From the NCBI GenBank assembly GCA_913020555.1, contig CAJWAC010000001.1:62001-126000 (forward strand): a stretch of 64,000 bases of DNA, read 5' to 3'. The notes under the pieces are model-generated. The model saw nothing but the letters and a program-made list of their open reading frames with translations, ran no database searches and had not been told where the DNA came from. The position numbers and the translations under genes are program-made. Every line of letters starts with the position of its first letter. The stretch's first letter is position 1. This document shows positions 1 through 64,000 of this stretch, in pieces. Source of the DNA: an uncultured Polaribacter sp. Its GTDB lineage: Bacteria; Bacteroidota; Bacteroidia; Flavobacteriales; Flavobacteriaceae.

Positions 1-2233
1 TTTTATCCCAAAATTTATAAAGCATTCCTAAAGCTGCAGTAGTTTGAGCAGCGTCAGATACTTTTAAACCTTTAATTGGTAAATCTACAACTTCTACTAA
101 GTTTTGATCTTGGTCAAAAATACGAACATCAACTAAATTATTTGCATATTCCCAATTTCCTAAAGATAACATTCCTGTAAAGTTTAGTTTATCTGTTGGT
201 CTATAAGTAAAATCAAATTCTACCCCTTGATGCGTTGCATTTACACCTAAAATATTTGCTGTAAAATCGTCTTGCCCAGGATTTCTATTTTGAATTCTTC
301 TTGTAAAAGTTCTGTCGTTCCATTCTGTGTAATAAGCATTTACATTGGCTGCAAATTTCTCACTTCTTAAGCCATAACCTAATTCAACACTGAAAATCTT
401 TTGATTTTCCGCATCTGGATTCACATCTACATTATTAAAATTTTCGAATACAGCATCAAAATTAGCTGGCCTTTCAAAATATCCAATATTTGCAAAAATA
501 TTGTGAACATCATCTAACCTATAATTAGCTCCACCTTTAATGCTGTAACCGTTAAAGCCAAATTTATCTGATTCTCTATCTGCGCTATCCTGCGTATAAT
601 TAAAGTAATCAACTCGCTGATAAGTAGTTCTTTGAGCTGAAGTAGATAAGAAAGCAGTTAAACTTTCCCTTGTATATTCTACCTGAGCAAAAGCACCTAA
701 CCAACCTACTTTACCATCATCATGATAAGAAAATTTATCTCCTACTTGAAGTGCAGCATTAGGATTGTTTACATCGTTATCATCTAAATAGTACTCACCG
801 CCTAATAAATCTGTAATTTCTCTGTAATGCGAACCTACATATGACCTCCAATCTAAACCAGCAACAAAATCTAGTCCTTCTGCTAATTCAGTTTTAAAAG
901 TAGATAAAACACCATACCATTTGTGATTATTCCTAGAAGCTCTTAAAATAGCTTCTGCACCTAAAGCACCATTAGCCGAATTTACTTCTACAATATTGTC
1001 TAAATCTACTGGCTGATCATCTCCACCAATTCTATTTCTAAATAAATCTGTATTAGTTCCAGCAGTACCGCCACCACCACCGTTTCCAAAAGAAACGTAA
1101 AGGGCAGTTGATAAACTTGTTTCATCGTTAATTGTCCAATAGTGGTTTAAAGATGATTGTGATTTGTGATAAAAGTTGTCTTCTATATTAACAACTTGTC
1201 CGTTTTTATAACCCCAATCTGGGTTAAAACGAATTCCAGATTGTGCGTTTCTAATTGTAGAAATTGTACTTCTATTTTGTCTTTGCCCATGTCTTTGAGG
1301 TGCTCCAAAAGTTGTAAAAGATAATTTATGATTATCGTTAAATTCTTTTGTTAAGTTTACAAAGTAATTGTAGCCATCAAACTGAGTACCATCTACATAA
1401 CCTTCTCCAGAAACTTTTGCAAAAGACACTGTAGCCGCAAATCCATTATCCATTAAACCAGTAGATAAAGTGAAACCGTATTTTTGGTATCCGTCATTTC
1501 CTGTGGATGCGATAATATTTCCGCCTTTTTTTACGTCAGAAGTTTTAGATAATATATTAATAGTACCACCAATAGAAGGTACAGCTACTTTAGCTGCTCC
1601 TAAACCTCTTTGCACTTGCATTGCAGATGTAACATCGGATAATCCAGCCCAATTAGACCAATATACACGACCATTTTCCATGTCATTAACGGGAACTCCA
1701 TTAATCATCACAGCAACGTTTTCAGAGTTAAATCCACGCAGATTGATACGACCATCTCCAAAACCACCACCTGACTTCGTAGCATACACACCTGGTGTTG
1801 ATTTTAAAACTTCTGGAAATTCTTGAGAACCTAATTTTCTCTCGATGTCAGCAGCTTTAATAGTAGACACTGCAACAGGAGTTTTCCTATCTATAGCAAA
1901 AGATGTTGCTGTCACTATAATTTCATCTAAAACAGCGTCTTCTTCTAAAAGAATATTACCCAAATTAGATTTTTCAGCAGAAAAGCTTACTTGTTTTGTT
2001 TTAAAACCAATAAAGGAAATTACTAAAGTACCCGAATTTGACTCCGTATCTAATACAAATTTACCGTCAAAATCAGTTGATACTCCGTTTTTAGTTCCTT
2101 TCTCAAGGATACTAGCTCCAGGCAATGGTTGATTTGTATCATCAACAATTACACCCGAAATTTTAGTTTGCCCTAAAACTGAAGCTGATACCAAAAGTAT
2201 AGCAACAAGCAATAAGTTTTTAAATTTTTTCAT
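1..2233 (-). CDS. TonB-dependent receptor with N-terminal carboxypeptidase-regulatory-like domain, C-terminus truncated by window edge
   Basis: Open minus-strand frame from ATG at 2233 running off the window: MKKFKNLLLVAILLVSASVLGQTKISGVIVDDTNQPLPGASILEKGTKNGVSTDFDGKF..., followed by a plug-like region (INLRGFNSENVAVMINGVPVNDMENGRVYWSNWAGL). Absent from the ORF track because no stop is inside the window. Confidence 0.92.
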   Translation of the reverse strand, partial: MKKFKNLLLVAILLVSASVLGQTKISGVIVDDTNQPLPGASILEKGTKNGVSTDFDGKFVLDTESNSGTLVISFIGFKTKQVSFSAEKSNLGNILLEEDAVLDEIIVTATSFAIDRKTPVAVSTIKAADIERKLGSQEFPEVLKSTPGVYATKSGGGFGDGRINLRGFNSENVAVMINGVPVNDMENGRVYWSNWAGLSDVTSAMQVQRGLGAAKVAVPSIGGTINILSKTSDVKKGGNIIASTGNDGYQKYGFTLSTGLMDNGFAATVSFAKVSGEGYVDGTQFDGYNYFVNLTKEFNDNHKLSFTTFGAPQRHGQRQNRSTISTIRNAQSGIRFNPDWGYKNGQVVNIEDNFYHKSQSSLNHYWTINDETSLSTALYVSFGNGGGGGTAGTNTDLFRNRIGGDDQPVDLDNIVEVNSANGALGAEAILRASRNNHKWYGVLSTFKTELAEGLDFVAGLDWRSYVGSHYREITDLLGGEYYLDDNDVNNPNAALQVGDKFSYHDDGKVGWLGAFAQVEYTRESLTAFLSTSAQRTTYQRVDYFNYTQDSADRESDKFGFNGYSIKGGANYRLDDVHNIFANIGYFERPANFDAVFENFNNVDVNPDAENQKIFSVELGYGLRSEKFAANVNAYYTEWNDRTFTRRIQNRNPGQDDFTANILGVNATHQGVEFDFTYRPTDKLNFTGMLSLGNWEYANNLVDVRIFDQDQNLVEVVDLPIKGLKVSDAAQTTAALGMLYKFWDK

Positions 2234-2385
2234 TGTTTAATTTGTTTATTGAATGTTTTGCAAAAATCCTGCTTTTAAAGGAGCAATCTGTTAATTTAAT
2301 GTTAAGTTTTAACAAGAAATTAAGAGTTTAAAAGTATGAAGAAATTGGTTTTATTATTGAAAATCAAAAGTTTAAATATTAACAA

Positions 2386-2421
2386 GTTTGTTAACAAAAG
2401 CTAGCCTTTTTGTTAACAAAC
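2386..2421 (-). terminator. AT-rich stem-loop (14-bp perfect arms, 8-nt loop) downstream of pgi and upstream of the TonB receptor
   Basis: GTTTGTTAACAAAA (2386-2399) / TTTTGTTAACAAAC (2408-2421). Each arm also contains the 12-bp palindrome TTTGTTAACAAA. Confidence 0.5.
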
Positions 2422-2448
2422 ATTAAACCTAATGATACAAATGTGTTT

Positions 2449-4017
2449 TTACTGTTTATTTAGAAGTTTATTAGCTAATTCTTTGCCTAATTCCACACCA
2501 AATTGGTCATAACTGTAAATATTCCACAACACTCCTTGAGCAAATATTTTATGCTCATAAAGCGCAACTAACTTACCTAAAGACTTAGGTGTGAGTTTAT
2601 CGAAAAGAATTGCATTGCTCGGTCTGTTGCCTTCAAAAACTTTAAATGGTAGTAGTGCGTTAATTTTATCTTCATCACCAGAAAATTGCAGCTCTAAATG
2701 CACTTCTTCTTTTGTTTTGCCAAAAGCCAAAGCTTCCATTTGACCATAATAGTTGGCCATTAGCTTTTTATGGTGGTCTGATAAACCGTAAAGTGACTCT
2801 TTATAACCAATAAAATCTGCTGGAATTAATTTTGTTCCTTGATGCACCAATTGCATAAATGCATGCTGCATGTTTGTACCCGTACTGCCCCAAACAATGG
2901 TTCCTGTTTGATAATCAATTTTATCTCCATTTCTATCTACACCTTTTCCATTACTTTCCATAATGGCTTGTTGTAAATAATCTGGAAGTTTCTTTAAATA
3001 TTGCGAATAAGGCAAAACAGCTTCCGTTTCTGCTAAATAAAAATTATTATACCATATACTTAACAATGCTAGAATAACCGGAATATTATTATCAAAATCT
3101 TCATTTCTAAAATGAATATCCATTTCTTCTGCACCGTCTAATAATTCTCTATAATTGTCAAAACCTACGGATAGTGAAATTGATAAACCTACTGCAGACC
3201 ATAATGAAAAACGACCTCCAACCCAGTTCCACATTGGGAAAACATTCTTTTTATCAATCCCGAAATTATCTACAGCTTCCAAATTTGTTGACACTGCCAC
3301 AAAATGTTTTGGAATATCAAAAATGGTAGCCGACTTTAAAAACCAGTTTTTAATGGTTTCTGCGTTTGAAATAGTTTCTTGTGTAGTAAACGTTTTAGAA
3401 ACAATTACAAAAAGTGTTGTTTCTGGGTTTAAGTTTTTTATAATTTCAGAAACATGATCACCATCTACGTTAGAAACAAAATGAGTGTTTAATTTATTTT
3501 TATAGAATTTTAGTGACTCCACAATCATGTCTGGCCCAAGGTCTGATCCTCCAATTCCGATATTTACAACATCTGTAATTGACTTTCCTGTATACCCCTT
3601 CCATTTCCCTGAAATTACTTTATTAGAGAAACTCTTTATTTTTCTTAAAGCGGTTTGTATTTGTGGTTTTATGTTTTTTCCATCAACCAAAACAGGTTCT
3701 TCAGAAGTACTTCTTAAAGCTGTATGCAATACTGCTCTGCCTTCCGTAACATTAATAACCTCTCCAGAAAATTGACTTTCAATCGCTTTTTTAAGTTCTA
3801 CTTCTTTTGCCAATTCTACCAATAAATCTAACGTTTCTTTGGTAATTCTGTTTTTAGAAAAATCAACTAATAAATCGTCAAACTCTAAAGAAAAATCTGA
3901 AGCTCTATTTTCATCTTTATATAAATCTTTAATAGTGATATTGTTAATATCATTAAAATGATCTGTTAGTTTTTGCCAAGAAGCAGTTTTAGTTGGATTG
4001 TTGTTTGGTAAAGCCAT
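2449..4017 (-). CDS. pgi: Glucose-6-phosphate isomerase
   Basis: Full-length 522 aa with PGI motifs ([34 protein letters not shown]). Confidence 0.97.
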
Positions 4018-4021
4018 TTTT

Positions 4022-5290
4022 TTAATTTTGTGCTATAATTTCTTTCACTACATTAGGTTCTTTTACTGGAACTCTTTCGTAATCTAATTGATATTTTAAT
4101 GCTTTGATGTATTCAAAAAAGATAGGTTTTACCTCTTTTTTCATAGGTTTTGCCGATGGTAATTTTTCTTTTAACGGATCTACTTGTTTCCCGTATTTCC
4201 AAAAACGATAACAAACATGCGGTCCAGCAGTACTACCTGTCATGCCAACATAACCAATTACATCGCCTTGTTTTACGTATTCTCCTTTTTTTACTGCTTG
4301 ATTTCTCATGTGTAAATATTGCGTTGAATAGGTGCTATTGTGTTTGATTTTTACAAATTTCCCATTACCTCCTCTTCGTGTAGATTCTATAACAGTTCCG
4401 TTTGCTGTAGCTATAATTGGCGTACCTATTTTTGCAGCAAAATCGGTTCCTTTATGAGGTTTAATTCTATTGCCATAATGAGGAATTCTTCTTCTTAAGT
4501 TGTATCTTGATGAAATACGATATTGGAATTTTATAGGCGCTTTTAAAAATTGACTCCTTAACATTTTTGCATTTTCATCATAATATTCATGAATATTTAA
4601 AATAGAATCTGCTAAAAAACGAAAAGCATATAAATCTTTTCCTTTGTGATTAAATACTGCAGACTTTACTTTTCCATAGCCTGCAAAAGTGGAGTCGTCA
4701 ATAAACTTTTCTTCATAAACTATTTTGAATTTATCTCCTTTCTGAAGCTTTAAAAAATCTAATGTCCACGCATAAATATCTGCAACTTTATAGGTTAAAT
4801 TGGGCCTTAAACCCAGGCTATCCATTGAAAATGTAAAATTGGCATTGATAATACCATTTGCTTCTTTTTCTATGATTTTTATAGGTTTTTTATAATTTAA
4901 TGCAGTAATCGTAGAGTCTTTGAAGTCTAAAATAGTTGCGTTTATCTTATCGTGTTTGTAAATAAAAACCTGTGCTTTTTCTGTGGAATCTTTGCTTGCT
5001 AAAATAGTATAAGGCTTACCCGCTCTAACTCTTCTTACATCAAAAGTATCTTTAGCAACTGCTGCAATTTTATTTATTTTAGGATACATAACATGATGTC
5101 TGTCTAAAATAATGCCAAAACTCTCTCCACTTTCTATAGTATCTTGAATTACTTTGTAATCGTCTATTTTATAACCAAAACGTATTTCTGGTTTGGGTTT
5201 ATCTTTTTTAACAATTATAGTTTCAGGTTTATCTTTTTTACAAGAGGAAAAAGAGATAACAAATGCTAAAAGAATAAGTACTTTTTTCAA
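4022..5290 (-). CDS. M23-family metallopeptidase (peptidoglycan DD-endopeptidase-like), probable lipoprotein
   Basis: [22 protein letters not shown] and [38 protein letters not shown]-terminal signal ending in SSCKKD. Confidence 0.92.
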
Positions 5291-5391
5291 GGAAATTCTA
5301 CTATTTTAAATCAATTTCAAAAGTACAAATAAAATTGATTTATTCTAAAAGTTATCACAGAAGTTCATCAAACGGTTTCGTTGAAAAAAAC

Positions 5392-6171
5392 CTAAAGTTT
5401 AGTGAAGTTATTTGCCAAACCTTCATAACGTTCCAATTCAGCTCTTAAAGAGCCAACAGCCAAAGAAGCTTTCATTTTTATAGGAATTCTATTATCATCA
5501 TCGGTAATCCAAATAGTAACGCTTTCTTGTTCTTTAAAAATTCTACCAGACTCTACTAATGGTCTAAAAATCATTGATTTTATCTTCCCAAATTTTGTTT
5601 TCAATACCTCTCTACCTAAAAAACGGAGTTTAAAGGGATACACCTTACTATCTAAAAACATATCTAGTTCAATTTCATCACCCTTTTTTAAGCTATCAGT
5701 TTCTATATTTCTTAAATAATAGAAAGATGATAACATGTCTTGCACATTTGTAAATGCAATGGAACTGTCCTTTTGATTGGTGAAATCTTGAACGTAAGCT
5801 CTATTTGAATCATAATTAAAAGAAGTTATTCTGTGTTTTTTGTAACCTCCTTCATTTATTTTTCTTTTGAATAAATAAGGTTTTATGGTATCCATATCAA
5901 AATAGGATTCATAAATATCATCAACTTCAAAAAACCATTTTATCATGCCAGAAGTCCAACCAGTGCCTTTTGTATAGAAAACTTTTTTGCCATTAAGTTC
6001 TCTTTCTTCAACTTCTAAAACAGCTGAACCTGCTCTTAAAAAACCAGAATAACTCATTTTGTATCGGAGTCGTTCTCCATCTTTAAAAGCAACTTTTTTT
6101 TGTTGCCCTTGCGCAAGTAGTGTAAAAAATAATGTGAAAAATAAAAAGATGTACTTTCTCATAAAAACCAA
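5392..6171 (-). CDS. DUF3108-type exported protein
   Basis: Signal peptide, then FKDGERLRYKMSYSGFLRAGSAVLEVEE..., typical of the DUF3108 family. Confidence 0.75.
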   Translation of the reverse strand: MVFMRKYIFLFFTLFFTLLAQGQQKKVAFKDGERLRYKMSYSGFLRAGSAVLEVEERELNGKKVFYTKGTGWTSGMIKWFFEVDDIYESYFDMDTIKPYLFKRKINEGGYKKHRITSFNYDSNRAYVQDFTNQKDSSIAFTNVQDMLSSFYYLRNIETDSLKKGDEIELDMFLDSKVYPFKLRFLGREVLKTKFGKIKSMIFRPLVESGRIFKEQESVTIWITDDDNRIPIKMKASLAVGSLRAELERYEGLANNFTKL

Positions 6172-6271
6172 ACTTATACAAAAGTAATGACAAATACTGT
6201 TCCAAAATTAAAAAAAGTGATTTGTAAATGCGGAATTACTGCTGTTTTAACGTTTCTTTAGAACGAAACTG

Positions 6272-7189
6272 TTAGAAGGTTCCCCAATTCTTTAACTCTT
6301 CTTCAGACCATAAATAAGGATAAAAAATTCTCCTTTGGTATTTTGGATGCATGTATTTACGCCAATTACTACCTCCTGTTGCTTTTAAATCGGAATCATC
6401 ACCTCCTATATATTTTGCTGCAGCATTGTAATGAGCCATCACCCATTTTACATTTACAGTATAATCATAATGACGCATGGCCTTTATTAAATCTTCGTTT
6501 TCTTGATCTTCTTTTGGTAATTGTTTGAACTTTAAGGAAAGATTGATGTCATTATAATCTTGCATAAAATCTATAAAGTCTCCCATATATTTTTTTTCAA
6601 AAAGACTTAATAAAGTTGATTTTTGACCCGTTGTATAATTTTTTCCCGCAGCTTGCCAATATAAATGATTGTATGCGTTTTTAAATGATGAGTGACGATC
6701 TATAGTTTCTCTATAACGCGCATCAATTAAATTAATCAATTCTGTAGAGGCAAATTCTATTTTTCGATATTGTGCAGATTGAAAACCACTTGCAGGTGTT
6801 AACGTGTTTCTGAATTTTAAATATTGCTCTTTTTCCATTCCGTCTGCCATAACAGAAAATGAACTACACAACATGTCAAAATATCTACTAATTCTATTTA
6901 AATGCATGGTAAATTTTTCAGCAGAAACTTCAACAGGTTTTGCTACTTGATCTATTTCCCATAAAATCATTTTAAACAACAATTCGTTTACTTGATGATA
7001 CATGATAAAAACCATTTCATCTGGCTGTGTTGTTCTTGGTATTTGTAAACCCAAAAGAGCGTCTGTTTGTATATAATCCCAATAAGTAATTGGTGTGCTC
7101 CACAACAAACCTTCTAGCATAGAATCTACAGGAACTCCTAACGTATCATATTTGTTTTCTATCGCTTTTAAAATTTCGTCTCTATTCAT
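6272..7189 (-). CDS. kynA: Tryptophan 2,3-dioxygenase family protein
   Basis: TYWDYIQTDALLGLQIPRTTQPDEMVFIMYHQVNELLFKMILWE; SGFQSAQYRKIEF. Confidence 0.9.
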   Translation of the reverse strand: MNRDEILKAIENKYDTLGVPVDSMLEGLLWSTPITYWDYIQTDALLGLQIPRTTQPDEMVFIMYHQVNELLFKMILWEIDQVAKPVEVSAEKFTMHLNRISRYFDMLCSSFSVMADGMEKEQYLKFRNTLTPASGFQSAQYRKIEFASTELINLIDARYRETIDRHSSFKNAYNHLYWQAAGKNYTTGQKSTLLSLFEKKYMGDFIDFMQDYNDINLSLKFKQLPKEDQENEDLIKAMRHYDYTVNVKWVMAHYNAAAKYIGGDDSDLKATGGSNWRKYMHPKYQRRIFYPYLWSEEELKNWGTF

Positions 7190-7204
7190 TTTGGTTGAAA
7201 TAAA

Positions 7205-7230
7205 AAAGCAAGATAATTAAATCTTGCTTT
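7205..7230 (-). terminator. Stem-loop between hppD and the TDO gene
   Basis: AAAGCAAGAT (7205-7214) / ATCTTGCTTT (7221-7230), with an A-run on + at 7202-7207 (U-tract on the minus strand). Confidence 0.7.
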
Positions 7231-7237
7231 ATAAATT

Positions 7238-8398
7238 TTACAATGTTCCTCTTTTTTGTTGTTCTCTTTCTATAGATTCGAAAAGTGCTTTAAAGTTTCC
7301 AGCTCCAAATCCTTTTGCTCCCATTCTTTGAATGATTTCAAAAAATAGTGTTGGTCTGTCTTCCACTGGTTTTGTGAAAATTTGCAGTAAATAGCCTTCC
7401 TCATCAGCGTCTATCATAATTCCTAAACCTTTTAGCTTTTCGATATCTTCTCTTAATTCATGACTGTGTTCTTCTAAACGTCCTGGAACTGCTCTGTAAT
7501 ATTCTTCTGGTGGTGTTGATAAAAATTCAATTCCGTTTGCCTTCAATTGAGAAACTGTTTTTATAATATCGTCTGTTGCCATAGCAACATGCTGCACACC
7601 TGCTCCTTCATAAAAATCTAAATATTCTTCAATTTGAGAACGCTTATTTCCTTTTGCTGGTTCGTTTATTGGAAATTTAATTCGGCCATTTCCGTTAGAC
7701 ATTACCTTGCTCATTAATGCGGAATATTCTGTATGAATTTGCTTGTCATCAAAAGACAAAAAGTTTTCAAAACCCATTACTTTTTCATACCATTTTACCC
7801 AAACGTTCATTTGATTCCAACCAACGTTACCAACCATATGATCTATGTATTTTAAACCTGCTGCTGGTGGATTATAATCTGAATCCCATTTTTGAAAGCC
7901 AGGTAAAAATGCACCTTTATAATTTTTACGCTCTACAAACATGTGCACAGTTTCTCCATAAGTGTAAATTCCTGATTTTACAACTTCACCATATTCATCT
8001 TTTTCTACAGTTGGAGTTAAATATGATTTTGCGCCTCTAGAAACAGTTTCTTTGTAAGCTCTTCTAGCATCTTCTACCCAAAGCGCTACAACTTTTACAC
8101 CATCGCCATGTTTTACAATGTGATCATTAATTGGTGATTTGCTGTTTAGTGGTGTGGTTAACATTAACTTAATTTTGTCTTGTGTTAATACATAACTGAC
8201 AGAATCGGTTGAACCAGTTTCTAATCCGCGGTATGCGTGCGATTGAAATCCGAATGCAGTTTTGTAGAAATGTGCTGCTTGTTTTGCGTTACCCACATAA
8301 AATTCTACATAATCTGTACCTAATAAAGGAAGAAAGTCTTGTGCTCCTTTAAATATTTTTTCTAAACCGTAGTTTACTGATTTTATTTCTTTTGCCAT
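7238..8398 (-). CDS. hppD: 4-hydroxyphenylpyruvate dioxygenase
   Basis: VOC-fold HPPD motifs: FYEGAGVQHVAMATDDI; LLQIFTKPVEDRPTLFFEIIQRMGAKGFGAGNFKALFESIEREQ. Confidence 0.96.
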   Translation of the reverse strand: MAKEIKSVNYGLEKIFKGAQDFLPLLGTDYVEFYVGNAKQAAHFYKTAFGFQSHAYRGLETGSTDSVSYVLTQDKIKLMLTTPLNSKSPINDHIVKHGDGVKVVALWVEDARRAYKETVSRGAKSYLTPTVEKDEYGEVVKSGIYTYGETVHMFVERKNYKGAFLPGFQKWDSDYNPPAAGLKYIDHMVGNVGWNQMNVWVKWYEKVMGFENFLSFDDKQIHTEYSALMSKVMSNGNGRIKFPINEPAKGNKRSQIEEYLDFYEGAGVQHVAMATDDIIKTVSQLKANGIEFLSTPPEEYYRAVPGRLEEHSHELREDIEKLKGLGIMIDADEEGYLLQIFTKPVEDRPTLFFEIIQRMGAKGFGAGNFKALFESIEREQQKRGTL

Positions 8399-8532
8399 CT
8401 TTTTGATGATTTTAGTTTTTTGATTTTACTATTTGCTTGCAAACAAGTTTAGCCCTGATTGAAATGGCATCCTTTTTTATTTTTCATAAAAAAGATATAA
8501 TGTAAAGCAGGAAATAGCTTCTTATAAATGTG

Positions 8533-9690
8533 TTACTCTAACCAAGATTTGTAATAATCTTCGTCTGCAATTTTCATGGCTTCTTCTGTAACCTGAAGAG
8601 GTTTAAAAGTATCTACCATAACTGCCAATTCTTCTGTTTCTGTATGCCCAATGCTTCTTTCTGTTGCGCCTGGGTGTGGACCATGAGGAATGCCTGCTGG
8701 ATGCAAGGAAATGTGGCCTTGGTCTATATCATTTCTGCTCATAAAATCTCCATCTACGTAGTACAAAACCTCATCTGAATCTATATTACTATGATTGTAA
8801 GGTGCAGGAATTGAATTTGGGTGATAATCATACAAACGTGGTACAAAACTACAAATTACAAAGGCATTTGTTTCAAAAGTTTGATGAACAGGTGGTGGTT
8901 GATGAATTCTTCCTGTTATTGGTTCAAAATCATGAATTGAAAATGCGTATGGAAAATTATAGCCATCGTAACCCACAACATCAAAAGGATGAGAGGCGTA
9001 TGTCATTTCTATAATTTCACCTTGCTTTTTAGTTTTGATTAGAAAATCTCCTAGTTCATTATGTGTTTCTAATTCTTGTGGTCTTCTTAAATCTCGTTCA
9101 CAAAAAGGAGAATGCTCTAGTAATTGGCCAAACCAGTTTCTGTATCGTTTTGGTGTGTAAACAGGGCTGTAAGATTCTACTATAAAAAGTCTGTTGTTTT
9201 CATCTTCAAAATCTAACTTATAAATAATTCCGCGTGGAATTACTAAATAATCTCCATATTTAAAATCTATATTTCCTAAATGTGTTCTTAATTTACCCTT
9301 TCCTTTGTGGATGAAAATAACTTCATCTGCGTCTGTATTTTTATAAAAGTAATCTTTAGTAGAGTCTTTAGGTGCGGATAAAATAATATTACAATCCGTA
9401 TTAGTTAAAACTACTTTTCTACTTTCTAAGTAATCTTTTTCTGGTTTTACTTGAAACCCTCTAAAACGATAAGACTGAATATTATTTGTTTTAGATATTT
9501 TGGGTTTAATGGAGTATTGTTTCCCTATTTTTTTGACCATAGTTGGCCTATGTTCATGATATGAATTGGTGGACATGCCATCGAAACCAATTGTACCAAA
9601 CAATTGCTCGTAATATAGGCTTCCGTCTTTTTTTCGGAATTGAGTATGTCTTTTAGGAGGAATGTCTCCTAATTTATGATAAAAAGGCAT
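8533..9690 (-). CDS. hmgA: Homogentisate 1,2-dioxygenase
   Basis: PPPVHQTFETNAFVICSFVPRLYDYHP...; SLHPAGIPHGPHPG; adjacent to hppD. Confidence 0.94.
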   Translation of the reverse strand: MPFYHKLGDIPPKRHTQFRKKDGSLYYEQLFGTIGFDGMSTNSYHEHRPTMVKKIGKQYSIKPKISKTNNIQSYRFRGFQVKPEKDYLESRKVVLTNTDCNIILSAPKDSTKDYFYKNTDADEVIFIHKGKGKLRTHLGNIDFKYGDYLVIPRGIIYKLDFEDENNRLFIVESYSPVYTPKRYRNWFGQLLEHSPFCERDLRRPQELETHNELGDFLIKTKKQGEIIEMTYASHPFDVVGYDGYNFPYAFSIHDFEPITGRIHQPPPVHQTFETNAFVICSFVPRLYDYHPNSIPAPYNHSNIDSDEVLYYVDGDFMSRNDIDQGHISLHPAGIPHGPHPGATERSIGHTETEELAVMVDTFKPLQVTEEAMKIADEDYYKSWLE

Positions 9691-9899
9691 ATTAGATATT
9701 TAATTGTTGATGTATCTGATAATTTTAATTATAAATTTCGCTTTTCGTTCGAAATTACTATCAACAGAAAATCATTCTGGATTGCGCTTTAAAAGGAATT
9801 TAAGATGTGAAAGCAATTCTAAAAACATATCAATCGATTTCGTTATTTTCACAAAGATACAAAAAGAGAAGTAGAATTATAAACTTGATTGGCTGGTAT

Positions 9900-9934
9900 A
9901 AAAAAACCGAAACAAATTTGTTTCGGTTTTTTTT
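9900..9934 (-). terminator. Perfect palindromic terminator downstream of ferritin
   Basis: AAAAAACCGAAACAAATTTGTTTCGGTTTTTTTT, 16 nt past the ferritin stop. Confidence 0.85.
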
Positions 9935-9950
9935 ATAATTGAGATTATAG

Positions 9951-10457
9951 TTATTCTTTTGGTAATCTTTCATCAATCATTTTTAATGGCATATCTCCCA
10001 TTAAATCGAAGGTGTCTAAAATTCCTCTTACGACATCTTCTTCTTCAACTTGCTCAGAAACAAACCACTGTAAAAATACTTCCGAAGCAAAATCATTTAA
10101 ACTTCTAGCCAGGCTAAAACATTTATGAATTGAATGAGTTACATGTATTTCTTGATCTAATGTTTTTTCGTAAACTTCGCGTAAACTTTCAAAATCATTG
10201 TTAACAAGTGGTATAGATGGCGAAATTGCAGCACCTCCAGCATCATTCACAAAATTAAAAATCTTCATTCCATGCTCTCTCTCTTCTTCTGCTTGTTTAT
10301 AGAAAAAAGCTTTACTATTTAATAGTTCTCTCTGGTCGCACCACGATGCCATTGCCAAATAAGATGCGGATGCATGCATTTCTAATGCAATTTGATTATT
10401 TAGCATATCCATCACCTTTGGATGAATTGACATTTGTTTTCTTATTGCTGTTTTCAT
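9951..10457 (-). CDS. Ferritin (non-heme)
   Basis: EMHASASYLAMASWCDQ...AEEEREHGMKIFNFVNDAGG..., ferroxidase-type residues present. Confidence 0.95.
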   Translation of the reverse strand: MKTAIRKQMSIHPKVMDMLNNQIALEMHASASYLAMASWCDQRELLNSKAFFYKQAEEEREHGMKIFNFVNDAGGAAISPSIPLVNNDFESLREVYEKTLDQEIHVTHSIHKCFSLARSLNDFASEVFLQWFVSEQVEEEDVVRGILDTFDLMGDMPLKMIDERLPKE

Positions 10458-10563
10458 AATTTAAAATTTACCATACAAAAATACAACAAAATCAACATGG
10501 TCGAGGAGTGTCTCCAAAATTTAAATACAGTCTAAATAAAAGTAAATGAGTAATTTAGAACGA

Positions 10564-10851
10564 TTAAAAACTAGAAAAACAATAGTTAATTTCCTCTTTT
10601 AAATCTAAAAGTTTAGGGATTTCAAGAAAGACAAGATGTTTTCTATCCGAGATAAATAATAAGACAAAATTTTCGTTATTGATAAGGCTCTCGAGTTTGT
10701 CCTCTGTCGTTAATTCGTTAACTTTATTTCTCAATTGTAATAACTGAGGAAATGTAAGTTTCATTTTTTTATCATCAATTGTTAAACGATAATTACAAAA
10801 TGAAATTTTTTCAAGTTGAATATTGAATTTTATATCTGCAAATATACTCAC
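10564..10851 (-). CDS. Small hypothetical protein
   Basis: 95-aa ORF with own start and no overlap with other genes; no recognised domain. Confidence 0.5.
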   Translation of the reverse strand: MSIFADIKFNIQLEKISFCNYRLTIDDKKMKLTFPQLLQLRNKVNELTTEDKLESLINNENFVLLFISDRKHLVFLEIPKLLDLKEEINYCFSSF

Positions 10852-10915
10852 AATGCAAAAGTAATTATTTATTTAGAATAAATAAATATAAAACAAAGAT
10901 CTTTTCAAGATTCTA

Positions 10916-11197
10916 CTATCTATTTCTTTTTATAGGACCAGTAAATTCATCAATACCTTCTTTAACACCATTAATTTCGCTATTAATATCTTTTACAATA
11001 CTATTATCTATGTTGTGCTCTTTGGAGGTATCATTAATCTCTTTCTTGATATCATTAGTGGCGTCTTTGACTTGTCTCATGCCTTTACCTAATCCTCTAG
11101 CTATGTCTGGAATTTTGTCTGCACCAAAAACCATAATCACAATTAACATAATTACAAAGATTTCTGGAGCTCCAATAAATAAATATAATGTACTCAT
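10916..11197 (-). CDS. tatA: TatA/TatE-like twin-arginine translocase subunit (copy 1)
   Basis: MSTLYLFIGAPEIFVIMLIVIMVFGADKIPDIARGLGKGMRQVKDATNDIKKE. Start set at the internal ATG (11197) rather than the upstream M (11209). Confidence 0.88.
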   Translation of the reverse strand: MSTLYLFIGAPEIFVIMLIVIMVFGADKIPDIARGLGKGMRQVKDATNDIKKEINDTSKEHNIDNSIVKDINSEINGVKEGIDEFTGPIKRNR

Positions 11198-11410
11198 AAT
11201 AGTGAACAAAGATAATAGTAATTGTAGAACCCTATTAAATAAAAAATAAAAAATAATTGCTAATAGATATTTAAGTGTATTTTTTTATAACAAAACTCAA
11301 ATTACCATGGTAAACTCCTAATAATTAATTGATATGCATAAAAATTTACATTTTGAAATAGCATCTTAACTAAAATAATTGTATCTTGTAAGTCCCTAAA
11401 ACCCCTCAAT

Positions 11411-11893
11411 ATGACCCCTTTAAAGAAAATTGCATCTCTTGCTCTCATTTTATTGTTGGCACTTTCTTTTAATAAAAAAGAAAATAAAAACGATTTAGAC
11501 TTACTAGTTAGCAATATTGAAACTATTCATAAATTTATAGATTTTCCATGCAAGCCTTCTAGATCTTTTCAACTAGAGGTTGAAACAGATATTACTAAAA
11601 GGATTAGAGGTGCTTACAACATCAATGTAAAAGTATTTGTTATTGAAATAGCTACTGGAGACAAAAAATTAGTTTCTCAAGAAAATTTGCAAGTTAAGAA
11701 GTTCGAAGGATCAATTATATCCAAAGAAAACAACACTAATTACAAAACTTCTAAATTACCAAATGGTGATCTAATCTTGGGAGGTTCAGAAAATGCCCCT
11801 TGTGAATTTAACAATCTTATTAAATATGACGCTGTTTATTACAGTTACATAAATGCCACAAACAAACTATTAAACTTAAAAAGATCCATTTAA
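11411..11893 (+). CDS. Hypothetical exported protein
   Basis: 160-aa ORF with hydrophobic N-terminus; no family recognised. Confidence 0.55.
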   Translation: MTPLKKIASLALILLLALSFNKKENKNDLDLLVSNIETIHKFIDFPCKPSRSFQLEVETDITKRIRGAYNINVKVFVIEIATGDKKLVSQENLQVKKFEGSIISKENNTNYKTSKLPNGDLILGGSENAPCEFNNLIKYDAVYYSYINATNKLLNLKRSI

Positions 11894-12035
11894 AAATCTT
11901 TTCAGCTTATTTTTCTATAATCAGAAACCTATTTTAGATTCTTCTCGGTGCCATATTAGTGTAAACAAAATTAAATAGTTTTAGATTTTTAATTAAGATT
12001 TTTTTTGATTGTTTATATTGCGTCAAAAAGCTACA

Positions 12036-14438
12036 ATGCCTAAAAATCCTGAGTTAGAACTTGCTGTCCAATTTATTGAAAAAACAAATAGAAACCTTTT
12101 TATTACTGGAAAAGCTGGAACAGGAAAAACAACTTTTTTACATAAAGTTAAAAATGAATCTCTAAAAAGAATGGTTATTGTAGCTCCTACAGGAGTTGCT
12201 GCAATTAATGCAAAAGGAGTAACAATTCATTCCTTTTTTCAAATGCCTTTCGGTCCAATTTTACCCAATCAAACTCATAATGGTCAACAACAACGCCGTT
12301 ATTCTAAAACAAAAATTGATATTATCAAATCTTTAGATTTGGTAATTATTGATGAAATTTCTATGGTTCGTGCAGATTTGTTAGATGGTATAGATCAAGT
12401 GTTGAGAAGATATAAGGATAGAAATAAAGTTTTTGGTGGTGCGCAAATATTAATGATTGGCGATTTACAACAATTAGCTCCAGTGGTAAAACCAAATGAA
12501 TGGAGTTTACTCAGAAATTATTACGAAACTGTCTATTTTTTTAGCTCTAAAGCCTTTCTAGAGGCCAATGTTGTTTCTATTGAATTAAAACATATCTATA
12601 GACAAAAAAATAAAGATTTTATCACAATTTTAAATGAAATTAGAAGTGATAAATTATCAGAAGCATCAACTAAGATTTTAAATAAAAGATATAATCCAAG
12701 CTTTTCTCCAAAAAATGATGATGGCTATATCACTTTAACCACTCATAACAGAAGAGCAAACACTATCAACCAATCTGAACTCAATAAACTCCATAATAAA
12801 AACTTCTTTTTTGATGCAAAAGTTACAGGAAAGTTCAGTGAAAATTCTTACCCCAATGATGAAAGATTAGCTTTAAAGATTGGAGCGCAAGTCATGTTTA
12901 TTAAAAATGATTCGTCACCAGAAAAAAGATATTTTAACGGAAAAATAGGAATTGTAACAGATATTACGAAAGAAAATGTAACCGTTAAATGCCCAAATGA
13001 GGTAGAAGAAATTGTTACAGAGAGAGAAATGTGGGACAATGTAAATTATTCTATTAATGAAGAAACCAAAGAAATAAAAGAGGATATCATTGGTTCATTT
13101 AAACAAATTCCTTTAAGATTGGCTTGGGCAATTACCATTCACAAAAGTCAAGGATTAACTTTTAATAAAGCTATTATTGATGCAGAAGCTTCTTTTGCGC
13201 ACGGACAAACCTATGTAGCGTTAAGCAGGTGCACGTCTTTGGATGGTTTAGTTTTAAAAACACCAATTACCAGCAGCGCTATAATAAATGATACAACTGT
13301 AACTGAGTTTACAGAAGGTGTTGAAGAAAATCATCCTGATGAAAGTGTATTAAATACATCCGAAAAAGAATTCCAACTCAATTTAATTTCAGAAGTATTT
13401 AATTATAGCCATTTATTATACCCCGCAACACGTTTAATTGATATATTCTACAAAAATAAAAGCTCTATAAAAGGAGATATAATTGACCATTTACAAACCA
13501 TAAAGGATGATGGAATTGTAGCTTTAATGAAAGTTTCTAACGGGTTTAAAATTCAGTTAAGTGCAATTTCAGAAGATAACATACTTCCTGAAAATAGTAC
13601 GTTAGTTCAAGATCGTTTTATAAAAGGAGTAGATTATTTCTTATCAAAAACCATTACTAATATTACACAACCACTATCTAAAGTTTCATTTTTTTCAGAT
13701 AATAAAGCCGTAAAAAAAGACTTTACAAAACAATTTGACAATTTACAGGAAAAACTATCAGAAAAAGTTTTTGTGCTAAAAAAAATGACAGAAAGTTTTA
13801 AAGCGCAAGAATATTTACAAGTAAGAGCTAATGCTGTTTTACAAAAAACAGCACCTAAAAAAAAGGAAAAATTATCCACCAGAAAAGATCCTTTATTGGC
13901 TTTAAAATTAAGAGAATTACGAGATGAAATAAGAATTTCTGAAAATATCCCTGCTTTTCAAATATTTACTCAAGAAACACTGTATGCTATTTGTGATGCT
14001 TTGCCACGATCTGAAAAAGAGCTCTTAAAAGTAAATGGGATGGGTAAAATACGTGTAAAAAAATATGGAAGTGAAATTCTAGAAATTCTAGAAATTTATT
14101 GCAAAGCAAACGGTATTGATAAATTTAACAAACAAAAGAAAGAAGATAAAAAATCGACCAAACAAATTACATTAGAATTATTCAAAACAGGATTATCTCC
14201 TAAAGAAATCGCTAAAGAACGCAGTTTAACATTAAATACTATTCAAAGCCATTTAATGACATTTATACCAATTGGTGATGTGGATATTTTAGAATTGATA
14301 GCACTAAAACGTTATAAAAAAATTATTAACCAAATTGAAGCTGTAGAATTTAAAAACCTCACAGAGTTGAAAGAAAAAGTAGATAAATCTTTTACTTTTA
14401 TGGAATTGCGTATGGTGCTATTATCTATGGAAAAATAA
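12036..14438 (+). CDS. PIF1-like DNA helicase with C-terminal HRDC-like and helix-turn-helix domains
   Basis: FITGKAGTGKTTFLHKV (Walker A), LVIIDEISMVRADLLDGID (Walker B), LAWAITIHKSQGLTF, YVALSRC; C-terminus has LRDEIRISENIPAFQIFTQETLYAICDALPRSEKELLKVNGMGKIRVKKYG and a helix-turn-helix-like segment. Start moved to ATG 12036 from the upstream TTG. Confidence 0.88.
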   Translation: MPKNPELELAVQFIEKTNRNLFITGKAGTGKTTFLHKVKNESLKRMVIVAPTGVAAINAKGVTIHSFFQMPFGPILPNQTHNGQQQRRYSKTKIDIIKSLDLVIIDEISMVRADLLDGIDQVLRRYKDRNKVFGGAQILMIGDLQQLAPVVKPNEWSLLRNYYETVYFFSSKAFLEANVVSIELKHIYRQKNKDFITILNEIRSDKLSEASTKILNKRYNPSFSPKNDDGYITLTTHNRRANTINQSELNKLHNKNFFFDAKVTGKFSENSYPNDERLALKIGAQVMFIKNDSSPEKRYFNGKIGIVTDITKENVTVKCPNEVEEIVTEREMWDNVNYSINEETKEIKEDIIGSFKQIPLRLAWAITIHKSQGLTFNKAIIDAEASFAHGQTYVALSRCTSLDGLVLKTPITSSAIINDTTVTEFTEGVEENHPDESVLNTSEKEFQLNLISEVFNYSHLLYPATRLIDIFYKNKSSIKGDIIDHLQTIKDDGIVALMKVSNGFKIQLSAISEDNILPENSTLVQDRFIKGVDYFLSKTITNITQPLSKVSFFSDNKAVKKDFTKQFDNLQEKLSEKVFVLKKMTESFKAQEYLQVRANAVLQKTAPKKKEKLSTRKDPLLALKLRELRDEIRISENIPAFQIFTQETLYAICDALPRSEKELLKVNGMGKIRVKKYGSEILEILEIYCKANGIDKFNKQKKEDKKSTKQITLELFKTGLSPKEIAKERSLTLNTIQSHLMTFIPIGDVDILELIALKRYKKIINQIEAVEFKNLTELKEKVDKSFTFMELRMVLLSMEK

Positions 14439-14464
14439 TTTTTTTAGGTCAAGAAAGCTATCTG

Positions 14465-16246
14465 TTAAGCAGTAACTTCAATTAATTTATTTCTGTAAGC
14501 GGTTAATAATTTTGATTTTGAAATAAAACCTATGTAAATATTCCCTTTAATAACTGGTAAATTCCAAGCGCCACTTTCTTTAAATTTTCGCATTACTTTA
14601 GTTACAGAATCATCATATTGAATCGTTTCTGGAGCTACTTTCATAACGGTTTCTACACGAACACTTTGATACATTTCTGAATCAAACATTATTGGTCGAA
14701 TGTCGTCTAACAAAACAATACCCAAAAAATGATGTTTTTCATCTATCACAGGAAAAATATTTCTTGTAGATTTTGCTACTGCTTTTTTTAGCATATCACC
14801 CAATAACATATCTGGATGTACTACTTTAAAATTAGTTTCAATTAATTGACTAATTTGCATCATCATTAACACATTTTTATCCTTATTATGTGTAATTAAT
14901 TCTCCTCTTTGAGCTAGTTTATAGGTATAAATTGAATTTGAAATAAAGTACTTGGTAAAAGCAAAAGAAATGGCTGCCACTAACATTAATGGCACAAATA
15001 AATCATAACCTCCGGTAATTTCTGCAATTAAAAAAATGGCTGTTAAAGGTGCGTGTAAAACACCGGCCATTAAACCTGTCATGCCAATTAACGTAAAATT
15101 AGCCTCAGAAACTTGAAAACCCAAACCCAAGTTATTAATGATTTTAGCAAAGGCATTTCCTAACGCACTTCCCATAACCAAAGTAGGAATAAAAATTCCT
15201 CCAACACCTCCAGCAGCAAAAGTTGTACTCATGGCTATTGCCTTAAAAAAAGTAATTAATAATAGCAGCATAATTACAATCCAAATATTGGTTTCATTAA
15301 AAGAAAACGGTGTGTTTCCAATAGCTTCAATATGATTTCCTTTTAGCAAATTATTTATTAATCCATAACCTTCACCATATAAAGAAGGCATCAAAAATAA
15401 AATAAAACCAATAACAAGACTGCCAATTATTAAACGCGTAAAACGCTTTTCAAAGCGATGAAAAAACTTACGAATAGAAAAGTAAATGAATGAAAAATAT
15501 ACAGAGACTATTCCTGTAAAAACTCCAAATATAACATAAAAACCAATGTCATTTATTTGAAATTTATCGTTCAATTCAAAACCCAATAGTACATCTGTAC
15601 CTAAAAAAAGATAAGAAGTTATTATAGCTGCCACAGAAGCCAATAAAAGCGGCACGAGTGACACAAATGCAATATCTAAACTAAATACTTCTAAAGCAAA
15701 AACAATCCCTGCAATTGGCGCTTTAAACATAGAGGACATTGCTCCTGCAGTTGCGCAACCAATTAATAGCATTCTGGTTTTGGTATTCATGTGGAATAAC
15801 TGAGAAGTGTAAGAAGCCAAAGCTGTTCCTGCACTTACTGCTGGCCCCTGCAACCCAACAGAACCTCCAAAACCGACTGTAATTGGTGCTGTAATTAAAG
15901 AAGCAAAAATATTATATTTTGGTATGATTCCTTTTCGTTTAGAAATGGCATAAAGTGTTGTTGAAATACCGTGACCAATATGTTTTTTTAACCATTTTTT
16001 TTTGATTATTGTTACAACAAACAAGCCAATAATAGGAAAAATAAAATATAAAGAGTTTTGAAATTTTTTAAAAAAATCGATGGATAAAAGTAATTGAATA
16101 TAGTGTGTGAAATTTTTAAGTAAAACTGTTCCTATTCCTGCTAAAAAACCCACTAAAATACTTAATACATAAACAAACTGACGCTCAGAGATATTTTTAT
16201 ATCTCCAGAGTAAAATGCGTTTTAAATATTTGTTTTTTGTTGGCAT
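14465..16246 (-). CDS. ClC-family chloride channel/antiporter with CBS domains
   Basis: VGFGGSVGLQGPAVSAG, GCATAGAMSSMFKAPIAGIVFALE, AGGVGGIFIPTLVMGSALG; C-terminal CBS pair. Confidence 0.93.
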   Translation of the reverse strand: MPTKNKYLKRILLWRYKNISERQFVYVLSILVGFLAGIGTVLLKNFTHYIQLLLSIDFFKKFQNSLYFIFPIIGLFVVTIIKKKWLKKHIGHGISTTLYAISKRKGIIPKYNIFASLITAPITVGFGGSVGLQGPAVSAGTALASYTSQLFHMNTKTRMLLIGCATAGAMSSMFKAPIAGIVFALEVFSLDIAFVSLVPLLLASVAAIITSYLFLGTDVLLGFELNDKFQINDIGFYVIFGVFTGIVSVYFSFIYFSIRKFFHRFEKRFTRLIIGSLVIGFILFLMPSLYGEGYGLINNLLKGNHIEAIGNTPFSFNETNIWIVIMLLLLITFFKAIAMSTTFAAGGVGGIFIPTLVMGSALGNAFAKIINNLGLGFQVSEANFTLIGMTGLMAGVLHAPLTAIFLIAEITGGYDLFVPLMLVAAISFAFTKYFISNSIYTYKLAQRGELITHNKDKNVLMMMQISQLIETNFKVVHPDMLLGDMLKKAVAKSTRNIFPVIDEKHHFLGIVLLDDIRPIMFDSEMYQSVRVETVMKVAPETIQYDDSVTKVMRKFKESGAWNLPVIKGNIYIGFISKSKLLTAYRNKLIEVTA

Positions 16247-16348
16247 TTTTTAAGATTATTATTGCAATTCAAGCCTTTCACTTGGTGCTGCATTCTATTA
16301 ATTCTAAATATAGATTACTTCTTAATTCTTCTTAGTAAAGATGATTTT

Positions 16349-17053
16349 CTATTTTGTTGATAAAATATCAGTACCTAAATATTTATCATCTTTATTGTAA
16401 TACCAAACTCTCTTTTTTGGCATTTTTACACCATTAATAATTTCTAAACCTGATAATAAAATATACTCTCCACTATCTTTGGCTTCTTTAAAAAATTGAT
16501 ACACCTCCATAGCATAGGTTTTTGGGTTGAAATAAAAATACCAAGTATCTTTCCCTATTTCTTTGTTATAAGTTACTTTCAAAATAAGATACTCCTTCCC
16601 TTTAAAATTTCCTTTTTCCACTTTTTGATGAATAATTGTGCCGTCATCTTTCAACTTCATGGGTAAACCATATAAATACGTATAGTAATTTTTGTAAAGA
16701 TTTGCTCTTTCTTTATTTAAATTATATTTCTTTTTTATTTCCTCTGGTGGATTTTCATCACCATTAAAACTGGTTTTAAACTCATTTTTTGAGAGCGTAA
16801 AGTTTGTAATTATTGTATCTCTTTTAGCAGTGACAGAAAAATATTCTTTAGGTAAATTAATCTTGATTTCACTTTTTCTCAGAGCATTTTTTGGAGTTTC
16901 CATCGTTACTAGTAATTCTCCTTGAAAAGTTGCCCAATTGTTATTTGGATCATGAAATTGAATTGCTTTATCTAATAATTCTTTACCAGTGATTTCTTGT
17001 GAAAATGAAATAATTGATGAAAAAAGCAATAAAAGTGTGGTTAGATTTTTCAT
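16349..17053 (-). CDS. DUF6503-like exported protein
   Basis: Signal peptide plus GKELLDKAIQFHDPNNNWATFQGELLVTMETP..., resembling a Bacteroidetes exported family. Confidence 0.65.
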   Translation of the reverse strand: MKNLTTLLLLFSSIISFSQEITGKELLDKAIQFHDPNNNWATFQGELLVTMETPKNALRKSEIKINLPKEYFSVTAKRDTIITNFTLSKNEFKTSFNGDENPPEEIKKKYNLNKERANLYKNYYTYLYGLPMKLKDDGTIIHQKVEKGNFKGKEYLILKVTYNKEIGKDTWYFYFNPKTYAMEVYQFFKEAKDSGEYILLSGLEIINGVKMPKKRVWYYNKDDKYLGTDILSTK

Positions 17054-17063
17054 ACATTAAAGG

Positions 17064-17093
17064 TAAAAAAAAATCCTGCTTTCGCAGGATTTT
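17064..17093 (-). terminator. Rho-independent terminator of aspS
   Basis: AAAATCCTGC (17070-17079) TTTC GCAGGATTTT (17084-17093), A-run on + at 17065-17073 (U-tract for the minus strand). Confidence 0.85.
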
Positions 17094-17098
17094 AAAAT

Positions 17099-18853
17099 TT
17101 ATTCTTGAATATCTAGTTTCAAACTTAATTCTTTTAGCTGATCGTCATCAATAAATGCAGGTGCATCAATCATAACATCTCTACCCGAGTTATTTTTAGG
17201 AAATGCAATAAAATCTCGAATAGTTTCTTGTCCTCCTAAAATAGCAACCAACCTATCTAAACCAAAAGCCAAACCTCCATGAGGAGGTGCTCCATACTCA
17301 AAAGCATCCATTAAGAAACCAAATTGAGCTTTTGCTTCTTCTTCAGAAAAACCTAAATGTTTTAACATGGTTGCTTGAATTTGTTTATCATGAATTCTAA
17401 TAGAACCTCCTCCAATTTCATTTCCATTTAAAACCAAATCATACGCATTTGCTTTTACTTCTCCAGGTTTAGAATCTAATAATTCTAACTGACCAGGTTT
17501 TGGTGATGTAAATGGATGGTGCATTGCATGATAATGACCCGTTTCTTCATCTAACTCTAACAATGGGAAATCAATTACCCAAAGTGGAGCAAACACTTTT
17601 GGGTCTCTTAACCCTAATCGCTCTGCCAATTCCATACGTAATGCAGACATTTGTGCTCTTACTTTATTAGTTTCACCAGATAAAACACAAACTAAATCAC
17701 CAGGTTTTGCCCCTGTAACCTCAGCCCATTTTGCTAAATCTTCTTGATTGTAAAATTTATCAACAGAACTTTTAAAAGTACCGTCTTCATTAACTCTGCA
17801 ATAAATCATCCCTAAGGCACCTACTTGTGGTCTTTTAACCCATTTAATTAGGTTGTCAATTTCTTTTCTAGTATACTTATTGCCTCCAGGAACAGCAATA
17901 CCAATTACCAATTCTGCGTTGTTGAAAACTCCAAAATCTTTATGTTGAGTTACTGCATTTAAGTCGCCAAATTCCATTCCAAAACGAATATCTGGTTTAT
18001 CATTTCCATACAAACGCATAGCATCATCAAACAACATTCTTGGGAATTTATCGACCTCTACATTATTAATTTCTTTTAATAAGTGACGTGTTAATCCTTC
18101 AAAAATATTTAAGATATCTTCTTGCTCAACAAACGCCATTTCACAGTCAATTTGTGTAAATTCTGGTTGTCTGTCAGCACGTAAATCTTCGTCTCTAAAA
18201 CATTTTACAATTTGGAAATATTTATCCATTCCACCAACCATTAATAGTTGTTTGAAGGTTTGTGGACTTTGTGGTAATGCATAAAACTGCCCTTCATTCA
18301 TTCTAGAAGGAACTACAAAATCTCTTGCGCCTTCTGGCGTAGATTTTATTAAATATGGAGTTTCTACTTCTATAAATTCTTGATCAGACAAGTATTTACG
18401 AACTTCCATTGCTACTTTATGACGAAAAATCAAACTATCTTTTACTGGATTTCTTCTAATGTCCAAATATCTATATTTCATTCGGATATCTTCTCCACCA
18501 TCAGTTTCATCTTCAATAGTAAAAGGTGGTAATTTGGCTTCATTTAAAATTGTCATTTCAGACACTAAAACTTCAATTTCTCCAGTAGGAATATTTTTGT
18601 TTTTAGATTCTCGCTCAATCACAGTTCCTTTAACTTGAATCACAAATTCTCTACCTAGAGATTTTGCTTTTTCCATCATTTCTTTTGGAGTGCGCTCTTC
18701 ATCAAAAATTAATTGCGTAATTCCATATCGGTCTCTTAAATCAACCCAAATCATAAAGCCTTTATCACGACTTTTTTGAACCCAACCAGACAATGTTACT
18801 TCTGAATTAATGTGTGATGCTCTTAATTGACCACAAGAATGACTTCTGTACAT
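17099..18853 (-). CDS. aspS: Aspartyl-tRNA synthetase
   Basis: Full-length class II aa[28 protein letters not shown]..., [32 protein letters not shown]. Confidence 0.97.
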
Positions 18854-18954
18854 TTCATCTAAAATTTAGGGGACAAAATTAATCAAATTTAAAAGAAATC
18901 CGAATAGTTTTATAAGTTGATTTATAACAGTAATTTATTTGTAAATTTGATATT

Positions 18955-19314
18955 ATGAGCGTAATTAATATTCAAAAAAAATTTAACTTATTTCAAGATC
19001 ACTGGTCGCCAAAGAAAATTGGAGAATTAAATGGACAGCAAATTTTATTGGCAAAAATAAAAGGAGAATTCATTTTTCATAAACATGAAAATGAAGATGA
19101 GTTATTTTTAGTAAAAAAGGGGGTTTTAGAAATGCATCTGCGTGATGAAATTATCACTATAAATGAAGGTGAATTTTATATTGTACAAAAAGGAATAGAG
19201 CACAAACCTGTTGCTAAAGAGGAAGTGCATATATTATTGTTTGAACCGCTTTCTATAAAACATACTGGAAACGTTGTTGCAGATATTACTGTGGAAACCT
19301 ACGAATCTATTTAG
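18955..19314 (+). CDS. Cupin-domain protein
   Basis: GEFIFHKHENEDELFLVKKGVLEMHL...GEFYIVQKGIEHKPVA. Confidence 0.88.
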   Translation: MSVINIQKKFNLFQDHWSPKKIGELNGQQILLAKIKGEFIFHKHENEDELFLVKKGVLEMHLRDEIITINEGEFYIVQKGIEHKPVAKEEVHILLFEPLSIKHTGNVVADITVETYESI

Positions 19315-19448
19315 AATGAACTGCTTTTGCTAGCAAAACTCCTTTACATTTTTTTAAATCAAAAGATTTTTCTCTTATAATAGAAAATAAAGCTACGATT
19401 AATGAGGTAGAAATTACTAATTTTGAAACGTTATCAATAAGATAAAAA

Positions 19449-20120
19449 ATGAGTAAACTGTATTTAGTGCCCACACCTATCGGTAACTTAGAAGATATGA
19501 CTTTTAGAGCAATCCGAGTTCTAAAAGAAGTCGATTTTATTTTAGCAGAAGACACGCGTACAAGTGGAAAACTGCTGAAACATTTTGAAATTAATACGCA
19601 TATGCATAGTCATCATATGCACAATGAACACAAATCTGTAGAAGGAATTTTAAATAGAATAAAAAGTGGAGAAACTTGCGCAGTTATTTCTGATGCAGGT
19701 ACACCTGCAATTTCTGATCCTGGATTTTTATTGACAAGAGCTTGTGTAGATAATAATATTGATGTGGAGTGTTTACCTGGCGCAACTGCTTTTGTACCTG
19801 CTTTGGTAAATTCTGGTTTACCTAATGATAAATTTGTTTTTGAAGGTTTTTTACCTGTAAAAAAGGGAAGACAAACACGCTTAAAAATTCTAGCAGAGGA
19901 AACCAGAACTATGATTTTTTATGAATCTCCCCATAAACTTTTAAAAACATTAGGAAATTTTGTGGAATATTTTGGAGCTAGTAGAAAAATTTCTGTTTCT
20001 AGAGAATTGACAAAACTTTTTGAAGAAACCAAAAGAGGAACTGCCAAAGAAGTTTTAGAATATTACACCAATAAACCCGCCAAAGGTGAAATAGTTATTG
20101 TTGTTCAAGGTGCAAAATAA
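19449..20120 (+). CDS. rsmI: 16S rRNA (cytidine(1402)-2'-O)-methyltransferase
   Basis: MSKLYLVPTPIGNLEDMTFRAIRVLKEVDFILAEDTRTSGKLLKHF...ISDAGTPAISDPGFLL. Confidence 0.96.
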   Translation: MSKLYLVPTPIGNLEDMTFRAIRVLKEVDFILAEDTRTSGKLLKHFEINTHMHSHHMHNEHKSVEGILNRIKSGETCAVISDAGTPAISDPGFLLTRACVDNNIDVECLPGATAFVPALVNSGLPNDKFVFEGFLPVKKGRQTRLKILAEETRTMIFYESPHKLLKTLGNFVEYFGASRKISVSRELTKLFEETKRGTAKEVLEYYTNKPAKGEIVIVVQGAK

Positions 20121-20225
20121 AATTCCATCTTAACTATTATTTTAAAGGCAGTCCTAAAACATATTTAATTATTCTAATCTATTTTTCAATTTAAAGCAAA
20201 CTAACGTTTGTGCATTATTTTATAT

Positions 20226-20564
20226 GTAATGGCAGAGTCTGACAATTTTTTTGATAAAGTTTACGTTGTTGCTCGTAAAATTCCTTTTGGCAGAGTAACC
20301 AGTTATGGAGCCATTGCCACCTATTTAGGTGCTGCAAGATCTGCAAGAATGGTTGGCTGGGCCATGAATAACTCGCATACTCAAAAAGAGGAAGTTCCTG
20401 CACACAGAGTGGTTAATAAAAAAGGATTACTAACAGGTAAACATCACTTTAAGGGCACAAATTTAATGCAACAACTTTTAGAAAATGAAGGTATAAGAGT
20501 AGTTGACAATCAAATTCAAGATTTAGAACAAGTTTTTTGGAACCCATCAAAAGAATTGTACTAG
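20226..20564 (+). CDS. Alkyltransferase-like (ATL) protein of the MGMT family
   Basis: MGMT C-terminal fold: YVVARKIPFGRVTSYGAIATYLG...EVPAHRVVNKKGLLTGKHHF. The acceptor Cys of PCHR is replaced by Ala. Start placed at MAESDN (20226 or 20229). Confidence 0.88.
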   Translation, partial: VMAESDNFFDKVYVVARKIPFGRVTSYGAIATYLGAARSARMVGWAMNNSHTQKEEVPAHRVVNKKGLLTGKHHFKGTNLMQQLLENEGIRVVDNQIQDLEQVFWNPSKELY

Positions 20565-20686
20565 AATTCTCTTGCATTATTATTCTAATAATTACACAAA
20601 TTAGAATTCAAAAAACACCATAATCTTCAACTATTCACACATAAGTAAACACAATTTGTTAGCTTTATTTTATGACATCTAAGCCT

Positions 20687-20694
20687 TATCTTTG
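20687..20694 (+). promoter_or_regulatory. Putative Bacteroidetes -7 promoter element upstream of mrp
   Basis: TATCTTTG matches TAnnTTTG; no clear -33 TTG at canonical spacing. Confidence 0.45.
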
Positions 20695-20768
20695 CAGTAC
20701 AATTAAAGGACAAAAAAGTCTTACAGTTATTTACCTAAAATATAATTTTTAGAGTCTAAAAGCTAAAT

Positions 20769-21908
20769 ATGAGTTTTAAAAAACAAGATATATACAAAGC
20801 GCTAGAAACAATTACTGCTCCTGGAGAAGGTAAAAGTTTAGTAGAAAATAACAATGTTAAAAATGTAGTTATTTTTGGCAATGAAGTTAATGTAGATGTT
20901 ACCATCAGTAATCCTACCTTACAAGCGAAAAAGAAAGTTGAAGCTGAAATTACCAAGGCTATTAAAACTAAGGTTGATAAAGAAATTGAAGTAAAAATCA
21001 ATTTAAAAGTAGAAAAAGCAGCACCGAAAGAAGATCCAAATTTAATACGCGGTAAAGAAATTCCGAATATTAAAAACATTATTGCTGTAGCTTCTGGAAA
21101 AGGAGGAGTGGGTAAATCTACTGTAACCTCTAATCTTGCAGTTTCATTATCAAAAATGGGGTTTAGTGTTGGTGTTTTAGATGCAGATATTTATGGTCCT
21201 TCACAACATATCATGTTTGATGTTGAAAAAGAAAAGCCGATTTCTGTAAATATAGATGGCAGATCTAAAATGAAACCTATAGAAAATTATGGTGTAAAAT
21301 TATTATCATTAGGTTTTTTTACAAGTCCAGATCAAGCTGTAATTTGGCGAGGTCCAATGGCTTCTAAAGCTTTAAAACAATTGATATTTGATGGTGCTTG
21401 GGGAGAGTTAGATTTCCTATTAATAGATTTACCTCCAGGAACTGGAGATGTGCACTTATCTATAGTACAAGCTTTACCAATTAATGGCGCTGTGGTTGTT
21501 TCAACTCCGCAAAATATTGCGCTAGCAGATGCTAAAAAAGGAGTTGCAATGTTTCAGCAAGACAGTATAAAAGTTCCTGTTTTAGGAATCGTAGAAAATA
21601 TGTCGTACTTTTCGCCAGAAGAATTGCCAAACAACAAATATTATATCTTCGGGCAAGATGGTGCTAAAAATTTAGCGCAAGACATCAATACTAAATTTTT
21701 AGGTGAAATTCCTTTAGTACAAAGTATTCGTGAAGCTGGAGATGTTGGGCATCCGGTAGCCTTACAAAATGGTACTGCTTTAGAAAAAGCATTTGAAGAT
21801 ATTACTAAAGAAATGGTATCTCAATTATTAAGAAGAAATGAAAATTTACCGCCAACAGAAGTTGTTAGAATTACAACAATGAGCGGTTGCAGTGCAGTAA
21901 AAAATTAA
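20769..21908 (+). CDS. mrp: Mrp/NBP35-family Fe-S cluster carrier ATPase
   Basis: IIAVASGKGGVGKSTVTSNLAVSLSKMGFSVGVLDADIYGPSQ; IDLPPGTGDVHL. Confidence 0.95.
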   Translation: MSFKKQDIYKALETITAPGEGKSLVENNNVKNVVIFGNEVNVDVTISNPTLQAKKKVEAEITKAIKTKVDKEIEVKINLKVEKAAPKEDPNLIRGKEIPNIKNIIAVASGKGGVGKSTVTSNLAVSLSKMGFSVGVLDADIYGPSQHIMFDVEKEKPISVNIDGRSKMKPIENYGVKLLSLGFFTSPDQAVIWRGPMASKALKQLIFDGAWGELDFLLIDLPPGTGDVHLSIVQALPINGAVVVSTPQNIALADAKKGVAMFQQDSIKVPVLGIVENMSYFSPEELPNNKYYIFGQDGAKNLAQDINTKFLGEIPLVQSIREAGDVGHPVALQNGTALEKAFEDITKEMVSQLLRRNENLPPTEVVRITTMSGCSAVKN

Positions 21909-21911
21909 ATT

Positions 21912-22148
21912 ATGACAGCAGAAGAAACACATATTAATATAGAGAAAGCATTAGACGAAATTCGTCCTTTTTTAATAAGCGATGGAGGTAATATAAAGTT
22001 ACTTTCTGTAGAAGACACTACTGTAAAAGTGCAATTAGAAGGCGCTTGTACAGGATGTTCTGTAAACCAAATGACCTTAAAAAATGGTGTAGAAGCAACT
22101 ATAAAAAAATACGCACCACAAATTGAAGAGGTTATAAATGTAGCTTAA
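21912..22148 (+). CDS. NifU C-terminal-domain Fe-S protein
   Basis: IRPFLISDGGNIKLLSVEDTTVKVQLEGACTGCSVNQMTLKNGVEATIKKYAP (CxxC). Confidence 0.93.
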   Translation: MTAEETHINIEKALDEIRPFLISDGGNIKLLSVEDTTVKVQLEGACTGCSVNQMTLKNGVEATIKKYAPQIEEVINVA

Positions 22149-22161
22149 TTTAAAATAATTT

Positions 22162-22274
22162 GGGCGTTACTTTATGCAGCAAACAAGCTGCATTAAAGTC
22201 AGGCTTTCAGCACTCGCTTTTTTAACTTTTCAAGTTAAAAAGAGCTCACACAAATGCTTCAATCCTTAACGCAC
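22162..22274. repeat. Structured intergenic element (outer stem plus two internal hairpins), candidate dispersed repeat or structured RNA
   Basis: Outer arms GCGTTA (22164-22169)/TAACGC (22267-22272); hairpin ATGCAGC-aaacaa-GCTGCAT (22174-22193); hairpin TTTTTAACTT-ttc-AAGTTAAAAA (22219-22241). Confidence 0.6.
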
Positions 22275-22300
22275 ATTCCAATCTTGAAAATTTTATCAAA

Positions 22301-23356
22301 ATGATAAAAACAGATATCTTAATTATTGGTGCAGGACCAACAGGTTTATTCACCGTTTTTGAAGCAGGTTTATTAAAACTGCGTTGTCATTTAATAGATG
22401 CTTTACCACAAGCAGGAGGACAGTGTTCAGAAATTTATCCTAAAAAACCTATTTATGATATTCCTGCATATCCAGAAATTTTAGCTGGAGATTTAACAGA
22501 TAAACTTATGGAACAAATTAAACAATTTGAACCGGGTTTTACGTTAGGAGAAAGAGCGGATACTATTAATAAACAAGACGATGGTTCTTTTATAGTTACA
22601 ACTAATAAAGGCACAAAACATCATGCTAAAATTGTTGCTATTGCTGGTGGTTTAGGTTCTTTTGAGCCAAGGAAACCACCTATCCCTAATATCTCCAATT
22701 TTGAAGATAATGGAGTGGAATACATAATTCGAGATCCTGAGTTTTATCTAAATAAAAAAGTTGTTATTTCGGGTGGTGGAGATTCTGCTTTAGATTGGTC
22801 TATTTTCTTAACAAACATTGCTTCTTCAGTTACCTTAATCCACAGAAGAAATGAATTTAGAGGTGCTTTAGATTCTGTTGACAAAGTACAAGAACTAAAA
22901 AATGAAGGTAAAATAACCTTGATTACGCCTGCAGAAGTTAAAGGAATTGTGGGAACTGAAAAAGTAGAAGGAGTCTCGATAGTTAAAAAAGGAGAAGATC
23001 CTGTTGTTATTGAAACAGATCATTTTATTCCACTTTTTGGATTATCACCTAAATTAGGACCCATTTCAAATTGGGGATTAGAGATAGAAAAAAATGCTAT
23101 AAAAGTAAACAATGCCTTAGATTATCAAACTAATATACCAGGAATCTATGCAATAGGAGATGTTAACACGTATCCAGGAAAATTAAAGTTAATTTTATGT
23201 GGTTTCCATGAAGCAACTTTAATGTGCCAAAGTGCTTACAAACGTATTTATCCAGATAAAAAATATGTTATGAAATATACCACTGTTGGCGGTGTAGAGG
23301 GTTTTGATGGAACTAAAAAAGAAGCACCAAAAGCGGTCATTAAAAAGATTGAGTAA
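22301..23356 (+). CDS. Thioredoxin-reductase-like ferredoxin--NADP(+) reductase
   Basis: DILIIGAGPTGLFTVFEAGLLKLRCHLIDALPQAGGQCSEIYPKKPIYDIPAYPEI; NADP-site GGGDSALDW; no CxxC redox pair. Confidence 0.92.
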   Translation: MIKTDILIIGAGPTGLFTVFEAGLLKLRCHLIDALPQAGGQCSEIYPKKPIYDIPAYPEILAGDLTDKLMEQIKQFEPGFTLGERADTINKQDDGSFIVTTNKGTKHHAKIVAIAGGLGSFEPRKPPIPNISNFEDNGVEYIIRDPEFYLNKKVVISGGGDSALDWSIFLTNIASSVTLIHRRNEFRGALDSVDKVQELKNEGKITLITPAEVKGIVGTEKVEGVSIVKKGEDPVVIETDHFIPLFGLSPKLGPISNWGLEIEKNAIKVNNALDYQTNIPGIYAIGDVNTYPGKLKLILCGFHEATLMCQSAYKRIYPDKKYVMKYTTVGGVEGFDGTKKEAPKAVIKKIE

Positions 23357-23400
23357 ATTTAGTGTGAATAAAGAAAAAAAATTTTATATAAGCTAAAATT

Positions 23401-23733
23401 ATGGTTGCTTTAAATACAATTCATTTTAAGCCTTATGAGTATGGTTTAGATTTGAGCGCTCTATTAGTATTTGCTTTTGGCTCTTTGGTAATGATCTTGG
23501 TCTTACTTTTTTACTACAATAGAATCCCAAAAAGCAACACTCCAAAAGATAAATTACAATCTCCAATTTATCAATCAAAAGATCTTTTATTACAAACCAA
23601 ACCTGAAGATGTCTACCTTTTACTACCTGACAAAACAAACTCTATTTTGGCCAAGGCTTTTATTTTCATTATCATTTTTGTAGTTGCATTTACTCCATTA
23701 TATCAGCTTTTAGGAGTTGAATATTTTGTGTAA
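23401..23733 (+). CDS. Hypothetical membrane protein
   Basis: 110 aa with two hydrophobic segments, directly downstream of the reductase. Confidence 0.6.
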   Translation: MVALNTIHFKPYEYGLDLSALLVFAFGSLVMILVLLFYYNRIPKSNTPKDKLQSPIYQSKDLLLQTKPEDVYLLLPDKTNSILAKAFIFIIIFVVAFTPLYQLLGVEYFV

Positions 23734-23735
23734 AT

Positions 23736-24404
23736 TTATTTTACTCTGCTCACTGTTAATCCGTCTCTAATAGGTAACAAAACGGTTTCTATGCGATTAT
23801 CTGTGCTTAATAACTTATTGTATTCTAAAAGTATTCTAGTGTCGTTATCTTTTGGATTCAAAGGCTCTATAACTTTTCCACTCCAAAGTACATTGTCTGA
23901 CAAAATTATACCTCCAACATTCATTTTCTGAATAATCAAATGAAAATAATTAATATAATTAGATTTATCAGCGTCAATAAAAACCAAGTCAAATTTTTTA
24001 TCAATATTTGGAATTATCTTGGTAGCGTCTCCTACAAATTGTTGGAGTTGATTTCTGTATCCTGATTTTTCGAAATACTTGTTTTGTAGTGTTTCTAATT
24101 CTTCGTTTTTATCAATAGTAATAAGATTTCCTTTTTCTTGTAAACCTTCTGCTAAGCATAAAGCAGAATAACCTGTATAAGTGCCTATTTCCAAGATGTT
24201 TTTAGGGTTTACTAATTTGGATATCATAGACAACAATCTTCCTTGAAAAGCGCCACTTAGCATTCTGGGATTTAAGACTTTTTGCCAAGTTTCTCTGCTT
24301 AATTCTTTTAACAATTTTGGCTCTTGTTGTGAATGGCTTACAACATAATCGTCTATTTTATCTGGTAAGAAGTTCATATCATTTAAATTAATTCCACAAA
24401 GCAT
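23736..24404 (-). CDS. Class I SAM-dependent O-methyltransferase
   Basis: NILEIGTYTGYSALCLAEGL...DLVFIDADKSNYINYF. Probable start at MNFLPDK (24377) or the upstream M. Confidence 0.92.
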   Translation of the reverse strand: MLCGINLNDMNFLPDKIDDYVVSHSQQEPKLLKELSRETWQKVLNPRMLSGAFQGRLLSMISKLVNPKNILEIGTYTGYSALCLAEGLQEKGNLITIDKNEELETLQNKYFEKSGYRNQLQQFVGDATKIIPNIDKKFDLVFIDADKSNYINYFHLIIQKMNVGGIILSDNVLWSGKVIEPLNPKDNDTRILLEYNKLLSTDNRIETVLLPIRDGLTVSRVK

Positions 24405-24495
24405 TTTAAAAACTCTCAGAAACAGACTATAATATAAGAAACGGAACTTATATTTCTATAGCTTCCGTTTCGTAATAAAAAAATAAAAATACATT

Positions 24496-24759
24496 TTAAT
24501 TATTTAGGATTTCCATTTGCTTTTTTAAAGCTGCTTTATCTTCTTCATTCATACAATGCTTAATACTATTACAACTTTTTGAATGAACTCTAAAAATTTT
24601 AGTTAATCTAACATTCTGTTTTGTATATTTCCTGCAGATTTTACATCGAATAAAATGAATATTTAATTTAATTTTTTCTAACAATGTAGCTTCTCCATAT
24701 TGGTTTTTATCACAAATGGTAGTCGCTTCATCGCAGGTAATTACAAAGTTTTTAAACAT
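24496..24759 (-). CDS. Small zinc-finger-like anti-sigma-type protein (no obvious TM helix)
   Basis: Hx3Cx2C motif HFIRCKIC; immediately downstream of an ECF sigma factor. Confidence 0.6.
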   Translation of the reverse strand: MFKNFVITCDEATTICDKNQYGEATLLEKIKLNIHFIRCKICRKYTKQNVRLTKIFRVHSKSCNSIKHCMNEEDKAALKKQMEILNN

Positions 24760-24762
24760 CTA

Positions 24763-25329
24763 TTAATTATTAAACCAGTTATCTTCCATACATTTTCTTA
24801 ATTGTGTTCTAGCTCTATGAACGATAACCCATAAATTTGACGATGTAATATCTAACTCCTTACAAATTTCTTCAGTTTCAAATTCTTGAATGGTTTTCAT
24901 TCTAAAAACCATTCCATATTTATGAGGTAAATTATCTATACAATCTTCTATTTGGCTTCTTAATTCTTCAGTTTCAATGTCTTTTTCTGAAGCATTGTCC
25001 CAACTTTGTGGCACCCGTTCTTCTAACCAATTTCCTTCATTTTCACCATCATTATAAAAATTCATTCTAACTTCTGCTTGTCCTTTTTTAGAATTTATTT
25101 TTCTATAATGATCTATAACTTTTCTTTTTAAAATAGAAATTAACCAAGTTCTTTCCGTTGATTTCCCTTGAAAATTTTTAGCAGATTTAAGACCTGCAAA
25201 AAACGTTTCCTGTACTAAATCTTTAGCAATATCGTTATCGTTAACACGAACAACAGCATAATTATAAAGATAATCTGCGTATTTATCTATCCAGGTATTA
25301 GGTTCTAAAAGAATTTCTTTTTGAGACAT
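24763..25329 (-). CDS. ECF-type RNA polymerase sigma factor
   Basis: DLVQETFFAGLKSAKNFQGKSTERTWLISILKRKVIDHYRK; sigma-4 region EEICKELDITSSNLWVIVHRARTQLRKCME. Confidence 0.94.
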   Translation of the reverse strand: MSQKEILLEPNTWIDKYADYLYNYAVVRVNDNDIAKDLVQETFFAGLKSAKNFQGKSTERTWLISILKRKVIDHYRKINSKKGQAEVRMNFYNDGENEGNWLEERVPQSWDNASEKDIETEELRSQIEDCIDNLPHKYGMVFRMKTIQEFETEEICKELDITSSNLWVIVHRARTQLRKCMEDNWFNN

Positions 25330-25590
25330 TGTAACTTTTAATTAATCAAATATAGTATATTTTTATTTTATTAATTCACCAATTTATAGTCAAAAAACAT
25401 CAACTATACAAAAGATTTCTAACGACTAAGACCTTAAGGCACGAAGAAATATTTGCTCTACTCTTACAAAACTCTTCAGTAATAAATAAGCTTTTTATTT
25501 TATGACAAATCGTACAATAATATCCAATTATTTACTTCGCTAAAAATCTTTATTAATTTGTTACTTTTACCAAAGTTAAAAATCTAAAAT

Positions 25591-26409
25591 ATGTCAGTAG
25601 CAAAAAAACAATACAAAAGAATTACTGTGAAATCTTTGGTTGAAATGAAAGCAAATGGAGAAAAAATATCCATGTTAACCGCTTATGATTACACTATGGC
25701 TAAAATTTTAGATAGTGCAGGTGTAGATGTACTTTTAGTAGGTGATTCTGCAAGTAATGTAATGGCTGGCCATGAAACTACTTTACCAATTACATTAGAT
25801 CAAATGATTTATCATGCAAGCTCAGTAGTAAGAGCTATTCATCGTTGTTTGGTTGTGGTAGATTTACCTTTTGGAAGTTACCAATCAGATCCAAAAGAAG
25901 CTTTACGCTCTGCCATAAGAATTATGAAAGAAAGCGGAGGACATTCTATAAAATTAGAAGGTGGTAAAGAGGTTAAAGAGTCTATTAAACGTATTTTAAA
26001 CGCCGGTATTCCTGTAATGGGCCATTTAGGACTGACTCCTCAATCTATCTATAAGTTTGGCACTTACACAGTTAGGGCAAAAGAAGAAGAAGAAGCTGAA
26101 AAATTAATGCAAGACGCTTTAATGTTAGAAAGAATAGGTTGTTTTGCAATTGTTTTAGAAAAAGTACCCGCAAAGTTAGCACAAAAAGTAGCAAAAGCGT
26201 TAACCATACCTGTAATAGGAATTGGTGCAGGAAATGGTGTTGACGGGCAGGTTTTAGTTACTCACGACATGGTGGGTATGACGCATGAATTTAATCCAAG
26301 ATTTTTACGCAGATATTTAGATTTATATGCTGATATGACTGGTGCTTTTAAAAATTATGTAAATGATGTTAAGTCTGGCGATTTTCCCAGCGATAAGGAA
26401 CAATATTAG
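25591..26409 (+). CDS. panB: 3-methyl-2-oxobutanoate hydroxymethyltransferase
   Basis: [66 protein letters not shown]. Confidence 0.97.
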
Positions 26410-26439
26410 TTTCATTTTTTCATTCCAAAATCCTAATTT

Positions 26440-27378
26440 TTGAAAATATTACACTTAGATAAAAATCACGAATTATTAATCAACCAATTAAATGATTTAG
26501 GTTTTACAAATGATGAGGATTACACTTCATCAAAAGAAAAAATAGCAGCTAAAATTCATTTATATGATGGTTTTATAATCAGAAGTCGTTTTAAAATTGA
26601 TAAAACGTTTTTAGACAAAGCAACAAATCTGAAATTTATTGGTAGAGTTGGCGCTGGTTTAGAAAATATTGATTGCGACTGTGCTAAATCTAAAAATATT
26701 AAATTAATTTCAGCTCCAGAAGGTAATAGAAATGCGGTTGGAGAACATTCCTTGGGCTTATTGTTATCACTTTTTAATAAATTAAATAAAGCTGACAAAG
26801 AGGTAAGAAAAGGAAAATGGATGCGTGAAGACAACAGAGGAATTGAACTCGATGGGAAAACAATCGGTTTAATTGGATATGGAAATATGGGGAAAGCTTT
26901 TGCAAAAAAACTTAGAGGTTTTGATGTTAAAGTTCTCTGTTATGATAAAAAACCGAATGTAGGTGATGAAAATTGTAAACAAGTTTCTCTTCAAACTTTG
27001 CAGCAAAACACCGATATTTTAAGTCTTCATACTCCGCAAACTGAAGATACAAAACAGATGGTAAATGCTAATTTTATCAATAGATTTAGTAAAGAATTTT
27101 GGTTGATAAACACAGCGCGTGGAACGTCTGTAGTAACCAAAGACTTAGTTAAATCTTTAAAATCTGGTAAAGTTTTAGGAGCTGGCCTTGATGTTTTAGA
27201 ATACGAAAAATCTTCTTTTGAAAACTTATTTTCTAATAATAAAATGCCTGAAGCTTTTAAATACTTAATTAATGCTGATAATGTTATTTTATCTCCTCAC
27301 GTTGCTGGATGGACAATTGAAAGTAAAAAAAAGTTAGCACAAACTATCGTTGATAAGATTAAAGATATATTTAGTTAA
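26440..27378 (+). CDS. D-isomer-specific 2-hydroxyacid dehydrogenase (phosphoglycerate-dehydrogenase-like), TTG start
   Basis: FIGRVGAGLENIDCDCAKS, GKTIGLIGYGNMGKAFAKKLRGFDVKVLCYD, NTARGTSVV, LSPHVAGWT. Confidence 0.92.
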   Translation: MKILHLDKNHELLINQLNDLGFTNDEDYTSSKEKIAAKIHLYDGFIIRSRFKIDKTFLDKATNLKFIGRVGAGLENIDCDCAKSKNIKLISAPEGNRNAVGEHSLGLLLSLFNKLNKADKEVRKGKWMREDNRGIELDGKTIGLIGYGNMGKAFAKKLRGFDVKVLCYDKKPNVGDENCKQVSLQTLQQNTDILSLHTPQTEDTKQMVNANFINRFSKEFWLINTARGTSVVTKDLVKSLKSGKVLGAGLDVLEYEKSSFENLFSNNKMPEAFKYLINADNVILSPHVAGWTIESKKKLAQTIVDKIKDIFS

Positions 27379-27437
27379 TTTTTATACAATTAATCTTAAA
27401 TTTAGAACACATAAGTTTACAATTAGTTGCCTAAAAT

Positions 27438-27857
27438 TTGATGAAAAATAATTCTATTCTATATATATTACTGATAGTCGGAATTGTCCCCGCAACTTAT
27501 TTATTTAGCATAACTCTATTGTTTTTATATTTGTTTATAACCGACAGAAATATAGGGTTCAGTGAAATAATTATGATTTTTTGTTTTCTATGCGGAATTT
27601 GCGGATACATTGGATTAATAACGACCTTAAAAGGATTACATAAAACAAAACATATACAGAAATCGATATTTCTTACACTCGGTTTAATTGGATTTGTAAT
27701 TTTTGTGAATTATAGCGGGATGAATAATTTTTGGAAATGGGTTCTATATTTTGAGGAACCAGATGAATGGTTAATAATAATGTTACCTTTAATCGTAAGC
27801 GGAATATTTTTGGTATTGATTTCGAACGATTTTATAAAACAAAGAAAAAAACTATAG
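27438..27857 (+). CDS. Hypothetical membrane protein
   Basis: 139 aa, several hydrophobic segments; no family recognised. Confidence 0.5.
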   Translation: MMKNNSILYILLIVGIVPATYLFSITLLFLYLFITDRNIGFSEIIMIFCFLCGICGYIGLITTLKGLHKTKHIQKSIFLTLGLIGFVIFVNYSGMNNFWKWVLYFEEPDEWLIIMLPLIVSGIFLVLISNDFIKQRKKL

Positions 27858-28016
27858 GCAACAACATACATAGTTTATTGCTTACTTTACTTAATCAAAC
27901 CGCCCTAATGTAAAAGACTCATACTTTATATTTCTTTTTGCTATTTTTACACAGTAATCCATCACACAAATACGATATTTAAAATAGAATTTATAAAAAT
28001 CTTAAAAAACAACATA

Positions 28017-28415
28017 ATGAAACTACTATCCAATCATCCAACAGAAGTGTTAATACTTTTTTTTCTAATTGTAACTTTTTTACAATCAGGAATTGATAAA
28101 TTATTAGATTGGAAGGGAAATGTTGGTTTTATTACTGACCATTTTAAAAATTCTCCTCTCAAAAATAGTGTGCCAATTTTATTAGCGGTAATCACAATAA
28201 TGGAAATCGTTGCAAGTCTTTCAATGATTTTTGGAGTGTATCAATTATATACATCAGAAGTAAAAGAAATTTCTTTAATTGGAATAGAGCTCTCTGCTAT
28301 TACTTTAATTTTTTTACTGATAGGGCAACGGTTAGCCAAAGATTATGCGGGAGCAATGAGCTTAGCAGTCTATTTTGTAATATCAGTTATTGGTGTTTAC
28401 TTATTAAATAATTAA
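28017..28415 (+). CDS. DoxX-like membrane protein
   Basis: Four hydrophobic segments, FLQSGIDKLLDWKGNVGFITDHFKNSPL, typical of small DoxX-like proteins. Confidence 0.7.
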   Translation: MKLLSNHPTEVLILFFLIVTFLQSGIDKLLDWKGNVGFITDHFKNSPLKNSVPILLAVITIMEIVASLSMIFGVYQLYTSEVKEISLIGIELSAITLIFLLIGQRLAKDYAGAMSLAVYFVISVIGVYLLNN

Positions 28416-28557
28416 AAACTATTACTTTTAAAATATTAATAACCATAAACTATAACGAAGCGATTCAAAATATCCTTTCTAAAGAGCTATCTTTTTTCGG
28501 CTTACAGTTATATAATTTACAAATTAAAAAGAGCTAATATGCGTTTAAAAAGGTTTT

Positions 28558-29436
28558 TTAACTTTTTTTAAGCACGTAAATCAAAGAAGAATATTGTTTT
28601 GACTTAGTTGCCTTGATGTTTGATACAAATCCTCTATAAAAAGCTGAAATGGGTTTCATCCGTCCGTATTTATATTTCTCACTTAACAAAGAAACATAAT
28701 ACGCATCAAACTTCATAGGAAGTGTTTTTTCAACCTTTAAATTAACCGTAGCAAATAATTTTGAAATTGAAGTTTCTGAAAAATGCCATAAATGTCTAGG
28801 AACATCAAAAGCAGCCCAAAATTTATTATAATATTTAGCATCATAGCTTTTATAATTTGGTACAGCAATAATTAATTTTCCATTTTTAGTAATTAATTTT
28901 TCTAATATTGAAATATATTCCTCTAAATTTTCTACATGCTCTAATACATGCCAAAGTGTAATTATTTCAAACTTTTGATTGGTGAATTGTGATAAATCTT
29001 TATGAAGTAAAACTCCTTTCTTAGCAGCAATACTTCTTGCACCCGTATCAGGTTCTGTTCCAAAAACATTCCAAGAATTTACCTTACAAAATTTTAGAAA
29101 ATCACCCGTTCCTGCACCAACATCTAATATGTTTCTTTCTGGTCTAGAAATACTGTTTTGATCGAGTAAACATTCATTGATTAATCTCAATTTTCTTTTT
29201 AGGGTAATATTTTTTACTGCTTGATATATTTTATCAAAAAATGTTCTTTTCGAATCTGTATGAGAAATATAATCCTCACTTTTATAATATTTAGAGAGGT
29301 CTTCAGGAACAGGAGTTGTAACTAACATTTCATATTCCTTGTTAAACATTAACTCATAATTTTCATCAGAAACAGTATAATCTTTGCACTTTAAATAAGG
29401 CTTTAGATTACTGTAAAAAGCTGTTTTTTTAATCAT
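28558..29436 (-). CDS. Class I SAM-dependent methyltransferase
   Basis: NILDVGAGTGDFLKFCKVNSWNVFGTEPD; FEIITLWHVLEHVENLEEYI. Confidence 0.92.
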   Translation of the reverse strand: MIKKTAFYSNLKPYLKCKDYTVSDENYELMFNKEYEMLVTTPVPEDLSKYYKSEDYISHTDSKRTFFDKIYQAVKNITLKRKLRLINECLLDQNSISRPERNILDVGAGTGDFLKFCKVNSWNVFGTEPDTGARSIAAKKGVLLHKDLSQFTNQKFEIITLWHVLEHVENLEEYISILEKLITKNGKLIIAVPNYKSYDAKYYNKFWAAFDVPRHLWHFSETSISKLFATVNLKVEKTLPMKFDAYYVSLLSEKYKYGRMKPISAFYRGFVSNIKATKSKQYSSLIYVLKKS

Positions 29437-29447
29437 GTAAGCTGGAC

Positions 29448-29463
29448 TGTTCCACGAGGAACA
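29448..29463. promoter_or_regulatory. parS-like site 1
   Basis: TGTTCCACGAGGAACA; one base from the perfect palindrome TGTTCCACGTGGAACA; intergenic, 3' of mnmG. Confidence 0.6.
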
Positions 29464-29483
29464 TTTGAATTTTTTTAAATTAA

Positions 29484-31361
29484 TTATCTACCCATATAAA
29501 CCAATAATACAGAAATATCACTTGGCGAAACCCCACTTATTCTACTAGCTTGAGAAATTGAAGTTGGCTGAATTTTAGTAAGTTTCTCTCGAGCTTCGTA
29601 CGATAAAGATTTTACTTTTTGATAATTAAAAAGCGAAGGAATTTTTACATTTTCTAATCTATTTAATTTATCTGCATTACTTTTTTCTTTGGCAATGTAT
29701 CCAGAATACTTAAGGTGAATTTCTGCCTGTTCAATAACTTCCTTACCTATGTGATTATCTTCTAAAAACGAGTTTAATTTCTCTAGTCCTTCAAAATCAG
29801 CAAAAGATAATTGCGGCCTTGCGGCTATTTTAAACAATTTCATAGATTGATTAACTAACGCTAAATTCTTAGATTCTAGAATAGGATTAATCTCCTCTTT
29901 TCGGACGCTAGTCTTTTCCAAAAATTTAATCAATAGGTCTGTTTTTTCCTGTTTTTCTAAAACTCTTTTCATTCGGTCTTCAGAAGCAAGACCAATCTCA
30001 AAACCTTTTTTAGTTAAACGCAAATCGGCATTATCTTGCCTCAATAATGTTCTATATTCCGCTCTTGAAGTAAACATCCTGTATGGCTCTTCTGTCCCTT
30101 TCGTAATTAAATCATCGATTAAAACTCCTATATAAGCTTCGTTCCTTTTTAGAATAAAAGGTTTCTTTTCCTGAACTTTTAAAGCTGCATTAACACCTGC
30201 CATTAACCCTTGAGCACCTGCCTCCTCATAACCCGTTGTTCCATTAATTTGACCTGCGAAAAATAAATTTTCAATCAACTTTGTTTCTAAAGAATGTTTT
30301 AATTGAGTTGGTGGAAAATAATCATATTCAATTGCATATCCGTATCGAAAAAACTTTACGTTTTCAAAACCTTCAATGGCTCTGATTGCTTTATCTTGAA
30401 TGTCTTCTGGTAATGATGTTGAAAATCCATTTACATACATTTCACATGTTGTCCAACCTTCAGGCTCTACAAAAATTTGATGCCTTTCTTTGGTCGCAAA
30501 ACGATCTACTTTATCTTCCACAGAAGGACAATATCTTGGGCCAGTTGACTTAATTCTTCCGTTAAACATTGGAGACCTTTCAAAACCTTCCTTTAATAAA
30601 TCATGTACTTTTGGATTTGTATAAGTCAACCAACAAGAACGTTGTTTGGCTAGGTTTTTTGTTATCGGTAAATATGAAAATTTTTCTGTGTGTTCATCAC
30701 CAGGTTGCTCTGTCATTTTTGTATAATCTAGAGATCTACCATCTACCCTTGGCGGTGTTCCTGTCTTCATTCTACCCGATTCAAAACCTCTTGCTACTAA
30801 ATCTTCTGTAATACCCTTAGAAGCCCCTTCACCAACTCTTCCTCCACCAAAACTTTTGTCACCTATATGAATCAACCCGTTTAAAAAAGTACCAGCCGTA
30901 ATTACAACTGTTTTTGCCTTAATTTCTAAACCAAGAGCTGTTTTAACACCTATAATTTTATCATCAGCAAATAACAGACCATTAACAGCGTCCTGATAAA
31001 AATCTAAATTCTGTGTTTGCTCTAAAATAGTTCTCCAACATTCTGCAAACTGCATTCTGTCTGACTGAGCTCTTGGACTCCACATTGCCGGCCCTTTTGA
31101 TTTATTAAGCATTTTAAACTGAATTGCTGTTTTATCAGTTACAATTCCGCTATAACCACCAAGCGCGTCAATTTCTCTAATAATCTGCCCTTTTGCAATA
31201 CCACCCATTGCTGGATTACAGCTCATTTGAGCAATATTCTGCAAATTCATTGTAATTAACAAAGTGTGCGCGCCCATGTTTGCAGCAGCCGCAGCAGCCT
31301 CACTTCCTGCATGACCACCACCAACTACAATAACATCATATGTTGTTGAAAATAAACTCAT
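29484..31361 (-). CDS. mnmG: tRNA uridine-5-carboxymethylaminomethyl modification enzyme MnmG (GidA)
   Basis: YDVIVVGGGHAGSEAAAAAANMGAHTLLITMNLQNIAQMSCNPAMGGIAKGQIIREIDALGG; GQINGTTGYEEAGAQGLMAG. Confidence 0.98.
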   Translation of the reverse strand: MSLFSTTYDVIVVGGGHAGSEAAAAAANMGAHTLLITMNLQNIAQMSCNPAMGGIAKGQIIREIDALGGYSGIVTDKTAIQFKMLNKSKGPAMWSPRAQSDRMQFAECWRTILEQTQNLDFYQDAVNGLLFADDKIIGVKTALGLEIKAKTVVITAGTFLNGLIHIGDKSFGGGRVGEGASKGITEDLVARGFESGRMKTGTPPRVDGRSLDYTKMTEQPGDEHTEKFSYLPITKNLAKQRSCWLTYTNPKVHDLLKEGFERSPMFNGRIKSTGPRYCPSVEDKVDRFATKERHQIFVEPEGWTTCEMYVNGFSTSLPEDIQDKAIRAIEGFENVKFFRYGYAIEYDYFPPTQLKHSLETKLIENLFFAGQINGTTGYEEAGAQGLMAGVNAALKVQEKKPFILKRNEAYIGVLIDDLITKGTEEPYRMFTSRAEYRTLLRQDNADLRLTKKGFEIGLASEDRMKRVLEKQEKTDLLIKFLEKTSVRKEEINPILESKNLALVNQSMKLFKIAARPQLSFADFEGLEKLNSFLEDNHIGKEVIEQAEIHLKYSGYIAKEKSNADKLNRLENVKIPSLFNYQKVKSLSYEAREKLTKIQPTSISQASRISGVSPSDISVLLVYMGR

Positions 31362-31370
31362 AATTCTTTT

Positions 31371-31386
31371 AGTTCCACGTGAAACT
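31371..31386. promoter_or_regulatory. parS-like site 2
   Basis: AGTTCCACGTGAAACT; core 14 nt GTTCCACGTGAAAC identical to the canonical parS core; intergenic, 5' of mnmG. Confidence 0.65.
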
Positions 31387-31407
31387 TTTATGTTAATTAT
31401 TTAAAAA

Positions 31408-31839
31408 TCAATTATTTAAACAAAATAAAGCTTGGTTTTCTTTATTTCTCATTTCCTTTTTATCATCATCAGATTTATCTTTAAAACCCATATAATGTAA
31501 AACCCCATGAATCATTACTCTGTGTAGTTCTTCCTCAAACGTAACCTTATAATCTTTAGCGTTATCGTTTATCCTATCTATAGAAATAAAAATATCTCCA
31601 TTCAATAATTTCCCCAAAGTGTTATCGAAACTAATGATATCTGTTAAGGTGTCATGTTTTAGAAACTCTATATTTAGTTTATGAAGATATTCATCATCAC
31701 AAAAAACATAATTGATCTCTCCTACCTCAAAACCATTTTCCTGAACGACATTCATTATCCAATCTTTAAGAATTTGCTCTTCTTTAAGAATAAAATCTGT
31801 TTCGTAATTAAATAGAATCATACTAAACCTAATTGCCAT
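31408..31839 (-). CDS. ybeY: Endoribonuclease YbeY (rRNA maturation)
   Basis: LTDIISFDNTLGKLLNGDIFIS...ELHRVMIHGVLHYMGFKDKSDDDKKEMRNKE. Confidence 0.93.
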   Translation of the reverse strand: MAIRFSMILFNYETDFILKEEQILKDWIMNVVQENGFEVGEINYVFCDDEYLHKLNIEFLKHDTLTDIISFDNTLGKLLNGDIFISIDRINDNAKDYKVTFEEELHRVMIHGVLHYMGFKDKSDDDKKEMRNKENQALFCLNN

Positions 31840-34800
31840 CAGAAAAATACGCTCTGACTTTCTTTTTATAATTTTGCTGCAAAGGTAATGATTGTCTATT
31901 TAAAATCTCTATTTGATTGTAAAACTGCTTTTTGAACTGTATGGCTTTTACCTTATTCCGTTGGTTTTCCGTTTTGTTCGCTGTAGATTTTCTTTTTTTA
32001 TCTTTGCCTTGTTCTAAAGCAGCCTTTTCAAGTTTCAACAGCTCGTAATTTAAGTTTTGCATTTTTTGAAGAGTTCCGGAATTAAATCCTTTTTCTAAAA
32101 TCTCGTTCTCTAACTCTTCCATCGACTTTAGAGCTTTCTTGGCATTTCCATTTCCTCCTGACTTTCCGTTTTCACTCTCTTTAATAGCGTTTTGTAACTC
32201 CTGCCTTAATTGAGACTGCTGTTTAAAAATCTCATATAATTCACCGTCCAAATCATCGTTAACATCCCCACCTTTTCCCTTTCTATCTCCTTCTTTTCCT
32301 CCTTTACCTTTGTTACCTTTTTCCCCTGGTTTACCTGGTTTACCTTGTGAATCCGTTTTGTTTCCATCTTTACCCTGTCCCTTTTTATCACCTTTCTGCA
32401 TTCCATCTTTCATCTTTTTAGATAAACCTTCCTGTTTCTTTATCAAATCTGGTAAGCTAAAACCCTGTCCTTTCCCTTTCTTTCCTTTTCCCATTTTCAT
32501 AGACATGCTATTTTGCATGCTATTTAACATATTACTCAAATAGTCAGCCAAATTATTGGTAGCTGTCATTACATAACGCTGATTAGAAATGCCGTTACTA
32601 AATCTATTTTCAGAGAAATTATACAAAGATTGATCTAAATTATAATGCGCTAAAGAAAGGTCGTCTTGAATTTTAGTAGATATTTTTGGAACACGCATTG
32701 CCAAAACATACAAGCTATCATCAATATGCTCAAAATAAGTTTTAATTTGATTTTGTTTTTTCAGGTCTTTACCAAAATCTGGATGAGATGTTGAAGTCTC
32801 GCTAAACTTATCCATTAATTGTTCTTGTTTAAAAGAAAAAATGACTAAGTTTTCAAGTATTTTACGCAAATCGTCCATGTTTTCTTCCATAGCATCTCCC
32901 TGCATTTCCATCATACCTTTTTGCATTTTGGTAGCCATTTCTTTCATCTTTTTAGATGATTGCTTTTGATTCTTTTTAGCCTCTTGCTGCTTTTGATTGT
33001 TTAAATTTTCTTCAGATATATTCAATTCTTTATCAATATCTTCCTTTTCATCTTCTACATCTGGCAATTCTATTGGTTCTTTTAATTTCTCATTATCCTT
33101 ATCTAATTCTTCCAATTCTTTTTTGATGTCTTCAAACTCCTTTTTAATGCCTTTTTGAGCTTCCAAGTTATTCTTTTCACTCTTTTCTAAGTCCTTTTGT
33201 TTACCTGATAATTCTTCAATTTTATTGGCAATTTGCATTGTTTTTTGCTCAACGTAAAATCGCTTTACCATTTCTAAAGTTTTTTCTAAACTACGCTGTT
33301 GTTGTTTATTCTGTTGAGCCAATTCTTTTGCTTTTTTAACTAAATCTTCTTTATTTAGTTTGTCTGCCATTTTTTGAATTTCATCAAGCAACTTTTGTTG
33401 TTTTTCTAATTTTTTAAGTTCCTTAATACGTTCTTTTAAATCCTCTTTTTTTTCTTGTAATGATTCATCTTTTTCCACTTTTTCATCTAGATTTTCTTGC
33501 AATTTATCCGTTTGCCTTTGCATCATCTTTTTGTATTGCTCTTGACGTTTAATGAAACTTTCAACCTTTTTTTTATCATTCCAGTTAATATTCTTTTTGT
33601 TTTGTAAATCTTGCTGAATATTTTCTAATTGTTCTTGTTGCTTTTTTTGTTTTTGAATGGAATTCTCAAGATCATTAATTGTATTTCTTTGCTCCTGTAA
33701 TAGTTCTTCTTCTACCTCATCATCTGTCTTTTGTCTGTAGGTGAAAATTTTACTTTTTGCTTGTTTACTTCCATTTATACCATCATTGTCAAATACCTGA
33801 AAAAATAGCTCGTAATTCACTCCTTTCTCTAAATTCAATCCATCAGGAAATTGATAGAAAAATGTCTGGATGTTTTGTTTACTAATTTGAAGATCAAAAT
33901 TTTGTTTTTGTTCTGGTTTATCTTCATTATAATACACCAATCTTAATTTTCTTAATCCGTAGTCATCAGAAATTTGCCCTGCAAATTGTGCTGTTCCACG
34001 TGAAATACTATCAATATTTGAACTTACACTAATTAAGGGAAATTCGTCTTTTATAACATCTACAGAAAACTGCAAGTTCTCATAATCTTTTAAATATTTG
34101 TTTGATGAAGAGATTTGATAATTCAGTACTTTACTAATTTTCTGCTCATATTCAAAATTATCATCATCTATATTTTTAAATAATGCTCTTTTGTTTTTAC
34201 TTATAAAAGTAATTTGATCTGCTTGTGAAGTCTTTACCTTCCATGTAATATTAGTACCTTCAGGAACTATTAAATTCCCTGAATTTTGAATCTTTTCGTT
34301 TCTTCTATTGAGATATCTTGGATAATTGAGCTCTAAATAAATATTATTAATAGTAGGAGTTTTAATTACCTCTATTTGATAGTTTTGAGATTGAACTCCA
34401 TTTGATTCTAAATAAAAAGTAATCGGTTTTTGAACATCAGAAAATGTGTAACTAAAAGAAGCCTTACCATTACTTTGTAAATAATAATTTTGATTATCAA
34501 AAATAATATTTGCTTCATTAGGTACTACATTTCCAGCAGTTTTTATAGCAAGAGTAATTGGTTCACCTTGAATAACCTTTAGACTGTTGTTTTCTACAAT
34601 AAAAGCAAAAGGAGCTGGCGGATTATAGGCTGTTCTATAATTTACAACACGTTCTAAACTATCATTAATAAAACCATTAGTCGTTGTAAACAAACTAATT
34701 ACATAAACTATAATAGGTAAAACAGCATATTTTAAATACTTTTTATTCTGTTTAAAATCAATTGCTTTTGCAAAAGGGATAGGTTGTAATTCTGATGATT

Positions 34801-35191
34801 TTTGTCTAATACTTGCTAAAATCAAATCAGACTGATGCACATTTTCTTTAAGTTGTAAAACGTTTAATAATTTATCCTTTACTTCAGGAAAATGATTCCC
34901 AATGATTTTTGATGATGCTTCTAAAGAAATTCCTTTTCTGAAACCAATCAACTTAAAAATTGGAATAGCGATAAATTTCATCAAAAGAAATAGCTCAACA
35001 GTAATAAAAATCCAAAACAAAAAGGTTCTTGCTGTTGGTTTTAACCACAAAAAGTATTCCAAAAACAAAGTGAAAAAGAAATACAATAAACCTAATGATA
35101 GGAATAAAATAGCGCCTTTTATCAATTCATTTGTGTAATATTTTTTATAAAACTGATGTAATTTTTTCTCTATGTCTGTAAACTCGCTCAT
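31829..35191 (-). CDS. DUF4175-family large membrane/coiled-coil protein
   Basis: N-terminal TM helices (GAILFLSLGLLYFFFTLFLEYFLWL), then a long K/E/Q coiled-coil and a G/K-rich low-complexity segment; overlaps ybeY by 11 nt. Confidence 0.85.
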   Translation of the reverse strand: MSEFTDIEKKLHQFYKKYYTNELIKGAILFLSLGLLYFFFTLFLEYFLWLKPTARTFLFWIFITVELFLLMKFIAIPIFKLIGFRKGISLEASSKIIGNHFPEVKDKLLNVLQLKENVHQSDLILASIRQKSSELQPIPFAKAIDFKQNKKYLKYAVLPIIVYVISLFTTTNGFINDSLERVVNYRTAYNPPAPFAFIVENNSLKVIQGEPITLAIKTAGNVVPNEANIIFDNQNYYLQSNGKASFSYTFSDVQKPITFYLESNGVQSQNYQIEVIKTPTINNIYLELNYPRYLNRRNEKIQNSGNLIVPEGTNITWKVKTSQADQITFISKNKRALFKNIDDDNFEYEQKISKVLNYQISSSNKYLKDYENLQFSVDVIKDEFPLISVSSNIDSISRGTAQFAGQISDDYGLRKLRLVYYNEDKPEQKQNFDLQISKQNIQTFFYQFPDGLNLEKGVNYELFFQVFDNDGINGSKQAKSKIFTYRQKTDDEVEEELLQEQRNTINDLENSIQKQKKQQEQLENIQQDLQNKKNINWNDKKKVESFIKRQEQYKKMMQRQTDKLQENLDEKVEKDESLQEKKEDLKERIKELKKLEKQQKLLDEIQKMADKLNKEDLVKKAKELAQQNKQQQRSLEKTLEMVKRFYVEQKTMQIANKIEELSGKQKDLEKSEKNNLEAQKGIKKEFEDIKKELEELDKDNEKLKEPIELPDVEDEKEDIDKELNISEENLNNQKQQEAKKNQKQSSKKMKEMATKMQKGMMEMQGDAMEENMDDLRKILENLVIFSFKQEQLMDKFSETSTSHPDFGKDLKKQNQIKTYFEHIDDSLYVLAMRVPKISTKIQDDLSLAHYNLDQSLYNFSENRFSNGISNQRYVMTATNNLADYLSNMLNSMQNSMSMKMGKGKKGKGQGFSLPDLIKKQEGLSKKMKDGMQKGDKKGQGKDGNKTDSQGKPGKPGEKGNKGKGGKEGDRKGKGGDVNDDLDGELYEIFKQQSQLRQELQNAIKESENGKSGGNGNAKKALKSMEELENEILEKGFNSGTLQKMQNLNYELLKLEKAALEQGKDKKRKSTANKTENQRNKVKAIQFKKQFYNQIEILNRQSLPLQQNYKKKVRAYFSDGN
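33992..34007. promoter_or_regulatory. parS-like site 3 (inside the DUF4175 CDS)
   Basis: TGTTCCACGTGAAATA; 15/16 match to TGTTCCACGTGAAACA. Confidence 0.6.
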
Positions 35192-35303
35192 AATTAACTA
35201 ATAAAAATACATCTTTTGATACTATCCTCCATAAAATAACTGTTAAAACGATTTGTAAGTATTTTACATTTTCAACAACTAATATTTTATAAAAACCTAA
35301 AAA

Positions 35304-36146
35304 ATGAAAAATAGCATCCAATTTATAATAGTATTGATATCAATTTCAGCCTATTCACAAAGTCCTTGGACACAACCAAAAAATGGACTTTATACTCAAG
35401 TTTCATTTACAACAATACCAAATTATGATGCTATTTTTAGCAATTCAGATCAAAAATTATTTGGCACCTATTCTGACAATACTATTCAGTTTTTTGGAGA
35501 ATATGGTTTGTCTGATCAAACTTCTTTAGTTATAAATCTGCCATTTAAACTAATCTCCGTAAACGATTTTAAAGATCCTACAGTAAATTGTGATGAAAAT
35601 TGTGATGAAAATTACAGTAACAATTCTTTAGGAAATATTGCTTTTGGCATAAAACATAACTTTTACAAACAAAAATGGTTGCTTTCGGGACAGTTTTCTG
35701 TAGAAGCAAATACAGGTTCTTATGATTCCGTTTCTGGAATTAGAACCGGTTATGATGCTTGGTCTTTTACACCATTATTTTTGGCTGGTAAAAGCTTTGG
35801 AAAAACCTATATACAAGCATTTACTGGAGCAGACATTAGAACAAATGGATATAGTTCTAACTTTAAAATTGGTGGAGAAATCGGTAGAAAAATCAGTAAA
35901 AAAATATGGTTAATTGGTTTTCTAGATATTTCAAAATCTTTAAATAATGGTACTATTAATTTACCAACAGAAAATATACAAACCGCTCTTTATGTAAATA
36001 ATCAAGAATATGGTTCATTCGGTTTCAAGGGCATTGGAGAATTTACAGAAAAATTTGGGGTTACAGCTGGTTTTGGCGGCGCCTTTTTTGGTAACAATGT
36101 TGCAAAACAAGCAGCTATAACTTTTGGAGTATACCACAAATTTTAA
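35304..36146 (+). CDS. Outer-membrane beta-barrel/transporter-like exported protein
   Basis: Signal peptide; alternating beta pattern; C-terminal aromatic residue (ITFGVYHKF). Confidence 0.7.
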   Translation: MKNSIQFIIVLISISAYSQSPWTQPKNGLYTQVSFTTIPNYDAIFSNSDQKLFGTYSDNTIQFFGEYGLSDQTSLVINLPFKLISVNDFKDPTVNCDENCDENYSNNSLGNIAFGIKHNFYKQKWLLSGQFSVEANTGSYDSVSGIRTGYDAWSFTPLFLAGKSFGKTYIQAFTGADIRTNGYSSNFKIGGEIGRKISKKIWLIGFLDISKSLNNGTINLPTENIQTALYVNNQEYGSFGFKGIGEFTEKFGVTAGFGGAFFGNNVAKQAAITFGVYHKF

Positions 36147-36172
36147 TTATCAGATAATTTTAACAATAATTG

Positions 36173-36198
36173 AAAGGCCTTTTTAAAGGCTTTTTTTT
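36173..36198 (+). terminator. Terminator after the outer-membrane protein gene
   Basis: GCCTTT-tt-AAAGGC followed by TTTTTTTT. Confidence 0.75.
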
Positions 36199-36213
36199 AT
36201 GATTAGAGTAAAG

Positions 36214-36221
36214 TATCTTTG
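36214..36221 (+). promoter_or_regulatory. Putative Bacteroidetes -7 promoter element upstream of gltX
   Basis: TATCTTTG matches TAnnTTTG, 20 nt before the gltX ATG. Confidence 0.5.
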
Positions 36222-36241
36222 CAGCTCTAAAAAACAAAAAA

Positions 36242-37762
36242 ATGGAATCTAATGTTCGTGTTCGTTTTGCACCAAGTCCTACAGGACCTTTACATATTGG
36301 AGGTGTTAGAACAGCTTTATACAACTATTTATTTGCAAAAAAACACAACGGAACTTTTATTTTAAGAATAGAAGATACAGACCAAACACGATATGTTGCA
36401 AATGCTGAAAAGTATATTGTTGATGCCTTAAAATGGTGTAATATTCCTTTTGATGAAGGACCTCAAAAAAATGAAAAATTTGGTCCTTACAGACAATCTG
36501 AACGTAAAGATTTATACAAAAAATACGCTAATATTCTTTTAGAAAAAGGATGGGCTTATTATGCTTTTGACACTTCTGAACAGTTAGATACAGAAAGAAA
36601 AGGTCACGAAGAAAAAGGGAAAACCTTTATTTATAATTGGCATAATCGCCAAAAAGGCCGCTTGGTAAACTCTTTAATTTTATCTGAAGATGAAGTGCAA
36701 AAAAGAATTAATTCTGGAGATAAATATGTAATCCGTTTTAAAACACCACAAGATGAAGTTTTAATTTTAGAAGATGAAATTCGTGGAACAATTAAAATTG
36801 ATACAAACACTTTAGATGATAAAATTTTATTTAAAAGTGATGGAATGCCAACGTATCATTTAGCAAATATTGTTGATGATCATCTTATGGAAATTTCTCA
36901 TGTAATTCGTGGTGAAGAATGGCTACCTTCTCTCCCACTTCACACATTATTATATAAAGCTTTCGGTTGGTCTGCTCCAAAATTTGCACATTTACCTTTA
37001 ATTTTAAAGCCTGTTGGAAAAGGAAAATTAAGCAAAAGAGACGGTGATAAATTAGGTTTTCCTGTATTTCCTTTAGCTTATAAAAATGAAGTTTCTGGAG
37101 ATGTTTCACGCGGATATAAAGAAGATGGTTATTTTAACGATGCCTTTATTAATATGTTAGCTTTTTTAGGTTGGAATCCTGGAACAGAAAGAGAACTATT
37201 TTCTTTGGAAGAATTAGTGCAGGAATTTGATTTAAAAAGAGTTTCTAAATCTGGAGCAAAATTTAATCCTGATAAAACAAAATGGTTTCAGCAACAATAT
37301 ATGCAAACCAAGTCTGATGTTGAATTGACTGATTTATTTATTCCTATTCTGGAAGAAAAAGGAATCTCTATCGATAAAAATTATATTCAAAAAGTAATTG
37401 CATCCATAAAAGAAAGAGCAGTATTTGTTAACGATTTCTGGGCTTTGTCCTCATTCTTTTTTGTTACTCCAAGTGAATATAATGCAAAAAATGTTAAGAA
37501 AAACTGGAAAGAAGGAACTCCTGATTTAATGCAGGAACTAATTAAAGTAATTTCATTAATTGAAGATTTTTCATCAGAAAATATAGAAAAGGTTATTAAA
37601 GAATGGATTTCTAGTAAAGAAATTGGTTTTGGTAAAGTTATGCAACCACTACGCCTAAGTTTAGTTGGTAAATTAGCTGGACCTCACTTATTTGATATTA
37701 TTGCGATGATTGGTAAAGAAAAAACAATTAAGAGATTAGAAAACGCAATCAAAAAATTATAA
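36242..37762 (+). CDS. gltX: Glutamyl-tRNA synthetase
   Basis: VRVRFAPSPTGPLHIGGVRTALYNYLFAKKHNGTFILRIEDTDQTR; KLSKRDGDK. Confidence 0.98.
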   Translation: MESNVRVRFAPSPTGPLHIGGVRTALYNYLFAKKHNGTFILRIEDTDQTRYVANAEKYIVDALKWCNIPFDEGPQKNEKFGPYRQSERKDLYKKYANILLEKGWAYYAFDTSEQLDTERKGHEEKGKTFIYNWHNRQKGRLVNSLILSEDEVQKRINSGDKYVIRFKTPQDEVLILEDEIRGTIKIDTNTLDDKILFKSDGMPTYHLANIVDDHLMEISHVIRGEEWLPSLPLHTLLYKAFGWSAPKFAHLPLILKPVGKGKLSKRDGDKLGFPVFPLAYKNEVSGDVSRGYKEDGYFNDAFINMLAFLGWNPGTERELFSLEELVQEFDLKRVSKSGAKFNPDKTKWFQQQYMQTKSDVELTDLFIPILEEKGISIDKNYIQKVIASIKERAVFVNDFWALSSFFFVTPSEYNAKNVKKNWKEGTPDLMQELIKVISLIEDFSSENIEKVIKEWISSKEIGFGKVMQPLRLSLVGKLAGPHLFDIIAMIGKEKTIKRLENAIKKL

Positions 37763-37765
37763 ATT

Positions 37766-38299
37766 ATGAAAAAACACATCTTTTTACTTTTAATTTTTAC
37801 AAGTTTTATAACTTACAGTCAGTTTGGTGGCATGCGAAACCAACGTCAAAGACAAATGCCTCAAACTCCACAACAAGCACCAGAGCCAGATTTTAAAGTT
37901 GAAAAATATATTGGAATTATTATTTATGATATTGAAAAAGCAGCGAAAAAAACTGGTGTAAAATTGTCTTCAGATAAAGGAAAAAAGTTTTCGGGACTCT
38001 TAACTAAATACAATAAAGAAGTAAAAGATATTCGTAGAATAAATAGTTTTACTTTAAGAAGTACTAAGGAAATGGTTGAAAATTATCAAAAGAAAGTAGC
38101 AAAAACTGGAGATTTAACAGACCAAGTTAAAGTTCAAAAAAAGCTTGCTGATAATTTAAAACCCATCTCTGAAACTTTAAAAATTGAAGATGAAGATTTA
38201 TCAAAAAAATTGAAAGAAATTTTAACTCCCAAACAATATAAAAAGTGGTTGAAATATAACAGAAAACAGGGTAAGTTTTTACCTAAAGAGGAAAAATAA
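37766..38299 (+). CDS. Hypothetical exported protein
   Basis: Signal peptide, then MRNQRQRQMPQTPQQAPEPDFKVEKY...; 3 nt after gltX. Confidence 0.65.
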   Translation: MKKHIFLLLIFTSFITYSQFGGMRNQRQRQMPQTPQQAPEPDFKVEKYIGIIIYDIEKAAKKTGVKLSSDKGKKFSGLLTKYNKEVKDIRRINSFTLRSTKEMVENYQKKVAKTGDLTDQVKVQKKLADNLKPISETLKIEDEDLSKKLKEILTPKQYKKWLKYNRKQGKFLPKEEK

Positions 38300-38322
38300 C
38301 AAATTTAAAAAAGAACTAAAAA

Positions 38323-38355
38323 GACCCTGAAAATTGAAGTTTTTAGGGTTTTTTT
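38323..38355 (+). terminator. Terminator downstream of the gltX-37766 unit
   Basis: ACCCTGAAAA...TTTTTAGGGT followed by a T-run. Confidence 0.75.
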
Positions 38356-38456
38356 ATACTATAATATGTAACAAATTTAGAATTTCACGTCTTATATGAG
38401 AATATTGAAATTCAGTATATTTACAAAAACTAATTACTAACTTAAAAAAATCAACT

Positions 38457-39383
38457 ATGAATGCATTATTTCCCATCATTATTGTTTTTACCTTAATTAT
38501 TCTTTTTGCAGCCTTTTTTATGGTAAAACAACAAACTGCTGCAATTATTGAACGTTTTGGAAAATTCCAAAGCATAAGACACTCAGGTTTACAAATGAAA
38601 ATTCCTTTAGTAGATAGAGTTGCTGGCAGATTGAGTTTAAAAATTCAACAACTAGATGTAATTATAGAAACAAAAACTTTAGACGATGTTTTTGTTAAAT
38701 TAAAGGTATCTGTGCAATATAAAGTTATTAGGGATAAAGTATATGATGCTTTTTATAAATTAGATTATCCGCATGATCAAATAACTTCTTATGTTTTTGA
38801 TGTTGTTAGAGCAGAAGTGCCAAAAATGAAATTAGATGATGTTTTTGTTAAAAAAGATGATATTGCAATTGCTGTAAAGTCTGAATTAAATGATGCTATG
38901 ATGACTTATGGTTATGACATTATTAAAACGTTGGTAACAGATATTGATCCTGATGCACAAGTAAAAGAAGCTATGAACAGAATTAATGCTTCTGAACGTG
39001 AAAAGGTTGCTGCACAATATGAAGGAGATGCACAACGTATTTTAATTGTTGAACGTGCGAAAGCTGAAGCAGAAAGTAAACGCTTACAAGGACAGGGAAT
39101 TGCAGATCAAAGAAGAGAAATTGCACGTGGTTTAGAAGAATCTGTAGAAGTTTTAAATAAAGTTGGTATTAACAGCCAAGAAGCATCAGCTTTAATAGTG
39201 GTAACTCAGCATTATGATACATTACAATCCATTGGTCAAGAAACAAATAGTAACTTAATTTTATTACCTAATTCACCCCAAGCAGGAAGCCAAATGTTAA
39301 ATGACATGGTTGCTAGTTTTACAGCAAGTAATCAAATTGGAGAGGCTATGAAAAACTCTAAAAATAAAGAGAACCTAAAATAG
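38457..39383 (+). CDS. SPFH/band-7 domain protein
   Basis: AAIIERFGKFQSIRHSGLQMKIPLVDRVAGRLSLKIQQLDVIIETKTLDDVFVKLKVSVQYKV; A/E-rich ERAKAEAESKRLQGQGIADQRREIARG. Confidence 0.95.
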   Translation: MNALFPIIIVFTLIILFAAFFMVKQQTAAIIERFGKFQSIRHSGLQMKIPLVDRVAGRLSLKIQQLDVIIETKTLDDVFVKLKVSVQYKVIRDKVYDAFYKLDYPHDQITSYVFDVVRAEVPKMKLDDVFVKKDDIAIAVKSELNDAMMTYGYDIIKTLVTDIDPDAQVKEAMNRINASEREKVAAQYEGDAQRILIVERAKAEAESKRLQGQGIADQRREIARGLEESVEVLNKVGINSQEASALIVVTQHYDTLQSIGQETNSNLILLPNSPQAGSQMLNDMVASFTASNQIGEAMKNSKNKENLK

Positions 39384-39465
39384 AAAAGAATTTTACTGCT
39401 AATATTAATTTTAATAAATTAATATTAGCAGTTATAAGCTAAGTAAATTTATTTATTTTTATAGA

Positions 39466-40344
39466 ATGAATAATATAATTGCTTGGCTAAAAACACCTTA
39501 TTACTTTAATCCATCTGTACTCTTTAAACTAAAAACAAGTCTTATTTTAGGAAGCTTTGTATTTATATTTTTATATGTTTTTAAACCTTTTTCCCTAGAT
39601 TCTGTTGGTGAATACTTATTAGAGTACACATCTGGTATCGGTTTATTTAGTTTTGTGGGTGCTTTTATAGTGCTATTTATACCTCCTTTAGTATTTCCTA
39701 ATTATTTTAATGAAGATAAATGGACAGTTGGTAAAAACATACTGCTTATTTTTATTGCTATATTTTTTATTGGTATTATTTTATGGTATTGTAGTAGTAT
39801 TTATAAAGATAATAGAACATTAAAAAAAATAAGTTTTCCTCTTTTTATGTTATATACATTTTTAGTTGGTGCCATTCCCGTATTTTTTTTAATATACATA
39901 AATGAAAAAAATTTAAGAATTAAAAGAATTAAAAGGGTAGCAGAATTAAAAAACTTCAAAATTAAAAAACAACTAGCTAAAGAAAATATTTTAAAGAATA
40001 AGATACTTATTCATTCTGATAATAAAAAGGAAAATATTTGCTTTGATATAGATAATTTAGTCTACATAACCTCTCAAGGGAATTATGCAAGTTTTTATCT
40101 TAAAAAAGATAACGGCAGTCTAAAAGAAAAAATTTTAAGAGTTACTTTATCTAAAATTGAAAGTGAATTAGAGGATTATACCAAAGTTATTCGATGTCAT
40201 AAATCATATATTGTAAATACTAACTTTATAGATGATATTAGTGGAAACGCAAGAGGTTATTTGTTAAAATCTACTATTATTCCTTTTGATATTCCTGTAT
40301 CAAGAAGTTTTAGTAAGCAATCTTTAATGAGTTTTTTAGATTAA
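39466..40344 (+). CDS. Membrane-tethered LytTR DNA-binding regulator (no receiver domain)
   Basis: Four hydrophobic segments at the N-terminus; LytTR domain (ICFDIDNLVYITSQGNYASFYL...IRCHKSYIVNTNFI). Confidence 0.88.
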   Translation: MNNIIAWLKTPYYFNPSVLFKLKTSLILGSFVFIFLYVFKPFSLDSVGEYLLEYTSGIGLFSFVGAFIVLFIPPLVFPNYFNEDKWTVGKNILLIFIAIFFIGIILWYCSSIYKDNRTLKKISFPLFMLYTFLVGAIPVFFLIYINEKNLRIKRIKRVAELKNFKIKKQLAKENILKNKILIHSDNKKENICFDIDNLVYITSQGNYASFYLKKDNGSLKEKILRVTLSKIESELEDYTKVIRCHKSYIVNTNFIDDISGNARGYLLKSTIIPFDIPVSRSFSKQSLMSFLD

Positions 40345-40480
40345 TAGCTTCCCATTTATCCCAAAACTTCCCATTTGCAACATTTATCTCATTTAAACTC
40401 AACATATCTTTTATATGAGAAAGTATTATTTATATTTGAACCATTAAATTAAAATGTTGGGGGATATTTTAATTCAAATA

Positions 40481-40511
40481 AAAAAACTCTGTTTGCAATG
40501 CAAACAGAGTT
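40481..40511 (-). terminator. Terminator of TatA copy 2
   Basis: AACTCTGTTTGC-aat-GCAAACAGAGTT with an A-run on + (U-tract on minus). Confidence 0.85.
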
Positions 40512-40541
40512 CTTACTTTATTATAAAATATCGTTAACTAT

Positions 40542-40733
40542 TTACTTTTTTTCTTCTATTTTTTCATCAGACTCTTCTTTAGAGGCTTTTTTAAACTCTT
40601 TTATACCTCCTCCTAAACCTTTCATCAACTCAGGAATTTTTTTACCACCAAACAGTAATAAAACAGCAATTGCTATAATAATCCATGAACCACCACTTGG
40701 CATTCCTAATAAAACTATATTTAAAGTATTCAT
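40542..40733 (-). CDS. tatA: TatA/TatE-like twin-arginine translocase subunit (copy 2)
   Basis: [38 protein letters not shown]. Confidence 0.9.
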
Positions 40734-40776
40734 TTCTTGTTATGTTTAAAAGTACAAAGATACAAAAAGGATTTTA

Positions 40777-41466
40777 CTAATTCATTTTTTGAATAATACC
40801 TCCTACTACTTTTTTATCTTTTAAAACGTCTGGATTGCCTTTATAAAATATAGAACCACCAAAACTTACTTTTGCATCTAAAGTTTCACCTGTTTTAATT
40901 TCTGCCTTTGCTCCTGTACCTGCCTTTACAAAAGTATTTGAAGCTGCATCTAAATTAAAACCATTGTAAATTCCATATAAATCTACATCAATATTTTGAT
41001 TTTTTGTTGTTCCTGATAATTTAACAATCCCACCAGATGTGGTTCTAACCTCTAAATATTTTACTTTAATTACTAAATTAACAAAAGCTCTTTCTTGAGA
41101 CCTTACTTCTAATTTATTTTGTTTAATTTCTTTACCCGTTATCACTGCACCTTCATTAGCATCAATGATATCAATATTTTTATTGTAAAATAATTTAATT
41201 ATAACCTCACCTTGTGCAGCATTATTTTCTGGATTTAAAGAAAACGGAAGTGATATTTTTAAAGTACCATTTACATTTTTAACTTTAACTTTATCTGCTT
41301 TTTCGCCTCTTATTTCTAGTTTATGTTCATTAGACTGTATTAACTCTAACTCTATTCCGTTATAGACTTTTAAGGTTGAAAAATCTCCTAAATTTTTAGT
41401 AACTAGTGATTGTGCTGCTATTGAAAATTGCATTAATAAAACACAAATAAATACTATTCTTTTCAT
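40777..41466 (-). CDS. DUF2807-type putative auto-transporter adhesin head protein
   Basis: Signal peptide MKRIVFICVLLMQFSIAAQS; LGDFSTLKVYNGIELELIQSNEHKLEIRGEK typical of DUF2807. Start set at MKRIVF (41466). Confidence 0.85.
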   Translation of the reverse strand: MKRIVFICVLLMQFSIAAQSLVTKNLGDFSTLKVYNGIELELIQSNEHKLEIRGEKADKVKVKNVNGTLKISLPFSLNPENNAAQGEVIIKLFYNKNIDIIDANEGAVITGKEIKQNKLEVRSQERAFVNLVIKVKYLEVRTTSGGIVKLSGTTKNQNIDVDLYGIYNGFNLDAASNTFVKAGTGAKAEIKTGETLDAKVSFGGSIFYKGNPDVLKDKKVVGGIIQKMN

Positions 41467-41568
41467 TATTTTTAAGTTTGATGGCATTTTTTTACTAAGT
41501 ATAATATTATAAAGACTTATTTTGTTTTTTATTGTGACAACTATAAAAACAAATTAAAATAATCAATA

Positions 41569-41898
41569 TTATATCTCACCAACTTTTACTGCAGTTCCTG
41601 TTATAGAAACGAGTAAAGTAGCTGAATTAGCTAATGGTTCTACATCTAATTGAATACCAACAACAGCGTTTGCTCCTAATTTACTAGCATTATCCTTTAA
41701 ATTTTGAAAAGCTTTTTCTTTAATTGACTCTAAAGCCAAACTATATTTTTCGTAATATTTAGACATACTAAACATATCTTTAAAAGACATTTTTGTACCA
41801 TTCGCAGTATAACTAGAATCGTAAGCTGTACCTGTTACAATACCTAAATAATCCACAATTTTAAAATTTTCTATATTGTTTGTTGTTGTTAAAATCAT
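41569..41898 (-). CDS. YbjQ/UPF0145-family (heavy-metal-binding-like) protein
   Basis: YLGIVTGTAY...ALESIKEKAFQNLKDNASKLGANAVVGIQLDVEPL. Confidence 0.85.
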   Translation of the reverse strand: MILTTTNNIENFKIVDYLGIVTGTAYDSSYTANGTKMSFKDMFSMSKYYEKYSLALESIKEKAFQNLKDNASKLGANAVVGIQLDVEPLANSATLLVSITGTAVKVGEI

Positions 41899-41899
41899 C

Positions 41900-44122
41900 C
41901 TAATCTTCTATTAAATTAAAATCTAAATGCTTGCGTTCTAAATCTGTCTTTTTTACTTGTACTTGAACATCATCTCCTAACTGATACATATGTTTGGTAG
42001 ATTGTCCGATAATTGCATATTGATCCTCATCAAAAATATAATAATCATTTTTTATATCTCTAATTCTAACCATACCTTCGCACTTATTTTTAGTAATTTC
42101 TACGTAAATTCCCCATTCTGTAACTCCTGAAATTACACCAGTAAAAATTTCATCTTTATGATCTTGCATGTATTTAACCTGCATGTATTTTATGGAATCT
42201 CGTTCTGCTTTACTTGCTAATTCTTCACGTTTAGACGAATGTTTACACTTCTCTTCGTAAACTTGTTGTTTTGGAGTATTTCCATCATCTAAATAATGTT
42301 GGAGTAACCTATGTGTCATTACATCAGGATAACGCCTTATAGGTGATGTAAAGTGACTGTAGTAGTCAAAAGCTAATCCATAATGTCCAATATTTTGAGT
42401 TGTGTAGACGGCTTTAGACATTGTTCTTATGGTTAAAGTTTCAATCATATTAGATTCAGCTTTGCCGTTAACATCACTTAATAATTGATTTAAAGAGTCT
42501 GAAATAGTTTCTTTAGTGTTTGTGTTAATTTTATAACCAAATTTACTAATAATATTTTGCAGAGAGGCTAATTTTTCAACATCTGGCTCATCATGTACTC
42601 TATAAATAAAAGTTTTGTTTGATGGCTTCCCTCCTTTTGCTTTTCCAATAAATTCGGCTACTTTTCTATTAGCTAATAACATGAATTCTTCAATCAATTT
42701 ATTAGCATCTTTAGAGGTTTTAAAGAAAACCCCAACAGGATTTGCTTTCTCATCTAAATCAAACTTAACCTCTGCCCTATCAAAAGAAATTGCACCTTGT
42801 TTCATTCTTTTTTTACGAAGAATTTTAGCCAATTCATCTAATTTTAGAGTTGCTTCTACAATTTCTGGAATTACCTCATAAGCTTCATCAATAATAGAGA
42901 TTTCTAAAGGCATTGTATAAGGTTGAATAGCTTCAGATAATTTGCAATTTTCAATAATAGATTGTGCCTCTTCATATGCAAAACGTTGATCTGAATAGGT
43001 TACAGTTCTACCAAACCATTCATTTATAATTTGCGCTTTTTCATTGATTTCAAAAACTGCAGAAAATGTCAATTTTTCTTCATTAGGTCTTAAAGAACAA
43101 ACTCCATTACTTAGCATTTCTGGTAACATTGGTACTACTCTATCTACTAAGTAAACTGATGTTGCTCTGTCATAAGCTTCAGCATCTAAAATAGTATCTT
43201 TTTGTAAGTAATGAGAAACATCTGCAATATGTATTCCTATTTCAAAATTTCCATTTTTTAATTTTTTAAATGATAAAGCATCATCAAAATCTTTAGCATC
43301 TTTTGGATCAATTGTAAAAGTTAAATCACTTCTCATATCTCTACGTTTTGCAATTTCTTCATTTGTAATTGCAACAGGTAAATTTTCTGCTTCTTTCTCA
43401 ACTTCTAAAGGAAACTCGTAAGGCAAATCGTATTCTAATAAAATAGAATGCATTTCTGTATTATGATCTCCAGGTTTTCCTAAAACCTTAGTTATTTTAC
43501 CAAATGGATTCTTAGAGTTTTCTGGCCAATCAGATATTGTGGCTTGTACTTTATCTCCATGCACTGCTCCATTAATTTTATTTTGAGAAATAAAAATATC
43601 TGCATACATTTTGTTACTGTCTGGTATAACAAAACCAAAATTTTTATTCATTTGCAATACACCAACAAATTCTGTTTTTGCACGTTCTAAAACCTCAACT
43701 ACATCTGCTTCTAATTTATTTGATCTTCTTTTTTTATAAACATAAGCTCTTACAATATCACCATGTAAACCTTTACCTAAGTTGATATTTGGAATAAAAA
43801 TATCGTTTTCATAATCATCAGAAATAAAATATCCGTTTCCATTTGATGTTATATCTAGTGTTCCTAAAGCATACTTTCTATCTTCATTTATTTGAAATTT
43901 TCCTCTATCTATTTCTTTAATTTTTTTAGTTGCTGTAAGTTCTGCTAACTTCTTTAAAATTTGAGTTTTTCCATCTGTATCAGAAATTCCCATTTTTCCT
44001 GCAATTTGTTTATAATTAAAATGTTTTGAACTGTCTTCATTTAATATTTTAAAGATATTTCTAGTTAAATCTTTAATAACTTTTCCTTTCTTTTTAAATA
44101 TCTTTTTTTTCTTTCTTGTCAT
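41900..44122 (-). CDS. rnr: Ribonuclease R
   Basis: DLTFTIDPKDAKDFDDALSF; HYGLAFDYYSHFTSPIRRYPDVMTHRLLQ; C-terminal S1 domain. Confidence 0.97.
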   Translation of the reverse strand: MTRKKKKIFKKKGKVIKDLTRNIFKILNEDSSKHFNYKQIAGKMGISDTDGKTQILKKLAELTATKKIKEIDRGKFQINEDRKYALGTLDITSNGNGYFISDDYENDIFIPNINLGKGLHGDIVRAYVYKKRRSNKLEADVVEVLERAKTEFVGVLQMNKNFGFVIPDSNKMYADIFISQNKINGAVHGDKVQATISDWPENSKNPFGKITKVLGKPGDHNTEMHSILLEYDLPYEFPLEVEKEAENLPVAITNEEIAKRRDMRSDLTFTIDPKDAKDFDDALSFKKLKNGNFEIGIHIADVSHYLQKDTILDAEAYDRATSVYLVDRVVPMLPEMLSNGVCSLRPNEEKLTFSAVFEINEKAQIINEWFGRTVTYSDQRFAYEEAQSIIENCKLSEAIQPYTMPLEISIIDEAYEVIPEIVEATLKLDELAKILRKKRMKQGAISFDRAEVKFDLDEKANPVGVFFKTSKDANKLIEEFMLLANRKVAEFIGKAKGGKPSNKTFIYRVHDEPDVEKLASLQNIISKFGYKINTNTKETISDSLNQLLSDVNGKAESNMIETLTIRTMSKAVYTTQNIGHYGLAFDYYSHFTSPIRRYPDVMTHRLLQHYLDDGNTPKQQVYEEKCKHSSKREELASKAERDSIKYMQVKYMQDHKDEIFTGVISGVTEWGIYVEITKNKCEGMVRIRDIKNDYYIFDEDQYAIIGQSTKHMYQLGDDVQVQVKKTDLERKHLDFNLIED

Positions 44123-44235
44123 TTATTCTTTCTTCTATTTATAGTATACCAAAGTACAATTATTTAGTTTGAATATTATTAAAAAATAGTTATCAATTGA
44201 TTATTGTATTTTGGCTTTTTATTACTGTTTTATTT

Positions 44236-45144
44236 ATGTCTAATTCTTGGTTTATTATTGCTAATCCTGTATCTGGAAATCTTAATTTTTCTAAACAATG
44301 GAAGGAAATTCAGCACTTACTAAAACTTAAAAATATAGAGTATTCTTTTGCTTTTACCGAGTTTTCTAAACATGAAATTGAACTAGTAGAGAATGCAATC
44401 CAACAAGGTTTTAGAAATATTGTTTCAGTTGGTGGAGATGGAACACTACACAATGTAGTTAACGGTATTATGATGCAAACATACACAAAAACTTCTGATA
44501 TTACAATTGGCGTGATTCCTTTAGGTACTGGAAACGATTGGATTAAAACCTATAACATACCTAATTCTATAAAAAAAGCAATAGAAATCATCAAAAATAG
44601 AAAAACAATTCTACAAGATATTGGTGTTTTAAAAACAGAAAATAAAACAACTTCTTACTTTAATAATGTAGCAGGTTTAGGATATGATGGATATATTGTA
44701 AATAAACTTAAATATTTAAAAAAGTTCGGATCAATTTCTTACACTCTAGCGGGTTTATATGGCTTGTTGTTTTATAAAAAATCAATTTTTAAAATTTTAT
44801 TTGATGATAAAATTATAGAAACCAGCTGTTTAATGGCAATAATTGGAATATGTAAATTTTCTGGTGGTGGAATGCAGTTTACTAAAAATGTAAATACTTC
44901 AGATGGTTTGTTTGATATTACCATTGCTAAAAACCTCACTTTTTGGGATTTGATTTTAAATTTACCAAAATTATACTCAGGTAAAATTGTAAATCATAAA
45001 AAAGTAGCAACCTATAAAACAAAAAAAATAATAGTTACTCCTTTAAGTTCAGAACCTTACATTCAAGCAGACGGTGAATTAATTGGAACTGGAAAAGTTA
45101 GTTTCACAATTAAACAAAAAGCTATACAGTTTGTAATTTCTTAA
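44236..45144 (+). CDS. Diacylglycerol/lipid kinase family protein (YegS/BmrU-like)
   Basis: WFIIANPVSGNL, VSVGGDGTLHNVVNGIM, GVIPLGTGNDW. Start moved to ATG 44236 from TTG 44197. Confidence 0.93.
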   Translation: MSNSWFIIANPVSGNLNFSKQWKEIQHLLKLKNIEYSFAFTEFSKHEIELVENAIQQGFRNIVSVGGDGTLHNVVNGIMMQTYTKTSDITIGVIPLGTGNDWIKTYNIPNSIKKAIEIIKNRKTILQDIGVLKTENKTTSYFNNVAGLGYDGYIVNKLKYLKKFGSISYTLAGLYGLLFYKKSIFKILFDDKIIETSCLMAIIGICKFSGGGMQFTKNVNTSDGLFDITIAKNLTFWDLILNLPKLYSGKIVNHKKVATYKTKKIIVTPLSSEPYIQADGELIGTGKVSFTIKQKAIQFVIS

Positions 45145-45215
45145 AGTTTTCTTAAAAAAATTGTAACGTTTTCTAAAGTATTACGTCTTTATATTAAGAA
45201 GACTTATTATTTAAG

Positions 45216-45404
45216 ATGAAAAATCTACGTAAAATTATTATTTTATTTGCTTTTATATTCATTACAGGAATTACTGTTACTGTAATTACTATAAATACCT
45301 CTTTAAATAAAAAAGATACAACTAAAAATACTATTGAAATTCATAAAGATACTTTATACCTTTTAAAAGCAGAAAAGAAAAAAAAGTATTCTGCTTCTTT
45401 TTAA
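45216..45404 (+). CDS. Small hypothetical single-TM protein
   Basis: 62 aa, one hydrophobic helix; no homology evidence. Confidence 0.4.
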   Translation: MKNLRKIIILFAFIFITGITVTVITINTSLNKKDTTKNTIEIHKDTLYLLKAEKKKKYSASF

Positions 45405-45992
45405 ATTTCAATCATAACTTTTTCAAAGTTTATGTAGCCAACGTATATAATTTTAAATTTATTTTTTACAGTTATCAACATTCTATATTATAATTATTTT
45501 TCTTTTATAAAATTTAAAAAAACAATGATGTTTATAATAGTATGTGAATAGCAGCAGTAAATTTTTTTCTTTTTCTTTTTGTATATCACTTATTAAAAAG
45601 CATTCACAACTTATTAAAGTTTAAAAGCTTTAAAATCAATTATAATTAAGAGTTATTAACAAAAGTTATAAACAGCTATTCACTTAATTCTATTTATAAA
45701 TTATTTATTTTTAATGTAAACAAATTGTAAATTTTATGTTGATAAACTTTTATTAAAAACTCAAAATAAAATTTGCATATATCATAGAATGCATTGTATT
45801 GTAATTATTTTAGAAATCACCAAAAAAAGTTTCGAGTTTTTAATGATAAGTTCTTAACATTTACTTAAAATAGATAAACTCTTTAATAATAAGTAGTTAT
45901 TAAATATTGATAAATTTTGATTGTTTATAACTGTTCATAACTGCTATTTTATATATTTTTGTAATATTCAACTTAATTAAAATCAATAAATT
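45405..45992. other. Very AT-rich ORF-free region with a cluster of TTATNAACA motifs; candidate oriC/DnaA-binding region
   Basis: Motifs at 45472-45480 (TTATCAACA), 45653-45661 (TTATTAACA), 45666-45674 (TTATAAACA); reverse orientation at 45529-45537 (TGTTTATAA), 45737-45745 (TGTTGATAA), 45922-45930 (TGTTTATAA), 45932-45940 (TGTTCATAA). Confidence 0.5.
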
Positions 45993-46421
45993 ATGACAAT
46001 TGCCATTGGTAATGATCACGCAGGAACTCAATATAAATTCGAAATTATAAAACATTTAGAAAATAAAGGCTATACAGTTTTAAATTTTGGAACAGATACA
46101 AATGATTCTATGGATTATCCTGATGCTATTCATCCAACTGCAGATTGTGTAGAAAGCGGAAAAGCTGAATTAGGAATTATATTATGTGGTTCTGGAAATG
46201 GTGCACAAATGACCGCAAACAAACATCAAGGAATTAGAGCTGCATTATGTTGGAATAATGAATTAGTGGCGCTTACAAGACAACATAATAATGCTAATAT
46301 TCTTACAATTCCTGCACGTTTTGTTTCTTTACAGCAAGCAATTGGTTTTGTAGATGTATTTTTAAATACAGAATTTGAAGGTGGACGTCATGCAAATAGA
46401 GTTGATAAAATTTCTTGTTAA
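45993..46421 (+). CDS. rpiB: Ribose 5-phosphate isomerase B
   Basis: MTIAIGNDHAGTQYKFEIIKHLENKGYTVLNFGTD; GIILCGSGNGAQMTANKHQGIRAALCW. Confidence 0.96.
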   Translation: MTIAIGNDHAGTQYKFEIIKHLENKGYTVLNFGTDTNDSMDYPDAIHPTADCVESGKAELGIILCGSGNGAQMTANKHQGIRAALCWNNELVALTRQHNNANILTIPARFVSLQQAIGFVDVFLNTEFEGGRHANRVDKISC

Positions 46422-46503
46422 GTTTAATTTTATATGCTAAAATTGTAATATAATTCAAGAATTTTCATTTCGAGAAAATTTGCATCGAAAAATCGATTTA
46501 AAT

Positions 46504-46944
46504 ATGAACTTTGTCACAAAAACTTTCAAAGAATTAAATACGACAGAATTATACCAGATTCTTCAAATACGCTCTGAAGTTTTTGTCGTAGAGCAAGATT
46601 GTGTGTATCAAGATATAGATTTTAAAGACCAAAAAGCCTTGCATGTACTTGGTTTATTAAATAATAAAATTATAGCATATACAAGAATTTTTAAAGCTGG
46701 AGATTATTTTAAAAATACAAGTATTGGAAGAGTAGTGGTTTCTAAAAATAAAAGAAGCTTTGGTTATGGTGTAGATTTAATGAACGCATCTTTAAAAGCA
46801 ATAAAAGATAATTTTAATACAGAAGTTGTTACAATTTCTGCTCAAGTTTATTTAACTAAATTTTACAATTCTCTAGGTTTTTATCAAATAGGAGACGAGT
46901 ATTTAGAAGATGGTATTCCGCATATTAGAATGGATAGAAAATAA
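46504..46944 (+). CDS. ElaA-like GNAT N-acetyltransferase
   Basis: ELYQILQIRSEVFVVEQDCVYQDIDFKDQKALHVLG...IGRVVVSKNKRSFGYGVDLM. Start moved to ATG 46504 from TTG 46480. Confidence 0.92.
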   Translation: MNFVTKTFKELNTTELYQILQIRSEVFVVEQDCVYQDIDFKDQKALHVLGLLNNKIIAYTRIFKAGDYFKNTSIGRVVVSKNKRSFGYGVDLMNASLKAIKDNFNTEVVTISAQVYLTKFYNSLGFYQIGDEYLEDGIPHIRMDRK

Positions 46945-46975
46945 AAAATGATGAAATTATTTTTCATCATTTTTT
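46943..46975. terminator. Bidirectional terminator between convergent genes
   Basis: AAAAAATGATGAAA-ttatt-TTTCATCATTTTTT between the GNAT gene (+) and the DUF2167 gene (-). Confidence 0.85.
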
Positions 46976-46978
46976 ATT

Positions 46979-47875
46979 TTAAACCTCTTCTTTTTTAGTA
47001 CCAAATATTTTCTTTTTAAAGATAGTAAATGCTCCAACAATAGCAATAGCTATTATTTTCCAAAACTTTAGAATTAATGCAAAGAAACCAGCTTTAGCTA
47101 AAAGTTTACCAGCTATTAAACCTCCAATTCCGTAGGCAGCAACTTCATCTATCTCAGGATTAAAATCTGCGTATTTATTACCATTCGTAAAATGAACACT
47201 ATTTAATATTTCATCTACATCTTTTTTAAATTCTGGTAAAATATCAATAGTACCAATTGCATTTAAATTTAAATATCCTTTTCTACCCAAAACTCTAATA
47301 TTATAGTTAAGAGTATTAATTTCTTCACCTTCAAAACTTAGTTCTTTTGCCCAATGTAATTTCTTTTCATCTGCATCATAAAAAGGTTTTGAAGCCCAAC
47401 CAATAAGTTCCATTTCTGGATACCCTAATTCTTTACGCTCAGGATTTGCAGCACTCGTGTCATCTTGCATTTCTTCTAATAGATTATCATAATCTAAATC
47501 TTTAGCATCTTCATCATCAATATAACCGTCACTAGAATAGGTAACTTCTACAGCATAAGTAAAATTATCATCTATGGGATTTATGTTTTTTGGAAACAAC
47601 AATCCCAAAACTTCAGAAGGAGGATTACCCCATAAATCTGTTAAAACATATTTACTTTGTTCAGCATTTAAAAACTTGTAATTTTCAGGAATATCAATTT
47701 CAGCTAATCCATTTTCTAAAGAAATTTTCCCATAATCATAATTAAATGATTCATTTATACTATCTAATCTTTTTAAGTAGGTAATTTGAGCTTCTTCAGA
47801 TAATATTTCTTCATTTTCTTGAGAGAAGGATAAGATTGTGGAAATACAAAATAATACTGTAAATATTTTTTTCAT
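46979..47875 (-). CDS. DUF2167-family membrane protein
   Basis: Signal MKKIFTVLFCISTILSFS; GNPPSEVLGLLFPKNINPIDDNFTYAVEVTYSSDGYIDDEDAKDLDYDNLLEEMQ; C-terminal TM plus basic tail. Start set at MKKIF (47875). Confidence 0.88.
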   Translation of the reverse strand: MKKIFTVLFCISTILSFSQENEEILSEEAQITYLKRLDSINESFNYDYGKISLENGLAEIDIPENYKFLNAEQSKYVLTDLWGNPPSEVLGLLFPKNINPIDDNFTYAVEVTYSSDGYIDDEDAKDLDYDNLLEEMQDDTSAANPERKELGYPEMELIGWASKPFYDADEKKLHWAKELSFEGEEINTLNYNIRVLGRKGYLNLNAIGTIDILPEFKKDVDEILNSVHFTNGNKYADFNPEIDEVAAYGIGGLIAGKLLAKAGFFALILKFWKIIAIAIVGAFTIFKKKIFGTKKEEV

Positions 47876-48043
47876 AATTTTTTTTAAGGAGCAATTATAC
47901 AAAAAAACTATAGGTTAATGTATAATTACATTCAGAAGTTTTGTGTTAGAGAAAGATGGTATTTATCAATATTTAGATTTTAAATATTTAAAAACGCTAC
48001 GGGTATTGTTATTTTTACGCTATTTTTAAATCAAAAAAAACTA

Positions 48044-49135
48044 ATGAATTTATTCTTAAGTTTAAAACAAAGATTTTCGCACCATGGCATTAAAGATAAA
48101 ATTGTTACGATTTTATGGATTACTTTTATCTGGACTTTAATACGGGCATTTAAATTTATTGAAACTTATGCCAGCAAAATAGATTCTGCAGAATTTAGTG
48201 AAGGGATGCTATCAGGTATTTTAATTATCATAGCAGCAGGTTTAATTCTTGGGGCTAGTTTAGTATTTCTATGGGAACGATGGCTGAGAAAAATGGCTTA
48301 CCTCAAAGCGATGTTTTTTATTTTACTATTCTATTCCTTTGTTTTTTTTACTTTTTATTTTTTAGAACAAGTATTGACGGAAGTAAGTAAATCAAATCAA
48401 TCAATGGCTGCGCCAGAACTTAAAGAGGTCTTTAACCTAACATTATTAGTCAACTATATATATTGGCTTGTTATTACTTTTCTTACTATTTTATTTTTAT
48501 TAATTAGAGATAAATTTGGCCCTATTACATTTGTCAATTTTTTAAAAGGTAAATATCTCAGGCCAAAACGAGAAGAGCGCATTTTTATGTTTATGGATTT
48601 AAAATCATCTACTACAATCGCTGAACAACTTGGGGAAGAACGATATTTTAATTTTTTAAATGATACATTTAGTATAGCAACCCCAGCAATATTAGCTACT
48701 AAAGGAGAAATTTATCAATATGTTGGAGATGAAATAGTTATTAGCTGGATAACAAAAAACGGACTCAAAAGAGCTAATTGTATTAGCTGTTATTACAAAA
48801 TGATAACATTATTAAATGACAAATTTGATTTTTTTGATAAAAAATATGGCATACAACCTCAGTTTAAAGCTGGACTGCATTTTGGTAACGTAATTACTGG
48901 AGAAATGGGAATCGTAAAAAGGGAAATTGTTTATTCAGGAGATGTTTTAAATACAGCGTCTAGAATTCAATCACTTTGTAATGAAATGAATACAGAAATA
49001 TTAATTTCTAATGATTTAATTAAGCTAATTAATCTAAGTTTTTTAAATAAAAAAATCAAATATATAGGTAACACTAATCTTAGAGGGAAACAAGAAAAAG
49101 TGGAGTTAGTAACCCTTGTAAATATTAGTACTTAA
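48044..49135 (+). CDS. Membrane-bound class III adenylate/guanylate cyclase
   Basis: N-terminal TM helices; catalytic domain IFMFMDLKSSTTIAEQLGEERYFNFLND...YVGDEIVISW...GLHFGNVITGEMGIVKREIVYSGDVLNTASRIQ. Confidence 0.92.
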   Translation: MNLFLSLKQRFSHHGIKDKIVTILWITFIWTLIRAFKFIETYASKIDSAEFSEGMLSGILIIIAAGLILGASLVFLWERWLRKMAYLKAMFFILLFYSFVFFTFYFLEQVLTEVSKSNQSMAAPELKEVFNLTLLVNYIYWLVITFLTILFLLIRDKFGPITFVNFLKGKYLRPKREERIFMFMDLKSSTTIAEQLGEERYFNFLNDTFSIATPAILATKGEIYQYVGDEIVISWITKNGLKRANCISCYYKMITLLNDKFDFFDKKYGIQPQFKAGLHFGNVITGEMGIVKREIVYSGDVLNTASRIQSLCNEMNTEILISNDLIKLINLSFLNKKIKYIGNTNLRGKQEKVELVTLVNIST

Positions 49136-49229
49136 TTATAAGTTTAATCAATAGAATGGCAGAAACATAAAGAAAACAATCAAGATTGTTATAATTAAAT
49201 TATAAAAGCACTACAGCTGTAAAATAAAA

Positions 49230-49802
49230 TTAATTAAAATTGTTCATTTCTTTTACACTACCAACTTTTAAATCATCTAATAAAATATTTCCAATTCTAA
49301 TACGAATTAATCGCAAGGTTGGAAAACCTACGGCTGCTGTCATTTTGCGAACTTGTCTAAATTTACCCTCTGTTATAGTCATAGAAATCCAACTTGTTGG
49401 GCCATGCCTATCATCACGAATTTTCTGGCTTCTTAATGGAAATTTAGGATCATTAATTATACTAGCTTTTCCAGGTTTTGTAGCATATTTTTTACCTTCA
49501 AAACCAATTTCTACGCCATTTTTTAGATTAAATATAGCTTCTTGTGTAATGATTCCATCAACTTGTACATAATATTCTTTTTCTACTTTATTACTTCTAA
49601 TTTCTGCAGAAATTTTACCATCTGTGGTTAATAAAAGTAAACCTTCAGAAGCATAATCTAATCTTCCAATTGCCATTGTATCTTTTGGAAAATTATACAG
49701 CTCTCCTAATAGTTTTTTCTTTCTTTTGGTTTGATTATTTATAAATTGTGATAAGTAACCCCAAGGTTTATGAAGAATAAAATGTCTGTGTTTTTCAACC
49801 AA
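49230..49802 (-). CDS. RluE/RsuA-family pseudouridine synthase
   Basis: KPWGYLSQF..., GRLDYASEGLLLLTTDGKISAEI, EGKFRQVRKMTAAVGFPTLRLIRIRIG. Confidence 0.92.
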   Translation of the reverse strand: MVEKHRHFILHKPWGYLSQFINNQTKRKKKLLGELYNFPKDTMAIGRLDYASEGLLLLTTDGKISAEIRSNKVEKEYYVQVDGIITQEAIFNLKNGVEIGFEGKKYATKPGKASIINDPKFPLRSQKIRDDRHGPTSWISMTITEGKFRQVRKMTAAVGFPTLRLIRIRIGNILLDDLKVGSVKEMNNFN

Positions 49803-49803
49803 A

Positions 49804-50595
49804 TTAAAGAACCTTTAATTGTATAGAAAATGTGTTTTTCCCTTTGGATAAACTCATGTTTTTTTCAGAGAATTTTTGATTTGTGTAAGATGTATATTGT
49901 GTAATTGGCTCAATACACAACATATTGTCAACCTCTGTCCATAACATAAAATTATTGAAGTTTTTAGTAGTGATTTCTAAATCATTTCTATCAATATTTT
50001 TTAAAATAATTTTATCTGTATTTAAAACAGGAAAAGCATTATGACCTACCTTATAAACATCATCTAAAGTTATGGTTTTGTTATTTGCAGTTAAAGTTTC
50101 ATTACCAGTGTTAGAAAGCATAAAAGCGGGATGATATCCTAACATAAAAGGCATTCCTATTTCAGAATGAATGATAAATTCAACAGTTAAAATATTGTTT
50201 TTTAACTCATAATTTTTTTCAAAAGTAAAATCGTAAGGCCAATTCAAGAATTCTTCTGAAGATTTCTTTGGGAATTTAGTATTTTTAACCAAACTATTTT
50301 TATTGTAATTTTTGATGAATTTTAGGGTGTTGTCATCAGAACTAGCAAGTTCATAATCTAATTCACGCAATAATCCATGTTGATCTTGAATAGCTTCTCC
50401 GTTTTTGGTTTGCATTCTAAAATTATTTTTATCTAAAGGTCCAATTACAGGAAACATTTCATCATCTGATTTTCGCCAACCTTTATTTCCTTTTTGATGT
50501 ATGTATTCTTTATCATCAAACTGAAATGAGATGAGTTCACCTTTATCAATATTTACTTTACTTTTTGAATTTTTTAGAAAAAAATTAGTATTCAT
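49804..50595 (-). CDS. Aldose 1-epimerase family protein
   Basis: MPFMLGYHPAFML; DKEYIHQKGNKGWRKSDDEMFPVIGPL. Confidence 0.87.
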   Translation of the reverse strand: MNTNFFLKNSKSKVNIDKGELISFQFDDKEYIHQKGNKGWRKSDDEMFPVIGPLDKNNFRMQTKNGEAIQDQHGLLRELDYELASSDDNTLKFIKNYNKNSLVKNTKFPKKSSEEFLNWPYDFTFEKNYELKNNILTVEFIIHSEIGMPFMLGYHPAFMLSNTGNETLTANNKTITLDDVYKVGHNAFPVLNTDKIILKNIDRNDLEITTKNFNNFMLWTEVDNMLCIEPITQYTSYTNQKFSEKNMSLSKGKNTFSIQLKVL

Positions 50596-50709
50596 AGATA
50601 TATTTTTATCACAAAAATACTATAAAAATGAAACTAAAATAGTACGAAATTATTCTTTGTTTTTTGTAACTTGTGCAACCATTTAAAACAAGATATTTAG
50701 AAGAGATTT

Positions 50710-51717
50710 ATGGCAGTAGACAAAGAAAAAGCAGCGAAATTAAAAGCATTACAACTTACTTTAGATAAGTTAGATAAAACTTATGGAAAAGGTGCTGTAA
50801 TGAAGTTAGGGGATGTAGTTAAAGAAGATGTAGATGCAATTTCATCAGGTTCTTTAGGCTTAGATTTAGCTTTAGGTGTTGGTGGTTACCCAAGAGGTAG
50901 AGTAATAGAAATATATGGTCCAGAATCTTCTGGTAAAACAACATTAACTATTCATGCCATTGCAGAAGCACAAAAAGCAGGAGGAATTGCTGCTTTTATT
51001 GATGCAGAACACGCTTTTGATAAGTTTTATGCAGAGAACTTAGGTGTAGATGTTGATAATTTAATAATATCTCAACCAGATCACGGAGAGCAAGCTTTAG
51101 AAATTGCTGATAATTTAATTAGATCTGGAGCAATAGATATTGTAGTTATTGATTCTGTTGCAGCTTTAACGCCAAAGTCTGAGATAGAAGGTGAAATGGG
51201 AGATTCAAAAATGGGGCTTCATGCACGTTTAATGAGTCAAGCGCTTCGTAAATTAACAGGTACTATTTCTAAAACGAATTGTACAGTTATTTTTATCAAC
51301 CAATTAAGAGAAAAAATTGGTGTAATGTTTGGAAACCCCGAAACTACAACTGGTGGTAATGCTTTAAAATTCTACGCGTCTGTGCGTTTAGATATTAGAA
51401 GAAGAACACAAATTAAAGACGGAGACCGAGTTATTGGAAACAGTACTAAAGTTAAAGTTGTTAAAAATAAAGTAGCTCCACCATTTCAGATTGCTGAATT
51501 TGATATTATGTATGGACAAGGAATATCTAAAGTAGGAGAAGTCTTAGATATTGGTGTTGAGTTAGGAATTATTAAGAAAAGTGGTTCTTGGTTTAGTTAT
51601 GGAGAAACTAAGCTAGGGCAGGGAAGAGACACTGTAAAAGGCCTGATTAAAGATAATCCAGAATTAATGGATGAGATAGAAGGAAAAATAAAAGATGCTA
51701 TTGAAAATCAAGATTAA
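50710..51717 (+). CDS. recA: Recombinase A
   Basis: [79 protein letters not shown]. Confidence 0.99.
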
Positions 51718-51741
51718 GTATTAAAAGTTCTAATTGTTTTT

Positions 51742-51780
51742 AAAACTGCTATAGAAGTAATTAATCTATAGCAGTTTTTT
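51742..51780 (+). terminator. recA terminator
   Basis: AAAACTGCTATAGA (51742-51755) / TCTATAGCAGTTTT (51765-51778) followed by T-run. Confidence 0.88.
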
Positions 51781-51790
51781 ATGAATTATA

Positions 51791-52327
51791 ATGATAAGAG
51801 TATCAGAAAACATAATATTAAAACCAATTTTAAATTCAGACACTAAAACTTTGTTTCAGTTGATGAAAGAAATATATCCTTTAGCTTACAGTCATTTTTG
51901 GGAAGATAAAGGAGCATGGTATCTCAATAGTCAATATTCAGAAAAAAATATTTTAAAAGAATTATCTCAAAAAAATACAGACTACTATTTTGTAATATAT
52001 AAAAACGAGATAATAGGAAATTTTAGGATAATTTGGGATGCAAAATTAGATGGTTTATCAATTAAGCGACAAGTAAAATTACACAGACTTTATTTACATC
52101 AAAAAATACATGGAAAAGGAATTGGCAAACAATTAGTTTCTTGGTTAGAAGAAAAATCTAAACACAAAAATTATAAAGCCATTTGGTTGGATACCATGGA
52201 TACAAAACTTCAAGCATTTGAATTTTATAAAAATTTAGGATACCAATATCAATCACATGTATTCTTAAATTTCGAATTAATGCATGATGAAGTGAGAAAA
52301 ATGAGTCAGGTTTATAAAAAACTTTAA
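51791..52327 (+). CDS. GNAT N-acetyltransferase
   Basis: KLHRLYLHQKIHGKGIGKQLVSWLEEKSKHKNYKAIWLDTMDTKLQAFEFYKNLGYQ. Confidence 0.92.
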   Translation: MIRVSENIILKPILNSDTKTLFQLMKEIYPLAYSHFWEDKGAWYLNSQYSEKNILKELSQKNTDYYFVIYKNEIIGNFRIIWDAKLDGLSIKRQVKLHRLYLHQKIHGKGIGKQLVSWLEEKSKHKNYKAIWLDTMDTKLQAFEFYKNLGYQYQSHVFLNFELMHDEVRKMSQVYKKL

Positions 52328-52473
52328 TTAGATAATACTTTTACCAACCAAAGAATCAAATATGCGCCAATACCAAAACCTGCAAATATTGCTAACAAAA
52401 CAAAGAAAATTCTAATCTCTTTAACGGTAAAATTTACGCGAGTACTTAGCCACTCACAAACTCCTAAAATCAT
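52324..52473 (-). CDS. 49-aa PspC-domain-like membrane protein
   Basis: Manual translation (shorter than the ORF-track cutoff): MILGVCEWLSTRVNFTVKEIRIFFVLLAIFAGFGIGAYLILWLVKVLSN*; stop overlaps the convergent GNAT gene. Confidence 0.7.
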   Translation of the reverse strand: MILGVCEWLSTRVNFTVKEIRIFFVLLAIFAGFGIGAYLILWLVKVLSN

Positions 52474-52487
52474 AAGTCTATTTTTAA

Positions 52488-52919
52488 TTATATACCAGTG
52501 CTTCCAAAACCACCCGAGCCACGTTCGGTTTCAGTTAAGACGCTTACCTCTTTCCAATTTACACGTTCATGTTTTGCAATTACTAATTGTGCAATTCGTT
52601 CACCATCGTTTATTATAAAATCCTCATTTGATAGATTAACCAAAATTACACCAATTTCACCACGATAATCCGCATCCACAGTTCCAGGGCTGTTTAAAAC
52701 TGTAATTCCTTTTTTAGCAGCTAAACCACTTCTTGGTCTTACTTGAGCCTCAAAACCAGTAGACAAAGCTATAAATAAACCTGTTTTTACAATAGCTCGT
52801 TGTAAAGGTTTTAGTGTAATTGCAGATTCAATATTTGCTTTCAAATCCATTCCTGCAGCTCCTTCCGTTTCATAATTAGGAGTTGCGTGTTTGGATTTAT
52901 TTATGATTTGTACTTCCAT
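52488..52919 (-). CDS. dut: dUTP diphosphatase
   Basis: [54 protein letters not shown]. Start near MEVQIIN (about 52919). Confidence 0.96.
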
Positions 52920-52985
52920 TCTTAAATTGATATGAAACAAATATAATAAATCAAACAAGTTTTCATCAAAAGATAATAGTTTTCT

Positions 52986-52993
52986 TACTTTTG
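52986..52993 (+). promoter_or_regulatory. Putative Bacteroidetes -7 element upstream of gpsA
   Basis: TACTTTTG matches TAnnTTTG and overlaps the alternative TTG start (52991) of the ORF-track call. Confidence 0.45.
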
Positions 52994-53011
52994 AAGCTTA
53001 ATCATTTAAAA

Positions 53012-54007
53012 ATGGATCACCATCAAAAAATTGCTGTTTTAGGAGGAGGAAGTTGGGCAACTGCTATTGTAAAAATGTTAACGGAGAACTTAGAAACAAT
53101 AGGTTGGTATATGCGAAACAACCAAGCGATACATCACATTATTGAAAACAACCATAACCCTAGATATTTAAGTTCTGCTGAATTAGATTCTAAAAAATTT
53201 GATTTATCTGATGATATAAATATAATAGTTGCAAAATATGACATTCTAATTTTTGCAATTCCTTCTGCTTTTTTAACAGCAGAGTTGGCAAAGTTAAATA
53301 TTTCTTTAAAGGGAAAAACTATATTCTCGGCTATTAAAGGAATTGTACCTGAAACAGGTTTAATTATTGGAGAACATTTTAATGAAAAATATAATACTTC
53401 TTTTGAAAATATTGGAGTAATTACAGGGCCTTGTCATGCAGAAGAAGTTGCAATGGAGCGTTTATCTTACTTAACAATTGCTTGTATTGATGAGAAAAAG
53501 GCCAATAAAATGGCACAATCTTTAAAAAGTAGATATATTAAAGTAAAAATTTCTGACGATATTATAGGTACAGAATACGCAGCTATGTTAAAAAATATTT
53601 ATGCTGTTGCTGCAGGAATTGCGCATGGTTTGGGTTATGGAGATAATTTTCAATCGGTACTGATGAGTAACGCTATTCGTGAAATGAAGCGCTTTATAAA
53701 GAAAGTACATAAAATGAAACGAAATATAAATAATTCAGCTTATTTAGGAGATTTGTTAGTTACAGGCTATTCTGCTTTCAGCAGAAATAGAATGTTTGGT
53801 AATATGATTGGTAAAGGTTACACAGTAAAATCTGCACAACATGAAATGAATATGGTTGCAGAAGGATTCTATGCAACAAAAAGTGCTTACAAAATTAAAG
53901 AAAACAATAACGCAAATACACCCATTATAAATACAGTTTACGATATTTTATATAAAGCTAAAGACCCTAAGAAAGAATTTAAAAAGCTAACAGATAGATT
54001 GGATTAA
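53012..54007 (+). CDS. gpsA: NAD(P)H-dependent glycerol-3-phosphate dehydrogenase
   Basis: KIAVLGGGSWATAIVKMLTENLETIGWYMRN; SAIKGIVPETGLIIGEHF; EYAAMLKNIYAVAAGIAHGLGYGDNFQS. Start placed at ATG 53012. Confidence 0.95.
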   Translation: MDHHQKIAVLGGGSWATAIVKMLTENLETIGWYMRNNQAIHHIIENNHNPRYLSSAELDSKKFDLSDDINIIVAKYDILIFAIPSAFLTAELAKLNISLKGKTIFSAIKGIVPETGLIIGEHFNEKYNTSFENIGVITGPCHAEEVAMERLSYLTIACIDEKKANKMAQSLKSRYIKVKISDDIIGTEYAAMLKNIYAVAAGIAHGLGYGDNFQSVLMSNAIREMKRFIKKVHKMKRNINNSAYLGDLLVTGYSAFSRNRMFGNMIGKGYTVKSAQHEMNMVAEGFYATKSAYKIKENNNANTPIINTVYDILYKAKDPKKEFKKLTDRLD

Positions 54008-54120
54008 CTACTTTACATTTTATAAATACATTTATTAAAACGCATAATACTTAAAAAATGGGTTTAGAAATTATAAATTGTTTATTTTTGAACAATTATT
54101 TATATTTTTAAACTTTTATA

Positions 54121-54780
54121 ATGAAAACAATACAAGAAGTTGTTGAAAGTACAATTAGAAAAACACCTTTTATAGAAGAGGCTTTAAACGAAAAACTAAT
54201 TAATGTATCTTCATTAGCTAGAGTTATTTTACCAGAAGTTTCAACAGTCTTAAAGAAAGATGTTAAAGTAGGTGCTGTTATGATGGCTATTAACAGACTT
54301 TCACCAGCAAGCGAATTGCGTATTAGAAAAAATATAAAGAAACTTGCTTTAGATTTAGGTGATGTTATTGTACGCTCAGATTTGTGTGATTTTACGTTTA
54401 AAAATACGCCATCTTTATTAAGAGAAATAGCCAAGATTTTAACCAAATCTTCAGAAAGTTCAGACTATTTCTTAACAGTTTCTCAAGGAATTTTTGAAAC
54501 GAATATTGTTACAAGTAAAAATCTAAGACCTTTTGTTGAAGAAATTTTTGAGCAAGAAACATTAACAAATAGCATGTTAGATTTGGCCTCAATTACTATA
54601 AAACTGCCAAAAGAAAATTTAGAACAATCAGGTATTTACTATTTTATTTTAAAGCAGTTAGCTTGGGCAGATATTCCTTTACAGGAGATAATTTCTACAA
54701 CAAATGAAATGACAATTGTTGTTAAAGAGAATGACATAAACCAAACTTTTGCTATTTTAATGGATATGAAATTAAGCTAA
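54121..54780 (+). CDS. ACT-domain-like protein of unknown function
   Basis: C-terminal halves KLPKENLEQSGIYYFILKQLAWADIPLQEIISTTNEMTIVVKENDINQTFAIL look like ACT (aspartokinase-type) repeats; no kinase domain. Confidence 0.6.
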   Translation: MKTIQEVVESTIRKTPFIEEALNEKLINVSSLARVILPEVSTVLKKDVKVGAVMMAINRLSPASELRIRKNIKKLALDLGDVIVRSDLCDFTFKNTPSLLREIAKILTKSSESSDYFLTVSQGIFETNIVTSKNLRPFVEEIFEQETLTNSMLDLASITIKLPKENLEQSGIYYFILKQLAWADIPLQEIISTTNEMTIVVKENDINQTFAILMDMKLS

Positions 54781-54783
54781 TTG

Positions 54784-56052
54784 ATGACCAAAAATGATCC
54801 TTACGCAGCACTCAAAATAAAAGAATTCAATATTTTTTTATTTGTTAGATTTCTTTTAGTTTTTGGTTGGTCTATGCAATTTATAGTAATTGAATGGCAG
54901 GTATATTCTATTACAAAGGATCCGCTTTCTCTAGGCATTATTGGATTAATGGAAATTATTCCAGCATTTTCAATGGCACTTTTTGCAGGTCATATTGTAG
55001 ATCAAAAAGAAAAAAGAAACCTGCTTGCAACCTGTACAGCAGCATTTTCACTTATCAGCTTGGGTCTCTATTTTTTAACAACAGATGTTATTATTAACAA
55101 TTGGCAAACGAATTCAATTTTGTATTGTATTTATGCTTTGGTATTTTTTGGTGGTTTTTTACGTTCCTTTTTTGGACCTACAATTTTTTCTTTGGTAGCC
55201 TTATTAGTACCAAAAAAAATATATCATAATGCTGCTACTTGGAGCACAAGTACTTGGAAAACAGCTTCTGTTTCTGGTGCGCTTTTTGGTGGTTTCTTAA
55301 TCAGTTGGATAAATGTTGACAATACTTTGTTATTGGTTTTTATTTTAGTGATTTTTTCATTAATTTTTACTTTTTTGATTAAAAAGAAACCTATTTTAAA
55401 TAAAAAAATAGGAGAACCTGTGTCAGAGAGTTTAAAAGCAGGAGTAAAATTTGTGTTTCAAAATAAGGCAATATTAGGAGCTTTAACACTAGATATGATA
55501 GCTGTTTTGTTTGGAGGAACCGTGGCTATTTTATCTGTTTTTGCGCAAGATATTTTAAAGGTGGGACCAGAAGGCTTTGGTTTGCTAAATGCATCTATTT
55601 CTATTGGTAGTATTGTAACAATGTTATTAACTACCTACATTCCCATCAATAAAAATACAGGTAAGAAAATGTTGATTTCTGTGTTTATTTTTGGATTGAG
55701 TATTATAGCTTTTGGATTGTCATCAATTTTTTGGGTGAGTTTACTTGCTTTGTTTGTTAGTGGAGCTGCAGACGGAATATCCATGGTAATAAGGCAAACC
55801 ATTTTACAATTAAAAACTCCAGACGATATGCGAGGAAGAGTATCCTCTGTAAATTCAATGTTTGTTGGTTCTTCTAATGAGCTTGGTGCTTTTGAAAGTG
55901 GTTTGGCAGCAAAATTAGTTGGGCCTGTTGCCGCTGTAGTTTTTGGTGGAACAATGACTATTTTAACAGTAACTTCTACAGCAATTGTTAGTCCTACAAT
56001 TAGAAACTTAGATTTAACTGAAGATATTGAAGCAAACAATACTGAAAGTTAA
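54784..56052 (+). CDS. MFS transporter
   Basis: Multiple TM segments, WQVYSITKDPLSLGIIGLMEIIPAF, DDMRGRVSSVNSMFVGSSNELGAFESG. Start ATG 54784. Confidence 0.93.
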   Translation: MTKNDPYAALKIKEFNIFLFVRFLLVFGWSMQFIVIEWQVYSITKDPLSLGIIGLMEIIPAFSMALFAGHIVDQKEKRNLLATCTAAFSLISLGLYFLTTDVIINNWQTNSILYCIYALVFFGGFLRSFFGPTIFSLVALLVPKKIYHNAATWSTSTWKTASVSGALFGGFLISWINVDNTLLLVFILVIFSLIFTFLIKKKPILNKKIGEPVSESLKAGVKFVFQNKAILGALTLDMIAVLFGGTVAILSVFAQDILKVGPEGFGLLNASISIGSIVTMLLTTYIPINKNTGKKMLISVFIFGLSIIAFGLSSIFWVSLLALFVSGAADGISMVIRQTILQLKTPDDMRGRVSSVNSMFVGSSNELGAFESGLAAKLVGPVAAVVFGGTMTILTVTSTAIVSPTIRNLDLTEDIEANNTES

Positions 56053-56097
56053 TAAAATCCGCATATCTATAATTATAGCGCATTATAATAAACAGTA

Positions 56098-56739
56098 ATG
56101 AAGGTATTATTTCAAAGAAATACAAATATAAAACTAGTTGAAATAGTACTACTGTTTATTATTTCTCCTCTTGTTTTATATGCTTCGTTTCCCATACTTT
56201 TTAAAGTGCTTTATCTCTTATTGGGTGTAATTTATATTATTTTAATATCAATATTTATAGAAAAATTTTCAAGAGTAAAGATTGATAAAAATCAAAAACT
56301 AAATTTCTTAAAAACGATAAGTTTTCGTTTTTTAATTATAGCGCTCTTAACCACATTAGTTTTATACTCTCAAGATAAAGATGTGTTGTTTAATGTGATG
56401 CTGAAAAAACCGGGTTTATGGTTGAAGTTTAGCGGAATTTACATTCTGTTTTCAGTAATTCCCCAAGAATTTATTTACAGAACTTTTTTTGTAAAACGTT
56501 ATCAGACGTTGATTAAAAGCAAAACACTATTTATTTTGATAAACTCTGTATTGTTCTCTTTTGCACACATTTGGTTTCAAAGTTGGATTGTACTTTTGTT
56601 TACTTTTATTGGAAGCTTATTATTTACAAATACCTATTTACAAACAAAGTCAACATTACTAATTATACTAGAACATTCTTTGTATGGAGTTTGGTTGTAT
56701 ACAGTTGGTTATGGAGCTTTATTTATGTTTCCTGTTTAA
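56098..56739 (+). CDS. CPBP-family intramembrane metalloprotease-like protein
   Basis: VIPQEFIYRTFFVKRY and SVLFSFAHIWF motifs within TM helices. Confidence 0.85.
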   Translation: MKVLFQRNTNIKLVEIVLLFIISPLVLYASFPILFKVLYLLLGVIYIILISIFIEKFSRVKIDKNQKLNFLKTISFRFLIIALLTTLVLYSQDKDVLFNVMLKKPGLWLKFSGIYILFSVIPQEFIYRTFFVKRYQTLIKSKTLFILINSVLFSFAHIWFQSWIVLLFTFIGSLLFTNTYLQTKSTLLIILEHSLYGVWLYTVGYGALFMFPV

Positions 56740-56747
56740 ATCTTTTA

Positions 56748-58394
56748 TTACTTAAAAGTAGTAGCAGTTTTTAAGTGCTTTTCTAAATCATTTTTGTATT
56801 TTTCTGTAATTTCATCGCTCCAAGAGAAGGTGTTCTTAAATTCTTTTAATACAAAACTTTTATTTAAAATTACGCTTTGCGTATCAAAGAAAAGTTTGCC
56901 TGTTCTTCGCATAAAAAAATCTGTAGGATTGCCTGCCATTTCATAATTTATAGCAAACCAAACTTCAGCTTTTATCATTTTTTCTTGCATATTATCATGC
57001 ATTAAATCATCAAATTTTTGTAAAATGATGTCAGTTTGTTTGCCATAATTATGAACCAAATATTCAGCGTGTTTTCTATCAAAATCTACTTCAGCAATTC
57101 TATTTTGAATGGCATCTGTATAACTTTTAACTTCATCATAATTTTGGAAAGTTCCTCCAGAAAGAACAATATTTTTGGTTTTAATTTCATCAAATTCTTG
57201 ATCAAATCTTCGTAGGTATTTTTTACAAACTAAATCTACAATACGTTCTGCCATTTTACGATAGCCTGTTAATTTGCCTCCAGCAATAGAAATAAGCTCT
57301 GTGTCAGACACAAAAATTTCATCTTTTCTAGATAATTCACTTGCAGATTTTCCTTCTTCATGAATTAAAGGACGCAAACCAGCCCAAGAAGATTTAACAT
57401 CATCTATAGAAATACTAATGTTTGGAAACATATTATTTACTGCCGAAATAAGATAAGTTGCATCAACTAAATTCGTGTTTACGTTATTTTTATCTTTTTG
57501 ATAATTGGTATCTGTTGTTCCAAAATAAGTAACTTTTCCTCTTGGAATTGCAAACATCATTCTGCCATCTGGCACATCAAAATATACAGACTGTTTTACT
57601 GGTAATTTTTCATGAGCTATAACTAAATGTACGCCTTTGGTAAGATGTAATCTTTTTCCAATTTTTGAGTGATTAATTTGACGCAATTCGTCTACCCAAG
57701 GCCCACAAGAATTTACTACATACTTTGCTTTTATTGAAAAGTTATCCCCAGAAATACTGTCTTTTACCTTTGCTCCAGCAACTCTGTCTTCTTCATAAAT
57801 AAATTCTTTAGCCTCTACATAATTTAAAATATTAGCCTTGTAGTTTAAAGCTGTTTTTAAGATTTCAATAGTTAATCTTGCATCGTCAGTTCTGTATTCT
57901 GCGTAATAACCAGCACCATTTAAAATGCTTTCAGGCAGAAGTGGTTCTTTCTCTAAAGCCTCTTTTTTGTCTAACATTTTACGTTGGTCTTCACCTTCTA
58001 CGGCAGCTAAAATATCGTAAACTTTTAAACCAATTGAAGTAAGCCAAGAGCCATAAGTTCCGCCATCAATTAAAGGTAATATCATTTTTTCAGGAACAAC
58101 TAAGTGAGGAGCTAATTTGTGCACAATTGCTCGTTCTGTGCCCACTTCTTTTACCAACCAAAAATCAAATTGTTTTAAATACCGTAAACCTCCGTGAATT
58201 AATTTGGTTGACTTACTAGAAGTACCAGAAGCAAAATCATTTTTTTCTATTAAGGCTACTTTCATGCCTCTTGAAGCTGCGTCTAAAGCAATTCCTGCTC
58301 CTGTAATTCCACCTCCAATAATCAGCAAATCAAATTCAGACTCTTTTAAATTGGTGATATTATTTTGTCTATTTAAGTATGAAAAACTGTTCAT
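56748..58394 (-). CDS. glpD: Glycerol-3-phosphate dehydrogenase (FAD)
   Basis: DLLIIGGGITGAGIALDAASRGMKVALIEKNDFASGTSSKSTKLIHGGLRYL. Confidence 0.96.
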   Translation of the reverse strand: MNSFSYLNRQNNITNLKESEFDLLIIGGGITGAGIALDAASRGMKVALIEKNDFASGTSSKSTKLIHGGLRYLKQFDFWLVKEVGTERAIVHKLAPHLVVPEKMILPLIDGGTYGSWLTSIGLKVYDILAAVEGEDQRKMLDKKEALEKEPLLPESILNGAGYYAEYRTDDARLTIEILKTALNYKANILNYVEAKEFIYEEDRVAGAKVKDSISGDNFSIKAKYVVNSCGPWVDELRQINHSKIGKRLHLTKGVHLVIAHEKLPVKQSVYFDVPDGRMMFAIPRGKVTYFGTTDTNYQKDKNNVNTNLVDATYLISAVNNMFPNISISIDDVKSSWAGLRPLIHEEGKSASELSRKDEIFVSDTELISIAGGKLTGYRKMAERIVDLVCKKYLRRFDQEFDEIKTKNIVLSGGTFQNYDEVKSYTDAIQNRIAEVDFDRKHAEYLVHNYGKQTDIILQKFDDLMHDNMQEKMIKAEVWFAINYEMAGNPTDFFMRRTGKLFFDTQSVILNKSFVLKEFKNTFSWSDEITEKYKNDLEKHLKTATTFK

Positions 58395-58421
58395 CCTGTT
58401 TCGTTTTGATTGGGCTATTTT

Positions 58422-58964
58422 TTATTCTAAAAGATTAGTTGGTAAACCATCAATACTTTTTTGGTTGTTATTTTCCCAATACTCTGTTATACCTTTTTTT
58501 CCTTGTTTTTTGGCCCAATCATTTAAATCATTGCGTTCTCCTTTATATTCATAAAAAGGAATTGACATACCGCAAGAAGTTTGTGCAGAATCTATAGTAA
58601 TATCAAAAATTTGACGTGTTCCAGGTGTTTCTGGGAATAAAGAAATTATAGCATCCCAAGTTGTATCTGTTGGTTTGATTTCTTTTCCTTTTCCATACAA
58701 ACGTAAAATATTTGGCACTTTTTCAAAAGAACAAAACATAATGGTTATGCGTTTGTTTTCTAATAAATGTGCAGCCGTTTCGTTTCCACTTCCTGTAACA
58801 TTTAACCATAAAACCCGGTTTTCATTCATCACCTTAAAAGAGTCCATCCCTTTTGGAGATAAATTTATTCTACCAGAATTAGGCGCTGTTGCTACAAAGA
58901 AAATTTTTTGTGCCTCAATAAATTTTTGAAGTCGTGATGTAATTTTAGTATAAAATTTAGACAT
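58422..58964 (-). CDS. Pyridoxamine 5'-phosphate oxidase-family (FMN-binding split barrel) protein
   Basis: KIFFVATAPNSGRINLSPKGMDSFKVMNENRVLWLNVTGSGNETAAHLLENKRITIMFCSF. Confidence 0.9.
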   Translation of the reverse strand: MSKFYTKITSRLQKFIEAQKIFFVATAPNSGRINLSPKGMDSFKVMNENRVLWLNVTGSGNETAAHLLENKRITIMFCSFEKVPNILRLYGKGKEIKPTDTTWDAIISLFPETPGTRQIFDITIDSAQTSCGMSIPFYEYKGERNDLNDWAKKQGKKGITEYWENNNQKSIDGLPTNLLE

Positions 58965-58966
58965 AA

Positions 58967-59638
58967 TTATGAAGTGAAATTATCTAAAAAATCTTTTTTA
59001 AATTTCTGACCTAAAGGTATTTTATTTGAATTTATTATTACAGTATTTCCTTCAATATAATCTAATTTTTTCTTGTTGATAATAAATGACTTATGCACTT
59101 GTTCAAAATTAGATTTCGGAAGCTCTTCAAACATACCTTTTAAGGTTTTATAGGTTATTAAATAACTATTATTTAAATGAACTTTTATATAATCCCCAAT
59201 ACTTTCTAAGTACAATATATCTTCAATTTTAACCTGATGTAATTTTTTATCTGATTTTATAACAATACTTTTTTTAAAATTAGCTTTTAGGTCTTTAGTT
59301 TTTGACACGGCTTTAACAAATCTGTCAAAAGAAAAAGGTTTTAATAAATAATCTAAAGCATCTAAGTCAAAACCTTCTAGTGCATATTCAGAATAGGCAG
59401 TTGTAAAAATTACTTTAGGCGGATTTTGTAACGACTTATAAAAAGAGATCCCTGAAAGTTGAGGCATATTAATATCTAAAAAAAGCAAATCAATCGTATT
59501 ATTTTTTAAATATTCTAAGGCTTCTAACGCATCATTACAAAGATGTTTTAACTCTAGGTAATCAATTTTATTGATAAAAGATATTAAGACGTTTTGAGAA
59601 GATGGTTCATCATCAATTATGATACAACTTATTTTCAT
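58967..59638 (-). CDS. LytTR-family response regulator
   Basis: Receiver (CIIIDDEPSSQNVL...LLFLDINMPQLSG...YLLKPFSFDRF) plus LytTR domain (ILYLESIGDYIKVHL...FEQVHKSFIINKKKLDYIEG). Confidence 0.95.
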   Translation of the reverse strand: MKISCIIIDDEPSSQNVLISFINKIDYLELKHLCNDALEALEYLKNNTIDLLFLDINMPQLSGISFYKSLQNPPKVIFTTAYSEYALEGFDLDALDYLLKPFSFDRFVKAVSKTKDLKANFKKSIVIKSDKKLHQVKIEDILYLESIGDYIKVHLNNSYLITYKTLKGMFEELPKSNFEQVHKSFIINKKKLDYIEGNTVIINSNKIPLGQKFKKDFLDNFTS

Positions 59639-60690
59639 TTTTTTAATTCTAGAGTTAGTTTTACAGTAAAAACATCATCATTAATCTCAGTTTTAAATGT
59701 GTGTTGATTAGGATATATTAAAGTTAAATTCTCCTGAATATTTTTTAAGCCAATACCATTGTAGTTCGTGTTTTCTAAAGTATTCTTTTGCTTAAAATTA
59801 TTTGATAATTTAAATGTTAGTCGATTATTGTTTTCATGTAAATCAATATTAACAAAAGGGTTTTTTACACCACTTTTTAAACCATGCTTAAAACTGTTTT
59901 CAATTATCGGTAACAACAACATTGGATAAACTTCTAATTGTTCATTTACATTATGTGTAAAGCTGATTTTAGAGTTTTTTATGTGTCTGTTTTTTTCAAA
60001 AGCAATGTAGTTTTTAATCAAATCAATTTCCTTGTTTAGAGGAATTTTGTCGGTTTCAACATCATAAATAACATATCTTAAAATATCTGATAATTGTAAA
60101 ATAGCATTGGTAATTTCTTCTTTTTTATCGATGGCTAAAGAGTACAATACATTCAAAGAGTTGAATAAAAAATGTGGATTTATTTGTCCTTTTAAATAAT
60201 ACAATTGATTTTCAATTTCTTGTTTTTGGGCTTTCAAAGCCTTGTTTTCAAACTGGTTTAAATAGACCCATTCTTCTCCTAATTTTGATAAGCTAGAAAG
60301 TGTGAAAAAGATAAAAAAGATAAAATAAATTTCAACTTTATTATGATAACTGATAAAGTAATAATCGTTAAAAAAAGTATTTACTATTAATTTGAAAAAT
60401 AACGGATTTAATTCTGAAAAAACGATTAGATTAAGTATAAAAAATACAGAGAAAGCAATGTTTTTTTCTTTTTTAAGATAGGTTGGAATTAAAAAATAGA
60501 GGTTGATAGAAACAGGAATTACTAGAGTAATTACAAAGCAAATGGTATAGATATAATCAATTTTTTCTGGAGTTGTTCTTCCAGAAAACAAGAATAATAG
60601 TATGATAAAAGAACAAACCCATAATATAGTATTAAAAACTACTTTATTATGAGAATGTGTTCTTTTTAAGCTTGATTTATTCAGCATCAC
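59635..60690 (-). CDS. LytS-type sensor histidine kinase (HisKA_7TM/His_kinase family)
   Basis: TM helices, then KGQINPHFLFNSLNVLYSLAIDKKEE...LPIIENSFKHGLKSG. Confidence 0.95.
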   Translation of the reverse strand: MMLNKSSLKRTHSHNKVVFNTILWVCSFIILLFLFSGRTTPEKIDYIYTICFVITLVIPVSINLYFLIPTYLKKEKNIAFSVFFILNLIVFSELNPLFFKLIVNTFFNDYYFISYHNKVEIYFIFFIFFTLSSLSKLGEEWVYLNQFENKALKAQKQEIENQLYYLKGQINPHFLFNSLNVLYSLAIDKKEEITNAILQLSDILRYVIYDVETDKIPLNKEIDLIKNYIAFEKNRHIKNSKISFTHNVNEQLEVYPMLLLPIIENSFKHGLKSGVKNPFVNIDLHENNNRLTFKLSNNFKQKNTLENTNYNGIGLKNIQENLTLIYPNQHTFKTEINDDVFTVKLTLELKK

Positions 60691-61336
60691 TTGTTTTCGT
60701 TAAAGTGTATTTTGTTGAGGTATCCCATTTATTTTCATCTTTAGATTTTGTGTATTTTTCTATAAATTTATTTAACTCTTTAGAAGACGCAGTCAGTAAA
60801 AAATTTTCTTTTAAAACACCAATCCTTTTGTGTTCAATTTTTATTTTCTTGTTTTTAAAAAGAGATTCAACTTTTTTCTCGTCTAACCATTTTATCTCTA
60901 TTTCTCCGCTTTCAGTAACATCATATTTCACTAGACTATGAGTGTATATTAAATGTTTTTGTAGAAGATTGTTAATATCGTCTTGATATTCTAATGGGTA
61001 AAAGTCTAAAAATGTTTGATTGTTTACATTAAACGGAGTTGCTATAAATAAAGCTTCTTCGCCTTGGTAATTTCTTTGAATATAATAACTGTTTTTGTAT
61101 TCATTGTACAATTGAATATCTTCATTTTTCATTTTTTCAATAGGATTCTCTTTTGTAAATTCATCTTTAAAAGGAATTACTGTCCAATTGCCTTTTTTAT
61201 AATCTGTCCATTCTCCAACAAATCGCTGGTCAAAAGAAATTGATTTTTTTGTGTAAAAAGGATTTAATGATTTTACAACACAAGAACTTAAAAAAAGAAT
61301 ACAGGTTACTATTAAAAGGTTGTTTCTGTTTTTCAT
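60677..61336 (-). CDS. Hypothetical lipoprotein
   Basis: MKNRNNLLIVTCILFLSSCVVKS lipobox; overlaps the kinase start by 14 nt. Confidence 0.75.
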   Translation of the reverse strand: MKNRNNLLIVTCILFLSSCVVKSLNPFYTKKSISFDQRFVGEWTDYKKGNWTVIPFKDEFTKENPIEKMKNEDIQLYNEYKNSYYIQRNYQGEEALFIATPFNVNNQTFLDFYPLEYQDDINNLLQKHLIYTHSLVKYDVTESGEIEIKWLDEKKVESLFKNKKIKIEHKRIGVLKENFLLTASSKELNKFIEKYTKSKDENKWDTSTKYTLTKTSDAE

Positions 61337-61443
61337 GAGTATCAAATTTAAAATTATTTACTTCAAATAAAGAAAAGAACTATTTTTTTGAAAAGTAATT
61401 TAGATAAACACTATTTTTTTCTCGATGAAATAGTTTTAGAAAG

Positions 61444-62928
61444 TTAATCTATCCAGTTTTTAGAGCGTTCAATAGCTTTTTTCCATTTCGAATATAACCG
61501 CTTTCTTTTTTCTGGAGTAAATTCAGGGGAAAACTCTTTTTCTATTTTTCTATGAGATAAAATATCCTCTTGATTCCATAATCCAACACAAATACCCGCT
61601 AAATAAACAGCTCCCATAACTGTAGTTTCTGTTACTTCTGGTCGTTCAATTATAGTATCTAAAATATCAGATTGAAATTGCATTAATAAATTATTTTCAC
61701 ATGCGCCTCCATCTACTTTTAAGGAGGTTAAGGGGGTTTCTGCATCATTTTGCATTGCTAATAAAAGATCTTTCGTTTGGTAAGCTAAAGATTGCAAGGT
61801 TGCTTTTATAAGGTGGTTTTTTCCTGTATCTCTAGTTAATCCAAAAATTGCACCTCTAGCATACATGTCCCAATAGGGGGCACCTAAACCTGAAAAAGCT
61901 GGGACAACAATTACAGGATTTTCCTCAGCGACTTCACTTGCAAAAATTTCACTTTCCTCAGCAGAATTTATAATTTCTAAACCATCTCTTAACCATTGAA
62001 TGGCAGCACCTGCTATAAATACACTGCCTTCTAAAGCGTAATATATTTTGTTATCAATGCCCCAAGCAATTGTTGTTAGCATTCCGTTTTTAGAATGTTG
62101 TAGGGCCGTACCCGTGTTCATTAACAAAAAGCAACCAGTTCCATAAGTATTTTTAGCTTCTCCTTTTTTAAAGCATGTTTGTCCAAAAAGTGCAGCTTGT
62201 TGGTCTCCTGCAATTCCTGCAATAGGAATTTTACAACCATCTAAATTGAAAGTACCAAAATGATGTGATGATGGTTTTACGTCTGGCAACATGTTTTTAG
62301 GAATTTTTAATTCCTTAAGTAAAGTAGCGTCCCAATTTAGATTTTTAATATCAAAAAGCATTGTTCTAGAGGCGTTGCTATAATCTGTAACGTGTACCTT
62401 TTTATCGGTTAAATTCCACACCAACCAAGAATCTATTGTTCCAAAAAGCAAATTTCCTTTTTCTGCTTCTTCTCTAGCATTTTTTACATTTTCTAAAACC
62501 CAACTAATTTTTGTGCCAGAAAAATAAGCATCAACTACTAAACCAGTAGTTTTTCTTATATATTTTTCTAACCCTTTTTCTTTTAAGTTTTCGCAAATAG
62601 ATGCGGTTCTTGTATCTTGCCAAACAATGGCATTATAAATGGGTTTTCCTGTATTTTTATTCCAAACAACAGTGGTTTCTCGTTGATTTGTAATTCCTAA
62701 ACCAATAATTTCATTAGGTTTAACATTCGCTTTTTTAATTACTTTTTTTAAAGTTGTTAATTGCGATTCTAGAATTTCTAAAGGATCGTGTTCTACCCAA
62801 CCGGATTTTGGAAATATTTGTTTAAATTCTTGTTGGGCTATAGCAACTATTTCTCCTTTTTCATTTACAATTACAGAACGTGAACTTGTTGTTCCTTGGT
62901 CTAAAGCTAAAATATATTTGTTTGGCAT
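61444..62928 (-). CDS. glpK: Glycerol kinase
   Basis: [69 protein letters not shown]. Confidence 0.98.
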
Positions 62929-63006
62929 TTATCTTAAATAAGACTTCCAATTTACAAAATATCGTATATATAAATTATTACCTTTATACAAAATAAATCA
63001 TCTTTC

Positions 63007-64000
63007 ATGGAATATGGATTTTTATCGGTAATACCACCAATTATTGCCATCATTTTAGCCCTAAGAACCAAACAAGTTTATATTGCGTTATTATTTGGTA
63101 TCTGGTTTTCTTGGCTGATTATCAAGGGTTGGAATCCATTAGAAGGAACATTGGCAATGATAGAAGGAATGGTTGATGTTTTTCAATCTAAAGGAAACAC
63201 AAGAACAATTATGTTTAGCGCTTTGGTTGGTGCCTTGCTAATTTTTATTCAATATTCTAAAGGAGTAGAAGGTTTTATCAATATTATTAATAAAAGATTG
63301 GTAAAGCTAGAAAACAAAAAATCTGGTTATAGTAGAGTAATGGTTCAGATTTTAGCAACCTTTACAGGTTTATTATTATTTGTAGAAACAAGCATTAGTT
63401 CTTTAACTGTTGGCACTTTATATAGGCCTATTTTTGATAAATTAAAAATTCCTAGAGAAAAACTAGCTTACATTGCAGACTCAAGTTCTGCACCTTCCTC
63501 TATAATTATTCCTTTTAATGCTTGGGGAGCATTTATTATGGGTTTGCTTTTAACACATGGTGTTGAGAAACCTTTTTCAGTAATGATTGCATCTATAAAG
63601 TATAATTTTTATCCGCTTTTAGCGATTCTGATTTTGTTTATTATAATTTTATCGAAAAAAGATTTTGGTTTGATGAAGAAAGCAGAAACTAGAACTAAGG
63701 AAACAGGCGCCTTAATGAATGAAGGTTCTAAACCAATGGTTTCTGATGAAGTAACTTCATTCCCTCCAAAACAAGGTATTGAAGCTAAGGCATATAATAT
63801 GATTGTACCATTATTGGTTATGGTTTTTATGATGCCAATCAATTTGATGTATACAGGTTGGGACTCAGTAAAAGAGTTTTCTTCATTTTTTGATCACGCT
63901 TCTCGAGCAATAGGAGAGGGCTCAGGTTCTTCCTCTGTTTTATATGCTGTTATTATTTCTATTTTAGTTGCAATAACAATGTATTTTATCCAAGGAATTT
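63007..64000 (+). CDS. NhaC-family Na+/H+ antiporter-like membrane protein, C-terminus truncated by window edge
   Basis: Open plus frame from ATG 63007: MEYGFLSVIPPIIAIILALRTKQVYIALLFGIWFSWLIIKGW...ADSSSAPSSIIIPFNAWGAF... Confidence 0.88.
   Translation, partial: MEYGFLSVIPPIIAIILALRTKQVYIALLFGIWFSWLIIKGWNPLEGTLAMIEGMVDVFQSKGNTRTIMFSALVGALLIFIQYSKGVEGFINIINKRLVKLENKKSGYSRVMVQILATFTGLLLFVETSISSLTVGTLYRPIFDKLKIPREKLAYIADSSSAPSSIIIPFNAWGAFIMGLLLTHGVEKPFSVMIASIKYNFYPLLAILILFIIILSKKDFGLMKKAETRTKETGALMNEGSKPMVSDEVTSFPPKQGIEAKAYNMIVPLLVMVFMMPINLMYTGWDSVKEFSSFFDHASRAIGEGSGSSSVLYAVIISILVAITMYFIQGI

What the first reader, a model, noticed from the sequence alone, without database searches (positions are those of the whole stretch)
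45405..45992. 588-bp AT-rich gap with seven TTATNAACA motifs: candidate replication origin or DnaA-binding locus
Seen directly: an ORF-free and extremely AT-rich gap holding seven nonamers of the form TTATNAACA in both orientations (starts 45472, 45529, 45653, 45666, 45737, 45922, 45932), plus a near-match CTATTCACA (reverse, 45543-45551). Two are only 13 nt apart (45653/45666) and two 10 nt apart (45922/45932). By rough hand estimate the chance expectation for this composition is well under one. TTATNAACA is one base from the classical DnaA box TTATNCACA. It lies about 11-16 kb from the parS-like cluster, the usual parS-oriC arrangement. Against: gene orientation does not switch cleanly at this point, dnaA is not adjacent within the window, and a few TATTTTTG-like promoter bases for rpiB also sit here.
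Basis: partly seen in the sequence, partly recalled or inferred. Interest (0 to 1): 0.62.

Follow-up and report, generated by a model that had tools for sequence, protein, structure and literature searches.

The report
Chromosome replication origin beside rpiB
This AT-rich gap is very probably the place where a Polaribacter-like marine bacterium starts copying its chromosome; related bacteria keep the same layout, so it is a well-supported but ordinary kind of element (a bacterial oriC), far from the dnaA gene that software often uses to mark the start.

Summary
Seven TTATNAACA nonamers lie in 45405-45992 (GC 16.8%); 0.26 are expected and none of 20,000 composition-matched sequences reached seven. 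Other AT-rich stretches of the contig hold 0.3-1.1 per kb against 11.9 in the gap. The interpretation also holds: this is most likely oriC.

Evidence:
- In 70 genomes of the family the region upstream of rpiB holds 213 TTATN(A/C)ACA boxes against 19.5 expected.
- In 27 Polaribacter/Tenacibaculum-type relatives the boxes sit at fixed distances from rpiB. They are 94% conserved, against 75% outside the boxes, with the N position often the freest.
- GC skew flips near this gap. In two closed relatives the change-point interval contains it, in a third it lies 4 kb away, and in a fourth the cumulative G-C minimum falls about 0.3 kb from the boxes.
- The only parS sites (2-3 per genome) lie 8-57 kb away.
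- dnaA lies 0.20-0.48 genome lengths away in all 20 closed relatives, so its absence here does not count against oriC.

An origin beside mnmG, as published for a relative, fits worse in all seven genomes tested. It is a new member of a known kind. No experiment was run.

The parts
45472..45992 (.). putative oriC: AT-rich DnaA-box array, conserved from the first box to the rpiB start codon
   Evidence: sequence conservation among 28 Polaribacter/Tenacibaculum-type sequences starts at the 45472 box; almost nothing conserved in 45405-45470
45472..45480 (+). DnaA box 1, TTATCAACA
   Evidence: eight specified positions 93-100% conserved, N 43%
45529..45537 (-). DnaA box 2, TTATAAACA (least conserved)
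   Evidence: present in many but not all relatives
45543..45551 (-). degenerate box CTATTCACA
   Evidence: read directly; core TGTnAATA conserved
45653..45661 (+). DnaA box 3, TTATTAACA
45666..45674 (+). DnaA box 4, TTATAAACA
45737..45745 (-). DnaA box 5, TTATCAACA (invariant in the clade apart from N)
45851..45859 (+). degenerate box TTCTTAACA, conserved block
45922..45930 (-). DnaA box 6, TTATAAACA
45932..45940 (-). DnaA box 7, TTATGAACA
45483..45542 (.). candidate unwinding segment (among the least stable 60-bp segments of the 64 kb)
   Evidence: nearest-neighbour stability scan; inference only. Segments starting at 45677 and 45858 are also in the bottom twelve
45954..45961 (+). probable rpiB promoter element TATTTTTG (Bacteroidota TAnnTTTG type)
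   Evidence: conserved block; promoter type from general knowledge
45993..46421 (+). rpiB, the syntenic marker gene
   Evidence: Pfam LacAB_rpiB 9e-56
45216..45404 (+). conserved 62-aa ORF left of oriC
   Evidence: tblastn hits in Polaribacter/Tenacibaculum loci; no Pfam family
41900..44122 (-). rnr (RNase R), on the left arm
   Evidence: Pfam RNB 8e-107
29448..29463 (.). parS-like TGTTCCACGAGGAACA
31371..31386 (.). parS-like AGTTCCACGTGAAACT
33992..34007 (.). parS-like TGTTCCACGTGAAATA

Best explanation
The gap is the chromosomal replication origin (oriC) of a Polaribacter-like member of the Flavobacteriaceae. DnaA, made from a gene far away on the chromosome, binds the array of TTATNAACA boxes in both orientations over about 470 bp. 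It oligomerises, melts one of the very AT-rich segments between them, and loads helicase for two divergent forks. parS sites 12-16 kb away then serve ParB-dependent segregation of the new origins. Shown by computation: box clustering, position-specific conservation, synteny with rpiB, skew flip at or near the locus, nearby parS, distant dnaA. Inferred: DnaA binding, the melting site, helicase loading, actual initiation, and the role of parS.
For: Seven boxes against 0.26 expected. 213 against 19.5 over 70 family members, 52 individually significant. Fixed positions (-521+, -464-, -340+, -327+, -255-, -71-, -61- from rpiB) across named Polaribacter and Tenacibaculum; box conservation 0.94 against 0.75 outside. 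Closed relatives: G029 and G098 third-position skew change-point intervals contain the gap; G106 cumulative G-C minimum at 2,644,766, with boxes at about 2,644,030-2,644,430, and chromosome-scale flips for origin and terminus half a genome apart in G106 and G116; G000's own contig has its cumulative minimum about 2 kb from the gap. parS 8-57 kb away in 18 closed genomes. Lowest-GC 500 bp of the surrounding region in G000, G029, G013, G098 and G051. Box clusters upstream of rpiB also in other families of the order.
Against: No experimental data. The skew change-point is imprecise: its bootstrap interval misses the gap by 6.7-13.3 kb in G106 and by 10-36 kb in G055, and the signal is weak in G116 and G051. 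18 of 70 rpiB-upstream regions are not individually significant and a few have no exact box at all. dnaA itself was not found in the incomplete assembly. DnaA binding to TTATNAACA was not tested.
Confidence: 0.93

Rival explanations
1. The true origin is beside mnmG, 14-16 kb to the left, as Ori-Finder reported for Mariniflexile litorale; the boxes upstream of rpiB would be a DnaA-titration or secondary site.
For: PMC11278836 reports the predicted oriC adjacent to mnmG; parS flanks mnmG in G000.
Against: No exact DnaA box between 27.6 and 36.2 kb of the window and almost no intergenic space around mnmG (about 47 bp on each side). The skew model fits worse at the mnmG/parS position than at the gap in all 7 closed genomes, most clearly in G029 where parS is 40 kb away (RSS 251.5 against 119.0). 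Two Mariniflexile loci have boxes upstream of rpiB.
Confidence: 0.04
2. The boxes are a DnaA-dependent regulatory region of rpiB, or a DnaA-titrating (datA/DARS-like) locus, not the origin.
For: The two rightmost boxes lie just upstream of a conserved TAnnTTTG-type promoter element.
Against: An array spanning about 470 bp with extreme AT content is far larger than a promoter operator, and it coincides with the skew switch and parS neighbourhood.
Confidence: 0.02
3. The cluster is a by-product of AT richness.
For: The motif is AT-rich and the gap is the AT-richest stretch of its contig.
Against: Composition-matched null, other AT-rich DNA and positional conservation of the specified box letters all speak against it.
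Confidence: 0.01

Closest known systems
Bacteroidota oriCs predicted by Ori-Finder / DoriC (Prevotella intermedia, PMC4755523; Elizabethkingia meningoseptica, PMC8994065)
   Same: DnaA-box cluster at a GC-skew switch, far from dnaA; 476-649 bp predicted
   Different: those predictions used E. coli-type boxes (TTATCCACA, one mismatch allowed). Here all seven exact boxes carry A at position 6 (TTATNAACA), and the locus is tied to rpiB by synteny and position-specific conservation
Escherichia coli oriC
   Same: multiple 9-mer DnaA boxes in both orientations, AT-rich DNA (general knowledge; PMC5742627)
   Different: box is TTATnCACA; no test made here for IHF, Fis, SeqA or GATC elements; in E. coli oriC lies between gidA(mnmG) and mioC (PMC10225481)
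Mariniflexile litorale oriC call (PMC11278836)
   Same: same family; authors saw that dnaA does not match the skew
   Different: placed adjacent to mnmG; the present data place the origin of relatives upstream of rpiB

Membership tests
DnaA-dependent bacterial oriC | cluster of DnaA boxes, more than chance | tested here: met
DnaA-dependent bacterial oriC | boxes conserved in position among relatives | tested here: met
DnaA-dependent bacterial oriC | canonical box TTATNCACA (not defining across bacteria: box sequence varies by lineage) | tested here: not met
   0 in the gap; relatives use both TTATNAACA (172) and TTATNCACA (41). [quoted passage not shown]
DnaA-dependent bacterial oriC | AT-rich unwinding element | tested here: inconclusive
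   very AT-rich, several of the least stable segments lie here, but melting is not testable in silico
DnaA-dependent bacterial oriC | at the GC-skew minimum or strand switch | tested here: met
   G029, G098 and (cumulative minimum) G106 precise; others within a few to about 40 kb or weak
DnaA-dependent bacterial oriC | parS in the neighbourhood (usual, not defining) | tested here: met
DnaA-dependent bacterial oriC | adjacent dnaA/dnaN (common, not defining) | tested here: not met
   dnaA 0.20-0.48 genome lengths away in 20 closed relatives; reported as usual in the phylum (PMC4755523)
DnaA-dependent bacterial oriC | DnaA binds and replication starts here | not testable with these tools
   needs footprinting, coverage or plasmid assays

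The most novel reading that the evidence does not exclude
Across Flavobacteriaceae, and probably much of the order Flavobacteriales, the origin has a fixed home upstream of rpiB. In the Polaribacter/Tenacibaculum clade it uses a shifted box, TTATNAACA, read by a DnaA whose Thr435 equivalent is alanine (RDHATV), while dnaA stays far from the origin.
Probability: 0.6. Interest if true: 0.5.

Novelty: new member of a known kind. Interest (0 to 1): 0.42.

Why it matters
It gives a sequence-defined, testable oriC for a large group of marine bacteria in which genome records are often rotated to dnaA, which lies far from the origin. A reliable oriC coordinate is needed for growth-rate estimates from ori:ter coverage in metagenomes, for correct strand analyses, and for building replicating plasmids in Flavobacteriaceae. 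It also argues against the published mnmG-adjacent placement in one relative and offers a simple question about DnaA-box recognition.

Tried and rejected
Origin at mnmG: rejected by skew fit and absence of boxes. AT-richness artefact: rejected. A specific link between the alanine at the Thr435 position of DnaA and the A-type box: not supported, since RDHATV is in all 20 closed family members including those with TTATCCACA boxes, and KDHATV is in 19 of 30 DnaAs from other families of the class. Earlier regexes for this failed or were too strict. First upstream counts were wrong for minus-strand loci because of orientation and were redone. Rfam found nothing in the gap, and no tRNA lies in the window. 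One multi-region fetch failed on size and was repeated.

Full report
Observation. The gap, 45405-45992, is 16.8% GC. A Markov null of the same composition gives 0.26 sites on average, and none of 20,000 reached seven. The motif is not over-represented in the genome at large: 379 sites against 471 for the reversed control. Nor is it dense in other AT-rich DNA: 0.29-1.10 per kb in AT-rich stretches of the same contig and 0.00-0.24 per kb in a large sample of the closed congener G116, against 11.9 per kb here. No sampled 600-bp stretch of G116 (800 kb) or G106 (400 kb) held more than three. The canonical TTATNCACA is absent from the gap and occurs once in the window.

Context. The window is 62001-126000 of a 174-kb contig of an incomplete assembly (2.59 Mb, 141 contigs, 76.5% complete). 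Its rpiB is up to 95% identical to Polaribacter records. Left of the gap lie rnr (-), a DAGK/YegS-type kinase gene (+) and a 62-aa ORF (+); right of it rpiB (+). Further right is recA, identified by reading its sequence.

Comparative evidence. In 70 genomes of the family (nearly all from different genera), the 800 bp upstream of rpiB hold 213 TTATN(A/C)ACA boxes against 19.5 expected; 52 regions are significant one by one. 172 boxes have A and 41 have C at position 6; the commonest preceding base is G. Related genomes are not independent, so the total should not be read as a probability. The stronger test is position. In named Polaribacter and Tenacibaculum the boxes recur at about -521(+), -464(-), -340(+), -327(+), -255(-), -71(-) and -61(-) from the rpiB start. 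In an alignment of 28 sequences the specified box positions are 94% conserved against 75% outside. The N position is the least conserved column of its box at five of the seven sites. That is the mark of a protein-binding site. Conservation begins at box 1 (45472), so the functional element is probably 45472-45992, somewhat shorter than the gap. The same arrangement, with fewer boxes, is seen in other families of the order.

Replication asymmetry. Stretches sampled round two closed chromosomes show the global pattern. In G106 the gene-strand-corrected third-position skew flips from negative to positive between 2.605 and 2.805 Mb (rpiB at 2.644 Mb) and back near 0.5 Mb, half a chromosome away. 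In G116 the cumulative minimum is near 0.72-0.86 Mb (rpiB at 0.862) and the opposite flip near 2.2 Mb. At fine scale the cumulative G-C minimum of G106 is at 2,644,766, next to the boxes. On G000's own contig it is at 109,769, about 2 kb right of the gap. In G029 and G098 the best change-point interval contains the gap; in G013 it is 4 kb off. G106's third-position change-point is 7-13 kb to one side and G055's 10-36 kb; G116, G063 and G051 are weak or broad. Skew can therefore place the origin only to within some kilobases; the boxes supply the precise position.

parS and dnaA. parS-like sites occur two or three times in most of the closed genomes, typically about 1.9 kb apart (G108 had none at one mismatch; G116 and G022 one). 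They lie 8-57 kb from rpiB in 18 closed genomes. In the window they flank mnmG and lie at 29448, 31371 and 33992. dnaA is 0.20-0.48 genome lengths from rpiB in all 20 closed relatives. That agrees with the statement in PMC4755523 that oriC in Bacteroidetes is commonly far from dnaA.

The mnmG alternative. Ori-Finder placed the origin of Mariniflexile litorale adjacent to mnmG (PMC11278836). In the window there is no exact box around mnmG, and two Mariniflexile loci carry boxes upstream of rpiB. In all seven closed genomes tested, a skew switch at the rpiB gap fits better than one at the parS position taken as the mark of mnmG. In G029, where they are 40 kb apart, the residuals are 119.0 against 251.5. 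The mnmG call may reflect the use of that gene as an indicator, but that is an inference.

DnaA. The recognition-helix motif is RDHATV in all 20 closed family members; E. coli has RDHTTV (PDB 1j1v alignment). The changed residue matches Thr435, where T435M is defective in box binding in E. coli (PMC5742627). It is tempting to link this to the A at box position 6, but family members with TTATCCACA boxes have the same motif, and 19 of 30 DnaAs from other families of the class also carry alanine. So it may relax recognition but does not explain the shift. The window's own dnaA was not found in the incomplete assembly.

Mechanism and verdict. Most likely DnaA fills the array from both orientations, melts one of the AT-rich segments (the scan puts segments at 45483, 45677 and 45858 among the least stable of the window), and two forks leave. 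The DnaA, melting and initiation steps are inferred from well-known oriCs. The two boxes nearest rpiB lie just upstream of a conserved promoter-like element (45954-45961), so DnaA may also influence rpiB; this is untested. I rate oriC at 0.93. It is a new member of a known kind, notable for its uniform A-type boxes and tight synteny rather than for a new mechanism. DoriC could not be queried, so a prediction for a near relative may already exist there; an Ori-Finder oriC is reported without coordinates for Tenacibaculum dicentrarchi (PMC4759079).

Noticed in passing
window 45216-45404 (+): A 62-aa ORF immediately left of the origin is conserved as protein in Polaribacter and Tenacibaculum (45-76% identity in the better hits), with no Pfam family; function unknown.
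   Followed up: partly
window 29448, 31371, 33992: Three parS-like sites, two flanking mnmG and one inside the long gene to its right; only 2-3 such sites per genome in most closed relatives.
   Followed up: yes
closed relatives G116, G106, G022 and 17 others: dnaA lies 0.20-0.48 genome lengths from the rpiB origin in all 20, so it is never in the origin-proximal part; whether this reflects selection on dnaA copy number is open.
   Followed up: partly
L013, L021, L121, L126, L130, L152: Family members with no exact box in the 800 bp upstream of rpiB (several with a less AT-rich upstream region); rpiB or the origin may have moved, or the boxes may be degenerate.
   Followed up: no
window 8447-8518 (+): Flavo-1 RNA (Rfam RF01705), 72.9 bits.
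   Followed up: no
window 45954-45961: Conserved TAnnTTTG-type promoter element of rpiB just downstream of boxes 6 and 7; possible DnaA control of rpiB.
   Followed up: no
G055 around 1.59-1.66 Mb (L275-L279): Skew change-point lies 10-36 kb from rpiB, between it and parS; a local insertion or rearrangement is possible.
   Followed up: no
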